This document shows, piece after piece, positions 1 through 64,000 of a DNA stretch of 64,000 bases. The notes beneath the pieces are model-generated. The model had not been told where the DNA came from and searched no databases. It saw nothing but the letters and a program-made list of their open reading frames with translations. Both the position numbers and the translations under genes were made by a program. The DNA comes from Dokdonella sp. (GTDB lineage: Bacteria > Pseudomonadota > Gammaproteobacteria > Xanthomonadales > Rhodanobacteraceae). Positions within the stretch are counted from its first letter, which is position 1. Every line of letters begins with the position of its first letter. The stretch is taken from NCBI GenBank assembly GCA_023228465.1, contig JALOBC010000003.1, forward strand, positions 62,001-126,000, read 5' to 3'.

Positions 1-1
1 G

Positions 2-790
2 CATCTTGGCTACATCATGATCAACGTGCCCGATGGCGCCACCCCGGGGGAAATCGACGCCGTGCACGCCAAGGCCGAGGAAATCAAGCAGCAGATCGAC
101 GCCGGCATGGACTTCGCTGCCGCAGCCATCCGCTACTCCAATGCCGACAATGCCTTGCAGGGCGGCGACCTCGGCTGGCGCAATACCACCGAACTGCCGC
201 CGGCCATGGTCGAAATCGCGCAGGACATGCAGGACGGCCAGACTTCCGCACCGGTGCGTGGGCCGAACGGCTTCTATCTCATCAAGCGCATCGGCCAGCG
301 TGAGCAGGGCGCGCATCTGATCACCGAGTACAAGGCGCGCCACATCCTCATCAAGGTGAGCGAACTCGTGCCCAGCAGCCAGGCGCACGCCGAGGCATCG
401 GCGATCCGCAAGCGCATCGAGGCGGGCGAAGACTTTGCCAAGGCGGCGCGCGAATCCTCGCAGGACGAGGCCACCGCCCAGCTCGGCGGCGAACTGGGCT
501 GGTTTTCCGGCACGGCCTACGGACCGCGCGTGGCCAGCGTGGTGAGCGAGCTCAAGCCCGGCGAGATCTCGCAACCCTTCGAAACCCAGCTCGGCTGGCA
601 CGTGCTGCAGCTCGAGGACGTGCGCCAAACCGACAAGTCCGGCGAACTGCAGCGCGACGAGGCACGCAACATCGTCTACCAGCGCAAGGCCGAGGATGAA
701 TACGAAGCCTTCCTGCGCCAGTTGCGCAGCGAAGCCTACGTCCAGATTCGCCTGCCCGGCACCGAAGCGGCCAAGGGCGGCGCGCCGTAG
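2..790 (+). CDS. surA: SurA periplasmic chaperone/peptidyl-prolyl isomerase, 5' end cut by window
   Basis: This is the C-terminal part of SurA, the periplasmic chaperone that escorts outer-membrane proteins to the BAM complex. The reading frame is open to the window edge, so the signal peptide and N-terminal chaperone domain lie outside. Two parvulin-type PPIase domains are visible. The first runs from the window start to about position 300 and ends in the typical GFYLIKRIG segment. The second covers about 330-615, from ARHILIK to LGWHVLQLED, and a short C-terminal helix follows. The order surA-pdxA-rsmA is the usual one in gammaproteobacteria, where lptD normally lies just upstream. The internal ATG at 17 is not the real start. 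The identification is secure. Confidence 0.95.
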   Translation, partial: HLGYIMINVPDGATPGEIDAVHAKAEEIKQQIDAGMDFAAAAIRYSNADNALQGGDLGWRNTTELPPAMVEIAQDMQDGQTSAPVRGPNGFYLIKRIGQREQGAHLITEYKARHILIKVSELVPSSQAHAEASAIRKRIEAGEDFAKAARESSQDEATAQLGGELGWFSGTAYGPRVASVVSELKPGEISQPFETQLGWHVLQLEDVRQTDKSGELQRDEARNIVYQRKAEDEYEAFLRQLRSEAYVQIRLPGTEAAKGGAP

Positions 791-916
791 CCTGCGCCCG
801 CGCGCCCCGGCAGCCCATGCCGACGCCCAGCCCATGCTTGCCGCACACCGGCAGTGCCGGGCGCGCGCGGGGCGCCGGGAAGCCCGCGAACGCTTCGCCA
901 TCCGCGTCCAGCATCG

Positions 917-1951
917 ATGCCTGAGCCCGCCCGCCTGCCCCGTCTCGCGCTGACCGCCGGCGAACCGGCCGGGATCGGCCCGGAGCTGGTGGCGCGACTG
1001 GCCACCAGCGACATCGCCGCCGAGCTCGTCGCGATCATGGATCCGGCCCTGCTTGCGGCCGCAGCGCGCGATGCCGGCGTCGCCTTGCACATCCGCGCCT
1101 ACCACGCCGGGACCGCGCCGGAACCACGGGCACCCGGCGAAATCCACCTGCTGCCGATGTCGCTGGGCACGAGCGCCGTGCCGGGCCGGCTCGATCCGCG
1201 CAATGTCCCCTATGTCCTGGCCACGCTCGCCCGCGCTGCCGACGGCGCCGCCAGCGGTGAATTCGACGCCATCGTGACGGCCCCGGTGCACAAGGGGATC
1301 ATCAACGAAGCCAGCGTCCCGTTCACCGGTCACACCGAGTTTTTCGCCCGCCGCGCCAGCCGCGACGTGGTGATGATGCTGGTCGCCCCCGGCGCGGGTG
1401 GACGATCGGGTGATCTGCGCGTGGCCCTGGCCACCACCCACCTGCCGCTGGCCACCGTGCCCGCCGCCATTACCCGTCCCGGCCTGGTGCGCACCCTGCG
1501 CATCCTGTGCGACGCGCTGATCGGCCAGTTCGGCCTCGCGGCGCCGCGGGTCGCCGTGCTCGGGCTCAACCCACATGCCGGCGAAGGCGGACATCTGGGC
1601 CGTGAAGAAATCGACGTGATCGCCCCGGCCATCACGCAGCTGCGCGCGGCGGGTTTCGACATCGCCGGCCCCGTGCCCGCCGACACCGCCTTCGTGCCGC
1701 GGCAACTCGAACGATTCGATGCGGTGCTGGCCATGTACCACGACCAGGGTCTGCCGGTACTCAAGCACGCCGGGTTCGGCCATGCGGTGAACGTCACCCT
1801 CGGCCTGCCCTGGATCCGTACCTCGGTCGATCACGGCACCGCGCTCGACCTTGCCGGCAGCGGGCGCGCCGACCCGGGCAGCCTGTTGGCGGCGGCGCAG
1901 TTGGCGCTCGCGCTAGGCAAGCGGCGAAGAAGCGGGACGACACCATCATGA
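917..1951 (+). CDS. pdxA: 4-hydroxythreonine-4-phosphate dehydrogenase PdxA
   Basis: PdxA oxidises 4-phosphohydroxy-L-threonine with NAD in the DXP-dependent pyridoxal phosphate pathway, and its product is condensed by PdxJ. The 344-residue length fits the family. Visible signatures are an N-terminal TAGEPAGIGPE segment, TAPVHKG, the metal-binding GHTEFFA histidine, and the late MYHDQGLP histidine. The ATG at 917 was chosen because the family begins close to the GEPAGIGPE segment; the in-frame ATG at 854 would add 21 low-complexity residues. The stop overlaps the rsmA start in an ATGA, so the two are translationally coupled. Confidence 0.95.
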   Translation: MPEPARLPRLALTAGEPAGIGPELVARLATSDIAAELVAIMDPALLAAAARDAGVALHIRAYHAGTAPEPRAPGEIHLLPMSLGTSAVPGRLDPRNVPYVLATLARAADGAASGEFDAIVTAPVHKGIINEASVPFTGHTEFFARRASRDVVMMLVAPGAGGRSGDLRVALATTHLPLATVPAAITRPGLVRTLRILCDALIGQFGLAAPRVAVLGLNPHAGEGGHLGREEIDVIAPAITQLRAAGFDIAGPVPADTAFVPRQLERFDAVLAMYHDQGLPVLKHAGFGHAVNVTLGLPWIRTSVDHGTALDLAGSGRADPGSLLAAAQLALALGKRRRSGTTPS

Positions 1952-2739
1952 CCGGGCAACTCCGGACCAAAAAGCGTTTCGGCCAGCATTTCCTGCACGA
2001 TGCAGCGATCCTCGCGCAGATCCTGCGTGCGATCGGGCCACGGCCAGGCGGCACCTGCGTCGAGATCGGACCCGGCGAAGGCGCGCTTACCCTGCCGCTG
2101 CTGCGCGCACTCGGCCGCCTGACGGTCATCGAGCTGGATCGCGACCTCATTCCGCGCCTGCAACGGGCGGCCGTCGGCGCAGGCGAGCTGACCATCGTCC
2201 ATGCCGACGTGCTCAAGGTGGATCTGCGCGCACTCGCCGGCGGCGCACGGCTGCGCGTGATCGGCAACCTGCCCTACAACATTTCCTCGCCGATCCTGTT
2301 CCACTGCGTCGAGCAACTCGATGCCATCGCCGACATGCACTTCATGCTGCAGAAGGAAGTGGTCGAGCGCATGGCCGCAACGCCGGGCAGCAAGGTGTAC
2401 GGACGGCTTTCCGTGATGCTCCAGCTGGCCTGCAGGGTCGAGCCACTGCTGGAAGTCCCGCCGGCCGCATTCCGCCCGCCGCCCAAGGTCGATTCGGCCG
2501 TAGTGCGACTGACGCCCCTGCCTGCTGCCGAGCGTCCCACCGCCGATCAACAGGCGATCGCGCGCGTGGTTCGTGCCGCCTTCGGCCAACGCCGCAAGAC
2601 GCTGGCCAACGCCCTTTCCAGCCTGTTGCCCGCCGAACGGATCGCCGCGCTCGGCATCGATCCACGCAGCCGCGCCGAGCAGCTTGCACCGGCCGCCTTT
2701 GTCGCGCTCGCGGCCGGCCTGCCCGGAACGACGGACTGA
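1948..2739 (+). CDS. rsmA: 16S rRNA (adenine(1518)-N(6)/adenine(1519)-N(6))-dimethyltransferase
   Basis: RsmA (KsgA) transfers four methyl groups from SAM to two adjacent adenines near the 3' end of 16S rRNA, a late step of 30S assembly. The 263-residue protein starts with the expected basic segment ending in QHFLHD. It has the SAM-binding motif VEIGPGEGALT, the acidic ELDRD at the end of strand 2, and the catalytic NLPYN motif of the rRNA adenine dimethylases. The C-terminal half is the usual small helical domain. It overlaps pdxA by four bases. Confidence 0.96.
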   Translation: MTGQLRTKKRFGQHFLHDAAILAQILRAIGPRPGGTCVEIGPGEGALTLPLLRALGRLTVIELDRDLIPRLQRAAVGAGELTIVHADVLKVDLRALAGGARLRVIGNLPYNISSPILFHCVEQLDAIADMHFMLQKEVVERMAATPGSKVYGRLSVMLQLACRVEPLLEVPPAAFRPPPKVDSAVVRLTPLPAAERPTADQQAIARVVRAAFGQRRKTLANALSSLLPAERIAALGIDPRSRAEQLAPAAFVALAAGLPGTTD

Positions 2740-2771
2740 CCCGGCCGCGCGCCGCGCCGATACGCCAAACC

Positions 2772-2800
2772 TTGACGAACCTGCCGGACGCGGCTCTAAT
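2772..2800 (+). promoter_or_regulatory. Sigma-70-type promoter of tRNA-Phe
   Basis: A TTGACG -35 box at 2772-2777 and a TCTAAT -10 box at 2795-2800 are separated by exactly 17 bases. Transcription would begin near 2807, about 37 bases before the mature tRNA. The position suggests that the tRNA is transcribed independently of rsmA. Confidence 0.75.
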
Positions 2801-2843
2801 ACGCGACCCGTCGCGCCCATCACCCGCGCGGCGCCGGCAGCCT

Positions 2844-2919
2844 GGCCAAGTAGCTCAGTTGGTAGAGCAGGGGATTGAAAATCCCCGTGTCGGCGGTTCG
2901 ATTCCGTCCTTGGCCACCA
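2844..2919 (+). tRNA. tRNA-Phe (GAA)
   Basis: A 76-base cloverleaf can be drawn by eye. The acceptor stem pairs GGCCAAG with CTTGGCC. The D arm starts at AGCTCAGTTGG. The anticodon stem GGGGA/TCCCC carries the loop TTGAAAA with anticodon GAA at 2877-2879, and the T arm contains GGTTCGATTCC. The CCA end is encoded at 2917-2919. There is no integrase gene or duplicated 3' end nearby, so it does not appear to serve as an occupied attachment site here. Confidence 0.97.
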
Positions 2920-2925
2920 CTATCC

Positions 2926-2955
2926 AACGCCCAACCGTTCCCGGTTGGGCGTTTT
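2926..2955 (+). terminator. Rho-independent terminator after tRNA-Phe
   Basis: A perfect 10-bp stem CGCCCAACCG/CGGTTGGGCG (2928-2937 and 2942-2951) with a TTCC loop is followed by TTTT at 2952-2955. AA bases before the stem extend the pairing. It lies seven bases after the tRNA CCA end. Confidence 0.9.
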
Positions 2956-3258
2956 CATTTGCGGATTCCTCACACCGCGGCAACTTGCCAGCGATCCCGC
3001 GCGCCACCCGACCTTCGGGTTCGGCCCGCAAGGCCTCATCCAGGCATCCCTCTCCCGACTCTCACGAGGTGCCGTGGCGCCGGGGCGACCCTGGCATGAC
3101 GCCGCGTGATTTCACGCCGCCTTTTCCCCTGATGCACGGCAGCGGCGCAGGGCGATGGCCGCCTGCTTGTGCCCACTTGAGCCGGTTTCGTGCCATTTCA
3201 CGCATACACAGGTATGTGATGCGCATCGAGCGCAGGTCAGCGGGAGAGAAGGCGAAAC
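2956..3258 (+). other. Intergenic region with an upstream element shared with the paralogue at 7207
   Basis: About 300 bases without a supportable gene. The only signal I see is at 3178-3203, where 20 of 26 bases match positions 7121-7146 upstream of the paralogous propeller gene, at a similar distance from the start (55 versus 60 bases). The common bases are TGAGCC, GCCATTTC and CGC. A purine-rich ribosome binding site, GGGAGAGAAGG, lies at 3242-3252 just before the ATG at 3259. Confidence 0.5.
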
Positions 3259-4808
3259 ATGAATCCAATGAATGATGGGCAATGCATCGACACACCGGCC
3301 GTGGACGCGGCTTCCCCGGCACCGTGCGCTGGCGTCGCCGCGCGGTCGCTCGCAAGACCGGCGGACCGGCGGTCATTTTCAGGGGCGATGGTGGGCTGGG
3401 CCGTGGCCTCGATCCTTGCCGTCGGCCCCCTTGCGGCCCAGGAATGGCAACGGCTGGAGCGTATCGATGTTCGCCCGGATGGCGAACCCTCGGCGGATGC
3501 CGGCCCAGACTCGCCCATCTCGATCAGCGAGATGGTCGCTGGGTTGTCTTTGCGTCCAACCAGACCGACCTGGTGCCGGACGACAGCAATGGCACCACGG
3601 ACGTGTTCGTACGCGACCGCAAGACGCACACCACGCGCAGGTTGAGCCTGCGGCCGGATGGCAGCCAGGCAACCGGCAGCAGCTATTTCCCCCACGCGAG
3701 CAGCGATGGACGGTTCGTGAGTTTCGTCTCGGGGGATGCGCAGCTGGTGGCGGGCGACAACAACTACAAGGCGGATGTGTTCCTGCTCGACCGGGATGCC
3801 GACGGCAACGGCGTGTTCGACGAGCCTGGCGGTACAAGCCTTGCCCGCATCAGCGTGGACAATGCCGGCATCGAGCTGCCGGCCGGGGTCGAGAATGTGC
3901 GCAGTGCCGTCAGCGACGATGGCAATCATGTGGCCTTTGCGAGTAGCACGCCAATCGATCCGGTCGACAACAACGGAAAATCGGATGTGTATCTGCGCGA
4001 TCTCCAGCAGGCCCGGACACCGGTGATGAGTATCAGTACGGCGGGCGTCATCGGCGACAAGTCGAGCCCGAACTTTTTCGCGCCGCCCCTGCGGATCAGT
4101 GCCGACGGCCGCTTTGTCGCGTTCTCCTCCGAAGCGACGAACCTCGTCCCGGGCGACAGCAACCACAAGACCGATCTGTTCGTGCATGACCGCGACAGCG
4201 ATGTCAACGGCGTGTTCGACGAACCCGGTGCCACGCGGACCGTGCGTGCCAATGTCGGGCCCGGTGGAGCCCAGATCGGCAGTCCCTCCCCCTTCGCGCA
4301 TTTCGACCTGGATGGCAGCGGACGCTGGCTCGTCTTCAACTCCTTCGAAGACCCGATCGGCGGCGACCCCAATCCTTCAGGAGGCGACATCTACGTCCAC
4401 CAGCTTGCGACCGGCGCGGTAAGCCGGATCGACATGCAGCCGAGCGAATGGATCAAGGGCAGCGACAGTTGCTGCGGCAACGATACGCCCCTGGTCGCGC
4501 GCAACGCCGCTGTCGTGCTGTTCCGCTCCAACCAGTTGTACAGCTTCGCTCCGGGCTCGACTTCAAGTCGCGGCGACGTCCTGGCATGGACGCGCGACGC
4601 CGGCCTGGGGCGGCTCACCGATTATCCGACCCCCACCGAGACAGCCCCCGGATTTACTGCCATGCCACTGGCATTGTCGGACAGCGGCGCGTATGCGGTC
4701 GTGCGTATTGCCAGCTTCGAGCCTGCGCATGCCGCTCAGGAAGGCACCTACGTCCATCTGCGCAATACCGTGTTCCGCAGCAGCTTCGAGTCGCAAATGC
4801 TTCGTTGA
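3259..4808 (+). pseudogene. Secreted PD40/TolB-like beta-propeller protein, frameshifted near 3529
   Basis: Translation starts at the ATG at 3259 behind a good ribosome binding site. It gives an N-terminal export segment (GWAVASILAVGPLAA) and the first strand of a propeller (ERIDVRPDG). At about 3529 the reading frame is lost: two bases (GA) lie between an AGC codon and a GAT codon where three are expected. The continuation, DGRWVVFASN and all later repeats, is in the +2 frame up to 4808. The repeats have the form DGRFVAFSSxATNLVPGDSNxxxDLFVHDR and match the protein at 7207, so the two genes are paralogues. A single missing base would restore one continuous protein of about 516 residues. This is either a true frameshift or a sequencing error. 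The C-terminus holds VFRSSFE, a variant of the FxxGFD tail seen elsewhere in the window. Confidence 0.75.
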
Positions 4809-4996
4809 CGGTCACCGACCCGCCACCGAAGACCGGCACGACACCTCTCGGGTGGAAGGAGCTTCCCGCATGCGCGACTGATGAGGAAACGGCGCGCAAT
4901 CATCCGGGCCGATCACCTCAAGCGCCGGCGTGGCCGCGCCTGCGCACGCGCCGGCTTCCATCAACCACCAGCGCATGGCCGCGTGTCTGACTGGCC

Positions 4997-6829
4997 TCAG
5001 CCGCTGGCCAGCCACGCCCGGATCTCGTCGATGCTCAGCGCTTCGCTTTCGCTTGGCGCTGGCAATCCCCGTTCCCTGCAGAAGGCGAGAAACCACGGGG
5101 TCGCGCGGAAGCGCAGGAGCAAAGGATCCGCGAGCAGGAAATAGGCGCGTGAGGGGTTGGTGGCCACGCTGCGCTCCAACCATTCCAGCGCCTGACCGGC
5201 ATCGCCGCGCAGGGCATAGATCTGCGCAAGCACGTAGCGGTGGTCGCTGCCGTCGCCGCTGCCGCCTTGTTCAACCCAGCTCTTGTCCGCGAGCAGATCA
5301 TCCAGCCATTGGTCGGCCGCCAGCCGATCCGGCCCGATCTGTGTCGCCAGCGTCATGTACAGGGTGCGATCTTGGGGCGGTGCCTGGCCGGCGATCGCCA
5401 GGGCTGCCTGCGCGTCGCCGCGCAGCACGGCGAGTTTCAGGTGGTCCAGCGGGTACGCCGTGGCCATTTCCTCACCCATGCGCAGGTACTTCTCTGCCGC
5501 GTCGAGACGACCGGTCGCCGTCAGCAATGTCGCGTACTGGAAATAGTTGACGGTGTACATCGGCTCGATCGAAAACAGGCGCTCCCTGAGCCCGAGTGCT
5601 TCGGCCATTTTTCCGATCCCACCCAGTACATAGCCGCAGCCATTGAGGACCGTGCCATCGCGCGCCGCCAACCGTACGGCGCGGCGGCACTCGGCCAGGG
5701 CGGCGCGGTCATCGAAGCTGTAGAAGTGCAGGTAGGCGCGCGCCGCATGGGCCGCGCCCAGGCCGGGCGCCAGCTGCAACGCCTTGTCGGCCGCGATGCG
5801 CGCAGTGCGCATGTGTGCGCGAGCCACCGTGGCGGGCTCGTTCCGGAACGCAGCGACCGTGCTCCACGAGCCCGACAAGTGCGCCCAGGCCATTGCGTAG
5901 CCGGGATCGAGCTGCACCGCCTTGGCCATGAACCCCGCTGCGCTTGGGAAATCCTCTTCGTGCCAGCGCTGCAAACCCTGCAGATAGGCGGTGTAGGCCT
6001 CGATACTGCCGCTGGGCGGCCGATCGCTCTGGATCGCCGCTTCATCGCGCGCAAGCAGGGTCGCATGCAAGGCACCGGCCACGGCGCTGGTGATCTCGTC
6101 CTGCAGCTTGAACAGGTCCTTGTAGGGCCGGTCGTAGTGCTGCGACCACCGGGTCTGGCCGCTGGCCGCATCGATCAGCTCGACACTGACGCGCACCACG
6201 TCCCCGGCGTGCTGCACGCTGCCTTCGAGCAGATGGGCCACGCCGAGTTTGCGGCCGATGACGGCACTCCCCTCCGTGGTGTCGCGGAACTGGAACGAGG
6301 AGTTGCGGCCGATCACCTTGAGCCCATCGAACTGGGACAGCGCGATGATCAGCGATTCGGACAGCCCATCGGAAAAGAACTGCTGGCCCTCGCCACCGCC
6401 ATTGGCCAGCGGCAGCACGGCGACGGACAATTCCCGGTTTGCCGGCAGGTCGGCATCGAGATCGTTGCCGGCGTGCCGCGCGAGCGTGTTGGTCAGCAGC
6501 AACACCACCGCCACCGCCAGCACGGCGATGATCGCGCGATCCAGCTGGCGTCCGGTCAGATGGCGGATCGAATCGCCCGACGCGACTTCATGCTCGCGCT
6601 TCAATCCATCCGGCGTCAATTCGTACAACCAGGCGAAAACCACCCAGAACGGGAAGCCGATGATCGCCGCGATGAGGAACCAGCGCGCAACCCAGAGCGG
6701 CGTGTCGAACACCGGACCGAGCTGTGTGATCACCTGCGCCAGCACCCACACCGTGCACACGTACAGCGCGGCCGCGCGCAGCACGTTGCGGCGTTTCAAT
6801 TCCCGCAGCACGGATGAAAAGGTCACCAT
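4997..6829 (-). CDS. Membrane-anchored TolB-like/TPR protein
   Basis: A 610-residue protein with three predicted membrane segments (about residues 18-38, 46-69 and 98-115). A TolB-like alpha/beta domain beginning ELSVAVLPLANGG follows (about 133-235), and then tetratricopeptide-type helical repeats run to the C-terminus. This layout is known from proteins fused to adenylate cyclase or winged-helix domains, but no cyclase or DNA-binding domain is present here. A role as a membrane sensor or scaffold is inferred only. The ATG at 6829 was chosen because MVTFSSVLRELKRRNV is the usual beginning of this family; upstream in-frame starts (6844 and 7069) would add disordered arginine-rich sequence. 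It converges with the propeller gene at 3259-4808. Confidence 0.8.
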   Translation of the reverse strand: MVTFSSVLRELKRRNVLRAAALYVCTVWVLAQVITQLGPVFDTPLWVARWFLIAAIIGFPFWVVFAWLYELTPDGLKREHEVASGDSIRHLTGRQLDRAIIAVLAVAVVLLLTNTLARHAGNDLDADLPANRELSVAVLPLANGGGEGQQFFSDGLSESLIIALSQFDGLKVIGRNSSFQFRDTTEGSAVIGRKLGVAHLLEGSVQHAGDVVRVSVELIDAASGQTRWSQHYDRPYKDLFKLQDEITSAVAGALHATLLARDEAAIQSDRPPSGSIEAYTAYLQGLQRWHEEDFPSAAGFMAKAVQLDPGYAMAWAHLSGSWSTVAAFRNEPATVARAHMRTARIAADKALQLAPGLGAAHAARAYLHFYSFDDRAALAECRRAVRLAARDGTVLNGCGYVLGGIGKMAEALGLRERLFSIEPMYTVNYFQYATLLTATGRLDAAEKYLRMGEEMATAYPLDHLKLAVLRGDAQAALAIAGQAPPQDRTLYMTLATQIGPDRLAADQWLDDLLADKSWVEQGGSGDGSDHRYVLAQIYALRGDAGQALEWLERSVATNPSRAYFLLADPLLLRFRATPWFLAFCRERGLPAPSESEALSIDEIRAWLASG

Positions 6830-7206
6830 GCAACGCGCCGCCATCCGGCAATCCGCCGACCGGAACAAAGTGTCCGCGCCTGCGCCCGGCGTTTCAAGCG
6901 GCGCAGTGCAACTCGACCACGCCGTCGATCCTGGCCGCAAGGTGTTGCGTCGGGGCCGGCGGCGAGCACGCGCAGGCGCTCCGGCGCGCGCGAAACAACG
7001 CTCCAAGATTCGTCGCGCGCGCCCATGCAGCATCACCGCCGGCGTGCGCGTCACCGTGGGCGCGAGCATCCCTTGCCGCGTACCCGATGCGACTGGCCCG
7101 GCGCTGCGCTTGCCAGATCGTGAGCCATTCTTGCGCCATTTCTCGCCATTGATTGAAGCAGGCGCACATTGCGTGCCTGTCCTTCACGGCCGCAAGGGGA
7201 CGCTCC
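6830..7206. other. Divergent intergenic region between the TPR protein and the propeller operon
   Basis: About 380 bases without a supportable gene. The right part contains the element at 7121-7146 that resembles 3178-3203. A ribosome binding site, AAGGGGA (7195-7201), precedes the ATG at 7207. The left part is GC-rich and shows nothing I can interpret. Confidence 0.5.
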
Positions 7207-8565
7207 ATGGCTCATCGTCCGGAAAATCCAGACCTGTTGCGAGGTGCACTGGTGGCAGCGATCTCGTCGTTGCCTGCGTTGCTGCTGGCAACTTCCATGG
7301 CACATGCGCAGGTTGAACGCATCACCACGGGAGAGGGCGGCGCCCAGGCGAACGGTTCCAGCTACGATGCGGCGGTCTCCGCCAACGGCCAGGTCGTCGC
7401 GTTCCGCTCCACTGCCAGCAACCTGGTGGCGGGCGATGACAACGGCTGGCCGGATATCTTCGTGCGCGACCTTGCCAGCGGCACGACCGAGAAGGTCAGC
7501 GGCCAGATCTCGCCCTACGGCACCTACAGCTTGTCTCCGAGCATCTCCGGCGACGGCCAGGTCGTGGTGATGACCACCTACCTGCCGACCGGCCGGTACG
7601 GCTACGCCGACATCGTCATCCACGATCGCGCCACCGGCACCTCGGCGCTGCCGTTCATGCCCAACGGAGCCATCTATCCGCGCCTGGAACCCTCGGTTTC
7701 CGGCGACGGCCAGTTCATCGCGTTCTACTCGACCGGCTCGATGCAGGAGATCGATCCGCCCGAAGCGCGGCCGGTCGATGGCGACACCAACTCCACCATC
7801 GACGCCTTCGTGGTCGACCGCGTGACCACGCCCATGGTGCCGATCCAGATGGTCAGCCGCGCCAGCGACAACGTGCAAGGCGTGGGCGACAGCCTTTCGC
7901 CGACCTTGAGCCACGACGGCCGCTACGCGGCGTTCTATTCCTACGCCAACAACCTGGTCGCGGGCGACACCAACGAGCACGAGGACGTCTTCGTCAAGGA
8001 TCGCCAGACCGGCGCACTGGTCATCGCCAGCGTTGCCAGCGATGGCACGTTCGGCAATGGCGACAGCGTCAAGCCGGTGATCTCCGGCAACGGCAGGTTC
8101 GTCGTGTTCCGCTCGCAGGCGAGCAACCTGGTGCCCGACGACAGCAACAAGCGCTGGGACATCTTCGTGCGCGACCTGACGCTCGGCACCACCACGCGCG
8201 TCAGCGTCGCCAGCGACGGCACGCAAGGCAACAACCACAGCTTCGAAGCGGACATTTCCAACGACGGCCGTTTCGTCGTGTTCCGTTCCAACGCCAGCAA
8301 CCTCGTGCCCGGCGACACCAATCAGCGTTCGGACATCTTCGTGCACGATCGCCAGAGCGCGCACACGGCGCGGGTCAGCCAGCCGGCTTCGGGCGAATCC
8401 AACGGCAACAGCTACAAGCCGGTGATTTCCGGCGACGGGCTATGGATCGCGTTCGAGTCCGATGCGACCAATCTGGTCGCCGGCGACAGCAACACGCTGC
8501 GCGACATTTTCCGCGTCGCCAATCCATTCGCAGACGGCAATGCCGCGCGCCACGGAGGTCGCTGA
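7207..8565 (+). CDS. Secreted PD40/TolB-like seven-repeat beta-propeller protein
   Basis: A 452-residue protein with a signal peptide whose likely cleavage is after the AHA at about residue 36. About seven repeats follow, each of the type SxDGRFVVFRSxASNLVPGD followed by DIFVRD. The count fits one closed propeller of the TolB C-terminal/PD40 kind. The repeats are also visible as tandem DNA similarity from about 7860 to 8500. Such domains usually bind proteins or sugars; there is no catalytic motif and no substrate can be named. The ATG at 7207 follows a clear ribosome binding site, and the in-frame ATG at 7153 lacks one. The next gene begins one base after its stop, so the two form an operon. 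It is a paralogue of the broken gene at 3259. Confidence 0.85.
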   Translation: MAHRPENPDLLRGALVAAISSLPALLLATSMAHAQVERITTGEGGAQANGSSYDAAVSANGQVVAFRSTASNLVAGDDNGWPDIFVRDLASGTTEKVSGQISPYGTYSLSPSISGDGQVVVMTTYLPTGRYGYADIVIHDRATGTSALPFMPNGAIYPRLEPSVSGDGQFIAFYSTGSMQEIDPPEARPVDGDTNSTIDAFVVDRVTTPMVPIQMVSRASDNVQGVGDSLSPTLSHDGRYAAFYSYANNLVAGDTNEHEDVFVKDRQTGALVIASVASDGTFGNGDSVKPVISGNGRFVVFRSQASNLVPDDSNKRWDIFVRDLTLGTTTRVSVASDGTQGNNHSFEADISNDGRFVVFRSNASNLVPGDTNQRSDIFVHDRQSAHTARVSQPASGESNGNSYKPVISGDGLWIAFESDATNLVAGDSNTLRDIFRVANPFADGNAARHGGR

Positions 8566-8566
8566 C

Positions 8567-11500
8567 ATGACCCTCCACATGTTGCGAGCCCTGATCACCT
8601 GCGCCCTCGGCGGTCTGCTGCTGGCCGCTCCGGCCGTCCACGCCTGTTCGGATGATGGCATCCTCGCCGACGGCTTCGATGGCGCCAATTCCGCGCCGGT
8701 CTTCGAACCGGTCGCCGACCGTGCCGGCTTGCTCGGGGTAGCCTTCGCGTTCAACGTGATGGCGCACGATCCGGACCCGGGCGACGTGGTTTCCTACCAG
8801 CTGATCGCTGCGCCCGCCGGCATGCAGATCGACCCGAACAGCGGCCACGTGCAATGGACGCCCCTGCCGGGTCAGACGGGTGCGCACGCAGTGAGCGTGC
8901 GTGCCTGCGACCGCTATGCGCACTCGTCAAAGGCGGGCTTCCAGGTGACGGTGATCGTGCCGACCTCGGCGCCCCTCATTGCGCCAATCGACGACCAGGT
9001 GGCGCTGGTGGGCAGCGGGTTCCAGTTGCAGGCTGCCCTCGGCGGCCCGGTCAGTGGCGCACCGATTACCTGGTCACTCGCCCAGGCGCCATTGGGCATG
9101 CAGATCGATGCAGCTTCCGGGCTGATCACCTGGATGCCCTCGGTGGGCGATCTGGGCACGCAATCGGTCGTGGTGCATGCCGAGAACATCAACAGCCAGG
9201 GCGACACCGCACCGTTCACGCTGACCGTGGTGCAGTCCAACTCCGCGCCCCTGCTGGCGCCAATCGCCGACCAGGGCGGCAATCCGGGCGTGCCGTTCAC
9301 GCTGACCGCGCAGGCCAGTGACGCCGATGGCGATCCGCTTGAGTTCTTCCTGCCCGAGCACCCGCCCGGCATGGGGATCGATCCTGCCACGGGCGTGATC
9401 CGCTGGACTCCGGCCACCCAGCAGGCCGGCCCGAACGCGGTCACGGTGCGCGTCTCCGATCCGCTCGGCTTCAGCGACAGCGCCTCGTTCACCGTCACCA
9501 TCGACCACAATCGCGCGCCGGTCGCGGTGGACGATGGCCCGTACACGGTCGAGCGCGGCACGACGCTGCATGTGCCCGCAGCCGGTGTGCTGGCCAACGA
9601 TTCGGATCCGAACGGCGATCCGATCACGGCGGTTCTCGGCAGCGGGCCGATCAGGGGCGTGCTCGACCTGCTCGACGATGGTTCGTTCAACTACACGCCG
9701 GACAACCCGCCCGGCACCGTCGGCATCCAATTGAAGTGGGCGTATCCCGGCCGCAGCATCCCGGAACGCATACCCTCGATCATCGATCTGGATGGCGATG
9801 GCATCCCGGAAATCATCATGATGGACGGAGCCGGCAGTCAAACACAGATCTACGCGATCCACGGCGATACCGGGTCGGAATACTTCAAGGTGTTTTACAA
9901 CAACGAACCCCTTCCTGGTGGCGCGGCGTTCGCGGTGGCCGATCTCGATCTGGACGGCCATCCGGAAATCATCGTGATCGCCCAGGAACCGGGCAGAACG
10001 CAAGCAGGCAAGAAACTCATGGCCTTCGACCACACCGGCCAGGTCAAGTGGATCAGCGAGCCGCTGCCGGTGCTTTACACGACGGCGCAAGGGTTGGCCT
10101 ACGAAGGCAACATGTCCAACGCCTCGATCACCATTGCCGATATCGACCAGGACGGCACGCCGGAGATCCTGGTCGGCATCGCAACTGCCGGCCTGGGCCG
10201 GATCGGCTACCAGGTCTGGGACAACCAGGGCAACAAGCTCGATTATGTCTACACGAACGGAAGTTCGACTTCAAATCCAAGCTCGCGCGTGGACGTGGTC
10301 GATCTCGATCTCGATGGCGTGCCGGAAATCATCATGGGCTCGGCTGCGTGGACCAATCAGGGCGAATTGCTGTGGTCAAACCCGGATTTCAACCAGAACT
10401 TCGCAACCGCGAACCTGTACCCGCTGGTCGCCAATCTCGACGACGATCCATATCCGGAGATGGTGCGCTGGGCGCGCTATCCGTCCCCGCCGGGCACGCT
10501 GGTTGCGTGGAACCACGATGGCAGCACGCTGTGGACGGTGAGTTATCCCGGCCAGGAACACGGCGGCTTCGGCATGATCTCGATTGCCGACGTGGACAAC
10601 GACGGCAAGGCCGACATCATCGTGCCGCCCGGGGCGGGCGCTACCACGTTCCGCGTGCTCAACGGCGCCGACGGCTCACTCAAATGGTCGCAAACCGCAC
10701 CCGGCAGTGGACAAGACACCGCCAACACCGGATGGGGCGCGGCGGTCATGGACATGGACAACGATGGCTACAACGAGGTGGTTTATCTCGACGACGCTCG
10801 TGTTTTCCACGTGTGGGATGGTCGCGACGGCAGCGTGAAGCTGGAGATACCGAGCGGCGAATCCGGACGTTCGCTACAGAGTTCGATACCGATCTTTGCC
10901 GACGTCGACGGCGATGGCCATGCCGAACTGATCACCATCGGCGCGTATGCGCTCGGTCCGTCACTGATCCGCGTCTACGAAAGCCCCAGCGACGACTGGC
11001 CGCCGATGCGCGCGCTCTGGAACCAGGAGAGCTACCACGTCACCAACATCAACGACGACGGCACGGTGCCGCAGTTCGAGCGTCCGTTCTGGCTGCTGCC
11101 CGGACTGAATCAGAACCTGGTCAACCAGCGCCTGCCCGAGGAACGCTTCAACATGACCGATTCCTTCACCTATCGCGCCAGCGACGGCGAGTTGCAATCC
11201 AACCTCGCCACGGTGGCCATCAACATCTTGCCGCCCAATGCGCCGCCGCAGATTCTTTCCACGCCGCGGCTGCTCGCCTCGCCTGGTTTCGAGTACACCT
11301 ATGCGGTGCTGGCGGTCGATGCCGATGTCGGCGAAACCCTGACCTATGCCTTGGCGCAGGCACCAACCGGCATGAGCATCGACGCCAATCACGTGATCCG
11401 CTGGACACCGGACGCCGCCGATGTCGGCGAACACGCGGTGGTGGTTGCGGTGACCGACAGCGTCGGCGTGGCCGCCTACCAGCCCTACACGCTGAGCGTG

Positions 11501-13399
11501 ACCGGCGCGGTGACGGTGCCGAACGTCACGGGGCAAGCGCAGGCCGCCGCCGTCGCCACACTCGAGGCGGCGAGCCTTGCGGCCAATCCGATCGAGCCAG
11601 TTTACAGCGCCAGCGTACCCGTCGGCAGCGTGGTCGGCCAGACCCCTGCGGGCGGCAGCCAGGTCGCCGCCGGTGCCGATGTGCGCCTGGATGTGTCCAA
11701 GGGTCCGCAGCCGATTCCGGTACCGAACCTGATCGGTACGCCACGCGACGATGCCGAGGCAGCGCTTGCCGCCGCCGGGCTGATTGTGGGTACGATCGGC
11801 CATGCCAACGATGCGCTGGCACCGCTCGGCAGCGTGATCAGCCAAAATCCTGCGCCGCATGCGCTGCAGCCGCCCGACGAACCGGTCGACCTGGTCATTT
11901 CAGGCGGGCCGCGCGCGGTGATTATGGTCAACCCGTCGGTAATCCTGGCCGGCAGCGCGGCCGAGATTTCGGTCAGCATCCGCGATCCGGACGGCAGCCT
12001 GGTCGATCCGCCGCCGGTCGTTACGCTGGGCATCGAAGTACAGCCGGGCGACTTCATCGGCCCCCCACCGACGCTGAGCGGCACGAGCATCCAGACGAGC
12101 GCCAACGGGCAGGGTGTGTTCCGCGTGCAGGCCAGCTTCGACGTTGGCACGCCCGAATCGTTCAGCGCCGACCTGGTTGCCATGCAGCCAATTTCAAGCG
12201 GCCCGTCCGGGGATGTGTTCGGCGTTTTCGGTGCCCAGCTCAGGCAGTTCTCGCAGCTGCTCGGCGAACTCAAGATCGCCGTGGATGCTGACGATCAAGG
12301 CGCGATCGCCGCCATCGATGCGCAGCTCGGCGAATTGCGCGACGCCATCCAGACCGACCGCCTGCGCGGCATGCGGCCGGTCGCGCCCGAAGGCGGCGTC
12401 ATGCCCACGCCCGAGATTGCCGCGGCCAATGGCTTCCCGCCGGGTCCGGACGATGCCGCCTACAAGGGCGCCGCGCTGGATGTCATTGTGCTGCTCCGGG
12501 AACTTGAAAGCGCGGCCGCTGATCCGGGCACGCCACCCAGCATCCTGCGCTACCTGAACCAGCAGCTCGCGCAGAACGTCGCGGCGATCGGCCAGCTCGA
12601 CGTGCACGATTACGGCGTGCTCGACAGCTCGGTGGCCATGGTCAGCGTGGTCGGCACGCGGCTGCCGCTGCTTACCGTCCAGAACATCGACCGTATCCGC
12701 GACGCGCTTGCCGGTGCCGGATTGGTCGGTCGACCGGGAGGCGGCGCAGCCCATGCCGGCGGCGGCATCGCGGGCTTCTCGTTCGGCGCGGTGCTCAGTT
12801 CGATGTCGATCCAGGTCGACATGATGAACGACCTCTACGGCTCCTTCATCTACCAGTTGATCCGCAATGCGGTGACCATGGCCGCGGGCGACCTGTTGCA
12901 GAACTTCGTCAACAACACGGCCCTCACCGGCCTGGTGACCGGATCCAGCATCGCGATCCATGTCTTCGAGCTGCCCAACTCGGTGATCGAGGGCTATGGA
13001 TTCAACACGCAGCTGGCCGAGGCCAACCATGTCCTCATCATCGGTCCGGATCTGATCGAGGCGGTGCGCGACATCATCACCATGGACCTGCCCAGCGCAG
13101 AGGACTTCAAGGACCTCAATGACATCGAGGAGAAGATCAACGACGTGATCGATCTGGGTGGAGCGGCCAACGAAGCCTACAACGCCGCCAACTCCTCGCC
13201 CGACGAGGTGCTGCGCGGCTGCCTGTTCGAAAGCCATCCGGCGTGCCGCCAACTGGTCTATTCCGGTGGTATCGGATCGGTCTATACCGCAACCGGCGGG
13301 TTCGACCTTCCCGCGCCGGTGATCATCATCGTCAGCAATCTCGGCGCGCCGGGCGGCATGGGCGTGTATGTGGCCAATTTCGTGCCGACCCGGGAGTAA
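8567..13399 (+). CDS. Large secreted mosaic protein: Ig-like, FG-GAP and PASTA domains
   Basis: A 1610-residue exported protein with a signal peptide ending VHA at about residue 25, followed at once by ILADGFDG. Three He_PIG/cadherin-like domains follow (starts near residues 41, 132 and 225), each with an AP-GMQIDP-GxIxWTP pattern. A Big_9-type cadherin domain starts near 315. It is interrupted after its FNYTPD strand, about residue 385, by some 470 residues of FG-GAP propeller repeats (DLDGDGxPEI). It resumes near 861 with DSFTYRASDG. A fourth He_PIG domain starts near 891, and two PASTA domains near 982 and 1050. A beta domain and a long helical, glycine-rich C-terminal region without a recognisable family follow. 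The ATG at 8567 has an exact GGAGGT site one gene junction after 7207-8565. A cell-surface adhesion or matrix role is inferred. Confidence 0.85.
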   Translation: MTLHMLRALITCALGGLLLAAPAVHACSDDGILADGFDGANSAPVFEPVADRAGLLGVAFAFNVMAHDPDPGDVVSYQLIAAPAGMQIDPNSGHVQWTPLPGQTGAHAVSVRACDRYAHSSKAGFQVTVIVPTSAPLIAPIDDQVALVGSGFQLQAALGGPVSGAPITWSLAQAPLGMQIDAASGLITWMPSVGDLGTQSVVVHAENINSQGDTAPFTLTVVQSNSAPLLAPIADQGGNPGVPFTLTAQASDADGDPLEFFLPEHPPGMGIDPATGVIRWTPATQQAGPNAVTVRVSDPLGFSDSASFTVTIDHNRAPVAVDDGPYTVERGTTLHVPAAGVLANDSDPNGDPITAVLGSGPIRGVLDLLDDGSFNYTPDNPPGTVGIQLKWAYPGRSIPERIPSIIDLDGDGIPEIIMMDGAGSQTQIYAIHGDTGSEYFKVFYNNEPLPGGAAFAVADLDLDGHPEIIVIAQEPGRTQAGKKLMAFDHTGQVKWISEPLPVLYTTAQGLAYEGNMSNASITIADIDQDGTPEILVGIATAGLGRIGYQVWDNQGNKLDYVYTNGSSTSNPSSRVDVVDLDLDGVPEIIMGSAAWTNQGELLWSNPDFNQNFATANLYPLVANLDDDPYPEMVRWARYPSPPGTLVAWNHDGSTLWTVSYPGQEHGGFGMISIADVDNDGKADIIVPPGAGATTFRVLNGADGSLKWSQTAPGSGQDTANTGWGAAVMDMDNDGYNEVVYLDDARVFHVWDGRDGSVKLEIPSGESGRSLQSSIPIFADVDGDGHAELITIGAYALGPSLIRVYESPSDDWPPMRALWNQESYHVTNINDDGTVPQFERPFWLLPGLNQNLVNQRLPEERFNMTDSFTYRASDGELQSNLATVAINILPPNAPPQILSTPRLLASPGFEYTYAVLAVDADVGETLTYALAQAPTGMSIDANHVIRWTPDAADVGEHAVVVAVTDSVGVAAYQPYTLSVTGAVTVPNVTGQAQAAAVATLEAASLAANPIEPVYSASVPVGSVVGQTPAGGSQVAAGADVRLDVSKGPQPIPVPNLIGTPRDDAEAALAAAGLIVGTIGHANDALAPLGSVISQNPAPHALQPPDEPVDLVISGGPRAVIMVNPSVILAGSAAEISVSIRDPDGSLVDPPPVVTLGIEVQPGDFIGPPPTLSGTSIQTSANGQGVFRVQASFDVGTPESFSADLVAMQPISSGPSGDVFGVFGAQLRQFSQLLGELKIAVDADDQGAIAAIDAQLGELRDAIQTDRLRGMRPVAPEGGVMPTPEIAAANGFPPGPDDAAYKGAALDVIVLLRELESAAADPGTPPSILRYLNQQLAQNVAAIGQLDVHDYGVLDSSVAMVSVVGTRLPLLTVQNIDRIRDALAGAGLVGRPGGGAAHAGGGIAGFSFGAVLSSMSIQVDMMNDLYGSFIYQLIRNAVTMAAGDLLQNFVNNTALTGLVTGSSIAIHVFELPNSVIEGYGFNTQLAEANHVLIIGPDLIEAVRDIITMDLPSAEDFKDLNDIEEKINDVIDLGGAANEAYNAANSSPDEVLRGCLFESHPACRQLVYSGGIGSVYTATGGFDLPAPVIIIVSNLGAPGGMGVYVANFVPTRE

Positions 13400-13661
13400 C
13401 CGGCCCCCGGTCGTCGGCGCAGCACGGCACCTCGATCCCTCATCGGCCAGGAGCCGGGTCGGGCGGGAGGAGCCGGCAGGGGCCGCGCTCGCCGTCCTGG
13501 CGCCTCCGCCTGGCGCCTTGCGGGAGCAGGCCACGCAGTGGGCCTGGCGGGTCGCATCATTCGCGCCAGGCGGGGGCACGGAGTAGCATCGGCCCCAACG
13601 GCCCGCGTGGCCGCGCCGGTGATGCCGTGAAGCACTGCTCGTCGCAATCGGGTCGGATGTC
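13400..13661. other. Intergenic region before the kinase gene
   Basis: About 260 GC-rich bases. I see no open reading frame with family similarity and no clear hairpin terminator or promoter. Confidence 0.4.
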
Positions 13662-16046
13662 GTGTCGCTGACACTGGACGCGCTGGCCCTGGAATGCCTG
13701 ACCGACTACCTGGATCAGCCGGATGCGCAACGCGCGCAATGGCTGCAGGCGCGCTGCGCCGGCAATCGCGAGCTGATGGCTGCCGTGCTGCGCCTGGCCG
13801 CGCGAGAACAGGCCAGCGCGGCCTTTCTCGAAGCCGGGCCCTTGCACGGCGCTGGCGCCGACATGCTGGGCAGGCGCATCGGCCGCTACGAGCTGATCAG
13901 CGAACTTGGGCGCGGTGGCATGGGTGCGGTATATCGCGCGCGGCGCGCCGACGGGGCCTTCGAGCAGGAAGTGGCCATCAAGCTGTTCCTGCATGGCGCC
14001 ATGAACGATGCCGCGCTGCAGCGCTTCGCCACCGAGCGCCAGATCCTGGCCAGCCTGGAGCACCCGGGCATTGCACGGCTGATCGACGGCGGCAGCACCG
14101 ACGATGGCACGCCGTATGTGGTGATGGAGCTGATCGAAGGCGCGCCCATCACGCAGCACTGCGACGCACGCACGGCGCGTCTCGAGCAACGCCTGCAGCT
14201 CTTCCAGGCCGTGTGTCGGGCGGTCGGCGCGGCCCATGCCAAGGGCATCGTGCATCGTGACCTGAAGCCCGCCAACGTGCTCGCCACGGCGAATGGCGAG
14301 GTCAAGGTCGTCGATTTCGGCATTGCCAAGGTACTGCACGCCGACGGCTTCGGCGCGCGCGTTCCGGAAACCATGCCCGGACTGATGGCACTGACCCCCG
14401 AATACGCCAGCCCAGAGCAGGTGCGCGGCCAGGCGATCGGCCCGGCCAGCGACATCTATTCGCTGGGCGTGCTGTTGTACGAGCTGCTCACCGGGTCGCG
14501 CCCCTACACCATCGACACGCTGACGCCGGCCCAGATCGAGCACAACGTGTGCGAAACCATTCCGCCCGACCCCAGCGCGCGCGTGGCGCTCATGCGATCG
14601 GCACCGCCACCGGGTATCGAGGATGCCCGCCTGTTGCGCCGGAAGCTGCGCGGCGACCTCGACCGGATCGTGATGACCGCCTTGCACAAGGCGCCGCAGC
14701 AGCGCTACCTCAGCGCCGCCGCGTTCGCGGCCGACATCGAACGCTACCTGCACGGGTTGCCGGTCAAGGCACGCGGCACCTCCCGCCTCTATCGCGCCGG
14801 CCGTTTCGTGGCGCGCAATCGCGCCGTGGTGGCGGCGATCGCCTTCGCGTTCGTGGCACTGCTTTCCGGCCTGATTGTCGCAACGCTGCAGGCACAACAG
14901 GCACAAACGCAGCGCGATATCGCCTTGAGCGAAGCCAGTCGCGCACGCAATGCCAGGGATTTCCTGGTCGAGATGATCGGCCGTGCCGATCCTTTCGAGA
15001 ATGCCAGCTCCGCGACCCTGATCGGCGCGATCAGGCAGTCGATCCCGGGGATCGGCAAGCGCTTTGCCGGCCAGCCGCAGCTCGAGGCCGACATGCGCTA
15101 TGCGATCGGCTATGCACTGCAGAACCTCGGCGAAATCCCGGCTGCACGCGAGCAGTTGGAGCAGGCGCTGGCACTGCGCAACGCCGGAGGGTCGGCCATC
15201 GAAACCGCCGAAGTGCTCGACGCACTGGGTATCGTGTGCTGGTGGGAAAGCGATTTCGAGCGCGGTGAACTGCGCTTCAACGAGTCGCTGAGGTTGCTGG
15301 ACGGCGCAGCGGGGGAGCGCGCGCTTGCCTTGCGTGTGGACGCCCTCAACAACATGGCCGGCATGCTGATAGATGCCGGTGACTTCCCGCGCAGTGTGGA
15401 GCTCAGCCGCAAGGCCCTCGCACAAGCGCGCGATGCACCGGGAATAGGTGCCGAAACGCAGGCTGCGATCTGGAGCAATCTCGCCACCGGGCTGGAAAGC
15501 CTCAAGCAGTTCGACGAGGCATCGGCCGCCTTCGACCAGGCGCTGGACTTGCAACGCCAGGCCACCGGCAAGCTGCATCCGGCCTATGCCGTGGCGCTGA
15601 ACAACCAGTCGCACCTCTACTTCGACATGGGCCGGACGGACAAGGCCATCGCCAATCTCGAGGAATCACTCGCGATTCGCCGACAGACGCTGGGCGAAAA
15701 TCATCCGCAGGTGGCAACCGCGCTGTTCAACCTGGCGCACGTACAGATCTCGGCTGGCGATCTCGTCGCTGCGGAACGCAACGCCCTGGCGGCGCTCGAG
15801 GTGGCGCAGGCCAGTTATCCCAAGGGCCATCCGCGCATCGGCAAGGCGCACCAGGCGCTGGCCGAGCTGTATGTGAAGACGGAGCAGCCCGCCCTGGCGA
15901 GGGAACATGCCCTGCTGGCGCGGGGCATCTTCGCCAATGCCGAAGGCGTGGACCCGAGCTGGATCGAGCAGGTGGACAGGCTGCTGGCGGGGATGGATCC
16001 ACCGCCGCCCGGCCGGCGCGATCCGGGCTTGCCGGCGACGCGCTGA
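13662..16046 (+). CDS. Membrane Ser/Thr protein kinase with C-terminal TPR repeats
   Basis: A 794-residue Hanks-type kinase. After an N-terminal helical region of about 70 residues, the kinase domain shows the glycine loop GRGGMG (83-88), the VAIK lysine K107, HRDLK with catalytic D200, DFG with D218, and the activation-segment end TPEYASPEQ. A single membrane segment lies at about 388-411. The C-terminal half, beyond a coiled stretch, is a tetratricopeptide array with the repeated ALxxQRQxxGExHPxxAxxLxNLA type typical of TPR_10/12. The kinase domain should be cytoplasmic with the TPRs outside the membrane, although orientation is inferred. The GTG at 13662 is the likely start because the family motif SLTLDALALECL follows directly; the nearby ATG at 13657 is in another frame and stops after four codons. 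Confidence 0.88.
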   Translation: MSLTLDALALECLTDYLDQPDAQRAQWLQARCAGNRELMAAVLRLAAREQASAAFLEAGPLHGAGADMLGRRIGRYELISELGRGGMGAVYRARRADGAFEQEVAIKLFLHGAMNDAALQRFATERQILASLEHPGIARLIDGGSTDDGTPYVVMELIEGAPITQHCDARTARLEQRLQLFQAVCRAVGAAHAKGIVHRDLKPANVLATANGEVKVVDFGIAKVLHADGFGARVPETMPGLMALTPEYASPEQVRGQAIGPASDIYSLGVLLYELLTGSRPYTIDTLTPAQIEHNVCETIPPDPSARVALMRSAPPPGIEDARLLRRKLRGDLDRIVMTALHKAPQQRYLSAAAFAADIERYLHGLPVKARGTSRLYRAGRFVARNRAVVAAIAFAFVALLSGLIVATLQAQQAQTQRDIALSEASRARNARDFLVEMIGRADPFENASSATLIGAIRQSIPGIGKRFAGQPQLEADMRYAIGYALQNLGEIPAAREQLEQALALRNAGGSAIETAEVLDALGIVCWWESDFERGELRFNESLRLLDGAAGERALALRVDALNNMAGMLIDAGDFPRSVELSRKALAQARDAPGIGAETQAAIWSNLATGLESLKQFDEASAAFDQALDLQRQATGKLHPAYAVALNNQSHLYFDMGRTDKAIANLEESLAIRRQTLGENHPQVATALFNLAHVQISAGDLVAAERNALAALEVAQASYPKGHPRIGKAHQALAELYVKTEQPALAREHALLARGIFANAEGVDPSWIEQVDRLLAGMDPPPPGRRDPGLPATR

Positions 16047-16182
16047 AGCGTGGCGTGGTGGCACTGGACGGACGCAAACACACGATACCGCCGGATCGGC
16101 GCGGGGCCGTCAGGCCCTTGCCCCAAGCCTGGTCGCGCTCGCCGGACTGTTATCATTGGGCACCGCACGGAGCGCCGATCCG

Positions 16183-16593
16183 ATGTCCGCCCAAGACACC
16201 ACCGCCCTGATCCTCGCTTACTACGCCGCCTTCAATCGCGGCGACTGGGAAGGCATGCTGGCCTGCCTGGGCGAGGACGTGGCGCACGATCTCAACCAGG
16301 GGCCGCGAGAGATCGGTCGCGACGCGTTCCGCGCCTTCCTCGCACGCATGCAGCGATGCTATTCCGAGCAGCTCACGGACATCGTCGTCTCGACTACGCC
16401 GGACGGGGCACGCGCGGCAGCCGAGTACCTCGTCCAAGGCACCTACCGGGCGGACGATGAAGGCCTGCCACCGGCAAGGGGTCAAGGCTACGTGTTGCCG
16501 GGTGGCGCCTTCTTCGACATCCGCGACGGCCGCATCACGCGCGTGACGAACTGCTACAACCTGCAGGACTGGATCGCCCAGGTTGGTGGCTGA
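16183..16593 (+). CDS. SnoaL-like/ketosteroid isomerase-related protein
   Basis: A 136-residue single-domain protein of the NTF2-like fold. It begins with the typical helix LILAYYAAFNRGDWEGMLACL and ends with IRDGRITRVTNCYNLQDWI, as in steroid delta-isomerase-related proteins. The substrate is unknown. The ATG at 16183 follows GGAGCG; longer in-frame extensions upstream would run into the C-terminus of the kinase gene in another frame. It is probably read from its own promoter, as 136 bases separate it from the kinase. Confidence 0.8.
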   Translation: MSAQDTTALILAYYAAFNRGDWEGMLACLGEDVAHDLNQGPREIGRDAFRAFLARMQRCYSEQLTDIVVSTTPDGARAAAEYLVQGTYRADDEGLPPARGQGYVLPGGAFFDIRDGRITRVTNCYNLQDWIAQVGG

Positions 16594-16727
16594 GCCTGCC
16601 GGGTGAGCATCTGGCCAGGTCAGAGTGCATTCCCAAGGCCCGCTGGCGCATGGCTGCGTGGCGGTGATTGCGCGGCGCCGGCGCGCCGCGCCGGCATGGA
16701 CCGGCAGACAACGGGGGTTCCGGCGCC

Positions 16728-17990
16728 GTGACGACGCACGCCGGGGCGAGCCCGCGGCTCGCCATCGTGGGTGGCGGCCCGGCCGGCCTGATGGCGGCCG
16801 AAACCGCCCGCGCAGCCGGTGTCGAGGTGGATCTCTACGATCGCATGGGCTCGGTCGGGCGCAAGTTCCTGATCGCCGGCAAGGGCGGCTTGAATCTCAC
16901 CCATGCCGATCCCTTCGGCACCTTCGTTTCACGCTATGGCACACGCGCCGGGGAAGTCGGCCGCTGGCTTGCGCGCCTGGATGCCGGGGCCCTGCGCGCA
17001 TGGGCGCGCGGCCTGGGCGTGGAGACCTTCGTCGGAACCTCCGGCCGCGTGTTCCCGAGCGACCTCAAGGCAGCACCGCTGCTGCGCGGCTGGCTGCGAC
17101 GCCTGCGTGCAAGCGGCGTGCGTTTCCACGTCGGCCATCGCTGGCTTGGCTGGGACGCGACCGGCGCACTGCGATTCGTCCACGATGGGCAGGAAAAACA
17201 CGTGCGCGCCGATGCGCTGGTGCTCGCCCTCGGCGGCGCCAGCTGGCCGGTACTTGGTTCCGATGGGCATTGGGCCCGGGTGCTGGCCGGGCATGGTGTC
17301 GCGCTTGCGCCGCTGCAACCGGCCAACTGCGGCTTCGACGTGGCCTGGAGCCCGCACTTCAGCGCGCGCCATGCCGGCGCGCCGATCAAGCCGGTGGTAC
17401 TCGAATGGCGTGGCGACGATGCGCACGCGATCCGCCGCCAGGGCGAGTTCGTCATCAGTACGCATGGTGTGGAGGGCAGCCTGATCTACGCGTTCAGCGC
17501 TGCGCTGCGTGAAGCGATCGCGCGCTCGGGAAGTGCCACGATCCACCTCGACCTGGCGCCCGGCCGCGACGCCACGCGCCTCGCGCGCGATCTGGCGCAG
17601 CCGCGCGGCAGCCGCAGCTTCAGCGAACACCTGCGCCGGCGTGCCGGCATCGACGGCGCCAAGGCCGGTCTGCTGTACGAGGTCCTGACCGGGGGCGACC
17701 GGCACAACGCCGAGCGCATCGCAGCCACCCTGAAGGCGCTGCCGCTGACCCTGCTGCGCCCGCGGCCGATCGACGAGGCGATCAGCAGCGCCGGCGGCGT
17801 GCGCTTCGAGGCCATCGACGCGGGCCTGATGCTGCGCGCGATGCCGGGCGTCTTCGTTGCCGGCGAGATGATCGACTGGGAAGCCCCCACCGGCGGCTAC
17901 CTGTTGACTGCGTGCTTCGCCAGCGGCCTGATCGCCGGCGAAGGCGCGGCGCGCTGGATCGGCTCGCACCAGGACAAGCGCGCCACCTGA
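16728..17990 (+). CDS. HI0933/YhiN-family FAD-dependent oxidoreductase
   Basis: A flavoprotein of about 420 residues. The N-terminal dinucleotide-binding motif LAIVGGGPAGLMAAE is followed by GRKFLIAGKGGLNLT, the strongest signature of the HI0933/YhiN family. The C-terminus has the expected second FAD contact region, VFVAGEMIDWEAPTGGYL. The reaction performed by this family is not established. The GTG at 16728 is placed about ten residues before the Rossmann motif; a TTG at 16668 is the alternative. It is separated from the cluster downstream by about 310 bases. Confidence 0.85.
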   Translation: MTTHAGASPRLAIVGGGPAGLMAAETARAAGVEVDLYDRMGSVGRKFLIAGKGGLNLTHADPFGTFVSRYGTRAGEVGRWLARLDAGALRAWARGLGVETFVGTSGRVFPSDLKAAPLLRGWLRRLRASGVRFHVGHRWLGWDATGALRFVHDGQEKHVRADALVLALGGASWPVLGSDGHWARVLAGHGVALAPLQPANCGFDVAWSPHFSARHAGAPIKPVVLEWRGDDAHAIRRQGEFVISTHGVEGSLIYAFSAALREAIARSGSATIHLDLAPGRDATRLARDLAQPRGSRSFSEHLRRRAGIDGAKAGLLYEVLTGGDRHNAERIAATLKALPLTLLRPRPIDEAISSAGGVRFEAIDAGLMLRAMPGVFVAGEMIDWEAPTGGYLLTACFASGLIAGEGAARWIGSHQDKRAT

Positions 17991-18301
17991 GCCGGGGCGC
18001 TGCCATCGGTGCGTTGCCCGCCGCGCACACGCATGCCAGCGCAGCGCCTCGAGCGGATCGCGCAATGCCGGGGTGGCTTTACTGGTGCCAGACCGTGCCT
18101 CCCGGAACGCCGCAGCACCGCCACGACGACACGCGCCCTGGCTTGACCCGGATCAATACGGCGCCTTGCCGTGGCCGGCACACTGTGCGGCGCACGGCGC
18201 CGCCGTTGCCGGCAACCAACCACCCGCCGTGGGCGCGACCGCGGCACGCCGGGGTGCGCGCATGACGGCGGCCGTGGACCGTCCAGCGACCTGTGCCCAC
18301 C
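17991..18301. other. Intergenic region before the LuxS/cyclase cluster
   Basis: About 310 GC-rich bases with no supportable gene. I see no clear -35/-10 pair and no strong ribosome binding site before the ATG at 18302. This region must nevertheless hold the promoter of the following five-gene block unless that block is read from upstream. Confidence 0.4.
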
Positions 18302-19543
18302 ATGATCCAGCTCAGCTACAGCACCTTCGGACTAACCAACCTGCCCTTCCTCGATGCCATCGATGCCGTGGCGAAGGCGGGTTACGCGGGCGTGGAGCTG
18401 TCCTTCCATCGCGAGCAGTTCAATCCATTCGACCTGACCCATGCCGACCTGGATGCGCTGCGGGCACGACTCGATCACGCCGGCATTGCCCCGGCCTGCG
18501 TGGCGACCGCCTCGCACTTCTTTACGCCCTCGCGGCCGCACGAACCCTCGCTCATGACGCTGGACCTGGCCGGCCGCAAGCGTCGCATCGACCTGGTCAA
18601 GCGCGGCATCCGCGTGGCACGCCACCTGGGCGTGGACCTGGTGACCTTCGGCAGCGGCTTCCGCCGCGCGGATCACGTGCGCAATCCGCACATCGAGCCA
18701 CGCGAGGTGCTGATCGATTCGATCCGCGAGTGCCTCACCGAAATCGGCGATGGCGAGGACATCACGCTGCTGATCGAGCCCGAGCCCGGCATGGTCATCG
18801 AAACCCTGGACGAGGGGCTCGAACTGATCGATGCGGTGGGCGACCCGCGCTTCGCCCTGCACATCGACCTCTGTCACGCCTACTGCTCGGACGTGGACTA
18901 TCTTGCGGCGCTCGGCCGGGCCGCAGGCCAGGCGCGCTACCTGCACATCTCCGACGCGCGCGCGGGCTGGAACCTCAAGGTGGTCGAGGATGATCCGGCC
19001 AACGCCCTCGACCTGACGTTTTCGAGCTGGCTGGTGTATTTCCCCGATACGGCGGATTTCCTGCTGGTCGATGCGCACCATTCCACGTATTTCTGCGAAC
19101 GCGCGCCGGACGCGACACGTCGGCGGCGCATCGAAGCGCTGTTGCAGCAGGCCGGCATCACGGGCGAGGTCGGCCTGGTCGATTACGCCACGCTTTACGC
19201 AGGCAGCTCCCCATTGGACGACGAGATCTTCACCTGGATGATCTCGCTGCCCGACCTGCCCTTCGACGTCCTCGAGCGCGCGCGGCCGATCGTCGCCCAC
19301 CTGCGCGGCGTGCGCGGCCCGGCGCTGGTCGAGCGCATGGTCGCCAACACGCTCACCGGCATCGTGCATTTCCACGATATTCCCGGCGCGGGCACGCTCG
19401 ATCTGGCGGCCAGCTTCAGGGCGCTCAACGACCACGGCTTCGATGGCTACGGTTCGGTCGAGCTCTACCACCACGTGGAATCCTGGCAGGACGCGCTGGA
19501 TTCGAGCTATCGGCATCTTGCCGCCATCGCGCAGCCGGGATGA
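18302..19543 (+). CDS. Xylose isomerase-like TIM-barrel protein with internal insertion (EboE-like context)
   Basis: A protein of about 413 residues of the AP endonuclease 2/sugar phosphate isomerase superfamily. It shows the expected order of metal-binding strands: LIEPEPGM (Glu), LHIDLCHAYC (Asp, His), YLHISDARAG (His), then HFHDIPGAG and GSVELYHH (His, Glu). Between the YLHISD strand and the HFHDIPG strand about 110 extra residues are inserted (nucleotides about 19005-19355), making it longer than simple members of about 280 residues. The reaction is unknown; sugar or cyclitol epimerisation is the natural guess. The stop is four bases before the LuxS-like start. The ATG at 18302 is used, and a GTG at 18293 is also possible. 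Confidence 0.75.
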   Translation: MIQLSYSTFGLTNLPFLDAIDAVAKAGYAGVELSFHREQFNPFDLTHADLDALRARLDHAGIAPACVATASHFFTPSRPHEPSLMTLDLAGRKRRIDLVKRGIRVARHLGVDLVTFGSGFRRADHVRNPHIEPREVLIDSIRECLTEIGDGEDITLLIEPEPGMVIETLDEGLELIDAVGDPRFALHIDLCHAYCSDVDYLAALGRAAGQARYLHISDARAGWNLKVVEDDPANALDLTFSSWLVYFPDTADFLLVDAHHSTYFCERAPDATRRRRIEALLQQAGITGEVGLVDYATLYAGSSPLDDEIFTWMISLPDLPFDVLERARPIVAHLRGVRGPALVERMVANTLTGIVHFHDIPGAGTLDLAASFRALNDHGFDGYGSVELYHHVESWQDALDSSYRHLAAIAQPG

Positions 19544-19547
19544 TGCC

Positions 19548-20030
19548 GTGATCGATCTCGAGGCCCTGGGCTGGGCCAGCCACACGGTCGGCGAATTGGA
19601 CCACCGGCGCCTCAAGGCGCCCAGCGTGAAGCTGCGCGGCGTACACACCGGGCCGGGCGGCGATGTCGTCTATGCCATCGACCTGCGCCTGCGCCGGCCG
19701 AATGCCGAGGCGTACCTGACCGCCAGGCAAGCACACTCGCTGGAGCACTTCCTGCTGGAAGGCTTCCAGCGCCTGCTGCCCGAGCATTTCATCGGCGTCG
19801 GCGTGATGGGCTGCCAGACCGGCTTCTACCTGACCCTGCTCAACGAGGGGCGGCGCGCGGTGATCGAAGCCGCCGCGCAGGCCATCCTGCGTGGGGTCCT
19901 GGCAGCCGAGGCGGTGCCCTACGCGCACATCGAGCAGTGCGGCCGCTGGCAGCACCACGACCTGCGTGGCGCCCAGGCGGTCGCCCGCGAGGTGCTGGCG
20001 CAGCGTGCCGCCTGGGCACAGGTCACATGA
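19548..20030 (+). CDS. LuxS-family protein (S-ribosylhomocysteine lyase homologue)
   Basis: A 160-residue protein, the normal length for LuxS, which converts S-ribosylhomocysteine to homocysteine and DPD, the AI-2 precursor. All the main functional residues are present: the HxxEH metal motif (H63, E66, H67), the catalytic cysteine in MGC (C89), and the late metal-binding cysteine in EQCGRW (C131). The N-terminal DHRRLKAPSVKL and IDLRL segments also match the family. The residue after the catalytic cysteine is Gln where LuxS proteins normally have Arg (MGCRTGFY). The GTG at 19548 is the only start in frame near the family N-terminus. It overlaps the cyclase gene by ATGA. Because this genome also encodes ahcY at 46998, a function other than SAH recycling is likely, so the luxS symbol is withheld. 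Confidence 0.85.
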   Translation: MIDLEALGWASHTVGELDHRRLKAPSVKLRGVHTGPGGDVVYAIDLRLRRPNAEAYLTARQAHSLEHFLLEGFQRLLPEHFIGVGVMGCQTGFYLTLLNEGRRAVIEAAAQAILRGVLAAEAVPYAHIEQCGRWQHHDLRGAQAVAREVLAQRAAWAQVT

Positions 20031-21178
20031 ACGGCGCCCGCCAGGCCCGCTGGCAGGTGCGCACCGCGCGCCCGATTGCCTATGACCTCGTCAACGTGGC
20101 CGATGTGTTCGATCCGAGCTGCGCTGCGCTCGCCTCGCTGGGCCGCACCCAGGGTGGTCGGCGCTTCGTGGTCGTCGATGAGGCGGTGCACGAACGCCAT
20201 GGCGAGCGCATGCGCGCGTGGTTCGCGCAGCAGCAGATCGACGCGCGCATCGTGCGCATCCCGGGCGGCGAAGCGGCCAAGACGGTGGCAACCTGGCAGG
20301 GGCTGCTGCGCGCACTCGACCGCTTCCCGATCCACCGCCGCGATGAGCCGATCATCGCCATCGGCGGCGGGGTGCTGACCGACGTGGTCGCCTTCGTCGC
20401 CTCCAGCTACCGCCGCGGTGTGCCGCACATCAAGGTGCCGACCACCCTGATGGGTTACGTGGATGCCGCGGTCGGCGTCAAATGCGGGATCAACTTCAAC
20501 GGGTACAAGAACCGGCTCGGCAGCTTCGAGCCGCCGGCGTGCGTGCTGCTGGATCGGCGCTTCCTGACCACCCTGCCGCTCCGGCACCTGCACAATGGCC
20601 TGTGCGAGATCATCAAGCTGGCGGTGATCAAGGACGCGCACCTGTTCGATCTGCTGGAACGGTCCGGCGCGGCCAGCCTGGCCTGCGCCTTCCAGGACGG
20701 GCCGGGCGGCGAGATCCTCGACCGTGCCATCGGCGGCATGCTGGAAGAGCTCGCGCCCAACCTGCACGAGGACGAACTCGCGCGCAAGGTCGATTTCGGC
20801 CACACCTTCAGCTATGGCCTGGAAACCCGCTTCGAAGAGCGCCTGCTGCACGGCGAGGCGGTATTGCTGGACATCCTGGTTTCCTGCGCCATCGCGCACG
20901 CGCGGCACCTGCTCGGGGCTGCCGACGCCAGGCGCATCCTGGCCCTGATCGAGCATCTGGGCATCACGCCAGTGACCGGACTGCTGGACACCGAACTCAT
21001 GTGGCAGTCCCTGCGCGACCGCATCGAGCACCGCAACGGCGCCCAGCACGTGCCGCTGCCGACGGGGCTGGGTGGATGCTGCTTCGCCAACGACATCACG
21101 CGCCGCGAAATCGCGGCGGCGATCGACACCCTGACCGAATGGAGCCTGCCGAAACATGCACGCATCGCCGAATGTTGA
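20027..21178 (+). CDS. Sugar phosphate cyclase (dehydroquinate synthase-like, EEVS/EboD type)
   Basis: A 383-residue member of the 3-dehydroquinate synthase superfamily, which cyclises C7 sugar phosphates with NAD and a metal ion. It has the NAD loop IAIGGGVLTDVVAF, YRRGVPHIKVPTTLMGYVDA, a metal Glu in HNGLCEIIKLAVIKD, and the metal His motifs DFGHTFSYGLE and LHGEAV. The KNRLGSFEPP segment and the Leu-Thr-Asp after GGGV resemble 2-epi-5-epi-valiolone synthase and EboD-type cyclases rather than AroB, where GKNMIGAF and GDLAGF are usual. Sedoheptulose 7-phosphate is the expected substrate by analogy. It overlaps its neighbours by 4 and 23 bases, indicating translational coupling. Confidence 0.85.
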   Translation: MNGARQARWQVRTARPIAYDLVNVADVFDPSCAALASLGRTQGGRRFVVVDEAVHERHGERMRAWFAQQQIDARIVRIPGGEAAKTVATWQGLLRALDRFPIHRRDEPIIAIGGGVLTDVVAFVASSYRRGVPHIKVPTTLMGYVDAAVGVKCGINFNGYKNRLGSFEPPACVLLDRRFLTTLPLRHLHNGLCEIIKLAVIKDAHLFDLLERSGAASLACAFQDGPGGEILDRAIGGMLEELAPNLHEDELARKVDFGHTFSYGLETRFEERLLHGEAVLLDILVSCAIAHARHLLGAADARRILALIEHLGITPVTGLLDTELMWQSLRDRIEHRNGAQHVPLPTGLGGCCFANDITRREIAAAIDTLTEWSLPKHARIAEC

Positions 21179-21866
21179 TCCCGCCGAAATCGCCCACTTC
21201 AACCGCATGGCGGACATGTGGTGGGATCCGCACGGAAAAATGGGCCAGCTGCACGCCATCAACGACCTGCGCCTCGCCTTCATCACCGATCGCATCGGCG
21301 TGGCGGCACCGCGCGTGGTGGATGTCGGCTGCGGCGGTGGCATCCTGGCCGAGGCGCTGGCCCGGCACGGTGCGTCGGTGACCGGCATCGATCTTTCCGA
21401 CCTGTCGCTCAAGATCGCACGCCAGCATGCCGAGCGCGGCGGGCTGGACATCGATTACCGCTATCTCGACGTGGAAACGCTGGCCGCCAGCGAAGCGCAC
21501 GCCTTCGACGCCGTCACCTGCATGGAAATGCTCGAACACGTGCCGCACCCGGAGCGCGTCATCGCAGCCTGCGCGCGGCTGCTGAAGCCGGGCGGCATGG
21601 CCTTCTTCTCCACCATCAACCGCACGTTCAAGGCCCTCGCCTTCGCCATCGTCGCAGGCGAGTACATTCTCGGCCTGCTGCCGCGCGGCACGCACAGCTA
21701 CGCCAAGCTCATCAAGCCCGTGGAAATGCGCCGCTGGGCCGGCGCCGCGGGCCTCGAGTTCAGGGCCGTGGCGAGCCTCATGTACAACCCGCTTACGCGG
21801 CGCTTCCGCGTGGCGCCGGATCGCGAGGACATCAATTACATGGCCTGCTTCGCCACCAGGAGCTGA
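21156..21866 (+). CDS. ubiG: UbiG-type SAM-dependent O-methyltransferase
   Basis: A 236-residue class I methyltransferase very close to UbiG, which performs both O-methylations of ubiquinone biosynthesis. Signatures include NVDPAEIAHFNRMADMWWDP at the N-terminus, the SAM motif VVDVGCGGGILAE, TCMEMLEHVPHPE, and the UbiG-specific FFSTINR, EYILGLLPRGTH and YNPLTRRF segments. The ATG at 21156 lies inside the end of the cyclase gene and follows GGAG at 21141. It may be the housekeeping ubiquinone enzyme placed in an unusual operon, or a copy that methylates the cluster product. The sequence cannot decide between them. Confidence 0.88.
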   Translation: MHASPNVDPAEIAHFNRMADMWWDPHGKMGQLHAINDLRLAFITDRIGVAAPRVVDVGCGGGILAEALARHGASVTGIDLSDLSLKIARQHAERGGLDIDYRYLDVETLAASEAHAFDAVTCMEMLEHVPHPERVIAACARLLKPGGMAFFSTINRTFKALAFAIVAGEYILGLLPRGTHSYAKLIKPVEMRRWAGAAGLEFRAVASLMYNPLTRRFRVAPDREDINYMACFATRS

Positions 21867-21870
21867 GACC

Positions 21871-22764
21871 ATGCAGCGATTTCTGGCCCTCTCGCGCTCC
21901 ACCCACGGCATGCTCGACATCGCCATGCCCGGGTTCGTCGCGCTGCTCTGGCTGGGCCGGTTCCCGACCTGGCCGGTGCTGCTGATCTGCCTGGGCACGG
22001 CCCTCGCCGGCTACACCGCGATCTATGCGCTCAACGACCTGATCGGCGTCAAGGATGACAAGCAGAAGGTGGCGGGCGGACTCAAGTCGGGCTACGCGGT
22101 CGAAGCCTCGGCGCTGCGCTATCCGCTGGCGCAGAACCTCATCAGCATGACTGGCGGCTGGCTGTGGTTCGGATTCTGGTTTGCCCTGGCGGTCGTCGGC
22201 ATCTGGCTGCTCAATCCGCTGATTCTCGTGATCCTGTTCGCCGCGGCGGTGCTGGAAGTGGCCTACGTGAAGCTGCTCAAGGTGACCTGGTGGCGCACCA
22301 TGGTCAGCGCGCTGGTGAAGTCGGCCGGGCCGCTGGCGGCGGTGTATGCCGTGGTGCCCAATCCGGCCTGGCAGGGCCTGCTGCTGATGCTGGCCTGGCT
22401 GATGCCCTGGGAGATCGCCGGCCAGAACATCCCGGCCGACTGGAACGACATCGACGAAGACCGGCGCATCGGCGCGCGCACGATCCCGCTGGTGTTCGGC
22501 CCGCGCATGGCCGGCATGCTGGTGCTGGCGGGCCTCGTTGCCACCGTGTTCCTCGGCCTGGCCCTGCCGCGGCTCTCGCCGCTGATGCTCGGCTGGCCCT
22601 TCCAGCTCGCCATGCTCGTTGCCGGTGCCGGCCTGCTGGTGTGGCCGGCCCTGCGCCTGGCGCGCAGCCTGGGGGGACGCGACGCGGCGCGCCTGTTCGA
22701 CCGCGCCAGCCTCTATCCACTGGCCCTGCTGGCGATCATCACGCTGGCCGTGCTGGTGCCCTGA
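21871..22764 (+). CDS. UbiA-family prenyltransferase (EboC-like)
   Basis: A 297-residue polytopic membrane protein of the UbiA superfamily with about eight to nine hydrophobic segments. The first aspartate-rich motif is NDLIGVKDD and the second is DWNDIDEDRRIGART. These bind magnesium-diphosphate in enzymes that transfer prenyl groups to aromatic, sugar or cyclitol-like acceptors. It does not look like the 4-hydroxybenzoate enzyme UbiA itself, and is closer in motif spacing to the wider chlorophyll synthase/EboC type. A ribosome binding site, GGAG, lies eight bases before the ATG, four bases after ubiG. The neighbouring sugar phosphate cyclase suggests a cyclitol acceptor. Confidence 0.8.
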   Translation: MQRFLALSRSTHGMLDIAMPGFVALLWLGRFPTWPVLLICLGTALAGYTAIYALNDLIGVKDDKQKVAGGLKSGYAVEASALRYPLAQNLISMTGGWLWFGFWFALAVVGIWLLNPLILVILFAAAVLEVAYVKLLKVTWWRTMVSALVKSAGPLAAVYAVVPNPAWQGLLLMLAWLMPWEIAGQNIPADWNDIDEDRRIGARTIPLVFGPRMAGMLVLAGLVATVFLGLALPRLSPLMLGWPFQLAMLVAGAGLLVWPALRLARSLGGRDAARLFDRASLYPLALLAIITLAVLVP

Positions 22765-22858
22765 GCGGCCCCGCGGCCGTAGCCGCACCTGTCGGCGCGA
22801 AGCGCGCTACACTCGGACGACGCGGTCGTCCCGTGGCCGCGGTCAACTGGAGGCGCAT

Positions 22859-23287
22859 ATGCTGCAGGTGAAACATCTGCTCCAGGAAAAGGGCAACCAG
22901 TTCTACTCGATCGGGCCGGACGAGCCGGTGCTGGCCGCGATCACGAAGATGGCGGATCACTACATCGGCGCCCTGCTGGTCATGCGCGATGACGAGCTGG
23001 TCGGCATGGTTTCCGAGCGTGACTACGCACGCAAGGTGATCCTCAAGGGGCGCTCCTCGCGCGATACGCTGGTGCAGGACATCATGGCCGCGCCGGTGGT
23101 GACGGTGGCGCCCGAAGACACGGTGGAAACGTGCATGCGGATGTGCACCGACAGCCGCGTGCGTCACTTGCCGGTGATGCAGAACCACAAGGTGGTGGGA
23201 CTGGTGTCCATCGGTGACCTGGTGAAGGCCGTCATCGACGAGCAGAACGAGCAGATCGAGCATCTGCAACGCTACATCGCCGGCTGA
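22859..23287 (+). CDS. CBS-domain pair protein
   Basis: A 142-residue protein built of two CBS motifs: MLQVKHLLQEKG to GMVSERDYARKV, then VQDIMAAPVVTVAPEDT to GLVSIGDLVKAV. Such stand-alone pairs bind adenine nucleotides or SAM and regulate partners. The partner is unknown. The start is well set by TGGAGG (22848-22853) before the ATG at 22859. It lies 94 bases after the UbiA-like gene in the same direction, so it could be co-transcribed but need not be functionally linked. Confidence 0.88.
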   Translation: MLQVKHLLQEKGNQFYSIGPDEPVLAAITKMADHYIGALLVMRDDELVGMVSERDYARKVILKGRSSRDTLVQDIMAAPVVTVAPEDTVETCMRMCTDSRVRHLPVMQNHKVVGLVSIGDLVKAVIDEQNEQIEHLQRYIAG

Positions 23288-23324
23288 GCCGGGCGGCGCC
23301 GGTCCGGCCGCGCCAGCCGCATGC

Positions 23325-23993
23325 CTACGCGGTGGCGTCGGGCTGGTTTTCCGGGCGCGCCCGTTCGAAGGCGGGCAAGCCCAGGCAGTGCGCGTCGATG
23401 CGCTCGATGGTGGGATAGGCGCCCAGATCCATGCCGAAGCGACGCGCGTTGTAGACTTGCGGAATCAGGCAGGCATCGGCCAGGGTGGGTTGATCGCCGT
23501 GGCAGCAGGTGCCGCTGGAGCTGTCCGCCACGAGGATTTCCTCGAAGGCGCGAAAGCCCGCGTCCATCCAGTGCCGCATCCAGGCAGTGCGCGCGTCCTC
23601 GTCGGCGTCGAACGTCCGTTCCAGGTGCTGCATCACCCGCAGGTTGTTGAGCGGATGGATGTCGCAAGCCACCAGCAGGGCCAGCGAACGCACATGGGCG
23701 CGATCGCGCGCGCCAACCGGCAGCAGCGCCAGCGATTCGGGACGCGATTCCTCCAGGTACTCGATGATCGCCAGCGACTGGCGGATGATGCGTTGGCCAT
23801 CCACCAGCGTGGGTACCACCTGCTGTGGATTGACCGCGCAGTACGCCGAAGCATGTTGTTCGCCGCCGGCGCGAACCAGGTGGACCGGCTGCTGTGCATA
23901 GGCCAGGCCCTTGAGATTGAGGGCAATGCGCACCCGGTAGCAGGCACTGGAGCGCCAGTAGTCGTACAGGAGCAGCCGGGATGCTGATGCCAT
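23325..23993 (-). CDS. maiA: Maleylacetoacetate isomerase
   Basis: A 222-residue zeta-class glutathione transferase that isomerises 4-maleylacetoacetate to fumarylacetoacetate. The N-terminal thioredoxin-like domain has the catalytic YWRSSACYRVRIALNLKG segment and NPQQVVPTLVDG. The C-terminal helical domain carries the zeta-class features CDIHPLNNLRV and DQPTLADACLIPQVYNARR. It starts three bases after the hydrolase gene that acts next in the pathway, and it is the last gene of the homogentisate block. Confidence 0.93.
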   Translation of the reverse strand: MASASRLLLYDYWRSSACYRVRIALNLKGLAYAQQPVHLVRAGGEQHASAYCAVNPQQVVPTLVDGQRIIRQSLAIIEYLEESRPESLALLPVGARDRAHVRSLALLVACDIHPLNNLRVMQHLERTFDADEDARTAWMRHWMDAGFRAFEEILVADSSSGTCCHGDQPTLADACLIPQVYNARRFGMDLGAYPTIERIDAHCLGLPAFERARPENQPDATA

Positions 23994-23996
23994 GGT

Positions 23997-24983
23997 TCAG
24001 GCTCCGTACTTGGTCACCACCTGCTCGATGGCGCCGAACAGGCTCGCGCCTGCCGCGTCGGTGATCTCGATGCGCACGGTATCACCAAACCTGAGGAAGG
24101 GCGTGGTCGGCTTGCCGTCACGCAGGGTTTCCACGGTACGCTGTTCAGCCAGGCACGAGGCACCGCGCGAGGTGTCCTGGTTGGCGATCGTGCCCGAGCC
24201 GACCAAGGTGCCGGCCGTCAATGGCCGCGTCCTTGCCGCATGGGCGACGAGCTGGGCAAAGCTGAACTGCATGTCCACGCCGCACTCGGCTTCGCCGAAC
24301 CACTGGCCGTTGATCCACGTGCGCATCGGCAGGTGCAGCTTTTCACCCTGCCATGCCGCACCGAGTTCGTCGGGCGTCACGAGCACCGGCGACAGCGCCG
24401 AGCGCGGCTTGGACTGCAGGAAACCGAAGCCCTTGGCCAATTCGCCGGGGATCAGGCCGCGCAGCGACACATCGTTGACCAGGCCGACGAGCTGGATGTG
24501 CTGCGCCGCCGCTTCCGGCCCGACACCCATCGGTACGTCGTCGGTGACCACCACGACCTCGGCCTCCAGGTCGATGCCATAGTCCTCGCTCGCCACGACG
24601 ATCGGGTCGCGCGGGCCGAGGAATCCGGCGCTGGTCGCCTGGTACATCAGCGGGTCGGTGTAGAAGGTCTCCGGCACTTCGGCACCACGCGCGCGGCGCA
24701 CGCGCTCCACGTGCGGCAGATAGGCCGAACCATCGACGAATTCGTAGGCGCGCGGCAGCGGCGCTGCCAGTCTGTTCACCTCGAGCGCGAAACTGTCATC
24801 GACACCGGCGCCGTTCAGCGCCTCGGAAAGTGCGTTCAGGCGCGGCGCGGCCTGCGCCCAGTGGTCCAGCGCATCCTGCAGGGTGGCAGCGATGGTGGTT
24901 GCGCGCACGGCGCGGCTGAGGTCGCGGCTGACGACGATGAGCGTGCCATCACGGCCGCCCTCCTTGAGCGATGCGAGTTTCAT
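23997..24983 (-). CDS. Fumarylacetoacetate hydrolase family protein
   Basis: A 328-residue FAH-family enzyme expected to cleave fumarylacetoacetate to fumarate and acetoacetate, the last step of tyrosine breakdown. Core features are an acidic metal site with YGIDLEAEVVVVTDDVP, a GLVNDVSLRGLIP segment, and GTLVGSGTIANQDTSRGASC near the C-terminus. The length is that of the shorter bacterial type rather than the 420-residue animal enzyme. Its place between hmgA and maiA makes the assignment strong even though the family is broad. Confidence 0.9.
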   Translation of the reverse strand: MKLASLKEGGRDGTLIVVSRDLSRAVRATTIAATLQDALDHWAQAAPRLNALSEALNGAGVDDSFALEVNRLAAPLPRAYEFVDGSAYLPHVERVRRARGAEVPETFYTDPLMYQATSAGFLGPRDPIVVASEDYGIDLEAEVVVVTDDVPMGVGPEAAAQHIQLVGLVNDVSLRGLIPGELAKGFGFLQSKPRSALSPVLVTPDELGAAWQGEKLHLPMRTWINGQWFGEAECGVDMQFSFAQLVAHAARTRPLTAGTLVGSGTIANQDTSRGASCLAEQRTVETLRDGKPTTPFLRFGDTVRIEITDAAGASLFGAIEQVVTKYGA

Positions 24984-25088
24984 GGCGAGTCCTTGGCGGC
25001 AATCGTTGCGGCAGCGCGACCTGCGCGCTGCGTCCAGGTGGCCGCCAGTGTAACGGGGCGGCGCTCGTCTTGGGTTCGGCGCAGCCGG

Positions 25089-26387
25089 TCAGGGCTGATG
25101 GAAGTGCTTCTTCAGCCCCGCCCAGCAGGCCTGGTAGTCGCGCTGGCGATGCGCCGCTTCCAGCGCCTGCAGGGTCGGGCGGATCACCGCGCGCGTCTCG
25201 AACATGATGGCCATCGTGTCGCTGACCACATCGGGCCGGGACAGGTCGGCGGCCGAGGCCTTCTCGAAGGTCGCCGCGTCCGGGCCGTGGCCGGTCATCG
25301 AATTGTGCAGCGAGGCGCCACCCGGAAGGAAGCCTTCGGCCTTGGCGTCATAGATGCCATGCACCAGGCCCATGAACTCGCTGGCGATGTTGCGGTGGAA
25401 CCAGGGCGGGCGGAAGGTGTCCTGGGCCACCAGCCAGCGCGGCGGGAAGATGGCGAAATCCACGTTGCTGGTGCCGGGCGTGTCACTGGGCGAGTGCAGC
25501 ACGAGGAAGATGGAAGGATCGGGATGGTCGTAGCTGATCGAGCCGATGGTGTTGAAGCGGCGCAGGTCGTATTTGCAGGGCGCGTAGTTGCCATGCCAGC
25601 CCACCACGTCGCACGGCGAGTGGCCGATGTCGGCGCGCCACAGGTGGCCCTGGAACTTGGTCACCAGTTCGAAATCGCCTTCGACATCCTCGAAGGCAGC
25701 CTGCGGAAAGAGGAAGTCGCGCGGATTGGCCAGACCATTGCTGCCGATGGGGCCGAGATCCGGCAGCTTGAACATGGCGCCGAAGTTCTCGCACACATAG
25801 CCGCGCGCCGCGCCGTCGGGCAGCGCGATGCGAAAGCGGATGCCGCGCGGTATGAGGGCGATCTCCTGTGGCTCGATGTCGATCACGCCGAACTCGGTCT
25901 CGATGTGCAGGCGACCCTGCTGCGGGGCAATCAGCAGTTCACCGTCGGCATCGCAGAACCAGCGCCCCTGCATGTCGCGGTTGGCGGCGTACAGGTGCAC
26001 GCCCATGCCGACCTGCGCTTGCGCCGAACCGTTGCCGGCCATGGTGTAGAGGCCTTCGAGGAAGTCTGCGGACGTGTTCGGCAGCGGCAGCGGATCCCAG
26101 CGCAACTGCTCGGGTGTGACCGCGCCGCTGCCAAAATCGTTATGGAAGCGTGGCTGCGTGAAGGGCGTGAAGTGGCCGTGCATCGCCGCTGGGCGGATGC
26201 GGTACAGCCAGCTGCGCCGGTTGGCGTGGCGCGGTGCGGTGAAGGCCGTGCCCGTCATCTGCTCGGCATACAGGCCATGCGCCACGCGCTGGGGCGAATT
26301 GCGGCCGACCGGCAGGGTGCCGTCCAGCGCTTCGGCGGCGAACTCGTTGCCGAAGCCGGATTGATAACCAGTGCTCGTCATCGACAT
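25089..26387 (-). CDS. hmgA: Homogentisate 1,2-dioxygenase
   Basis: A 432-residue non-haem iron dioxygenase that opens the ring of homogentisate to 4-maleylacetoacetate. The N-terminus [19 protein letters not shown] is diagnostic. The iron-binding region is seen in the C-terminal half: [20 protein letters not shown], then [18 protein letters not shown] and the late [13 protein letters not shown]. The length equals the family norm. It lies 110 bases after hpd and 105 bases before the hydrolase gene; no strong terminator is seen in either gap, so the four genes probably form one transcription unit. Confidence 0.96.
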
Positions 26388-26497
26388 GGGACAACCTCGT
26401 TGGCAGGAAGGTCAGCCGGCGCAAGCGTGCCCGCGGGCACGCCGATGCGCTGGCTTCTGAACATGCTTCTTGCGGGGCGCCGGCCGGGTCGCGCGGG

Positions 26498-27583
26498 TTA
26501 CAGCACGCCGCGCTTCATCTGGTCGCGCTCGATGGACTCGAACAGCGCCTGGAAGTTGCCCTCGCCGAATCCTTCGTTGCCCTTGCGCTGGATGATCTCG
26601 AAGAAGATCGGACCGAACGCGTTCTGGGTGAAGATCTGCAGCAGCAGGCGCTGCTTGGTTTCCAGGTCGGCGTCGATGAGGATCCTGTTCTTCGCCAGGC
26701 GCGGCACGTCCTCGCCGTGGTTGGGGATGCGCGCGTCGATCACCTCGAAATAGGTGTCGGGCGTGTCGAGGAACTCGATGCCCGCCGCGCGCATCGACTC
26801 CACCGTTTCATAGATGTCGTCGGTGAACAGTGCGATGTGCTGGATGCCCTCGCCCTTGTAGGCGTCCAGGTATTCGTTGATCTGCGACTTCGGGTCCGAC
26901 GACTCATTGAGCGGGATGCGCACGATGCCATCCGGCGCCGTCATGGCCTTGGACACCAGCCCGGTCTTGGCACCCTTGATGTCGAAATAGCGGATTTCGC
27001 GGAAGTTGAACAGCTTCTCGTAGTAGTCCGACCACTTCTGCATGTTGCCCAGGTACAGGTTGTGGGTCAGGTGGTCGATGAAGGTCAGGCCAAAGCCCCT
27101 GGGATCCTGCTCGGCGCCCTCGATCGGCACGTAGTCGGCATACAGGTCGCTGCGATTGCGGTCTACCAGGTACAGCATGCAGTCACCGATGCCCTTGATG
27201 ACCGGCGCATCGACTGCCCGGGTATCGGCCTTGGCGGTCACTTCCTCGCCGCCGTTGGCGAGCACCGCCTTGAGCACCTCGGGCACGGGTTTCCTGAAGC
27301 CGATGGCGAAGCCGCAGGCGCTCGGGCCGTGCGCACGGGCGAAGTCGGCCGCAAACGAGTCAGGTTCCTCGTTGACCAGGAAATTCACTCCACCCTGCCG
27401 ATACAGCGTGATGGCGCGCGACTTGTGGCGCATCGTTGCCGTGAAGCCCATGCGGCGCAGGTAGTCGTGCATGAATTCGCCCTGCCCCGTCGGGGCGGCA
27501 AACTCGACGAACTCGAAGGCGTCGATGCCCATCGGATTGTCGAACGTGGTGACCTGCATGCCAGGATCCGGTTGCGCGTTCAT
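26498..27583 (-). CDS. hpd: 4-hydroxyphenylpyruvate dioxygenase
   Basis: A 361-residue Fe(II) dioxygenase that turns 4-hydroxyphenylpyruvate into homogentisate. Two vicinal-oxygen-chelate repeats are present; the C-terminal half shows the iron histidines in FIDHLTHNLY and GIQHIALFTDD, and the final glutamate in FFEIIQRKGN. The ATG at 27583 is chosen because a near-perfect GGAGGAAGG stands just before it; the ATG at 27613 has none. It is the first gene of the homogentisate block and is read from a promoter at 27665-27693 that contains a palindrome. Confidence 0.95.
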   Translation of the reverse strand: MNAQPDPGMQVTTFDNPMGIDAFEFVEFAAPTGQGEFMHDYLRRMGFTATMRHKSRAITLYRQGGVNFLVNEEPDSFAADFARAHGPSACGFAIGFRKPVPEVLKAVLANGGEEVTAKADTRAVDAPVIKGIGDCMLYLVDRNRSDLYADYVPIEGAEQDPRGFGLTFIDHLTHNLYLGNMQKWSDYYEKLFNFREIRYFDIKGAKTGLVSKAMTAPDGIVRIPLNESSDPKSQINEYLDAYKGEGIQHIALFTDDIYETVESMRAAGIEFLDTPDTYFEVIDARIPNHGEDVPRLAKNRILIDADLETKQRLLLQIFTQNAFGPIFFEIIQRKGNEGFGEGNFQALFESIERDQMKRGVL

Positions 27584-27664
27584 GCCTTCCTCCAACGAAT
27601 TGAGCGGCGACACGAACGGTCGCCTTGCTGACGGGTGCGGCCATGGACTGCCGCCCAGACAGCC

Positions 27665-27693
27665 TTTATAGTTTCATATGAAACCATTTGCAA
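27665..27693 (-). promoter_or_regulatory. hpd promoter with palindromic operator in the spacer
   Basis: Read on the minus strand, a TTGCAA -35 box (27693-27688) and a TATAAA -10 box (27670-27665) are exactly 17 bases apart. The spacer contains the perfect 14-base palindrome GTTTCATATGAAAC (27671-27684). It also lies 23 bases before the start of the divergent MarR-family gene. A MarR dimer bound here would block hpd transcription and probably its own; the match between regulator and site is inferred. Confidence 0.75.
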
Positions 27694-27707
27694 GGAGCGA
27701 CGCAGCA

Positions 27708-28172
27708 ATGCCGCACCCTGTCGCAGCCGACCGTGCACCGCTGGCCCTGGAGAGCTTCCTGCCCTACCGGTTGTCGATCCTGACCAACACCATCAGTCAG
27801 CTGATCGCAGAGGATTACCAGCGTCCACACGATCTTTCCGTCACCGAGTGGCGGGTGATCGCGGTGCTGGCACGCCACGACGGCGAAGGCCTGTCGGCGA
27901 CGGACGTGGCCCTGCGCACGGCCATGGACAAGGTCGCGGTCAGCCGGGCGCTGGCCAGGCTGGTGGCTGCAGGACGCGTGCGCCGTTCCACCCACGATGG
28001 CGACCGCCGGCGCTCGGTGCTGGACCTGACCGCCGCCGGCTGGGAGGTTCATGACGCGATCGCGCCGCTGGCCCGCCAGCGTGAACGCGAACTGCTGGCG
28101 CGGCTGGATGCCGAGGAGCGGCAGTGGCTGGACCGCATCCTCGCCAAGTTGCTCGAGGGCAGCGCTTCGTGA
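27708..28172 (+). CDS. MarR-family transcriptional regulator of the homogentisate block
   Basis: A 154-residue winged-helix regulator. The helix-turn-helix is in SATDVALRTAMDKVAVSRALARL, followed by the wing HDGDRRRSVLDLTAAG and a C-terminal dimerisation helix. It is divergent from hpd with the palindrome between them. This is the common arrangement for MarR/HpdR-type repressors of tyrosine catabolism, which usually respond to a pathway intermediate. The start at 27708 uses AGGAG at 27693-27697; the ATG at 27678 lies inside the palindrome and is unlikely. Confidence 0.88.
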   Translation: MPHPVAADRAPLALESFLPYRLSILTNTISQLIAEDYQRPHDLSVTEWRVIAVLARHDGEGLSATDVALRTAMDKVAVSRALARLVAAGRVRRSTHDGDRRRSVLDLTAAGWEVHDAIAPLARQRERELLARLDAEERQWLDRILAKLLEGSAS

Positions 28173-28303
28173 TGGGGAATTCGGGATCGGGAGGCGCCCG
28201 CCTGCCACGCTTCCATGCCGTCCCGGAATCTCCGGGCGCGAAAACGGCCGGCGCCGCGCCTAACTCCTGATCCCTGATCCCTGATCCAGAACCCCGAATC
28301 CGG
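28173..28303. repeat. Intergenic degenerate GATCC/GAATTCGGGA-type repeats
   Basis: Between the convergent marR and transporter genes lie three tandem copies of CCTGATC (28266-28286). Degenerate copies of GGGAATTCGGGATCGGGA and CCCCGAATCC flank them, and a small hairpin CCCGGA/TCCGGG lies at about 28214-28228. A similar low-complexity block lies at 33090-33216. The function is unknown; the hairpin may help termination. Confidence 0.6.
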
Positions 28304-29809
28304 CTACTTGACCCCGTGCATCAGACGGTTGATGAGCGGGGCGATGACCAGCAGCAGCACGCCGGCGCTGATCAACACCCAGAAACCGAAGGTGTAGCCG
28401 CCCAGCGCCGACTGCACGGTCATGCCCTCCTCGCCGCTCACGTGGCTGGCGAACAGCCCGGCCAGGTTGTTGCCGATGGCGGTGGACAGGAACCAGCCGC
28501 CCATGCCGAAGCCGACCAGGCGCACCGGTGCGAGCTTGGTCACCATCGACAGGCCGATCGGCGACAGGCAGAGCTCGCCCACCGACTGGATCACATAGAC
28601 CATGAACAGGGTCCAGAACGGAATCTTGCCGGCATCGGTGACCAGGCTGGACAGGGCGAACATCAGCAGCAGGAAGGCCAGGCCGTTGAACACGATACCG
28701 AGGCCGAACTTGCGCGGGATCGACGGATTGGCGCGGCCGAGCTTGACCCAGACCCAGGCGATCACCGGGGCAAGCGTGATGATCGCCAGCGAGTTGACCG
28801 ACTGGAACCAGCCGACCGGGAAGATCCAGCCGCCGAAATCGCGGTTGACGATGTTCTGGGCGAGGAAGTTGAACGAACTGCCGGCCTGCTCGAAGAACAT
28901 CCAGAACAGCACGTTGAAGGCGAAGATGATCAGCATCGCGAACGCCTTGTCGCGCGGTACCCGGCCCTCGCTGAAGCCCTCGCGCAGGATCAGCACGCAC
29001 AGCGCGACGAACAGCGCCGCCAGCAGCCAGCCGAGATAGGTGGCATCGATGGCCAGCAGGAAATAGATGATCGGGATGGACACCAGCACGCCCAGGATCA
29101 CGAAGATGAGGCGCTGCGGGCCCTCGGCGCCCGGCGGTGGCAGGCCCACGCCATGCAGTTGCCTGCGGCCGATCCAGAACCAGACCAGGCTGATCAGCAT
29201 GCCGATGCCGGAGGCGGCGAACACGGCCTTGTAGGCCGGCATGTCGGGCGAGCCGCCGAAGAAGTGCTCGGCCAGCCAGCCGGTCAGGATCGGTGCGATC
29301 AGGGCGCCGGCGTTGATGCCCATGTAGAAGAGCGTGAAACCCGAATCGCGCCGCCCGTCGCCGGGCGCGTAGAGGTGCCCGACCATGGTCGAGATGTTCG
29401 GCTTGAACAGGCCATTGCCGGCGACGACGGTGGCCAGACCGATGGTGAGCATGTGCTCGCTCGGGATCATGATCAGGAACAGGCCCGTCGCCATCACCAC
29501 CGCGCCGAGCAGGATGGAGCGCTGGTAGCCGAGCACGCGGTCGGCCACGTAGCCGCCGAACAGCGCCGCCGCATAGACCAGGGCCAGATAGGCGCCGTAG
29601 AGCTTGCTGGCCGGCGCCTCGCCCACGCTGTCGCCGCCGTAGAAGCGCGCGACGATGTACAGCACCAGGGCCCAGCGCATGCCGTAGAAGGCGAAGCGCT
29701 CCCAGAACTCGGTCATGAAGAGCATCCAGAGCGGCCGCGGATGGCCGAGGAGCTCCGGGAAGTTCGCTTCTGGTGTGCCCTTGGCGGGCGGGTTGGCCGG
29801 TCCGCTCAT
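28304..29809 (-). CDS. POT-family proton-dependent oligopeptide transporter
   Basis: A 501-residue inner-membrane carrier with about 14 hydrophobic segments. The POT signature is clear: EFWERFAFYGMRW in the first helix contains the ExxERFxYY-type motif for proton coupling. FGGYVADRVLGYQRSILLG and GNGLFKPNISTMVG follow, and the late QSVGELCLSPIGLSMVTKLAP is also typical. It imports di- or tripeptides driven by the proton gradient. The ATG at 29809 has GGGGGAGA just upstream. It stands between the tyrosine and tryptophan catabolic genes, which would fit peptide-derived amino acids as carbon source. Confidence 0.93.
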   Translation of the reverse strand: MSGPANPPAKGTPEANFPELLGHPRPLWMLFMTEFWERFAFYGMRWALVLYIVARFYGGDSVGEAPASKLYGAYLALVYAAALFGGYVADRVLGYQRSILLGAVVMATGLFLIMIPSEHMLTIGLATVVAGNGLFKPNISTMVGHLYAPGDGRRDSGFTLFYMGINAGALIAPILTGWLAEHFFGGSPDMPAYKAVFAASGIGMLISLVWFWIGRRQLHGVGLPPPGAEGPQRLIFVILGVLVSIPIIYFLLAIDATYLGWLLAALFVALCVLILREGFSEGRVPRDKAFAMLIIFAFNVLFWMFFEQAGSSFNFLAQNIVNRDFGGWIFPVGWFQSVNSLAIITLAPVIAWVWVKLGRANPSIPRKFGLGIVFNGLAFLLLMFALSSLVTDAGKIPFWTLFMVYVIQSVGELCLSPIGLSMVTKLAPVRLVGFGMGGWFLSTAIGNNLAGLFASHVSGEEGMTVQSALGGYTFGFWVLISAGVLLLVIAPLINRLMHGVK

Positions 29810-29953
29810 GCGGTATCTCCCCCGGGAAGTGGTTGGAAAGAGGCACGCCGCCAGCGGCAACGCGATGCGACGGTGTAGCCGGTGTTCAGCGGTGAGTCAA
29901 CAGGACACGCCGACGGGGCCGGGACCTCCGCGCTCGCAGGTCGCTTCCGGAAC

Positions 29954-30799
29954 TCAGCTGCGCAGGATCGTGCGCACTTCCAGCAGTTCGGGGAAGAACG
30001 TGAGGTCCAGCGCCTTGCGCAGGAAGCCCACGCCGCTCGAACCGCCCGTTCCGCGGCGGTAGCCGATGATGCGCTCGACCGCCTTCATGTGGCGGAAACG
30101 CCAGAGCTGGAAGTTTTCCTCCACGTCCACCAGCATCTCGCACAGGTGGTACTCGGGCCAGAAGGATTCGGGCGCCTCGTAGATGCGCTGGTACACCGGC
30201 AGCAGGCGCTCGTCGCGCTGCCAACCCTGGCGCACGTCGCGTTCGAGGATGTCGGCTGGAATGGCGTGACCGCGACGTGCCAGCCAGGCGAGGACACCGT
30301 CATACAGGCTGGGCGCTTCCAGCACGGCGCGCAGGCGCGCCTGCACCGGCGGATCGTGGGCGAACACCTCCAGCATGTCGGCATTCTTGTTGCCGAGCAG
30401 GAACTCCACCGTGCGGTACTGCGCCGACTGGAAGCCCGAGGACGGCCCGAGCCGGTCGCGGAAGGCGAGGTACTCGTGCGGGGTCATGGTTTCCAGCACC
30501 GCCCACTCGTTGAACAGCTGGTCCTGGATGCGCTTGACGCGGGTGAGCATCTTCAGCGCCGGATCCACGCGATCCTCGGCGAGGCTGGCCATGGCGCCAC
30601 GCAATTCGTGGATGGCGAGCTTCAGCCACAACTCCGCCACGTGGTGCTGGACGATGAACAGCATCTCGTCGTGGTAGGAGGGATCGCTCAGCAAGACCTG
30701 CGCGGACAGCAGGGTATCCAGGCGCAGGTAGCTGGCGTAGGTCATGCGGCCATCCAGATCACGCTGGATGCCGGCTTCGAGTTCGCGCTGGTTCTGCAT
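29954..30799 (-). CDS. kynA: Tryptophan 2,3-dioxygenase
   Basis: A 281-residue haem dioxygenase that opens the indole ring of L-tryptophan to N-formylkynurenine, the first step of the kynurenine route. Diagnostic segments are [29 protein letters not shown] with the substrate-site histidine, [17 protein letters not shown], and [19 protein letters not shown] with the haem-ligand histidine and the GTGG loop. The ATG at 30799 matches the family N-terminus; the in-frame start at 30925 would add an unrelated stretch. No kynU or kynB is adjacent. Confidence 0.95.
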
Positions 30800-30929
30800 G
30801 AGGAGTGTGGCCTGCCCGGGGATCGGCCTGATGGTACGGCAAGCCTGCCACCACGGGCACGACGCGCTGCGCAAGCCGGCCGCGGCGACCGTTCGCCACG
30901 GCGGCAGCAAGACGAACATGGCCATTGCA

Positions 30930-30938
30930 TGGGATAAT
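30930..30938 (+). promoter_or_regulatory. Extended -10 promoter of the pyruvate dehydrogenase genes
   Basis: TG-G-GATAAT at 30930-30938 is an extended -10 element. I see no good -35 box 17 bases upstream, which fits this promoter class. Transcription would begin near 30945, about 70 bases before the GTG start of the E1 alpha gene. Confidence 0.5.
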
Positions 30939-31014
30939 CAGCCGGTTCCCGCGTGCGTTCTGCTACCCGTCGTGGTTCGCGCGCGCCCGCCTGACCGCCA
31001 TTCCGGAGGAAGAC

Positions 31015-32100
31015 GTGGCCATCGCAGCCAAGTTCGAAATCGAATACCTGCAGTACCTGGATGCCGAAGGCAAGCCGGTGCGCAAGGACCTGCCCGAGTT
31101 CACCCGCGACCTCGACTACATGGTCGAGCTCTACAAGCTGATGTTTTCCACGCGCATCTTCGACGCCAAGTCGATCGCCCTGCAGCGTACCGGCAAGCTC
31201 GGCACCTATGCGTCGTGCCTCGGCCACGAAGCCGCCCACGTCGGCATCGGCAGTGCCATGCGCAAGGAAGACGTGTTCGCACCGAGCTATCGCGAATACG
31301 GCGCCCAGCTCTACCGCGGCGTGCGCCCGCGCGATGTGTACATGTACTGGGGTGGCGACGAGCGTGGCAACGACTACGTCAATGAGCCGGCGCGCCACGA
31401 CTTCGCCTGGGCGGTGCCGATCGCCACGCAGTGCCTGCATGCGGCCGGCGCGGCGCTGGCCTTCAAGATCCGCGGCGAGAAGCGCGTGGCGGTGTGTACC
31501 ATCGGCGACGGCGGCTCGTCCAAGGGCGACTTCATGGGCGCGATCAACATGGCCGGCGCGCGCAACCTGCCGCTGGTGGCGGCCATCGTCAACAACCAGT
31601 GGGCGATCTCGGTGCCGCGCAAGTACCAGACCGGCGCCAAGACGCTGGCCCAGAAGGGCCTCGCTGCAGGCCTCTACTGCATCCAGGTGGATGGCAACGA
31701 CATCATCGCGGTGAAGAAGGCGATGGGCGATGCCATCGAGCGTGCGCGCAATGGCGAGGGTGGCAGCGTGGTCGAGCTGGTCACCTATCGCCTCGGCGAC
31801 CACACCACCGCGGACGATGCGCGCCGTTACCGCGGCAAGGACGAAGTCGAGGACGCCTGGACCAAGGATCCGATGAAGCGCTTCCGCGCCTGGCTGGAAT
31901 CGCAAGAGGTATGGAACCAGGAGAAGGAAGACGCCTGGCACCACGAGTGCGACGAGTGGATGGACAACGAGGTCAACACGTACCTGGAGACCGGGGCCCA
32001 GCCGATCGAGGCGATGTTCGACTACACCTGGGCCGAGGTCCCGACGGATCTCGAGAAGCAGCGCGAGTACGCGCTGTCGCTGGAAAAGGGAGCGCACTGA
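31015..32100 (+). CDS. pdhA: Pyruvate dehydrogenase E1 component, alpha subunit
   Basis: A 361-residue thiamine diphosphate enzyme subunit of a heterotetrameric 2-oxoacid dehydrogenase. It carries the ThDP/magnesium motif from GDGGSSKGDF to VNNQWAIS and the phosphorylation-loop-like YRLGDHTTADDARRY. The GTG at 31015 is used because CGGAGGAAG lies directly upstream; the ATG at 30925 lies before the promoter-proximal leader. E1 beta starts one base after its stop. Pyruvate is the most likely substrate because Xanthomonadales carry such a PDH block, but a branched-chain oxoacid cannot be excluded from sequence alone. Confidence 0.85.
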   Translation: MAIAAKFEIEYLQYLDAEGKPVRKDLPEFTRDLDYMVELYKLMFSTRIFDAKSIALQRTGKLGTYASCLGHEAAHVGIGSAMRKEDVFAPSYREYGAQLYRGVRPRDVYMYWGGDERGNDYVNEPARHDFAWAVPIATQCLHAAGAALAFKIRGEKRVAVCTIGDGGSSKGDFMGAINMAGARNLPLVAAIVNNQWAISVPRKYQTGAKTLAQKGLAAGLYCIQVDGNDIIAVKKAMGDAIERARNGEGGSVVELVTYRLGDHTTADDARRYRGKDEVEDAWTKDPMKRFRAWLESQEVWNQEKEDAWHHECDEWMDNEVNTYLETGAQPIEAMFDYTWAEVPTDLEKQREYALSLEKGAH

Positions 32101-32101
32101 C

Positions 32102-33082
32102 ATGGCAGCGATCACCCTCATTGAAGCGGTGACCCAGGCACTGGCCTGGGAGATGGCGCACGATGATTCGGTCGTGGTGCTGGGCGAGGACGTCGGCATC
32201 AACGGCGGGGTGTTTCGCGCCACCCAGGGCCTGTGCGAGAAGTTCGGCGAGCTGCGCGTGCTGGACACCCCGCTGGACGAGCTCACCATCGCCGGCGTCA
32301 CCGTCGGTCTGGCGGCGCAGGGCATGAAGCCGATCGCCGAGGCGCAGTTCGAGGGCTTCATCTACCCGATGATGGAGCACATCGTCTGCCACGCCGCGCG
32401 CATGCGCAATCGCACCCGTGGCCGCCTCACCTGCCCGGCGGTGTTCCGCGCGCCCTGGGGCGGCGGCATCCATGCGCCCGAGCACCACTCGGAAGCCAAC
32501 GAGCACCTGTTCACCAACGTGCCGGGCCTGCGCGTGGTGCTGCCCTCGTCCCCGGCGCGCGCCTACGGCCTGCTGCTGGCGGCGATCCGCGATCCGGACC
32601 CGGTCATCTTCTTCGAGCCCAAGCGCATCTATCGCCAGTACAAGGAAGAGGTGCCCGACGACGGCGAGGCGCTGCCGCTGGACGTGTGCTACGTGCTGCG
32701 CGACGGCACCGACGTCACGCTCGTCACCTGGGGCGCGCAGGTCAAGGAATGCCTGGAAGCGGCCGACCAGCTGGCGCAGGACGGCGTCAGCGCGGAGGTG
32801 ATCGACGTCGCCACGCTGACCCCGCTCGACTTCGACACCATCGCCGAGTCGGTTTCAAAGACCGGCCGCTGCGTGATCGTCCACGAGGCGCCGAAGACCG
32901 CCGGGTTCGGCGCCGAGATCGCCGCGCGCATCGCCGAGGAGTGCCTCTACAGCCTGCTCGCCCCGGTCGAGCGCGTCACCGGCTATGACATCCACACGCC
33001 GCTCTACCGCCTGGAGGGCAAGCAACTGCCGAGCACGGCCCGCGTGGTCGCGGCCGTGCAGCGGGCGATGGCGGCGGGCTGA
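32102..33082 (+). CDS. pdhB: Pyruvate dehydrogenase E1 component, beta subunit
   Basis: A 326-residue transketolase-like subunit that pairs with the E1 alpha protein to decarboxylate the 2-oxoacid and acylate the lipoyl group of E2. Visible features are VVVLGEDVGINGGVFRAT with the cofactor-contacting glutamate, DTPLDELTIAGVTVGLAAQG, the loop APWGGGIHAPEHHSEANE, and the C-terminal transketolase domain with VIDVATLTPLDFDTI. Length and motifs are normal. It is coupled to pdhA. Confidence 0.9.
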   Translation: MAAITLIEAVTQALAWEMAHDDSVVVLGEDVGINGGVFRATQGLCEKFGELRVLDTPLDELTIAGVTVGLAAQGMKPIAEAQFEGFIYPMMEHIVCHAARMRNRTRGRLTCPAVFRAPWGGGIHAPEHHSEANEHLFTNVPGLRVVLPSSPARAYGLLLAAIRDPDPVIFFEPKRIYRQYKEEVPDDGEALPLDVCYVLRDGTDVTLVTWGAQVKECLEAADQLAQDGVSAEVIDVATLTPLDFDTIAESVSKTGRCVIVHEAPKTAGFGAEIAARIAEECLYSLLAPVERVTGYDIHTPLYRLEGKQLPSTARVVAAVQRAMAAG

Positions 33083-33221
33083 GCGTGACGGGTTTCGGGA
33101 TCGGGGATGGGTGACAAGCCCGGACCGATGACCCGAACCCGCACCGCCAGGAGCTGGCGCCCGCACCCAGCAGGCTGAAGAACGCATTTCCCAATCTCCA
33201 ATCCCCAATTCCGGATCCGCC
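33083..33221. repeat. Low-complexity GGGATTGGGGATT-type repeat between E1 beta and E2
   Basis: The gap holds degenerate repeats (GGGTTTCGGGATCGGGGATGGG at its left end, CCCAATCTCCAATCCCCAATTCC at 33189-33211) of the same character as those at 28173-28303. Xanthomonadales often carry such strings in gaps. They separate two genes of one complex that would otherwise be adjacent, with no terminator visible. Confidence 0.55.
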
Positions 33222-34562
33222 ATGGCTGAAAACAGAACGTTCCACCTCCCCGACCTCGGCGAAGGCCTGCCCGACGCGACCATCGTCGAGTGGCTGGTCA
33301 AGGAAGGCGACAGCGTGAAGCTGGACGCGCCGCTGGTATCCATGGAAACGGCCAAGGCGGTGGTGGAGGTGCCTTCACCCTTCACCGGGAAATTGCTGAA
33401 GCAGCATGGCGCCGCGGGTGACGTCATCAACACGGGCGCGGCGCTGGCCGACTTCGAACTCGACCCGAAGGGCAAGCAGCGCGCCGACAATGCCGCCGCG
33501 CACGGGCATGCCCCGCCACCACCGCCAGCGCCCACGCCTGCGACTGCTCCCGCATCCCAGGCGGCAGCCACGGCCGACCGCGAGGACGAAGGCACCGTGG
33601 TTGGCGCCATGGTCAGCGGCAATACCGTGCACGTCGAGCAGGCCGCCAGTGTCGGCGGCGTCAAGGCCGTGCCGGCCGTACGCGCCATGGCGAGGAAGCT
33701 GAAGGTCGATCTCGCCCGCGTCACCGCCAGCGGTGCCGGCGGGGTGGTCACCATGCAGGACGTCAAGGATGCCGCCAACGCCGGAACCGCGCAGCTCGGT
33801 GCTGCCCCCCCACCGCAGGCCGCAGCGCCCGCTGCCCAGTCTGCGCCGGCACAGCCGCCCCAGCGCAGCACCGTATCCGCCGCCGGCAAGCCCATGCGCA
33901 CCACGCCGCCGACGGTCGCCGCCACCGGCCAGCCCGAGCAGCTCAAGGGCGTGCGTCGCAACATGGCCCGCGTCATGGCCGATGCGAACGCGCGCGTGGT
34001 GCAGACGACCATCGTCGATGATGCGGACCTGCATGCCTGGATCGGCAAGCAGGACATCACCGGCCGGCTGGTCCGCGCCATCGTCGCCGCCTGCCGCGCC
34101 GAGCCCTCGCTCAACGCCTGGTTCGACGACCAGAACCTCACCCTCACGCGCCACCCGCACGTGGACCTGGGCATCGCCGTGGACACGCCGGACGGTCTGT
34201 TCGTGCCGGCCCTGCGCAACGCGCACCTGCTCGATGGCCGTGGGCTGCGCGAAGGCATCAACCGCCTGCGCGCGCAGGTCGAGGACCGCTCGATCCCGGC
34301 CAGCGAACTGGCCGGCTACACCATCAGCCTGTCCAACTTCGGCGTGTTCGCCGGGCGCTACGGCACGGTGGTGGTGGTGCCGCCCTGCGTGGCGATCATC
34401 GGCGCCGGCAAGCTCAGCCACGATGTCGTGGCCGTCATGGGCGGAATCGAGGTACACCGGCGCCTGCCGATCAGCCTCACCTTCGACCACCGCGCCATCA
34501 CCGGCGGCGAGGCGGCCAGGTTCCTGAGGACCCTGCTGGACGACCTGGCGCTGCCGAACTGA
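33222..34562 (+). CDS. pdhC: Dihydrolipoamide acyltransferase E2 component
   Basis: A 446-residue E2. The N-terminal lipoyl domain (1-80) has the lipoyl lysine K45 in METAKAV. Alanine/proline-rich linkers surround a peripheral subunit-binding domain (VPAVRAMARKLKVDLARV) near residue 150. The C-terminal catalytic domain ends with SLTFDHRAITGGEAARF, holding the active-site His-Arg; Thr replaces the Asp of the more common HRxxDG form, as in other proteobacterial members. E2 transfers the acyl group to CoA and forms the core of the complex. No E3 gene is present in the window. Confidence 0.9.
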   Translation: MAENRTFHLPDLGEGLPDATIVEWLVKEGDSVKLDAPLVSMETAKAVVEVPSPFTGKLLKQHGAAGDVINTGAALADFELDPKGKQRADNAAAHGHAPPPPPAPTPATAPASQAAATADREDEGTVVGAMVSGNTVHVEQAASVGGVKAVPAVRAMARKLKVDLARVTASGAGGVVTMQDVKDAANAGTAQLGAAPPPQAAAPAAQSAPAQPPQRSTVSAAGKPMRTTPPTVAATGQPEQLKGVRRNMARVMADANARVVQTTIVDDADLHAWIGKQDITGRLVRAIVAACRAEPSLNAWFDDQNLTLTRHPHVDLGIAVDTPDGLFVPALRNAHLLDGRGLREGINRLRAQVEDRSIPASELAGYTISLSNFGVFAGRYGTVVVVPPCVAIIGAGKLSHDVVAVMGGIEVHRRLPISLTFDHRAITGGEAARFLRTLLDDLALPN

Positions 34563-34582
34563 GCGGTCATCCGCAGCCTGGC

Positions 34583-34606
34583 CACGGGGCGCCTACGCGC
34601 CCCGTG
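34583..34606. terminator. GC-rich hairpin between convergent genes
   Basis: A perfect 10-bp stem CACGGGGCGC/GCGCCCCGTG (34583-34592 and 34597-34606) with a CTAC loop. It sits between the E2 gene and the convergent FAD-linked oxidase. There is no T run on either side, so it is a probable rather than classical terminator. Confidence 0.6.
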
Positions 34607-34652
34607 AAGGCCGCGTTGGCGACCAGCGCGGCCGGCCACGGCGCCTGGCCCG

Positions 34653-36080
34653 TCAAGGCACCAGCAGCTTGCCCGGATTGAGGATGCCGCCTGGATCGAG
34701 CGCCGCCTTGAGCCGGCGCATGAGGGCGATGGCCACCGGGTCCTGGTAGCGCGGCAGCAGGTCGCGCTTCAGCTGGCCAATGCCGTGCTCGGCACTGATC
34801 GAGCCGCCGGCCGCGTGTACGCGGTCGTAGATCAGTGTCGCCACCGCTTCCTGCTCCGCCAGCAGGGCCGCTTCGCTCCAGCCTTCGCCGACCGCCACGT
34901 TGTAGTGCAGGTTGCCGTCGCCCAGATGACCGAACACCACCTGTCGGGTTCCCGGAAACCTGGCCGCGAGCGCGGCACCGGTATCGCGCACGAACGCCGC
35001 CATCCGCGAAACCTGCAGCGAGATGTCGTGCTTGAGGCTCCGGCCAGCGGCCTTCTCGGCCAGCGGGATGGATTCACGCAGACGCCACAGTGCCTGGCTC
35101 TGCGCCAGTGATCCGGCGATCACGGCATCGCGCACGCAGCCAGCCTCGATCGCCGCGCCGATGACCGCCTCGCAGCGCGCGCGCGCATGCGCCTGCGATT
35201 CGCTGTCGGACACCTCCAGCAACACGAACCACGGTCGCGCTGCCGAGTCGCCCGCAAACGGCAGGCGCTGCTCGGGAAAGCTGCGCTCCACGGCGGCCAG
35301 GCAATCGCCGGCCATCAGCTCAAAGCCGGTCAGCGCGGAACCGAAGCCGGCGCGCGCGCGGCCCAGCAGGGCGACCGCCGCTTCGATCGAGTCCAGTGCC
35401 AACAGGGCGGTGACCCGCGCTGCGGGCAATGGAAACAGCTTCAGGGTCGCCGCCGTGATGATGCCGAGCGTGCCCTCGCTGCCGATGAACAGGTCGCGCA
35501 GGTCATAACCGGTGTTGTCCTTGCGCAGTGCGCGCAGGCCATGCCAGACCTCGCCCGTGGCGGTGACCACTTCCAGCCCCAGGGTCAGTTCGCGCACGTT
35601 GCCATAGCGCAGCACCTGGGTGCCGCCGGCGTTGGTGGCAAGGTTGCCGCCAATGGTGCAGCTGCCTTCGGAAGCCAGGCTGAGCGGGAACAGGCGCCCG
35701 GCATCATGTGCCGCCGCCTGCACCGCCTGCAGCACGCAGCCGGCCTCCACTTCGATGGTGTCGTTTTCGATGTCGATCGAACGGATGCGGCGCATGCGCG
35801 TCAGCGACAGGATCAACTGCTGCCCCGAGTCATCGGGGGTCGCGCCCCCGTTGAGGCCGGTGTTGCCGCCCTGCGCCACGACGCCGATGCCGCGCTCGGC
35901 GCACTCGCGCACCACGGCGGCCACTTCGCCGGTGGACGCCGGTCGCACCACGGCCAGCGGCCGGCCACGGTAGCGTTCGCGCCAGTCGATGGCCCAGGTC
36001 GCGGTGTCGGCGCCGGTCAGCACCTGGGCCTCGCCAACGATCGCGCGCAGTGCGTCGAGGGGATTCATCACGTAAGTCAT
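34653..36080 (-). CDS. FAD-linked 2-hydroxyacid dehydrogenase (GlcD/D2HGDH-like)
   Basis: A protein of about 475 residues of the FAD_binding_4/FAD-oxidase C family. The PCMH-type FAD domain shows VRPASTGEVAAVV, AQGGNTGLNGGATP and SEGSCTIGGNLATNAGG. The C-terminal domain has the metal-binding VFGHLGDGNLHYN and SISAEHGIGQLKR. The family oxidises D-lactate, glycolate or D-2-hydroxyglutarate; the substrate cannot be fixed from sequence. The start was taken at the ATG at 36080, and 36068 is equally possible. It converges with the pyruvate dehydrogenase genes. Confidence 0.82.
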   Translation of the reverse strand: MTYVMNPLDALRAIVGEAQVLTGADTATWAIDWRERYRGRPLAVVRPASTGEVAAVVRECAERGIGVVAQGGNTGLNGGATPDDSGQQLILSLTRMRRIRSIDIENDTIEVEAGCVLQAVQAAAHDAGRLFPLSLASEGSCTIGGNLATNAGGTQVLRYGNVRELTLGLEVVTATGEVWHGLRALRKDNTGYDLRDLFIGSEGTLGIITAATLKLFPLPAARVTALLALDSIEAAVALLGRARAGFGSALTGFELMAGDCLAAVERSFPEQRLPFAGDSAARPWFVLLEVSDSESQAHARARCEAVIGAAIEAGCVRDAVIAGSLAQSQALWRLRESIPLAEKAAGRSLKHDISLQVSRMAAFVRDTGAALAARFPGTRQVVFGHLGDGNLHYNVAVGEGWSEAALLAEQEAVATLIYDRVHAAGGSISAEHGIGQLKRDLLPRYQDPVAIALMRRLKAALDPGGILNPGKLLVP

Positions 36081-36241
36081 GATACGCGCGACAGGCCGGG
36101 CCACCGATTGTATGCAGCGTCGGCACGCCGCGGCGAGCGCAGCCACCGGCAAGGTCCCGCCACCCGACGCGCCGCGCGTGGCGCGCCGGGTCCGCGGACC
36201 CGCCCGGACGATTTCATCCGCGCGTGGTCATGCCGCCGATG

Positions 36242-38317
36242 TCAGTCGAAACCGTTGGCAAAGACCGCGTCCGGCGTCTCGACGACGAACGCCACCGGGA
36301 TCACGAGCAGGGGCGTGTCGTTGTCGTTGCTGCGCACGCACACGTGCGTGCCGTAGGTACCGGGCAGCAGTCCGCCGGCATCAAGGCTGACCGTCACTTC
36401 GTCCGCGGCGGCGCCGGCGGCCACCTGGCCTTCGCGCGGATCCATCGACAGCCAGCGCACCGGCGCCGGCGTGGTGCAGGCCGCGCCACTGGCGGTATGC
36501 ACGTTCCAGTCCAGCAGGGCGGTGCCGAGGTTGCCGATCGACAGCACGGCACTGGTCGTCTCGCCAGCCTCGACGGTGGCCTCGATCGTCATCGGATCCA
36601 CGCTCACCAGCGGGCCGCCGATGGCCACCGGCACGCTCACGCCGTAGGTGCACCCGGTGTTGCCGCCGGTGTTGCCGGAATTGTAGGCCACGCCAATGGC
36701 GTCGATCTGGGCCTGGCTGTAGCCCAGGGCCGCTGCGGCATTGATGACCGCCTGCGCGGCAGCCTTCTGGTTGCTGCTCGCCGTCGTCATGGCCAGGCCT
36801 TCGAGGAAGGCCTTGTCCATCGCCAGGCCACCGATGGCCTCGCGCGCCTCGCGGTTGCACGAGGCCCAGTACTGGCCAGCGGTGTGGATCGCGCTGGGCA
36901 GGTTCTGGTAGGTGCGCTGCATCTGGTAGTTGGTGATGCGACCCGGCCATATCGGGTTGTGGCCGTCCCAGCTGAACACCCAGTAATAAGGTTCCTGGCT
37001 CGGCGTCCACTGGTTCGGGAAGTCATGGCTGTAGGCCATCGCCAGGTAATCCCCGGTGCCCTCGGAGAGGCCTTGCTGCTGCGACAGGCCGCCAGCGGTC
37101 ACCCAGTTGTGGATGGCATGCCCAAGCTCGTGGACCAGGACGTCGGCATCTTCGGCATCGTCCACGCCGCCCTGCCCAAACACCAGTTCGTCGGTGGCAC
37201 TGCTGTAGTGGGAATTGTCGGCTCCATTTTCGCCGTGCGCGTCGTAACGCACGCCCCCGGAATAGCGGCGCGGCATGGCGGTCACGCCGAGCGTCTCGTT
37301 GACGTAGCGCATGAAGGCGTCCAGGTGGTAATAACCGTTGACCGCCTCGAAATGGAGCTGCGAGCGGGTGTAGTCGAAGTCACTGGACGCCTGCACCGGA
37401 CAGTCGCCGTCATTGGGTGCGGACCACTCCCAGCACACCGCATAGGGACCGGCCAGGCTGTAGTTGCCGCCGCTGAAGGTGATGTCCCGCAGCGTCACCG
37501 GCACGCGCGCAGCGGTGAGCTGCGGCGTGTCGGCATCGCCGCCATCGACATAGCCCGGCTGGCCGTAGGTGCTGCCCGTGGATGACAGCGGATCGGGATG
37601 GAACACCATGGCCGTGCCATCGGCGTAGCTGTTGGTATCCTCGGCGCGCAACACTTCGCCGCTGTGCGCATCGACCAGCACTTCCCAGGTACCGCGCAGG
37701 CCATCGGTGGCGATGATCACCACATGCCAGACCAGGTGCGTCCCGTCGCTGGCCTGGTAGATCTTCTTCTCGCTCGTCTCATGCCGGGTGGCCGCGGTGC
37801 CGAGGTAGCGCCTGGCCAGCGTGCGCGCCTGCGCCTCGCCGACGCGTGCCGTGGTGTCCACCGCGACCAGGCCACGGAGCGTGGCATTGGCCACGAACAG
37901 CACCTTGCCATCCGGCGCGACGCTGACGGCGAGATCGCTGCCGAACACCGGCAGGCCCTGCTGCAGCTGGCGCAGGCGCACGACCGAAAAGGCCTTGCCG
38001 GCACGCACCGAGGCGAGCGCGAGATCCGCCAGGTCGGTGCCCGCCAGGCCCAGTTGTGCCTGGCGCGCGGCGACGAACTCGCGTGCCATCTGTTCGGCAC
38101 CCGCGCGCCGCGCGCGGTAGGCCGGCGCGTACAGCTCGATGGCGGCGCCATCGGCAGCGTAGCGGCCATCACTGCGCTCCGTGCCGACATCGGCCGCAGG
38201 CACGCCGAGGGTCAGGGCGCCAGCCTGCCCGCCAGGCACGGCGGCGTTCACCGTTGCTGCCAGGGCAATGGCCAGCAACGCGCAAAACGGCCGCGACCCG
38301 TTTGAGGTGATCGACAT
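36242..38317 (-). CDS. Secreted M4/M36-like zinc metalloprotease with FxxGFD tail
   Basis: A 691-residue secreted protease. The signal peptide ends near VNA at residue 25. An FTP/thermolysin-type propeptide follows (QQGLPVFGSDLAVSV). The catalytic domain has HELGH at residues 396-400 and the downstream glutamate in GLSEGTGDYLAM, the gluzincin arrangement. Near the C-terminus there is an Ig-like/BACON-like domain (SVDPMTIEATVEAGETTS). The last residues are VFANGFD, a short tail also seen in variant form in other exported proteins of this window. The ATG at 38317 begins directly before the signal peptide; the longer frame from 38494 is unlikely. Confidence 0.87.
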   Translation of the reverse strand: MSITSNGSRPFCALLAIALAATVNAAVPGGQAGALTLGVPAADVGTERSDGRYAADGAAIELYAPAYRARRAGAEQMAREFVAARQAQLGLAGTDLADLALASVRAGKAFSVVRLRQLQQGLPVFGSDLAVSVAPDGKVLFVANATLRGLVAVDTTARVGEAQARTLARRYLGTAATRHETSEKKIYQASDGTHLVWHVVIIATDGLRGTWEVLVDAHSGEVLRAEDTNSYADGTAMVFHPDPLSSTGSTYGQPGYVDGGDADTPQLTAARVPVTLRDITFSGGNYSLAGPYAVCWEWSAPNDGDCPVQASSDFDYTRSQLHFEAVNGYYHLDAFMRYVNETLGVTAMPRRYSGGVRYDAHGENGADNSHYSSATDELVFGQGGVDDAEDADVLVHELGHAIHNWVTAGGLSQQQGLSEGTGDYLAMAYSHDFPNQWTPSQEPYYWVFSWDGHNPIWPGRITNYQMQRTYQNLPSAIHTAGQYWASCNREAREAIGGLAMDKAFLEGLAMTTASSNQKAAAQAVINAAAALGYSQAQIDAIGVAYNSGNTGGNTGCTYGVSVPVAIGGPLVSVDPMTIEATVEAGETTSAVLSIGNLGTALLDWNVHTASGAACTTPAPVRWLSMDPREGQVAAGAAADEVTVSLDAGGLLPGTYGTHVCVRSNDNDTPLLVIPVAFVVETPDAVFANGFD

Positions 38318-38467
38318 GAATTTGAATTTCCAGGTTGTGAGCAGATGACGACCAGCGATCTGGACAGCCGGTCGGGGTCGGCACACGCGGCGCCGACGCC
38401 CGCGATTGTAGCTGCAAGGGCGTCGGGAAAGCGTGCGCATCGCCATGCAATCCGCCCCCGGCACGTG

Positions 38468-38522
38468 TATCATGCGCGCCCTCAATCCATCCATTCATCC
38501 GTATTGAGGGATATAGCCCGCG
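38468..38522 (+). promoter_or_regulatory. metK promoter -10 and 5' leader hairpin
   Basis: A possible -10 box, TATCAT, lies at 38468-38473, placing the RNA start near 38480. A stem CCCTCAAT/ATTGAGGG (38479-38486 and 38503-38510) would then form the extreme 5' end of the metK mRNA. The only Shine-Dalgarno-like bases, GAGGG at 38506-38510, are inside its 3' arm, about 12 bases before the ATG. It does not match a SAM riboswitch class I know. Translation control by this hairpin is a guess. Confidence 0.4.
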
Positions 38523-39722
38523 ATGAGCAGCTACCTCTTCACCTCCGAGTCGGTTTCCGAAGGCCATCCGGACAAGATCGCCGACCAGATCTCCGATGCC
38601 GTGCTCGATGCCATCCTGAGCCAGGACAAGCGCGCCCGCGTGGCCTGCGAGACGATGGTCAAGACCGGCGTGGCGATCGTCGCGGGCGAGATCACCACCA
38701 GCGCCTGGATCGACCTCGAAGCCCTCACGCGCAAGGTCATCCTCGACATCGGCTACAACAGCTCGGACGTCGGCTTCGACGGTGCGACCTGCGGCGTGCT
38801 GAACCTGATCGGCAAGCAGTCGCCGGATATCAACCAGGGCGTGGACCGCAAGCATCCGGAAGACCAGGGCGCGGGTGACCAGGGCCTGATGTTCGGCTAC
38901 GCCACCAACGAAACCGACAGCGGCATGCCGGCGGCGATCCATCTTTCCCATCGCCTGGTCGAGCAGCAGTCCAGGGTGCGCAAGCGCCGCAACGCGCCCG
39001 TGTCCTGGCTGCGCCCGGACGCCAAGAGCCAGGTCACGCTGCGCTACGAGGACGGCGTGGCCACCGCCATCGACGCGGTGGTGCTGTCCACCCAGCATGA
39101 CCCGGGCGTGAAGCAGAAGGACCTGGTCGAAGCCGTGCGCGAGGAGATCCTCAAACCCGTCCTGCCGGCCAAGTGGCTGCACAAGGGCACCAGGTACCAC
39201 ATCAATCCGACCGGCAAGTTCGTGATCGGCGGTCCGGTGGGCGACTGCGGATTGACCGGGCGCAAGATCATCGTCGATACCTATGGCGGCTGGGCCCGTC
39301 ATGGGGGCGGTGCGTTCTCCGGCAAGGACCCCTCCAAGGTCGATCGCTCGGCCGCCTATGCGGCGCGCTATGTCGCCAGGAACATCGTCGCCGCCGGCAT
39401 TGCCGACCGCTGCGAGGTGCAGGTGAGCTACGCGATCGGCGTGGCCCAGCCGACGTCGATCTCGGTCACCACCTTCGGCACCGGGCGGATCGCGGACGAG
39501 AAGATCGAGAAGCTGATCCGCGCCCACTTCGACCTGCGCCCCTACGGCATCCTGCAGATGCTGGACCTGGTGCATCCGATGTACCAGGCCACGGCGAGCT
39601 ACGGACATTTCGGCCGCAAGCCGCGCGAGGTGAAGCTGGCCAACGGCGAATCCTTCACCGCCTTCTCCTGGGAAAGGACCGACAAGGCCGCGGAGCTGCG
39701 CAAGGCCGCGAAGCTGAAGTAG
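38523..39722 (+). CDS. metK: S-adenosylmethionine synthetase
   Basis: A 399-residue enzyme that makes SAM from methionine and ATP. It starts with the family sequence [20 protein letters not shown]. The ATP-binding [12 protein letters not shown], the P-loop-like [18 protein letters not shown] and the flexible-loop region are all present. The length is normal. A decayed second copy of parts of this gene lies at 42261-42636. SAM made here feeds UbiG and the PCMT fusion in this window, and the by-product SAH is removed by AhcY. Confidence 0.97.
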
Positions 39723-39757
39723 CACCAGCCGACGCGAACCATCTGTGCGTATATGAG

Positions 39758-39784
39758 CGGGCCGCCCTGTGCGGCCCGTTCTCC
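39758..39784 (+). terminator. Hairpin after metK
   Basis: The stem CGGGCCGC/GCGGCCCG (39758-39765 and 39771-39778) with the loop CCTGT is followed by the weak pyrimidine run TTCTCC. The same hairpin, slightly changed, is found after the metK remnant at 42674-42694. Confidence 0.65.
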
Positions 39785-40102
39785 ATGCAGCGCGCTGCCT
39801 CGTCTCCGGGCCGCCCGGCGTCGAGCTGTCGCCGGCATCTCCCGCCGGTCCGATCTGCAAGAGCGGGACTGTGCTGCGCTCAACCTCCAGATACCGACCC
39901 GGCCGCGCCAGCAAGCTCTCATGTCGCCCACGTTCTTGCGGTGCGCCCCAACGCGATCAATGATTCACGCGGTCAACTGTCGACCTCGCCCATGCCAAGC
40001 CAAGTCCTCCGGGCGCGGCCGCCGATTGGGGTTTCGCGGCCGGTTGCACGCCCGAGGCGGGCCCGGCAACCGCCGCACACCCGGACCCGGGACCTGGTCC
40101 CC
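39785..40102. other. Intergenic region between metK and the convergent fusion gene
   Basis: About 320 bases. I see no coding sequence with family similarity and no promoter; both flanking genes end here. Confidence 0.4.
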
Positions 40103-42160
40103 TCATTCCGCGAACGGAAACGTATCCGGAACCTCCGTGGATGGCCGCTGCCCGGCGCCGGGCAGCGGCGACACCGCGCGGGTCTGGTCGAACCAGGTCC
40201 AGGCATCGAACTGGCGGGACAGCGCCACTTCCGAATAATGGCTCTGCAGTTCGGTGTCGGGCCGGTAGATGACACCGATGAAGCGTTCCAGCAGCGGCGC
40301 GTGCAAGGCCTGGTGCAACGCCGGGTTCTTCTCCTTGCGCAGGTCCATCAGGCTGCGTGCCGGTGCGTTGTCATGGCACAGCCGCTCGATGCTGTCCCGG
40401 TGCGACGGACGGACGCGCATCAGCTGCATTTCGCCGCCCCAGTCGTGCGCGGCCGCCACCGTGCCTGTGTGGGTGCCGAACCCCAGCAGCCGCACCGCAT
40501 CGCCGAACTCCTCTCGGCACAGTTGGCCGAGATTGTGATCCTCGCGGATCCTGCCCATGTCGGTGTGCCGCGCATCGCCGATGTGCGAGTTGTGCGCCCA
40601 CACGATGGCCTTGGCGCGCTCGCCGTGCGCATCCAGCAGGTGCCGCAGGGTTTCGAACATGTGCGTGTCGCGCAGGTTCCAGCTCTTGGCGCCGCCGTAA
40701 TACAGCGTCCGGTAATAACGTTCGGCAGACGCGACCAGCCGCGCGCTTTGTGCGGCATCCAGGAATCGTTCGCCGTTTTCATGGGCGTATTCGAGTTCGC
40801 GACCCAGCAGGTCGCGGCATTGGCGCACCGCGGCCTGTTCGCAACTGCGATAGCCATCCGAGAGTACCGCACGGCCATAGGTGGCCGGGTCGTGCTGCCA
40901 AGGCGTCAGGCACCCATAGCGCTCGCGCGCAATGCGGGCGGCTTCGGGGTCGACATCATCGAGATAGCCAAGCACGGTCTCGATCGATGCGCCCATGTTG
41001 TAAAGATCGAGCCCATAGATGCCCGCCTGCTGTTGCGGCTCGCGACCCTGGTTGTAGCCGCGCAACCAGACAACCAGTTGCGCGAACTCCCGGTTGCGCC
41101 ACATCCAGCCCGGAAAACGCTGGAATGCGGATGCGGCATCGCCGCGTGCCGGCAAATCGCGGACATGGCGATTGAGGTGCGCCGCATCGGGCCAGTCGGC
41201 CTCCAGCGCCAGCACGCGGAAACCATGCCGCTCGATCAGGCGTCGGGTGATCATCGCCCGTGCCCGGTAGAACTCCGAGGTTCCGTGGCTGCACTCGCCG
41301 AGCATCACGATGCGGGCGTCGGCAAAGCGTTCGTAGGCATCGGCGAATGCCGGATCGTCGATCTGCGGCAACGGTTCGGCCGCCGTGCGGATGAGACGTG
41401 CCAGCGGGGCTTTCCCACCGTCCGCCGCGCGCTTGTCGCGCGCCGTGCGCCGGTCCTCGCCCCAGCCCTCGGCGCCGACCAGCGGCACGAAGCGCACGCC
41501 GCCGAGGTCTTCTTCCTCGTACTGCGTCTTGCCGCGGCGGGTGATGCGGCGCAGGCGCTGGCCGCGCGTCTGGCTGCCGACCGGAACAACGAGTCGGCCG
41601 CCAACCGCCAGTTGCTCGCGCAATGCTTCGGGTACCTTCGGCGCCCCGGCGGCGACCAGGATGGCGTCGAAGGGCGCGGCCTCGGGCAACCCGCGGCTGC
41701 CATCGCCGACCGCGAGGCTGATGTTGGAATAACCGAGCGCGTCGAAGCGCTGCCGCGCGGCCTCGGCCAGCACGGCATGCCGCTCGATGGCGTGCACGTG
41801 GCCGGCGATGCGGCTCATGACCGCCGCCGCGTAGCCTGAACCGGCACCCACTTCCAGCACCCGGTCGCCGGGTTGGATGCGGGCGGCCTCGATCATCAAC
41901 GCGACGATGTAGGGTTGCGAGATGGTCTGCTGCTCGCCGATCGGCAGGGGGTTGTCCTCGTAGGCGAACTCCTGCATCTCGCGACCCACGAACCGCTCGC
42001 GCGGCACCTCGCGCATCGCTTCGAGGATCAGCGGATCGCGGATGCCGCGCCCGGCGATCTGCGTATCGACCATGTGCTGGCGCTGGGTGGGCCGCTCGGC
42101 CAAGGGACTCTCCGTCTGCGATGCCGCCCTGGCCGTCGCGTTGCCAGGCAGCGCAGCCAT
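40103..42160 (-). CDS. Fusion of protein-L-isoaspartate methyltransferase and erythromycin esterase domain
   Basis: A two-domain protein of about 685 residues. The N-terminal part is a PCMT, which repairs isoaspartyl residues with [34 protein letters not shown] and the SAM motif [14 protein letters not shown]. From about residue 270 it is an erythromycin esterase-like domain with [21 protein letters not shown] and [16 protein letters not shown], including the histidine and glutamate positions used by EreA/EreB hydrolases. Whether it acts on a macrolide is unknown. The start is uncertain: the ATG at 42073 also fits the PCMT family, and neither has a strong ribosome binding site. It lies between metK and the metK remnant, in the opposite direction. 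Confidence 0.8.
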
Positions 42161-42260
42161 GGTACAGCCCGACAAGGCAACCTGGTCTGCGCCGCAAGGG
42201 CGCGTTGTCATCCGCGTGTGCAACTGCACGCGTGCGCGTCCGCTTGGCTGGCCGATCGGC

Positions 42261-42694
42261 GAGCAACGGTCCGAGGTGCGCAAGCGCCGCAACACGCCCG
42301 TGGCCTGGCTGCGGCGGGACGCCACGAGCCAGGCCACGCTGCGCCACGAGGACGGCGCGGCCCAGCCGACGCCGATCCCGGTCACCACCTTCGGCAGCGG
42401 ACGGATCGAGGGCGAGCAGATCGAAAGGCTGATCCGCGCCCACTTCGACCTGCGTCCCTACGGCATCCTGCAGATGCTGGACCTGGTGCATCCCATGGAC
42501 CAGGCCACGGCGCGCTACGGGCATTTCGGCCGCAAGCCGCGCACGGTGAAGCTGGCCAGCGGCGGATCCTTCACCGCCGTCTGCTGGGAAGGCACCGAGA
42601 AGGCCGCGGAGCTGCGCAAGGCCGCGAAGCCGAAGTCGCACAAGCCGGCGCGAGCCACCCGTGCGCACGTGGACGGGCCGTCCCGTGCGGCCCG
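42261..42694 (+). pseudogene. Decayed partial copy of metK with internal deletion, plus its terminator hairpin
   Basis: Bases 42261-42371 resemble metK 38962-39062, and 42363-42636 resemble metK 39438-39719 without indels. The join corresponds to removal of 384 bases (128 codons) of metK between two copies of GGCGTGGCC (39054-39062 and 39438-39446), leaving GGCGCGGCC here. Many changes alter amino acids, the TAG stop has become TCG, and the metK N-terminus is absent. The likeness continues past the gene into the terminator hairpin (42674-42694). It cannot encode a working enzyme. Confidence 0.85.
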
Positions 42695-42764
42695 CCTTAC
42701 ATGCGCCGCACACCCCTCGACCAGGCCTGACCGGCAACGGCAACGCGCCGGCGCCTGGCCAGCG

Positions 42765-45482
42765 TCACCCGGTATTCTGCAGCCCCTGCGCGACGCCGTT
42801 GACGCAGGCGACCAGCGCCTGCAGCAGCTCATCGTCGCGGCGCTCGCCGGCGCGCCAGCGACCGAGCAGGTCCACCTGCAGGAGACTCATCGGGTCGACA
42901 TAGGGATTGCGCAACTGGATCGAGGCGGCCAGGCGCGGATTGCCGGCGAGCAGGCCGTCGCTGCCAGCGAGGCGCAGCAGCCAGTCGCAGGTGCGTGCGA
43001 ACTCGGCGCGCAGGTCGGGGAAGAACGCATCATGCAGGGGACCGGCGAGCCGGGAATGGGCCTCGGCAATGTCGAGGTCGCACTTGGCCAGCACCATCTC
43101 CACGTCGGCGACGACGTTGGCGAGGAACGGCCAGTCGCGCGCCATTTCCGCCAGGGCGGCCGCGCCGAATTCGCGTGCGCCCTGTTCCAGCGCGCTGCCC
43201 AGGCCGTACCAGCCGGGGAAGATCGAACGGCATTGGGTCCAGGCAAATACCCAGGGAATGGCCCGCAGGTCCTCCACGCCCTGCATGCCGCGCCGGCTGG
43301 CGGGCCTGGAACTCAAGGTCATGCGCTCGATCACGTCGATGGGTGTCGCACTGCGGAAATACTCGACGAATCCGGCGCGCTCGACGAACTGACGGTAGGT
43401 GCGGCGACTCGCGGCGGCAAGCGCATCCATGCGCGCCTTCCATTCGCGCTCACGCGGCTCGGCGCGTCGCGGACGCAGCGAGGCACGCAGCACGGCGCCG
43501 ACGGTCTGCTCCAGGTTGCGCAGGGCCAGCGCGCGGATGCCGTATTTGCGATGGATGACCTCGCCCTGCTCGGTGACGCGCAGCACGCCCGCCACCGCAC
43601 CGCGCGGCGAGGACATCAGGGCCGGCATCATGCGTGCGCCACCGCGGCTGGCCGAACCGCCGCGGCCGTGGAAGAAGGCCAGCCGGATGTCCTGTGCACG
43701 CGCCACCTCGAGCAGTTCCGCCTGGGCGCGCTGCAGGCTCCAGCGCGAAGCCAGGGTGCCGCCGTCCTTGCCGCTGTCCGAATAGCCGAGCATCACCCAC
43801 TGCCGCAGCCCGCGGCTTTCGAGATGCTGGCGGTACACCGGATCGGCGAGCAGGGCAGCCAGCGTCGCCGGCGCGTGCAACAGGTCTTCGATCGTCTCGA
43901 ACAGGGGCGCGATGTCGAGTGGCACGCCGCCTGCTTCTTCGACCAGTCCCCCGCGGCGTGCCAGCGCCAGTACGGCCAGGAGATCCGCCGGCGTGCGCGC
44001 CATCGAGATCACGTACAGGCCGGCGGCCTCGCGGCCATGGCTGTCGCGTGCGGAACGCAGGCGCTCGAACACGGCCTGCAGGGCGACGGCGCCTTCGTCA
44101 TCGCTGGCCGGAAACACCTTCTCGCCGGCCGCATGGGGGCGCAGTACCTGCGCACGCTCCTCGGTTTCGCGTTCCGGCCAGCTTGCGTCGCCGAGCAGGG
44201 CGGCCAGCACGTCGTCGTGCACGCGCGCGTCCTGGCGCACGTCGAGCCGCGCGAGGTGGAAGCCGAAGGTGCGGATGCGCCAGATCAGGCGTTGGACCGG
44301 GTACGCGCCGGCGTGCGTGCCGCCATGGGCCGCCAGGCTTGCCGCAATGCATTGCATGTCATCCAGCAGCTCGTCCGCGTCGGCGTAGCGCCGCAGCGCG
44401 CCGGCCTGCGTGGCGGCGAGCCGCGCAGCGATGAAGCGCAACAGGCAGCGGTAGGGCATATCCGCATGCCGCGGACGGATGCGCCTGGCAACCTCGGGAA
44501 AGCGCGCACGGTAGTCGGCGAGGCGCGCCATGACCTGCGCCGACACCGATACACGATCGGTCGTCTGGCTGAGCAGCCGCGCCAGCGCCCGCACGTCGCC
44601 GCGGTAGCGATCGAGGACCAGTGCGCGCTGCGCGTCGAGGCATTCGGCGATGGTGTCGGCACCCACGTTCGGATTGCCGTCCATGTCGCCCCCGACCCAG
44701 GTGGCGAAGTGCAGCAGCCGGGGCAGCGCCGGCTGCACCCCATACACCTCGCGCAGCGCCTCGCCCAGCGCTTCGTACAGCGACGGCGCGATGCGGTAGA
44801 GCGGATTGGCGAGATAGAAATCGACGTGTTCGCGCTCGTCCTGCACGGTCGGGCGAACCGGCGAAGCTTCGGCCGTCTGCCAGCTCGCCGACAGGGCCAT
44901 GTAGATCCGTGCATCATCCGCGCGCCGCTCGCCGGGCGTGCGCGCGGGGTCGAAGCCGTCCACCAGCGAGCTGACGATGGCCTGCTCCTTCTCCAGCAGC
45001 GAACGGCGCACCGCCTCGGTCGGGTGCGCGGTGAAGACCGGCTGCACCCACAGCCGCTGCAGCCAGGCCAGCAGTTCATCCACGCCGACCCCCTCCGCCT
45101 CGAGGCGCGCAAGGACATCCAGCAGCGATTCGGGTTGCGGCGCACCGCCCGCGCGTTGGTAATCACGCCGGCGGCGGATGCGATGCACGCGTTCGGCCAC
45201 ATTGACGGCCTGGAAATAGGTCGCGAAGGCGCGCGCCAGCATTTCCGCGTGGGCGGCATCGAGCCCTGCAAGGGACGCACCGAGCGCGTCCAGCGGCGCG
45301 CCCTCCTGACGTCGCCGGATGGCCGCCACGCGCACGGCTTCGACGCGCTGGAAGAAGCCATCGCCACATTGCTCCGCCAGCATTGCGCCGACCATGCTGC
45401 CGAGTCGCCCGACATCGGCGCGCAGGGCGTCGTCGGGCGGCAGGAAACCGGCCTCACCCGTGGCTTTTCGGCTATTGGACAT
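42765..45482 (-). CDS. ppc: Phosphoenolpyruvate carboxylase
   Basis: A 905-residue cytoplasmic enzyme that adds bicarbonate to PEP to form oxaloacetate, refilling the citric acid cycle. Both active-site signatures are present: [13 protein letters not shown] with the catalytic histidine, and [13 protein letters not shown] with the essential lysine. The glycine loop [12 protein letters not shown] is also there, and the C-terminus ends with NTG after a typical [17 protein letters not shown] helix. The ATG at 45482 was chosen because GGAG lies eight bases upstream; the ATG at 45524 has none. The long open frame on the other strand is a shadow. Confidence 0.96.
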
Positions 45483-45822
45483 GGCAGGACTCCGGCAGTC
45501 TGGTCCAGATGATGAGGTGGCCAACGCGCAGCCGACTGCCCGCTACCTTGCACCCGCAGGCCCTTGCGTGCAAAGCCCGGGTTGCCAACGGCGCCAGCTG
45601 CTGCGGCGCGCAGCGTCTGGCGACACCAGGGCCAGCAATCACGGCGTGCACCGATGCCCGGGAGTCGGGCGCCGCAAGCCAACTCCGCTTCCCTTGCCAG
45701 TTTCCCGAATCGCGAAATTCATCAATGCGAGTGGAGGATTTTCTTGATATCCTGCGCCGGTCGCCGGGGCGAAACGCAGCGCGACGAGTGGCATTCATCA
45801 ATCATTTGAGGGGAACCATCGT
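45483..45822. other. Divergent intergenic region between ppc and the IPTL-tailed protein
   Basis: About 340 bases without a supportable gene. The short word ATTCATCAAT occurs twice in direct orientation (45717-45726 and 45793-45802), 76 bases apart and upstream of the gene at 45823, and could be a regulator site. A ribosome binding site, GAGGGGAA, lies just before the ATG at 45823. Confidence 0.4.
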
Positions 45823-46725
45823 ATGGCAAGCGGCTGGAATGTCGTAATCACAGGCCTGGCAGGCCTGTTTCTCGCTGCATCGGTAAATGCGCAGCCGAGT
45901 TCGTCCCGCGGTGAAGGGCCAAGCGGTATCGACAATACCGTGACGATCATGACCATCCAGAACCAGTTCGGCGGGCTCGGGCCAGCCGGCTCTGGCGTCG
46001 TCCGGGTCGATGAGTCGGCTTTCGTCGCCGGCTCGGGACTGATCCAGTTCAGTGAGGTCCCGCTCGGAACGACCAATCCGTCCTACGCGCCGGGCGACTA
46101 CGGTGGTGACGCGAGCAGCCCGAATGTCACGTTCGGAGGCTATTTCGATGGGCAGCGCATCGGCGTAGGTGCGGAATGTCCGCCGGGAGCGGCGCCGACC
46201 GGCTGTGTCGCCGGCAACGCGACCAACCCCCTTGCGCTCGATCCGGCATCGCCCGCCACGTTCACCGTCAATGACGGCGCCAACCCGACCTCGCCGGTAC
46301 TGAGCGGCACGCCTACGTTCAACGGCCCGATCGCGATCCTGTTCGACACCGACCAGGCCGGCGTCGGCCTGGATGGCGGCTTCTTCGATGATGCTAACAG
46401 CACCGCCATCACCGCCTTTGCGCGCGACGGGTCGGTGATCGGCTCGGTGACCAATGCCGGCACGGGGATCGAATTCCTGGGGCTGGTCACCGCCGATGGC
46501 AGCAACCGTATTGCCGGGCTCCTGTTCAGCCTGGTCGGCGCGGAAAGTGCCGGGTTTGCCATCGACAACCTGCGTTTCGGTACCCAGGGTCAGGTTGGCC
46601 CAGGCCCAGGGCCAGGCCCAGGGCCGGCAGTGTACGTGCCAGTGCCGACGCTCGACTATGCAGGCCTCGGGGCATTGCTGTTGCTGGTGGCGGGAATGGG
46701 TGCCTGGTTCGCCATCCGGCGCTGA
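45823..46725 (+). CDS. Exported protein with IPTL-type C-terminal sorting signal
   Basis: A 300-residue exported protein with a signal peptide ending VNA at about residue 23. The middle part is a beta-rich domain with no family I recognise. A glycine-proline spacer (GPGPGPGPGPA) leads to the C-terminal sequence VPTLDYAGLG, a 15-residue hydrophobic stretch and the basic end IRR. This is the tripartite layout of IPTL-CTERM proteins, which are processed by a dedicated exosortase-like transpeptidase. Asp-Tyr replaces the usual Ser-Glu-Trp after PTL. A terminator follows at 46754. Confidence 0.75.
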   Translation: MASGWNVVITGLAGLFLAASVNAQPSSSRGEGPSGIDNTVTIMTIQNQFGGLGPAGSGVVRVDESAFVAGSGLIQFSEVPLGTTNPSYAPGDYGGDASSPNVTFGGYFDGQRIGVGAECPPGAAPTGCVAGNATNPLALDPASPATFTVNDGANPTSPVLSGTPTFNGPIAILFDTDQAGVGLDGGFFDDANSTAITAFARDGSVIGSVTNAGTGIEFLGLVTADGSNRIAGLLFSLVGAESAGFAIDNLRFGTQGQVGPGPGPGPGPAVYVPVPTLDYAGLGALLLLVAGMGAWFAIRR

Positions 46726-46753
46726 CCCGGCGCGATCCTGAAACCCTGCGCGG

Positions 46754-46787
46754 CGGCAGGCCGGTGCCTGCCGTCGCGTTTTCTTTT
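46754..46787 (+). terminator. Rho-independent terminator
   Basis: The stem CGGCAGGC/GCCTGCCG (46754-46761 and 46766-46773) with loop CGGT is followed by TTTTCTTTT at 46779-46787. It ends the IPTL-tailed gene and separates it from ahcY. Confidence 0.85.
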
Positions 46788-46831
46788 GCAGGGCACGCAC
46801 ACTTCGTTATCGCTTCATCGCGAAGCAGCGA

Positions 46832-46837
46832 TATAAT
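46832..46837 (+). promoter_or_regulatory. -10 box of ahcY
   Basis: A perfect TATAAT stands at 46832-46837, and RNA would start near 46844, directly before the riboswitch. No clear -35 box is seen at 17 bases. A short inverted repeat GCTTC/GAAGC (46812-46816 and 46822-46826) lies just upstream. Confidence 0.65.
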
Positions 46838-46848
46838 CTACCCCTTCC

Positions 46849-46929
46849 CTGTCGAGGGGCGCTGCACGCTGGCCGCCGGATGGCGTCCGGACCCAGGCTC
46901 GGCAGGCGACCTGTTGTAACGGCGCCCGC
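46849..46929 (+). promoter_or_regulatory. SAH riboswitch upstream of ahcY
   Basis: The sequence fits the S-adenosylhomocysteine riboswitch. P1 pairs CTGTCGAG (46849-46856) with CTCGGCAG (46898-46905). The conserved GGGCGCTGC follows P1. The inner arm contains a hairpin CCGGA/TCCGG (46876-46880 and 46886-46890), and the conserved CCAGGCTCG closes the core. AACGGCGCCC at 46918-46927 supplies the pseudoknot partner GCGCCC (46922-46927) for GGGCGC (46857-46862). This class turns on genes for SAH removal when SAH is high, which matches the ahcY gene 68 bases downstream. Confidence 0.9.
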
Positions 46930-46997
46930 ACCACCCGACCCCGACGCCGCGGCGCGAGCATCGCGCCGGCATCGCCGTCCCGAACCCGAGCACGCCA

Positions 46998-48428
46998 ATG
47001 AACGCGCAACCCAAGACCTTTTCGACCGCCGGCGACTACAAGATCGCCGATATCAGCCTCGCCGACTGGGGCCGCAAGGAAATCGACATCGCCGAGCACG
47101 AGATGCCCGGCCTGATGTCCATCCGCCGCAAGTACGCGCCCGGCAAGCCACTCGCCGGCGTGCGCGTGACCGGCTCGCTGCACATGACCATCCAGACCGC
47201 GGTGCTGATCGAGACCCTGAAGGATCTCGGCGCCGACGTGCGCTGGGCCTCGTGCAACATCTTCTCCACCCAGGACCACGCCGCTGCCGCCATTGCCGAC
47301 ACTGGCACGCCGGTGTTCGCCTGGAAGGGCGAAACGCTGGAGGAATACTGGGACTGCACGCTGGCCGCGCTGTCCTTTCCCGGCGGCCAGGGCCCGCAAC
47401 TGGTCGTCGACGACGGCGGCGACGTCACCTTGCTCATCCACAAGGGCTACGAGCTGGAAAACGGCTCGGACTGGGTGGGCACACCGTCCGGCAATCACGA
47501 GGAACAGGTCATCAAGAACCTGCTCAAGCGCGTGCATGCCGAACGCCCGGGCTTCTGGCACGCCGTGGTCAGTGAATGGAAGGGCGTATCCGAAGAGACC
47601 ACCACCGGCGTCCACCGACTCTATCAATTGGCCGAAGCCGGCAAGCTGCTGGTGCCGGCGATCAACGTCAACGATTCGGTGACGAAATCCAAGTTCGACA
47701 ACCTCTACGGCTGCCGCGAATCGCTGGCCGATGGCCTCAAGCGCGCCATGGACGTGATGCTCGCCGGCAAGGTTGCCGTGGTGTGCGGCTATGGCGACGT
47801 CGGCAAGGGCTCGGCACATTCCCTGCGCGCCTACGGCGCGCGCGTGGTGGTGACGGAGATCGACCCCATCAATGCGCTGCAGGCGGCGATGGAAGGATTC
47901 GAAGTCAATACCGTCGAATCCACGCTCGGTCGTGGCGACATCTACGTCACCACCACCGGCAACAAGGACGTGCTGACGCTGGCCCACATGCAGGCCATGA
48001 AGGATCAGGCCATCGTCTGCAACATCGGCCACTTCGACAACGAAATCCAGGTCGATGCGCTGCACGCCAGCGGTGCCACGCACACCAACATCAAGCCACA
48101 GGTGGACAAGTTCACGTTCGCCAACGGCAACAGCATCTTCCTGCTCGCCGAAGGCCGCCTGGTGAACCTCGGCTGCGCCACCGGCCACCCAAGCTTCGTC
48201 ATGAGCAATTCCTTCTCCAACCAGACCCTGGCGCAGATGGATCTGTGGGCGCACAAGGACAGTTACGAGGCAAAGGTCTACATCCTGCCCAAGAAGCTGG
48301 ATGAGGAAGTCGCGCGTCTGCACCTGGAAAAGATCGGCGTGAAGCTCACCCGTCTCACCGCCGAGCAGGCCGCCTACCTGGGCGTACCGGTGGATGGCCC
48401 ATACAAGCCGGAGCATTACCGCTACTGA
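46998..48428 (+). CDS. ahcY: Adenosylhomocysteinase
   Basis: A 476-residue NAD-dependent hydrolase that splits SAH, the inhibitor left by all methyltransferases, into adenosine and homocysteine. It shows [15 protein letters not shown], the cysteine-containing [16 protein letters not shown], the NAD motif [16 protein letters not shown], and the C-terminal dimer tail with the lysine-tyrosine end KPEHYRY. Length and features are those of the proteobacterial enzyme with the 40-residue insert. It is controlled by the SAH riboswitch. Its presence makes the Pfs/LuxS route dispensable for SAH recycling. Confidence 0.97.
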
Positions 48429-48450
48429 GCCGCCACCACGAAGCTGGACA

Positions 48451-48477
48451 CGAACGGGCGCCGCATGCGCCCGTTCG
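48451..48477 (+). terminator. Long perfect hairpin after ahcY
   Basis: An 11-bp stem CGAACGGGCGC/GCGCCCGTTCG (48451-48461 and 48467-48477) with a five-base loop lies 22 bases after the ahcY stop. There is no T run, so termination may be partial. Confidence 0.6.
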
Positions 48478-48585
48478 CATTCCGGCACCCGGCATCGGTT
48501 GCCGACCGGCACACCGCGACACGGCAAGGGCGCATGCGCGCGTGCCGCCTGGACAACGAGCGAAACAACAGGAGCGGAGTTTGCA

Positions 48586-49728
48586 ATGAACCAGTCGCTT
48601 TCCAGCGTGGACCCGGACGGGCGCCTCGAATATTCCGTGGTCTTCAGCGACCGATCGCTCAACCACATGTCGAGGCTGTTCCAGGGCGTCATGCGCGATC
48701 TCTCAAGCACCCTGAAGGAGGTCTACAACGCCCATTCGCTGGCCATCGTGCCCGGCGGCGGCAGCTATGCCATGGAAGCGGTGGCGCGCCAGTTCGCCAC
48801 CGGCGAGCGGTGCCTGGTCATCCGCAACGGCTGGTTCAGCTTTCGCTGGAGCCAGATCCTGGAAGCCGGTCGGCTCGCCGCCGCCACCACGGTGCTCAAG
48901 GCACACCCGGCCGGCAGTGGCGATCAGGCGCCGTTTGCACCACCCCCGATCGATGCGGTGGTGGACGCCATCGCACGTGACCGGCCCGCCGTGGTATTTG
49001 CGCCGCACGTGGAGACGGCCTCCGGCATCCTGCTTGGCCGGGACTACCTTGCGGCCGTCGCACGCGCGACGCACGCGGCAGGCGGCCTGTTCGTGCTGGA
49101 CTGCATCGCCAGTGGCGCGCTATGGGTGGACATGCGCGACAGCGGCGTGGACGTGCTGCTCAGCGCACCGCAGAAGGGCTGGAGCTCCAGCGCCTGTGCC
49201 GGACTGGTGATGTTCTCCGAAGCCGCCGCGCAACGCCTGCCCCAGACCCGCGGCAGCAGTTTCGCGCTGGATCTCCAGGCCTGGCGGAACGTGATGGCAA
49301 GCTACGAGCAGGGCGGCCACAGCTACTACGCCACCTTGCCGACGGACGCCCTCAGGGTGTTGCGCGACAACGTGCTGGAAACGCGCGCGCTCGGTTGGCA
49401 GCACACCCGCGAACGTCAGCAGCGCCTTGGCGATGCGGTGCGCGAGCTGCTCGCGGCACGCGGTTACGCAAGTGTCGCCGCGCATGGCTGCGAAGCCCCG
49501 AGCGTGGTCGTCAGCTACACCGCCGATGAGGCCATGCACGATGGCAGCGCCTTCGCCGCACACAACGTACAGATTGCCGCCGGCGTGCCACTCGCCTGCG
49601 ATGAGCCGCCCGGGTTCAAGAGCTTCCGTGTCGGCCTGTTCGGCCTGGACAAGCTCTGGGACGTGGACGGCACCCTCGCGCGCTTCGCCGCCGCACTGGA
49701 TGCCGTCGAGGGACGAGGCCGGGCATAG
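48586..49728 (+). CDS. Class V aminotransferase (alanine-glyoxylate/serine-pyruvate type)
   Basis: A 380-residue PLP enzyme of fold type I, class V. The PLP lysine is K197 in SAPQKGWSSSACAG. The N-terminal VPGGGSYAMEAVARQF and the LFVLDCIASGALWVDMRDSG segment before the lysine also fit the family, with the PLP-contacting aspartate in LDC. Members interconvert alanine, serine and glyoxylate or act on phosphonates; the substrate here is not clear. The ATG at 48586 follows AGGAGCGGAG. It lies 157 bases after ahcY with a hairpin between them. Confidence 0.82.
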   Translation: MNQSLSSVDPDGRLEYSVVFSDRSLNHMSRLFQGVMRDLSSTLKEVYNAHSLAIVPGGGSYAMEAVARQFATGERCLVIRNGWFSFRWSQILEAGRLAAATTVLKAHPAGSGDQAPFAPPPIDAVVDAIARDRPAVVFAPHVETASGILLGRDYLAAVARATHAAGGLFVLDCIASGALWVDMRDSGVDVLLSAPQKGWSSSACAGLVMFSEAAAQRLPQTRGSSFALDLQAWRNVMASYEQGGHSYYATLPTDALRVLRDNVLETRALGWQHTRERQQRLGDAVRELLAARGYASVAAHGCEAPSVVVSYTADEAMHDGSAFAAHNVQIAAGVPLACDEPPGFKSFRVGLFGLDKLWDVDGTLARFAAALDAVEGRGRA

Positions 49729-49730
49729 TT

Positions 49731-52700
49731 TCACGACGCGGGTGCGACGACCAGCTTGGGTAGAACAACCAGCCAGCGATCGACCTTCGACGTCTCCCGG
49801 TATCCGGGCCGGTTCTGCGCCGCAGTCCACACCACCAGGCTGCCGACACTGGCCCGCAGCACCTTGCCGGGCGGGAGCCGGGTCGCCGCCGCCAGACGAC
49901 CGACGACCACGCCGTCGGCGGCGCGCAGTTCACGCCGGCCAGCGTGATCCTCGAAACCCAGCGCGTCGCCGACGCGCAGGCGCGCCAGCGCCTGATGCAC
50001 CGGGCTGGCGGCGGCGCAGCGGCCGGCGAAGCCAAGATCGACGTCACGCAATCCCAGCGACAGATGACGATGGGACAGGGCCGCCGGCAACGCGGTCGGC
50101 GTGACTGCGCTGGCACGCAGGATCGCCGCGCCTGCCAGTGCCGGGGTGAACGGGTTCGCACACCGCGCAGCCTGACACAGCAGCAGGGTTTCGCGCGCCC
50201 GGGTCATGCCCACGTAGTAGAGACGTCGCTCTTCGTCATCGCCTTCGCGCCACTCCCCGCCATCCAGCATGGCCACGTGGTTGAACTCGCTGCCCTTGGC
50301 ACCGTGTACCGTGCTGATGACCAGACCCTCGCCGCCGGCGCGGCGCACGTCCTGCGCAAACTCGAACAGGGCTTCGACGGCAGTGCCCGCCGGAATGCGC
50401 TCGCTACCCCAGGTGGCGGCCAGTTCATCGATGTACTGGCGCAGCAGGCCTTCCCACGGGTTGTCCGACCTGCCGCCGCGAAAGTGCCGCTCGAACCAGC
50501 GTACGAGCGACGCGCCGGACAGGCTGCGACCGGGCCGCGCGCGCAGCAGGTCGAGCAGGGCCCAGGTTTCACGAGTCTGGGTCAGCCGCGGCTGGCCTCG
50601 CGCGGCCTCCAGTTCGCGCACCGGCACGCCTGCCAGTTCACACCAGGCGCGCACCGGCTCGAGGCTGGCATGCTTGCGCGCCAGCACGGCGAAGCCTGAC
50701 CAGGAAATGCCCGGTGCCAAGGCACGGATGCGCTCCAGCTCCGCCATCACCTGCGCCGCCTGGGTGGTGGCATCGTCGTCCGTGGCGAGGACCATCACCC
50801 GTCCCTGGGCCAGCGCATCGTGCGCCGACCAGCGCCCGCCGGGCGGGTCATCCCGCCGCGCGTGGTTGATGCGGATGGGATGGTCGCGCTTGAGTCGATC
50901 CTGCGCCGCGCCCACGATGGCATTGGCGGCGGCGATGATGTGGCCGCTGGAACGGTAGTTTTCCACCAGGTATTCCGGAGCGGCCTCATAGTCGTCCTGG
51001 AAACGGCGGATGAAGGCGTTGCTGGTGCCGCGAAAGGCATAGATGTTCTGGTCGTCGTCGCCCACCGCGAGCAGGTCGAGCTTCGCTTCGGCATCGGCCA
51101 GGCGACGTCCAGCGAGCGCGCTGATCAGCCGATACTGGCGCTCGTCCACATCCTGGTATTCATCCACCAGGATGTGCCGGTAGCCTGCCAGCAGGCGCTC
51201 GCGCCGCGCCTCTTCATCGGGCAGATCCGGCACATCGCCCGCGGCGTCGGCACGCCGTCCTTCCAGCAGTGCCAGTGCATCGTCGAGGATGGCGTCGAAG
51301 TCCACCGGCTCGTCCTGCGTCCCGGCGGAGGCGGCAAAGCTGCGCCCGGTCAAGCGCAGCGCCAGCGCATGGTAGGTCAGCACGCTCACCCCGCGCGCGT
51401 CCGCGCCGACAAGGGCGACGAGGCGCTGGCGAATCTCCCACGCAGCGGCGCGGTTATAGGCCAGCACCAGCACGCTTTCGGCCGCTTCGCGCTGGATGCG
51501 CACCAGGTACGCAACGCGGTGCACGATGACGCGCGTCTTGCCTGAACCGGGTCCGGCCAGCACCAGGCGATTGGCATCCTCCTCGCCGGTGACCAGCGCC
51601 TGCTGCACGGGGTGGCGCAGATCCTCGACGATGCGCTGCCAGGATTCATGTGTCGTGGCGCGTTCGAGGATTTCGCGGCGGCCGGCGAAGTAGCGACGGA
51701 TGAAGGCCTGGCGCGGCAGGCTGAAATAGGCGAGCACGAAGGCCAGCGCGTCGGACAGCCTGGCCAGGCCAAGGCGCGCATACTCCTGAATGACGTGCAC
51801 CTGGAAGTTCTTTTCGCGGTAATGATCGGCCAAGGGCACGTAATCCGCCTGGCTGAACTGGCGCCGCCGCGCATCTGCTTGCAAATGCAGGGTCATGGCT
51901 GCGCGGAACACGCTTTTGCCACGATCCAGGATGAGGACGCCATTGTCGTGCAGGTACAGCAAGCCCGCTTCGATCGCCAGCGGCACGTCCTTCAGACCCG
52001 GGCCGATGGCCAGGTCGTTCTTCAAGGCGGTCTCCAGTTCGCCCGCCTTGCATACCACGCGCAGGTCCGCGCCGCGCAGCTGCGGCGCCAATTGACCGAG
52101 CAGGGCCTGCATCAGCACCCCGGCCACCTCGCGGCGGCGCGCGGCGATCTCCACGATCTCGGCCCAGCTGCGACGCAGCCGCACGCGCAGGATCTCGCGG
52201 TGCAGTACGCGCACGTCGAACAGGGGCCGCCGCGCGCCCTCGCCGTCACCGAACGGGCGCGCCAGTGAGCGCACAATGGCGAGCAGGCCATCGGCCTGGC
52301 CCGTGCCATCGACGGCCTCGGCCACGCGCTGGCGCAAGGCGCGCAGGTCCATGCCCTGCCAGCCTTCCTCGGCGGCATCCGGCGCCAACTCCGGCAGGAT
52401 GCCGAGCAGCGCCGCCTCGGCCGCGCACAGCACCTGGAAGCGCTGCAACGAGGCGTCGGGGATGCCGTGGCGCAGGAGCACGGTCATCTCGATGTCGTTG
52501 GCGAGGATCTCCAGCCGATCGAGCTCGCGCAGCATCTCCAGGCAGCGCGCCGGCGGCACGCCCAGCCGCACGGCGAGGTCATCGGTGCTGAGCCCCTCGT
52601 CATCGTCGGCGTTGACGAGTTCGCTGACCAGTTGCCGGTAGCCGTCACGCATGGCGGCCGAAAGATCGGCCCGTGCAAGGCGCTGGTCGGCCGCCTCCAG

Positions 52701-54908
52701 CGAGTTGACCCGCAGGCTGCCGGGGAACACGCGCACGTGGTTCTCGTTGCGTTCCAGCAGGCGCGCCCGCTCGAGCCAGGCCACGGCTGCGCGCACGCGG
52801 GTATCGGCATCGCGCTCGCCCAGCTCGATGCTGAGGCTGGCCGGTCCGCCGGCCAGGATCTCGCCCGGGGTGACGACCACCGCGTCGCTGCGCAGACGCG
52901 CGGAATAGCGTCGCAGGCTGCGCAGAATGCCGGCGATATCGCGCCGCGACAGGCGCGAGCGGGCGGCGATGGAAAACTGCTTCTCGACGTCCCGCTGGTC
53001 ATACAGCAGGACGCAGCGTGCCTGCTCGTTGTCGCGTCCCGCGCGTCCCGCCTCCTGCAGGTAGTTTTCCAGCGAGCCGGGCATCTCGGCGTGTACCACC
53101 AGGCGCACGTTGGGCTTGTCCACGCCCATGCCGAACGCGTTGGTCGCCACGATCACCCGCAATCGATTGGCGATGAAGTCCTGCTGGATGTCCTTTTTCA
53201 ACCCTGCTTCCAGGCCGGCGTGGAAATGCGCGCAGGCCCAGCCGGCATCCTTGAGGCCGGCCGCCAGCTCCTCGCAGCGCTTGCGCGTGGCCGCGAACAC
53301 GATCGCGCCACCCACCGGATCGGCCAGTTCGTGGCGCAGCAGCGACTGGATCAGGGGCAGCTTTTCGGCCGCCGTGGCCTGCATCACTTCATACTGCAGG
53401 TTGGCGCGCTCGTGGCCACCGTCGAAAACCTCCAGCTCGACGCCGAGCGCCTCGCGGAAGTGCTTGCGCAGATCCTCCACCACCTCGCGTCGCGCGGTCG
53501 CCGTGTAACACCACACCGGGGCAAGGTCGGCAGCGTGATGCGTACGGATGTGGCGCGATACGTAGAGATAGTCGGGCCGGAAGTCGTTGCCCCAGCGGGA
53601 CAGGCAGTGCGCCTCGTCGAACACCCAGGCGGCAATCTCGCGGTGGCGGATGGCTTAGGGGAAGCTGCGATTGCGAAACTGCTCGGGCGACACCAGCACC
53701 ACGCCCACGTCGCCCAGGCGCAGCCCATCGAGCACCACGCGCCGCTCGGGCATGCTGAGCAGGCCGTTGAGCGCGGCCGTCGTATAGACGCCCTGGCGGA
53801 CCAGGTTGTCCACCTGGTCCTTCATCAGCGACTGCAGCGGGGAAACGATGACCGTCAGGCCACCGTTGCGCCAGTGGCTGGAGAGGCCCGGCAACTGGTA
53901 GCAGAGCGACTTGCCACCCCCGGTCGGCAGGATGGCCAGCAGGGAACGACGCGCGTAGGCGGCTCGCACGATCGCCTCCTGCAGCGAACCGCCCTCCGCC
54001 GTGCGTGGCTCGGCGCGGAAGCTGGCAAAGCCGAAATGACGTTCGAGCTCGCGCCGCGGATCCATGCGCTCGCGGCAATAACCGCATGCGGCGGCCTGGC
54101 AGGCGGTATCGCGCAATCGCCGCTGCAGTTCGCGCACCCGCGGGAACTGCAGGCGCACCCACGGCGGGATCACCGAATTGCCGCCGCTCACGCGCAACCA
54201 GGCCAGCAGATAGGCCAGCGGCAGGGCCAACTCCGGATCGGCCAGGCACGCGTCCAGTACCGCGTCGACCTGGGTGGCGCACACCTTGCCGGTCACCAGC
54301 CGCGCCAGCGCAGCACGCACGTGGTGCATGGGCGGCACCAGGGCATGCCGCAGCACGGCGAAAAGGGCGCCCACGCCCAGGCGACGGTCGCAGTTCAGCA
54401 GGTAGTGATGGCAGGCGAGTTCATCGGCCGATTCGCGACCGAGCACCTCGAACGCCTGCTTCTGTTCATGCCACAGCTGCAGCGCGAGTCTGGCATCGCG
54501 CAGGGGATCGCTGCGCGCATCGCGCACCAGCCTGTAGTCCTTGACCAGGCGGTGATAGGGGTTCTGCGGGAAGGCGATGGGCGACAGCAGCAGCGTGTCC
54601 ACTACCGGCAGGTCGTGCAACCGCAAGCTGGGAAAGTGCCGGGCCAGCACGGGCAGGTCATGCTGCAGGATGTTGTGGCCAAGTACGCATGCGGCGCCCT
54701 GCGCGAGCGCATCCAACCGCCCGGCCGCCTCTTCGCAGGCGCGGCGCGACAGCGCCAGCAGTTCCACGCCGGTGTCGCTGCGCCAGGCGGCGAGCTTGTG
54801 CAGGCGGAACGGATCGTCATGCGCCGTCTCGATGTCGATACACAGGGCACGCGGAGCAAACGGGGCTCTCGCGGCGCCCACGTTGGCCCGATCAGTGGCG
54901 ATGGCCAT
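49731..54908 (-). pseudogene. Giant exonuclease-RecQ-UvrD helicase gene interrupted by an in-frame TAA at 53655-53657
   Basis: One frame runs from the ATG at 54908 to 49731, about 1725 codons, with a single TAA at 53657-53655. The first 417 residues hold a DEDD-type 3'-5' exonuclease domain (CIDIETAHDD, LGHNILQHDLPVL, DPLRDARLALQL) and the first part of a RecQ helicase with Walker A LPTGGGKSLCYQL. Directly after the stop the RecQ part continues with DEAHCLSRWGNDFRPDY and YLQEAGRAGRD. Further on comes a UvrD/Rep-type helicase with AGPGSGKTRVIVHR, ILVDEYQDVDERQYR, GDDDQNIYAFRG and YYVGMTRARETLLL. A CAA to TAA change would explain the stop. The RecQ unit is split; the UvrD part could still be made from an internal start such as the GTG at 53624. 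It ends two bases from the converging aminotransferase gene. Confidence 0.85.
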
Positions 54909-55109
54909 GGCGGGTGGATTCCCGATCTGGATTCAAGGCGGGCCTGTTTGCCGGTGCGTCAACCAAGACAGGCAGGCATGATAAACATCCTGCGTCGGAG
55001 GCGGGCGCCGACCTGACGCCATTGCGCGGCATCGCTGGCGTGACTTTCGTCCGATGATGTCGCACCGTGCGGGCGTTACGCTGCGTCATCTCAAGGGGAA
55101 GCCATCGCG
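54909..55109. other. Divergent intergenic region
   Basis: About 200 bases between the helicase gene and the DUF885 gene. The ribosome binding site AAGGGGAAG precedes the ATG at 55110. No clear promoter pair was found by eye. Confidence 0.4.
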
Positions 55110-56942
55110 ATGCGCAAGTTCCTGAAGTGGTCGGCTGGCCTGGGGCTGTGCCTCGTCGCCGTCAGCGCGCTGGCCTTCGTGCACGTGTGGTACTTCAAGC
55201 CCCTCAGCATCGACTGGTTCTACGGCCGCCTGTTCGCGAAGTTCGCCCTGCAAAGCCCGGAGATGCTGAGCAGCATGCGCATCCTGCCGGCCTGGGCGGA
55301 TTTCTACAGCGACAAGCTGGACGATGCCTCGCCAGCCCAGGGCGACGCCATGGCTGCCCTGGTCAAGGACAGCCTGGATACCCTGCATCGCTACGACCGG
55401 CAGGCGCTGGATGCCGAGGGGCGGCTGTCCTACGACGTGCTCGAGCAGTTCCTTGCCATCCAGGTCGAGGGCGAGCGCTTCCGCTACCACGGTTTCCCCG
55501 TCAACCAGATGTTCGGCGTGCAATCCTCGTTGCCGAACTTCATGGCCGACACCCACCAGGTAAAGAGTGCGGCCGAGGCCGAAGCGTATATCGCACGCCT
55601 GCAGCTGTTCCCGCGCAAGTTTGCGCAGGTGCTCGAAGGCCTGAAGCTGCGCGAAGCGAGGGGCGTGATCCCGCCGAAGTTCACCGTCGATGCCGTGCTC
55701 GCCCAGATGCGCGCCTTCAGCGGCGTACCGGCGCAGGAGAACATGCTCTACACCACCTTCAGGGACAAGCTCGAGCAGATTGCGCCGCAGGTGATGTCGC
55801 CGGCAGCCCGCACGCATCTGCTGGCCCGGGTGGCGTCGTCCATCGACGCGCAGGTCTATCCGGCCTACCAGGAGCTGATCGCCTACTTCGCGGCCCTGCA
55901 ACCGAAGGCCACGACCAACGAAGGCGCCTGGAGCCTGCCCGACGGCGATGACTACTACGCCTGGTGCGTGCGCATGCACACCACCACCGACATGACGCCC
56001 GCGCAGGTCCACACGCTGGGCCTTGCCGAGGTGGCCCGCATCGGCGGCGAGATGGACGCCATCCTGCGCGCCCAGGGTCTTGCCGATGGCAGCATCGGTG
56101 CGCGGGTGCAGCAACTGGCACAGGCACCGGGCGCCACCTTCCCGAATACCCCGGAAGGCAAGACGGCGATGATCGCCGAGTACCAGGCGATCCTGGACGA
56201 CATCGACGGCAAGCTCGGCGATGCCTTCCACATGCGGCCCAGGCTCGGCGTGGTCGTGAAGGCGGTACCGGAGTTCTCCGAGAAGACCGCCCCGGGCGCC
56301 TACTACCAGACCGGCGCCTTCGACGGCTCACGCCCCGGCGTGTTCTACGCCAACCTGCGCGATACCGCCGAAACACCGAAGTTCGCCATGCGCACGCTGG
56401 CTTACCACGAGGGCATTCCAGGCCACCACTTCCAGCTCACCATCGCGCAGGAATTGACCGGTGTGCCGTTCTTCCGCCGCGTGCTGCCCTTCACCGCCTA
56501 TGCGGAAGGCTGGGCACTGTATGCCGAACGCCTGGCCTGGGAGCTCGGTTTCCAGGAGGATCCACTGGACAACCTTGGCCGGCTGCGAGACGAAATGATG
56601 CGCGCGGTGCGCCTGGTGGTGGACTCGGGCATCCACTACAAGCACTGGACACGCGAGGCGGCCATCACCTACATGCTGGACAATACCGGCATGTCCGAAA
56701 CCGACGTCACCGCCGAAATCGAGCGCTACTTCGTCGCCCCCGGCCAGGCGCTGGCCTACAAGGCCGGCATGCTGAAGATACTCGACCTGCGCGAGCAGGC
56801 GCGCGGCGCGCTCGGCGAGCGCTTCTCGCTCCCCGCCTTCCACGACCAGGTGTTGGGCCATGGCGCGCTGCCGTTGTCCCTGCTCGAGCAGGTGGTCAAG
56901 GAGTGGATCGCCACGCCACAGGCACCGCCGGGCGGCGACTGA
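55110..56942 (+). CDS. DUF885-family putative metallopeptidase, exported or membrane-anchored
   Basis: A 610-residue protein with an N-terminal hydrophobic segment (about residues 8-27) that may be a signal anchor. The DUF885 region carries the extended zinc motif HEGIPGHH at 433-440, followed by AYAEGWALYAE with a third potential ligand. This resembles the HExxH plus Glu layout of M2/M32-like gluzincins, and the family is thought to contain peptidases. The C-terminal QALAYKAGMLKILDLREQAR is typical of the family. The substrate is unknown. The start is well supported by the preceding purine-rich site. Confidence 0.85.
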   Translation: MRKFLKWSAGLGLCLVAVSALAFVHVWYFKPLSIDWFYGRLFAKFALQSPEMLSSMRILPAWADFYSDKLDDASPAQGDAMAALVKDSLDTLHRYDRQALDAEGRLSYDVLEQFLAIQVEGERFRYHGFPVNQMFGVQSSLPNFMADTHQVKSAAEAEAYIARLQLFPRKFAQVLEGLKLREARGVIPPKFTVDAVLAQMRAFSGVPAQENMLYTTFRDKLEQIAPQVMSPAARTHLLARVASSIDAQVYPAYQELIAYFAALQPKATTNEGAWSLPDGDDYYAWCVRMHTTTDMTPAQVHTLGLAEVARIGGEMDAILRAQGLADGSIGARVQQLAQAPGATFPNTPEGKTAMIAEYQAILDDIDGKLGDAFHMRPRLGVVVKAVPEFSEKTAPGAYYQTGAFDGSRPGVFYANLRDTAETPKFAMRTLAYHEGIPGHHFQLTIAQELTGVPFFRRVLPFTAYAEGWALYAERLAWELGFQEDPLDNLGRLRDEMMRAVRLVVDSGIHYKHWTREAAITYMLDNTGMSETDVTAEIERYFVAPGQALAYKAGMLKILDLREQARGALGERFSLPAFHDQVLGHGALPLSLLEQVVKEWIATPQAPPGGD

Positions 56943-56984
56943 GGCCGCTGGCGCAACACCGGACCCGCGCCCTGGCAACCACGC

Positions 56985-57329
56985 ATGGCCACCGACCGCA
57001 ATTTCCTCGCCTACGTCGTCGAACAGATCGGTCTGGGCGAGCGCCTCACGTCCAGGCGCCTGTTCGGCGAATACGCGCTCTACGTGGATGGCAAGGTGGT
57101 GGCCTTCGTCTGCGACAACCGCCTGTTCGTCAAGACCTCGCCGGCCATCACCGAGCTGGCACCGGGATTGCCCCTGGGTCCGCCGTACCCGGGTGCGAAG
57201 GACCATCCCATTGCCGACGAGCTGCTGGACGATGCGCACGCGCTGCGCGAGCTGATGCTTGCCACGGCCGGGCACATGCCGCCGCCGCGCCCAAAGCGAC
57301 CGCTGCGCGCAAAACACCGGCCGGACTGA
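56985..57329 (+). CDS. TfoX/Sxy N-terminal domain protein
   Basis: A 114-residue protein with the TfoX N-terminal fold: RLFGEYALYVDGKVVAFVCDNRLFVKT is the family core. The C-terminal domain of the competence regulator TfoX is missing, so this is a short stand-alone member whose role is unknown. It starts 42 bases after the DUF885 gene and may share its transcript. Confidence 0.8.
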   Translation: MATDRNFLAYVVEQIGLGERLTSRRLFGEYALYVDGKVVAFVCDNRLFVKTSPAITELAPGLPLGPPYPGAKDHPIADELLDDAHALRELMLATAGHMPPPRPKRPLRAKHRPD

Positions 57330-57534
57330 AGCACGCGGCCAACGCCGGCCGGTGATCCGGCGACGCGGCACGCACGGCCGGCTTGCCGATCGCCCGCCAA
57401 AACCGGGTAGGCTATCGGGTGCGCCGCCTGCAGTGCCGCCATGCGCTGCGCCTGCGGGCGCAGCAGCCATCGGGACTCGATCTGCATCGATCCACGGCCT
57501 GCGACGGCGCGCACAACCTGCCACCGGAGTCGCG
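57330..57534. other. Intergenic region before the LuxE/LuxC-like cluster
   Basis: About 205 GC-rich bases. I see no gene and no confident promoter pair. CGGAG lies just upstream of the ATG at 57535. The promoter of the following cluster should be here. Confidence 0.4.
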
Positions 57535-58716
57535 ATGAAGCCCATCGACAGCCCGTCTCGTCCCAGCGTTCCCGATGCCACGCGCCTGGCCGGGGTGCAG
57601 GCACTGGTCGATCGGGCCGAACCCTACGCCCACGGCGCCGACGCCGACGCCCTGTTCGTTGCGGCAATGAACGAGATCATTGCCTGGCATCGCGATCGCA
57701 ACCCGTTCTACGCACGCCTGCTGGCGCATCGCGGGCCGGCGGACGGCAGGCTGCGCACGCTGGACGACTGCGTGGCCCTGCCCGGCATCCACGCCAATTT
57801 CTTCAAGACCCACGAGATCACCTCGATCCCTGCCGAGCAGGTCGCGCTGCACCTGACCTCGTCCGGCACCACCGGACAAAAATCCCAGATGTTCTTCGAT
57901 GCCTGGTCGATCGGCGCTGGCCAGCAGATGGTGGAGAAGATCTACCGCCACTATGGCTGGGTGACGGACCAGCCGGTCAACTATCTACTGTTCAACTATG
58001 AACCGCTGGCGGACTGGAAGGTCGGCACGTCCTGGACATCCAGTTCACTGACGCGTTTCGCACCGGCAAGCGAGCTGCGCTACGCGCTGCGTCGCACCGG
58101 CAGCGGCGGCCACGAGTTCGACGTTTACGGCGCCATCCGCACCTTGCAGGCGTACGCCGAGCAGGGCCTGCCGGTACGCCTGTTCGGCTTCCCCGCCTTC
58201 GTCCACGCCACGCTCGAACGCATGCAGGCGCTGGGCCTGCCTTCGCTGCAACTGGCGCCCGGCTCGATGACGTTCTTCGGCGGCGGCTGGAAGGGCCAGG
58301 CGGACCGGGCCATCCCCAAGGCCGAGCTGCAGGCCCGGATCGAGGCGCAGCTCGGCATCGACAATGCGCTGATCCGCGACGGTTTCGGATCGGTCGAGCA
58401 CAGCGTGCCCTATATCGAATGCCCGCGGCACCGCTTCCATGTTCCGGTGTGGTCGCGCGTGGTGATCCGCGACGTGGCGACCCTGGAACCGCTGCCGGCA
58501 GGCGAAGCGGGGTTTCTCAATTTCCTGTCCGCCTATGTCACGTCCGCGCCGAGCCACAGCGTCATCATGGGCGACCTGGCGGCCTGGTACCCGGGCGATG
58601 CCTGCGGCTGCGGTCTGGCCGCGCCCTGGTTCGATCTGATCGGCCGCGCCGGCCAGGGCAAGAATCGCAGCTGCGCGGTGGCCGCGGCCGAACTGCTGAA
58701 GGGGAATGCGGCATGA
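57535..58716 (+). CDS. LuxE-like acyl-protein synthetase/acyltransferase
   Basis: A 393-residue protein of the LuxE part of the adenylate-forming superfamily. In luminous bacteria LuxE activates a fatty acid as acyl-AMP and passes it to the LuxC reductase. The nucleotide-binding loop LTSSGTTGQKSQMFFD and the later FFGGGWKGQADRAIPK and DGFGSVEHSVPY segments are those of LuxE. A cysteine pair in DACGCGLAAPWFDLIGR lies near the C-terminus. Its stop overlaps the start of the LuxC-PaaK fusion by ATGA, so both are made together. No luxAB is present, so it is not for light emission; reduction of a carboxylic acid to an aldehyde is the expected job. Confidence 0.82.
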   Translation: MKPIDSPSRPSVPDATRLAGVQALVDRAEPYAHGADADALFVAAMNEIIAWHRDRNPFYARLLAHRGPADGRLRTLDDCVALPGIHANFFKTHEITSIPAEQVALHLTSSGTTGQKSQMFFDAWSIGAGQQMVEKIYRHYGWVTDQPVNYLLFNYEPLADWKVGTSWTSSSLTRFAPASELRYALRRTGSGGHEFDVYGAIRTLQAYAEQGLPVRLFGFPAFVHATLERMQALGLPSLQLAPGSMTFFGGGWKGQADRAIPKAELQARIEAQLGIDNALIRDGFGSVEHSVPYIECPRHRFHVPVWSRVVIRDVATLEPLPAGEAGFLNFLSAYVTSAPSHSVIMGDLAAWYPGDACGCGLAAPWFDLIGRAGQGKNRSCAVAAAELLKGNAA

Positions 58717-61268
58717 ACTGGCAGACCCCCGATCCGGCGACACCCCACCTGTGGCAAGGCGCATGGCTGGACGATGCCGGCCTCGATGCACGTCTGGCGC
58801 GACTGGGCGACGAGTTGCACGCCGATCTGGCCCGCCCGGTCCCGCTGGCCGCGCTGCTGCGCGCCTGCCAGGCGCTCGCCTCGCGCCTGGGCGAGGGCGA
58901 CGACCAGGATACGCGGCTGGTGGCGGCGCTCACCACCACGCTGCGCCAGGACCAGGCCACCGGGGCCGACGAGGCGCGCGCGACCCTGGCGACGCTGGCC
59001 GAGCACCTTTCGCGCACGGCGCTGGAAACCAAGCTCAGACGCGAACTGGGCAGCCTCGCGCCGCACACGCCCAGGCGCATCGACGGCACGGACGACGCCT
59101 TCGAAGCCTGGGCGCCGCTTGGACTGCTGGTGCACGTGGCGCCCGGCAACGTGCCGACGGTGGCGCCGCTGTCGGTGATCGAGGGCCTGCTCGCCGGCAA
59201 CCTGAACATCCTCAAGGCCAGCAGCGGCGTGCCACCGTTCGCGCAGCAGTTGCTGGCGGCACTGATCGCCCTCGACGACAGTGGCACGCTGGCGCCCTTC
59301 ATCAGCGTGGTGGCCTTGCCTTCGAGCGATACCGCGCGCCTCGAGGCGCTGTTCGCCGTTGCCGATGGCGTGGCCGCCTGGGGCGGTGAAGCAGCGGTGG
59401 CGGCAGTGCAGGAACTGGCACCGGCCGGCTGCCGCGTGGTGGACTGGGGCCACAAGATTTCCTTCGCCTGGCTCGCCGCCGAATGCCTGGCCGACGAGGC
59501 GGTGCTGGAAGCGGCTGCGCGCGATGCCTGCATCATCGAGCAGCAGGCCTGTTCGAGCCCGCAATGTCTGTACGTTGAGGTGCCTGATCGCGCCGCGCTG
59601 TTCGCCTTCGCCGAACACTTTGCCGGCGTCCTGGCACGCGTGTCGGCCACCCTGCCACGGGCCGCGGGCGCGGAACCTGGCCAGCACGAATGGGCCGACA
59701 TCACCACCGCCGCGCTGCTCGCCCAGCTGGAAGAGGACTACTCCGGCGCGACCCGCAGTTTCGTGGCGCCGGATCGCAGCTGGCGCGTGTTCGCCGAGGA
59801 CAACCCGGCGTTGCGCGCCTCGCCGCTGTTCCGCACGCTGTGGATCAAGCCGTTGGCGGCCGACCGCATCGTGGATACCCTGCGACCGATGCGCCGCTGG
59901 CTGCAGACGGCGGGACTGGCCTGTTCCCTGCCCCGCCTCGCCGAGCTGTCGCAGCGGCTGATCGCGGCCGGCGTCGGGCGCATCGCGCGCGTGGGCGAGC
60001 AGCTCGGTGGCTACGTCGGCGCCCCGCATGATGGGGTCTATGCACTGCAGCGCTACAGCCGGCGGGTGAGCCTGGAGCTCACGACGGAAGCGCAGGGCAT
60101 CTCCAGCTTCGATGAACTTCGCGTACCGGCCTCGCCGCTGCGTCCGGGCACGCCGCTGCTGGACAAGGCCGGCTTCCTCGCCCTCGCCGGCGATCCTTCC
60201 CGGGCCGAGCTGGTGTTCCGCAGTGGCGGCAGCTCCGGCGAGCCGAAGATGAGCGTGTTCAGCTGGGAGGACTACCACACGCAGATGCGCGCGGCCGCCG
60301 ATGGCCTGCGCGCCGCCGGGCTCGACCCCGCGCGCGACCGCTGCATGAACCTGTTCTTTGCCGGCCACCTGTATGGCGGCTTCGTCAGCTTCTGGAGCAT
60401 CCTCGAGGCGCTCGGCGCACGCCAGCTGCCGATGGCCGGCATCGACGACCTGGGCGAAGTGGCCACCACCATCGTCGCACGCAAGGTCGATACGCTGCTC
60501 GGCATGCCGTTCTATATCAACCGCCTGTTCACCGAACAGGCGGACGTGCTGCGCGCCTATCGGGGCGTGCGCAAGGTGTTCTTCGGCGGCGAGCACATGG
60601 CAGAGCCCCTGCGCGCCAGGCTGCGCGACGAGTTCGGCGTGCAGCTGATCCGCGCTGCCTCCTACGGCAGCAACGACGCCGGGCCGCTGGGTTACCAGTG
60701 CGCGCATTGCGAGGGCGCGGTGTACCACGTGCTGACCCAGACGCAGTACCTGGAGATCCTCGATGCGGACGCCGATCGTCCGGCGCCGCCGGGCGTGCCC
60801 GGACGGCTGGTTTTCACGTCGCTGCAGCGCGCCAGTGTGCCCGTGGAGCGCTACGAGATCGGCGACATGGGCCGCTGGCTGGCCGAGCCCTGCCCGTGCG
60901 GGCGCGCCGCACCACGCTTCGAACTGCTCGGGCGCTACGGCGATCTGTTCCGCGCGCCGGCCTTCTTCAACTACAGCCGCTTCGTGCGCACCCTGGCCGA
61001 ACAGGGTGCCTACGCCGGGCCGGTGCAGCTCGAACTCAGCCACGATGGCACCCGCCATCGCATCAGGGTACGCGTGCTCGAAGGCGAGGCACCGCCGGCG
61101 GAAATCCTGCGCGCCCTGCTGCTGGCGCACGACCCGGACCTGCACCACTTCGTCGAGCACGGCGAGGCGCTGACCGGGCTGGATATCGAACTCGCGCCGC
61201 TGGAGCGCTTCGTTGCCCTGCCGGTGACGGGCAAGCTGAAGTCGATCGTGGATCTGCGGGGGGCTTGA
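58713..61268 (+). CDS. Fusion of LuxC-like acyl reductase and PaaK/LuxE-like adenylation domain
   Basis: An 851-residue two-domain protein. The N-terminal half (about 1-430) is LuxC-like, an aldehyde dehydrogenase relative that reduces acyl groups with NADPH. It has VHVAPGNVPTVAPLSVIEG and a catalytic cysteine C280 in EQQACSSPQCLYVE. The C-terminal half (about 450-851) is an adenylate-forming domain of the PaaK/LuxE group with VFRSGGSSGEPKMSVFSWED, AASYGSNDAGPLGYQC and the terminal lysine region PVTGKLKSIVDLRG. A reductase joined to its own activating domain suggests direct acid to aldehyde conversion. The substrate is unknown. It is coupled to the LuxE-like gene; 231 bases separate it from the next gene. 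Confidence 0.83.
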   Translation: MNWQTPDPATPHLWQGAWLDDAGLDARLARLGDELHADLARPVPLAALLRACQALASRLGEGDDQDTRLVAALTTTLRQDQATGADEARATLATLAEHLSRTALETKLRRELGSLAPHTPRRIDGTDDAFEAWAPLGLLVHVAPGNVPTVAPLSVIEGLLAGNLNILKASSGVPPFAQQLLAALIALDDSGTLAPFISVVALPSSDTARLEALFAVADGVAAWGGEAAVAAVQELAPAGCRVVDWGHKISFAWLAAECLADEAVLEAAARDACIIEQQACSSPQCLYVEVPDRAALFAFAEHFAGVLARVSATLPRAAGAEPGQHEWADITTAALLAQLEEDYSGATRSFVAPDRSWRVFAEDNPALRASPLFRTLWIKPLAADRIVDTLRPMRRWLQTAGLACSLPRLAELSQRLIAAGVGRIARVGEQLGGYVGAPHDGVYALQRYSRRVSLELTTEAQGISSFDELRVPASPLRPGTPLLDKAGFLALAGDPSRAELVFRSGGSSGEPKMSVFSWEDYHTQMRAAADGLRAAGLDPARDRCMNLFFAGHLYGGFVSFWSILEALGARQLPMAGIDDLGEVATTIVARKVDTLLGMPFYINRLFTEQADVLRAYRGVRKVFFGGEHMAEPLRARLRDEFGVQLIRAASYGSNDAGPLGYQCAHCEGAVYHVLTQTQYLEILDADADRPAPPGVPGRLVFTSLQRASVPVERYEIGDMGRWLAEPCPCGRAAPRFELLGRYGDLFRAPAFFNYSRFVRTLAEQGAYAGPVQLELSHDGTRHRIRVRVLEGEAPPAEILRALLLAHDPDLHHFVEHGEALTGLDIELAPLERFVALPVTGKLKSIVDLRGA

Positions 61269-61499
61269 CGCTTCGATGGCGATTGCGTCCCGAATCCGTT
61301 GCTGCACGGCTGGTGATCGCCAGTGGCCGCAGCCTCGCGAGGATCGTGCGGGTCATCGCGACCACCAGGTCGCGCCCCGGCGGGCCTTTTCGTCCTGTGC
61401 CAACCGCCGCTCAAGGGGATTCCAGAGCGCACCGGTTCCGACGCCATACCGAGCCCATGCAATGCAGGGTTCTGCCGATACCTCGCCCCGGAACACGCC
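61269..61499. other. Gap inside the LuxC/LuxE-like cluster
   Basis: About 230 bases between the fusion gene and the PaaK-like gene. Nothing clear is seen, and the start at 61500 has only a weak CGGAA ribosome binding site. Confidence 0.35.
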
Positions 61500-62774
61500 A
61501 TGATTACCAGCTATTCGCTCGATACACTCGTTGCCACCGCGCGACAGCTTTCGCCCTTCTACCGCGAGCTTTACGCCGGCCTGCCGGAACGACCCGCCCT
61601 GACACAGTTGCCGATCGTCGACCAGAAGGCCTTCTGGGCGGCCAACACGGTGCAAGGCAATCGCCTGCTCACCGGGCCGATGACCGACGGCATCGTATTC
61701 AAGAGTGGCGGCACCACCGGCGAGCCGAAATTCTCCGTGTACAGCCGCACCGAATGGCTGGCCTTCACCGGCGCATTCGGCATGGGCCTGGATGCCGGCG
61801 GCCTGCGCCATGGCGACCGCGTGGCCAACCTGTTCTACGCCGGCGAACTCTATTCGTCCTTCATCTTCATCATGCGTTCGCTCGACCAGGCGCACGCGGG
61901 GAACCTGCAATTTCCACTCTCCGGCCGCGCACCGGCCGAGCAGGTGGCACAGGTCATTGCCGATTTCGCGGTCGATACCCTGGCCGGCGCGCCAACCACG
62001 CTGTTGAACCTGGCCGCCCACTACATCGACGCCGGCCGCACGGCACCCGGCCTGCGCCGGCTGCTGTTTGGCGGGGAATCGCTGTACGCGGACCAGCGCG
62101 CCATCCTCGAGCGCGCGTTTCCCAATGCCGCAACCGGATCGGTCGGCTACGCCAGCGTCGATGCCGGCCTGCTCGGCTATGCCGACGCATCGTGCGCGCC
62201 AGACGAACATCGCGCCTTCAGCCGCTACACCTTGGTCGAGATCCTCGACGACACGACTGGCGAGCCGATCGTGGAAGCCGGGCGCGTCGGCCGCGTGGTG
62301 GTCACCAACCTCACGCGCCTGCTGATGCCGATCATCCGCTACCCGGCTGGCGACATGGCCTGCTGGGTAGAACCCGAAGGCACGCCCGAACGCAGGTTCC
62401 GCCTGATGGGGCGCAGCGAGGAAGGCGCACGCGTCGGCCCGGCAAGCCTGTACGTGGAGGATGTGCGCCAGGTGCTGGCCGCGTTCCGCGAACGCCTGGG
62501 CGCGGTGGATTTCCAGATGCTCGTGGAACACGTCGAAAGCCGCGACCGGCTGACCCTGCGCCTGGCCAGCGAAGTCCCGGACGCGCAACAGCCCGCGCTG
62601 ACCAGCGCGCTGGTCGCTGCCCTGCTGGCCGCGCGGCCGATGCTGGCCGACCTGCTCGAACAGGGCATGATCGACGCGCCGCGCATCGAATGGGTGCCGC
62701 TGGGCGGACTCGAATTCAACGCACGCTCCGGCAAGCTCAAGCGCGTGATCGACCGTCGCCATGAGCGCCGCTGA
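61500..62774 (+). CDS. PaaK-like adenylate-forming ligase
   Basis: A 424-residue member of the phenylacetate-CoA ligase branch. It has the AMP-binding loop FKSGGTTGEPKFSVYSRTEW, RLLFGGESLYADQ, the region SVGYASVDAGLLGY, and a small C-terminal domain (VGPASLYVEDVRQVL). It is similar in layout to the C-terminal half of the preceding fusion, so the cluster holds three related activating domains. It may activate a second acid or load the same one to CoA. Its end overlaps the next gene by 14 bases. Confidence 0.8.
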   Translation: MITSYSLDTLVATARQLSPFYRELYAGLPERPALTQLPIVDQKAFWAANTVQGNRLLTGPMTDGIVFKSGGTTGEPKFSVYSRTEWLAFTGAFGMGLDAGGLRHGDRVANLFYAGELYSSFIFIMRSLDQAHAGNLQFPLSGRAPAEQVAQVIADFAVDTLAGAPTTLLNLAAHYIDAGRTAPGLRRLLFGGESLYADQRAILERAFPNAATGSVGYASVDAGLLGYADASCAPDEHRAFSRYTLVEILDDTTGEPIVEAGRVGRVVVTNLTRLLMPIIRYPAGDMACWVEPEGTPERRFRLMGRSEEGARVGPASLYVEDVRQVLAAFRERLGAVDFQMLVEHVESRDRLTLRLASEVPDAQQPALTSALVAALLAARPMLADLLEQGMIDAPRIEWVPLGGLEFNARSGKLKRVIDRRHERR

Positions 62775-64000
62775 ATCGCCCCTGGCATCCGGCGCCTGCC
62801 GACTGGTCCTGACCAACACGCCCGGCGCCGCAGCCCTCGCCTGCGCGCTGGTGCGCGCCTACGCCGGCGCGCTCGGGTTCACGCCGCGCGAGCTCGACCA
62901 GATCGAGCTCGGCGTGGAGGAAGCCGTGTCCAATGTCGTACGTCACGCCTTTCCGCCCGACGAACCGAACCAGTTCGAACTCACCTGCCGGGCCACGCCG
63001 CTCGGCCTCGAACTCTTGTTGCACGACCAGGGCCTGCCGTTCGATCCCGGCCGCGTGCCGGACTTCGACCCCACGGCCGAAGGCTCGGCGCAGGGTGGCC
63101 TGGGCATGCACCTGATGCGACGCGTGTTCGACGAGGTCGAATATCGCAACCTCGGCCGCGGTGGCAAGGAAACGCGCCTGGTCCGGCACCGCGAACTGGT
63201 ACCGATCGGCGAGCGCAGCGCAGCGGCAACGGATGCAGTGGCCGATGAAGCGGCCGAGCCGGTCGACGTGATCCGCCTGCTGGACGCCGACGACGCGCTG
63301 GAGGTGGCCCGTCTCATCCATGAGGCCTACGGCTATTCCTACCCTTACGAGCACATCTACTTTCCCGAGCGCATCGCGGCGCTCAATGCCAGCGGCGAGC
63401 TTTGTTCGGCGCTGGCGGTCACGAGTTCCGGGCGCATCGCCGGGCATGCGGCACTGGTGATCGACCCGACCACGCCCGATCGCGCGGAACTGGCGATCGT
63501 GGTCACGCGCATGGCCTGGCGCGGGCAGGGCGTGGCGCAGCGCATCGGCGATTTCCTCATCGCGCACGCCCGCGCGAGCGGCCTGCGCCTGCTCTTCACC
63601 AATGCAGTGACTGCGCACCCCTATACCCAGCAGTTCATGCACCAGCTCGGCTTCCGCGACACCGCGCTGCTGCCCGGCCATGCACCTTCATCGTTGCGCT
63701 TTCGCCGGATCAACGAGGCGCTGGCGCAACGTGAAAGCTGCATCTATGCCCTGCGCTATCTGGATGAGCGCTGCCGCGCCGAGCGGCACCTTGCCTTGCC
63801 GGCCGCACGGCGCGAGCTCATCGAAGAGATCTATGCCAGCCTCGGCATTGCCGTGCACGGCACGCCGCTGGATGGATCGCTGGCGCCGCCGACCGGCGCC
63901 TGCCTGATCGACACCGCAATCCACGCCGGCCTGGAGCTCGCCCAGCTGCGCCTGCTGCGCTGGGGCAGCGATGCGCTGGAGGTACTGCGCGCGCGCCTCG
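62761..64000 (+). CDS. RsbW-like ATPase/GNAT acetyltransferase fusion, 3' end outside window
   Basis: The frame is open from the ATG at 62761 to the window edge (413 codons). Residues about 10-145 form an RsbW-like anti-sigma kinase domain: GVEEAVSNVVRHAF is the N box, and DQGLPFDPG and GGLGMHLMRRVFDEVEY are the following ATP-lid motifs. A GNAT domain follows (about 160-315) with VVTRMAWRGQGVAQRIGDFL for acetyl-CoA binding and HPYTQQFMHQLGF. The remaining sequence has no family I can name. It overlaps the PaaK-like gene, so it belongs to the cluster and may regulate it or modify its proteins. Confidence 0.8.
   Translation, partial: MSAAESPLASGACRLVLTNTPGAAALACALVRAYAGALGFTPRELDQIELGVEEAVSNVVRHAFPPDEPNQFELTCRATPLGLELLLHDQGLPFDPGRVPDFDPTAEGSAQGGLGMHLMRRVFDEVEYRNLGRGGKETRLVRHRELVPIGERSAAATDAVADEAAEPVDVIRLLDADDALEVARLIHEAYGYSYPYEHIYFPERIAALNASGELCSALAVTSSGRIAGHAALVIDPTTPDRAELAIVVTRMAWRGQGVAQRIGDFLIAHARASGLRLLFTNAVTAHPYTQQFMHQLGFRDTALLPGHAPSSLRFRRINEALAQRESCIYALRYLDERCRAERHLALPAARRELIEEIYASLGIAVHGTPLDGSLAPPTGACLIDTAIHAGLELAQLRLLRWGSDALEVLRARL

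Follow-up and report, generated by a model that had tools for sequence, protein, structure and literature searches.

We describe a five-gene operon in a Dokdonella genome which, with a probability that we put at roughly one half, encodes a self-contained route that would start from sedoheptulose 7-phosphate, need no O2, chorismate or 4-hydroxybenzoate, and end in a quinol bearing prenyl and O-methyl groups, its ring most probably that of ubiquinone. We infer the individual steps and the product from the conservation of the genes, the families and residue patterns of the encoded proteins, the patchy spread of the operon, and the finding that in some of its carriers further UbiA and UbiG genes are missing or degenerate.

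A conserved five-gene operon

In the window, by which we mean the whole stretch of 64,000 nucleotides that was analysed, five genes on one strand occupy positions 18302-22764 and are spaced at +4, -4, -23 and +4 bases (Table 1). Gene calls and Pfam matches confirmed the families, common strand and gaps given in the original prediction, which had been made from the sequence alone. In an NCBIfam search of the five proteins only the methyltransferase passed a cut-off (that of UbiG), the other four passing none of those listed.

Table 1. Genes of the operon, with positions in the window
Predicted product	Position	Strand	Length and domains
TIM barrel, metal-dependent ketose epimerase/dehydratase-like	18302..19543	+	413 aa; PF01261
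LuxS-family enzyme, separate clade	19548..20030	+	160 aa, GTG start; Pfam LuxS
Cyclase of the sedoheptulose-7-phosphate type, forming its own clade next to EEVS	20027..21178	+	383 aa; Pfam DHQ synthase N+C
UbiG-family O-methyltransferase	21156..21866	+	236 aa; Pfam methyltransferases; TIGR01983
UbiA-superfamily prenyltransferase, not 4-hydroxybenzoate family	21871..22764	+	297 aa; PF01040 over cut-off

A single pattern scan of 84,980 genomes with the LuxS-type protein (P0002) returned 40 loci, all of which keep the same gene order and strand. All five genes are visible in 36 of them, while L034, L040, L064 and L066 are broken by a contig end inside the operon. With start codons in the relatives chosen by a script to fit the window proteins, and L064 excluded from the gap counts because the start of its cyclase gene was uncertain, the cyclase and methyltransferase genes overlap in all 37 loci counted (by exactly 23 bases in 22), and the LuxS and cyclase genes in 34 of 38 (by exactly 4 bases in 31). 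The flanking genes differ between the loci and are shared only among near kin, with no neighbour conserved across all 40. The five-gene grouping is not a matter of chance, and its constancy amid varying flanks bears out the earlier view of a single functional unit, in which this LuxS subfamily has a conserved neighbourhood with the cyclase.

Across the genomes surveyed, the gene for the UbiA-like protein is accompanied by the rest of the operon, except in two divergent cases made ambiguous by contig ends: in G164/L082 neither LuxS nor cyclase was seen and the contig stops beside the methyltransferase, and in G423/L083 no TIM barrel was seen and the contig begins at LuxS. Apart from these, no case emerged in which the UbiA-like gene and ubiG were kept without the LuxS and cyclase genes. 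In one divergent relative a polyprenyl synthase gene sits between the methyltransferase and UbiA genes. LuxS matches occurred in 29 records of the plasmid collection, but identity to P0002 stayed below 60% in all of them.

The sole trace of the five-gene set found in a search of open-licence full texts is Table A1 of PMC8756737, which lists five ORFs with the same five gene names beside nirS in Chloroflexi SURF MAG 42; in the text "LuxS", "EEVS" and "UbiG" each occur once, all within the table. The suggestion of an undescribed pathway for a lipid or quinone-like cofactor finds support.

The cyclase and the proposed pathway

Among solved structures the best relative of the cyclase is ValA (4p53; 322 bits), the AroB proteins reaching at most 139 bits. 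In a tree of 23 of the 39 near-complete operon cyclases and that of L083 with AroB, EEVS, DDGS and EboD references, the operon cyclases form a clade of their own (support 100/98) beside EEVS, within the sedoheptulose-7-phosphate cyclase (EEVS/DDGS) side (100/99), and EboD falls on the AroB side, across a split supported at 100/99. A separate AroB is present in all four carriers tested. We therefore rejected an origin of the cyclase as a duplicate of AroB, and it is not the only AroB-like enzyme of those four genomes; its grouping with sedoheptulose-7-phosphate cyclases favors the predicted start from a C7 sugar phosphate. The product of the cyclase is less certain, because position 263 is Tyr in 36 of the 39 operon cyclases, where both aligned sedoheptulose-7-phosphate cyclases (4p53 and 5tpr) have Pro. 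As a separate observation, a DDGS-type gene was seen adjoining an O-methyltransferase gene.

The predicted fold of the TIM barrel (mean pLDDT 81; 16 sequences) is nearest to UlaE and D-tagatose 3-epimerases, and its structural matches also include rhamnose isomerase and a 2-hydroxy-3-keto-glucal hydratase. E159, D189, H215 and E387, which we take to be metal ligands, are invariant in 39/39 sequences.

We propose that the cyclase would form a 2-epi-5-epi-valiolone-type C7 ketone, with oxygens on C1-C4, a hydroxyl and a CH2OH on C5, and a CH2 at C6. The TIM barrel would remove the C5 hydroxyl, which lies beta to the C1 ketone, or would catalyze an epimerization preparing its removal. The LuxS-type enzyme could then move the carbonyl round the ring via metal-bound enediolates and eliminate the C7 hydroxyl to generate a ring methyl, much as true LuxS converts the CH2-S of S-ribosylhomocysteine to the CH3 of DPD. 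Aromatization would give 2,3,4,5-tetrahydroxytoluene, the single free ring carbon of which would be prenylated by the UbiA-type enzyme, and the two middle hydroxyls O-methylated by the UbiG-type enzyme. Taking two waters from the expected C7 ketone leaves exactly the ring pattern of ubiquinone: with the structure that we assume for EEV, there are 15 ways of losing two oxygens from its skeleton, and exactly one of them, in which the hydroxyls on C5 and C7 are lost, yields the ubiquinone nucleus.

The UbiG- and UbiA-type enzymes and the identity of the product

Against the UbiG model TIGR01983 the operon methyltransferase scores 258 bits (cut-off 103). The UbiA-type protein (P0005) scores only 22.6 bits against the 4-hydroxybenzoate polyprenyltransferase model TIGR01474 (cut-off 275) and has no match among solved structures at E 0.1; its Asp-rich motifs (N55/D56/D63 and D190/D193/D197) are invariant in 37/37 sequences. 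Membership of the UbiA superfamily with both Asp motifs, and of UbiG, supports the prenylation and O-methylation that had been predicted.

The operon's UbiG is the only one over the cut-off in three of the ten proteobacterial carriers examined, namely G002, G012 and HdN1 (G066), the last a genome of one complete contig. Outside the operon, G002 has just two PF01040 matches, one a heme O synthase and the other a HAD fusion. HdN1 likewise has a HAD fusion, together with a PRK05951 protein and an unclassified match of 23 bits, and this search found no 4-hydroxybenzoate-type UbiA in either genome; G012 has a UbiA relative lacking both Asp motifs, apparently a ubiA relic. Since the other UbiA and UbiG are absent or decayed in these three carriers (two of them drafts from one genus, and G012 90% complete), a product able to replace ubiquinone is the simplest interpretation. 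A search for UbiE among the methyltransferase matches of the three gave weak matches only. In a sample of G012 (101 stretches, 1.96 Mb, about 59%) E. coli UbiB, UbiJ, UbiD, UbiC, UbiI, UbiH, UbiX, UbiF, UbiT, UbiU and UbiV were unmatched at E 1e-5 and UbiE had one weak match, absences which are only suggestive because two of four control queries were not properly found either (MiaB none, PurF a 29% partial match).

A UbiG besides that of the operon is present in the other seven proteobacterial carriers, including the source genome (G000:C30:16639-17292), and the operon is thus not a general replacement. For three of these seven an ordinary UbiA was recognised, by a score over the cut-off in G000 and G033 and by alignment in G064. 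A second UbiG is what would be expected if the operon made an extra product, and the ordinary UbiAs are likewise in line with a benzenoid other than ubiquinone that is also prenylated and methylated, such as a hydroxymethyl or demethoxy benzoquinol, an antioxidant or some accessory quinone, reached by the same first steps with another pattern of eliminations. The replacement of Pro by Tyr in the cyclase points in the same direction, as do the carriers in Chloroflexota, which are menaquinone bacteria and to our knowledge not known to make ubiquinone; in 6/6 of those searched the operon's UbiG is the only one. We nevertheless regard such a product as somewhat unlikely, given the loss or decay of the other UbiA and UbiG in the three carriers.

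More doubtful is a non-aromatic product, either the prenylated, methylated cyclitol originally predicted or a gadusol-like lipid. UbiG enzymes act on prenylated catechols and quinols, and the match of the methyltransferase to the UbiG model therefore speaks against it; the operon also lacks a reductase, kinase or aminotransferase, and the predicted chemistry of the LuxS and TIM-barrel proteins would favor eliminations and epimerizations. In its favor, enzymes akin to the cyclase produce cyclitols and the precursors of gadusol (ValA; PMC4426668), and the DDGS-type gene adjoining an O-methyltransferase gene counts on the same side. Because the methyltransferase is a full member of UbiG and other UbiA and UbiG enzymes have been lost in some carriers, we prefer an aromatic quinol over a cyclitol.

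The LuxS-type protein

The operon LuxS clade is split from ordinary LuxS with support of 100/99. H54, E57, H58, C84, C126, H11 and R39, the metal ligands and catalytic residues, are kept in 49/49 operon-type proteins (counted without the interrupted LuxS copy in G803 or the second one in G686); the assignment of these roles partly follows PMC2656534 and PMC3907816. Asp78, which in LuxS binds the substrate, is found in 0/49 of these proteins, as against 38/38 ordinary LuxS proteins, 28 of which are from Proteobacteria.

SAH nucleosidase is over the cut-off in four of 20 carriers and not in the other 16; some match at E 0.001 occurs in 13 of the 20, nine of these being weak; in G069 the match consists of two pieces in the same frame, both below the threshold. 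Adenosylhomocysteinase is present in 19/20 carriers and is also encoded within the window. It is very improbable that the protein is an ordinary S-ribosylhomocysteine lyase recycling SAH from the operon methyltransferase: the retained catalytic and metal residues, the methyltransferase itself and the strong and weak nucleosidase matches would be compatible with this, but most carriers have no nucleosidase over the cut-off to supply the substrate of LuxS, nearly all have adenosylhomocysteinase, and the protein forms a separate clade uniformly missing Asp78. We predict it instead to be a carbonyl-migrating beta-eliminase.

Phyletic spread and implications

Carriers are found in Proteobacteria and Chloroflexota in a patchy distribution, and Rhodanobacter lindaniclasticus is one of them. 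Full-length NirS is present in 12/42 carriers vs 1/38 non-carriers (Fisher p 0.002, uncorrected for kinship), and NirK over the cut-off in 21/42 vs 19/38; since 33 of the 38 non-carriers belong to one family, we treat the link to denitrification as a lead.

It is plausible, though less likely than not, that the operon is a third complete ubiquinone route, in which five enzymes would use sedoheptulose 7-phosphate and a polyprenyl diphosphate. Such a route would need neither O2 nor chorismate and would involve no decarboxylation, ring hydroxylation or C-methylation, the ring methyl being formed by a LuxS relative through carbonyl migration and elimination; it would have passed by horizontal transfer between Proteobacteria and Chloroflexota and replaced the classical pathway in some species. 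If so, a central electron carrier could be made in a new, redox-neutral way from a sugar of the pentose pathway, which might explain ubiquinone synthesis in some anaerobic or denitrifying bacteria and would extend ubiquinone to Chloroflexota. The LuxS fold would have a second, non-signalling job, and the presence of luxS need not imply autoinducer-2.

Comparison with known systems

We know of no prenyl step and no LuxS in EEVS and DDGS pathways, and the later enzymes of the operon differ from theirs. Those pathways (ValA, 4p53; gadusol, PMC4426668; and, with DDGS, mycosporine) likewise use a sedoheptulose-7-phosphate cyclase, and the gadusol and mycosporine routes resemble the operon in having a methyltransferase beside the cyclase.

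The ebo cluster (PMC5133447) combines a cyclase of the same superfamily with UbiA-superfamily and xylose-isomerase-like proteins, for a proposed isoprenoid-cyclitol product, and its six genes as described there lack the LuxS and UbiG of the operon. Despite the three broad superfamilies in common, the resemblance to ebo/edb originally drawn is not sustained and we give almost no credence to the operon being a variant of that pathway, for phmmer and profile searches up to E 100 detected no similarity of the TIM barrel to EboE of Azospirillum and Deinococcus or of the UbiA-type protein to EboC of Azospirillum, P0005 did not match the NCBI EboC model in the library searched, EboD lies elsewhere in the cyclase tree, and no gene is conserved beside the 40 loci. 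Among the few operon neighbours classified, no eboA, eboB or eboF was seen.

With S-ribosylhomocysteine lyase the LuxS-type enzyme shares the fold family, the HxxEH motif, the catalytic Cys and Glu, His11 and Arg39; it differs in its own clade, the absence of Asp78 and the 16/20 hosts with no SAH nucleosidase over the cut-off.

Both ubiquinone routes described from E. coli, the O2-dependent one and the O2-independent one with UbiTUV, start at 4-hydroxybenzoate and share UbiA, UbiD/X, UbiE and UbiG (PMC6747719). The route proposed here would resemble them in UbiA-type prenylation and UbiG-type O-methylation and would arrive at the same ring, but sedoheptulose 7-phosphate would be the source of that ring, whose methyl group and four oxygens would be present from the outset.

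Conservation and layout of the operon

The five-gene operon appears to convert sedoheptulose 7-phosphate (S7P) to a prenylated, O-methylated quinol, most likely with the ubiquinone ring, a reading to which we assign a probability of about 0.5. The original prediction of five coupled genes with gaps of +4, -4, -23 and +4 nucleotides was borne out in the window. Pfam and NCBIfam together assigned all five families, the methyltransferase being the sole operon protein above an NCBIfam cut-off (UbiG).

Among 61 genomes, comprising the window's own and 60 relatives, four have the operon-type LuxS, three from one genus and one from another genus within the family, and the operon is the only part of the window that matches the 12-20 kb stretches around the other three copies. 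A single scan of 84,980 genomes, seeded with two short peptide patterns and queried with an alignment of these four LuxS proteins, identified 40 loci, the three relatives' records included. The neighbourhood conservation by which the original prediction proposed to judge the pairing of LuxS and cyclase is pronounced: gene order and strand are identical in 40 of 40 loci across Proteobacteria and Chloroflexota, namely Xanthomonadales-type Gammaproteobacteria, gamma proteobacterium HdN1, Alcaligenaceae, Comamonas, Castellaniella and similar Betaproteobacteria, and Anaerolineae. All five genes are visible in 36, and a contig end interrupts the operon in L034, L040, L064 and L066. Flanking families recurring at several loci are common mainly to near kin; the flavoprotein upstream in the window is not kept beside the operon in the other genomes compared. 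Downstream lie genes for maleylacetoacetate isomerase, an FAH-like ORF (recognized by eye, with no model match), homogentisate 1,2-dioxygenase and 4-hydroxyphenylpyruvate dioxygenase.

Searched with a UbiA profile, 251 Chloroflexota genomes yielded ten with the operon (three of these known before) and a single divergent match; of 369 genomes in the window's class, four have it, counting the window's own and L085, apparently the same as L061. A divergent operon with the order LuxS-cyclase-methyltransferase-UbiA stands at a contig start in a gammaproteobacterial genome that is small (1.5 Mb) and 67% complete (L083). At a contig end in a Chloroflexota genome, a UbiG-like methyltransferase, a polyprenyl synthase and a UbiA-like prenyltransferase (L082) may represent a sister pathway or the remainder of a divergent operon.

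Features in the window and in other operon-bearing or related genomes
Feature	Location	Strand
TIGR03862-family flavoprotein, upstream of operon	window 16668-17990	+
Tyrosine/homogentisate breakdown genes, downstream of operon	window 23325-27613	-
Adenosylhomocysteinase, the host's SAH recycling enzyme	window 46998-48428	+
Divergent operon	L083:76-3334	+
UbiG-like, polyprenyl synthase and UbiA-like genes	L082:6304-8852 (G164)	-
PRK05951-type prenyltransferase, HdN1	L141:672-1640	+
UbiA relative, 324 aa	L147:640-1614 (G012:C16)	-
nirS and operon, Chloroflexota	G094:C74:18889-20061 and 21928 onward	
Multicopper/NirK-like cytochrome c protein	L093:6534-8522	-
Multicopper/NirK-like cytochrome c protein	L094:7748-9760	+

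The cyclase, TIM barrel and prenyltransferase

The closest solved relative of the operon cyclase is ValA (4p53, 322 bits), followed at 225 bits by 5tpr, a desmethyl-4-deoxygadusol synthase deposited under the name 3-dehydroquinate synthase; AroB structures score at most 139 bits. In a tree that includes three long-branched rows, 24 operon cyclases form a single clade (support 100/98) on the S7P-cyclase side (100/99), and AroB forms a group of its own (99/98). A separate, higher-scoring dehydroquinate synthase (AroB) is encoded elsewhere in all four operon-bearing genomes (carriers) searched, and six non-carriers have one. At position 263, 36 of 39 operon cyclases carry Tyr in place of the Pro of 4p53 and 5tpr.

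The suggested likeness to ebo clusters did not hold against two reference clusters: EboD falls on the AroB side of the tree, and similarity of EboE and EboC to the TIM barrel and UbiA is undetectable. The fold predicted for the TIM barrel (mean pLDDT 81, 16 sequences) resembles ketose 3-epimerases (UlaE, D-tagatose 3-epimerase), rhamnose isomerase and 2-hydroxy-3-keto-glucal hydratase, with four invariant residues that are presumably metal ligands. Both Asp motifs are kept in 37 of 37 operon UbiA proteins, which score far under the 4-hydroxybenzoate family cut-off.

A distinct LuxS clade

In a tree of 87 rows (86 distinct; bootstrap short of full convergence), 49 operon LuxS proteins separate from 38 ordinary ones (28 loci, 6 plasmid loci and 4 PDB chains) with support of 100/99. 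The two sets share invariant His11, Arg39, His54, Glu57, His58, Cys84 and Cys126 (B. subtilis numbering). Asp78, which binds substrate with Glu57 and Arg65 (excerpt of PMC2656534), is present in 38 of 38 ordinary proteins and in none of the 49 from operons, where the position holds Ser (39), Gly (8) or Cys (2). Pro81 gives way to another residue in 47 of the 49, and Tyr125 is found in all 49 vs none of the 38. The L083 protein also lacks Asp78 and retains PMGC.

Of 20 carriers, four have an SAH nucleosidase (TIGR01704) match over the cut-off and 13 have some match at E 0.001, mostly weak (in G069 as two sub-threshold pieces in one frame); the search gave none in the window's genome or HdN1. 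Adenosylhomocysteinase is present in 19 of 20. Judged by these gene contents, most of the 20 hosts have no evident supplier of S-ribosylhomocysteine, the usual LuxS substrate, within the TIGR01704 family.

Ubiquinone genes and respiratory context of the hosts

E. coli strains deleted for ubiA or ubiG make no ubiquinone, whether or not O2 is present (excerpt of PMC6747719). The operon UbiG is the only copy over the cut-off in G002, G012 and HdN1, three losses that comprise two genomes of one genus and HdN1 in a comparison drawn from carriers; a second copy is kept in seven of ten proteobacterial carriers (G000, the window's genome, and G033, G062, G064, G069, G070 and G441). All six Chloroflexota carriers searched have the operon UbiG only. 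Besides the operon copy, the PF01040 matches of HdN1 are a HAD fusion, a PRK05951-type protein (407 bits, cut-off 239) and an unclassified 23-bit match, with no 4-hydroxybenzoate-type UbiA found among them. In G002 the operon copy is accompanied by a heme O synthase and a HAD fusion; G012 adds to similar genes a UbiA relic (113 bits vs a cut-off of 275) that has lost both Asp motifs.

In 1.96 Mb of G012 (101 stretches, ~59% of the genome), tblastn queries taken from E. coli (UbiE, J, B, D, C, A, I, H, X, F, T, U and V) returned only this relic, heme O synthase (UbiA query) and a weak UbiE match. As controls, four further queries gave TatC, a DEAD-box match, no more than a 29% partial match for PurF, and nothing for MiaB. 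The same Ubi queries found one UbiB and one UbiI/F-type gene in 41 other loci (0.71 Mb) and can therefore work in such genomes. The missing classical genes in the G012 sample are suggestive only. A 2024 survey of Pseudomonadota counts 70 species without a detected quinone pathway, mostly reduced-genome symbionts (excerpt of PMC11707229).

In Chloroflexota genome G094, nirS lies less than 2 kb from the operon, and the L059 operon is flanked by norCB, an fnr-type regulator and a molybdate transporter (identified by eye). Among open-licence papers searched in full text, one has the five genes together, in a table (Table A1, nirS neighbourhood of SURF MAG 42; PMC8756737). NirS is commoner in carriers (12/42 vs 1/38 non-carriers, the latter mostly from one family) and NirK equally frequent (21/42 vs 19/38). 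As context rather than proof, O2-independent ubiquinone would suit such bacteria.

Separately, L093 and L094 encode a 660-670 aa protein with a multicopper/NirK-like part, a C-terminal cytochrome c and a membrane-like N-terminus lacking Pfam assignment (Pfam run on L093). Frames of 659-764 aa scoring 174-208 bits with NirK occur in 14 of 42 carriers vs 0 of 38 non-carriers; non-carrier G085 scores 173 bits in a 301-aa frame.

Proposed chemistry compared with known enzymes

The operon methyltransferase is a full member of UbiG, a family that O-methylates prenylated catechols and quinols. 2-epi-5-epi-valiolone (EEV) is 2,3,4,5-tetrahydroxy-5-(hydroxymethyl)cyclohexanone, C7H12O6; removal of two waters gives C7H8O4. 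Among the 15 ways of removing two oxygens from this skeleton, exactly one, in which the hydroxyls at C5 and C7 depart, yields the ubiquinone nucleus, with four adjacent oxygens flanked by the methyl on one side and a free carbon on the other. Another benzoquinol as the product is less likely, though quite plausible. For the ubiquinone ring, we infer a route in which an EEV-type ketone would lose precisely these two hydroxyls. Ordinary LuxS, after moving a carbonyl, eliminates the group on a terminal CH2 to leave a methyl. Cys84 acts as the base in the migration (excerpt of PMC3907816). Such migration and elimination could convert the C7 CH2OH to the ring methyl. Oxidation, hydroxylation, decarboxylation and C-methylation, for which the operon carries no gene, would then all be unnecessary.
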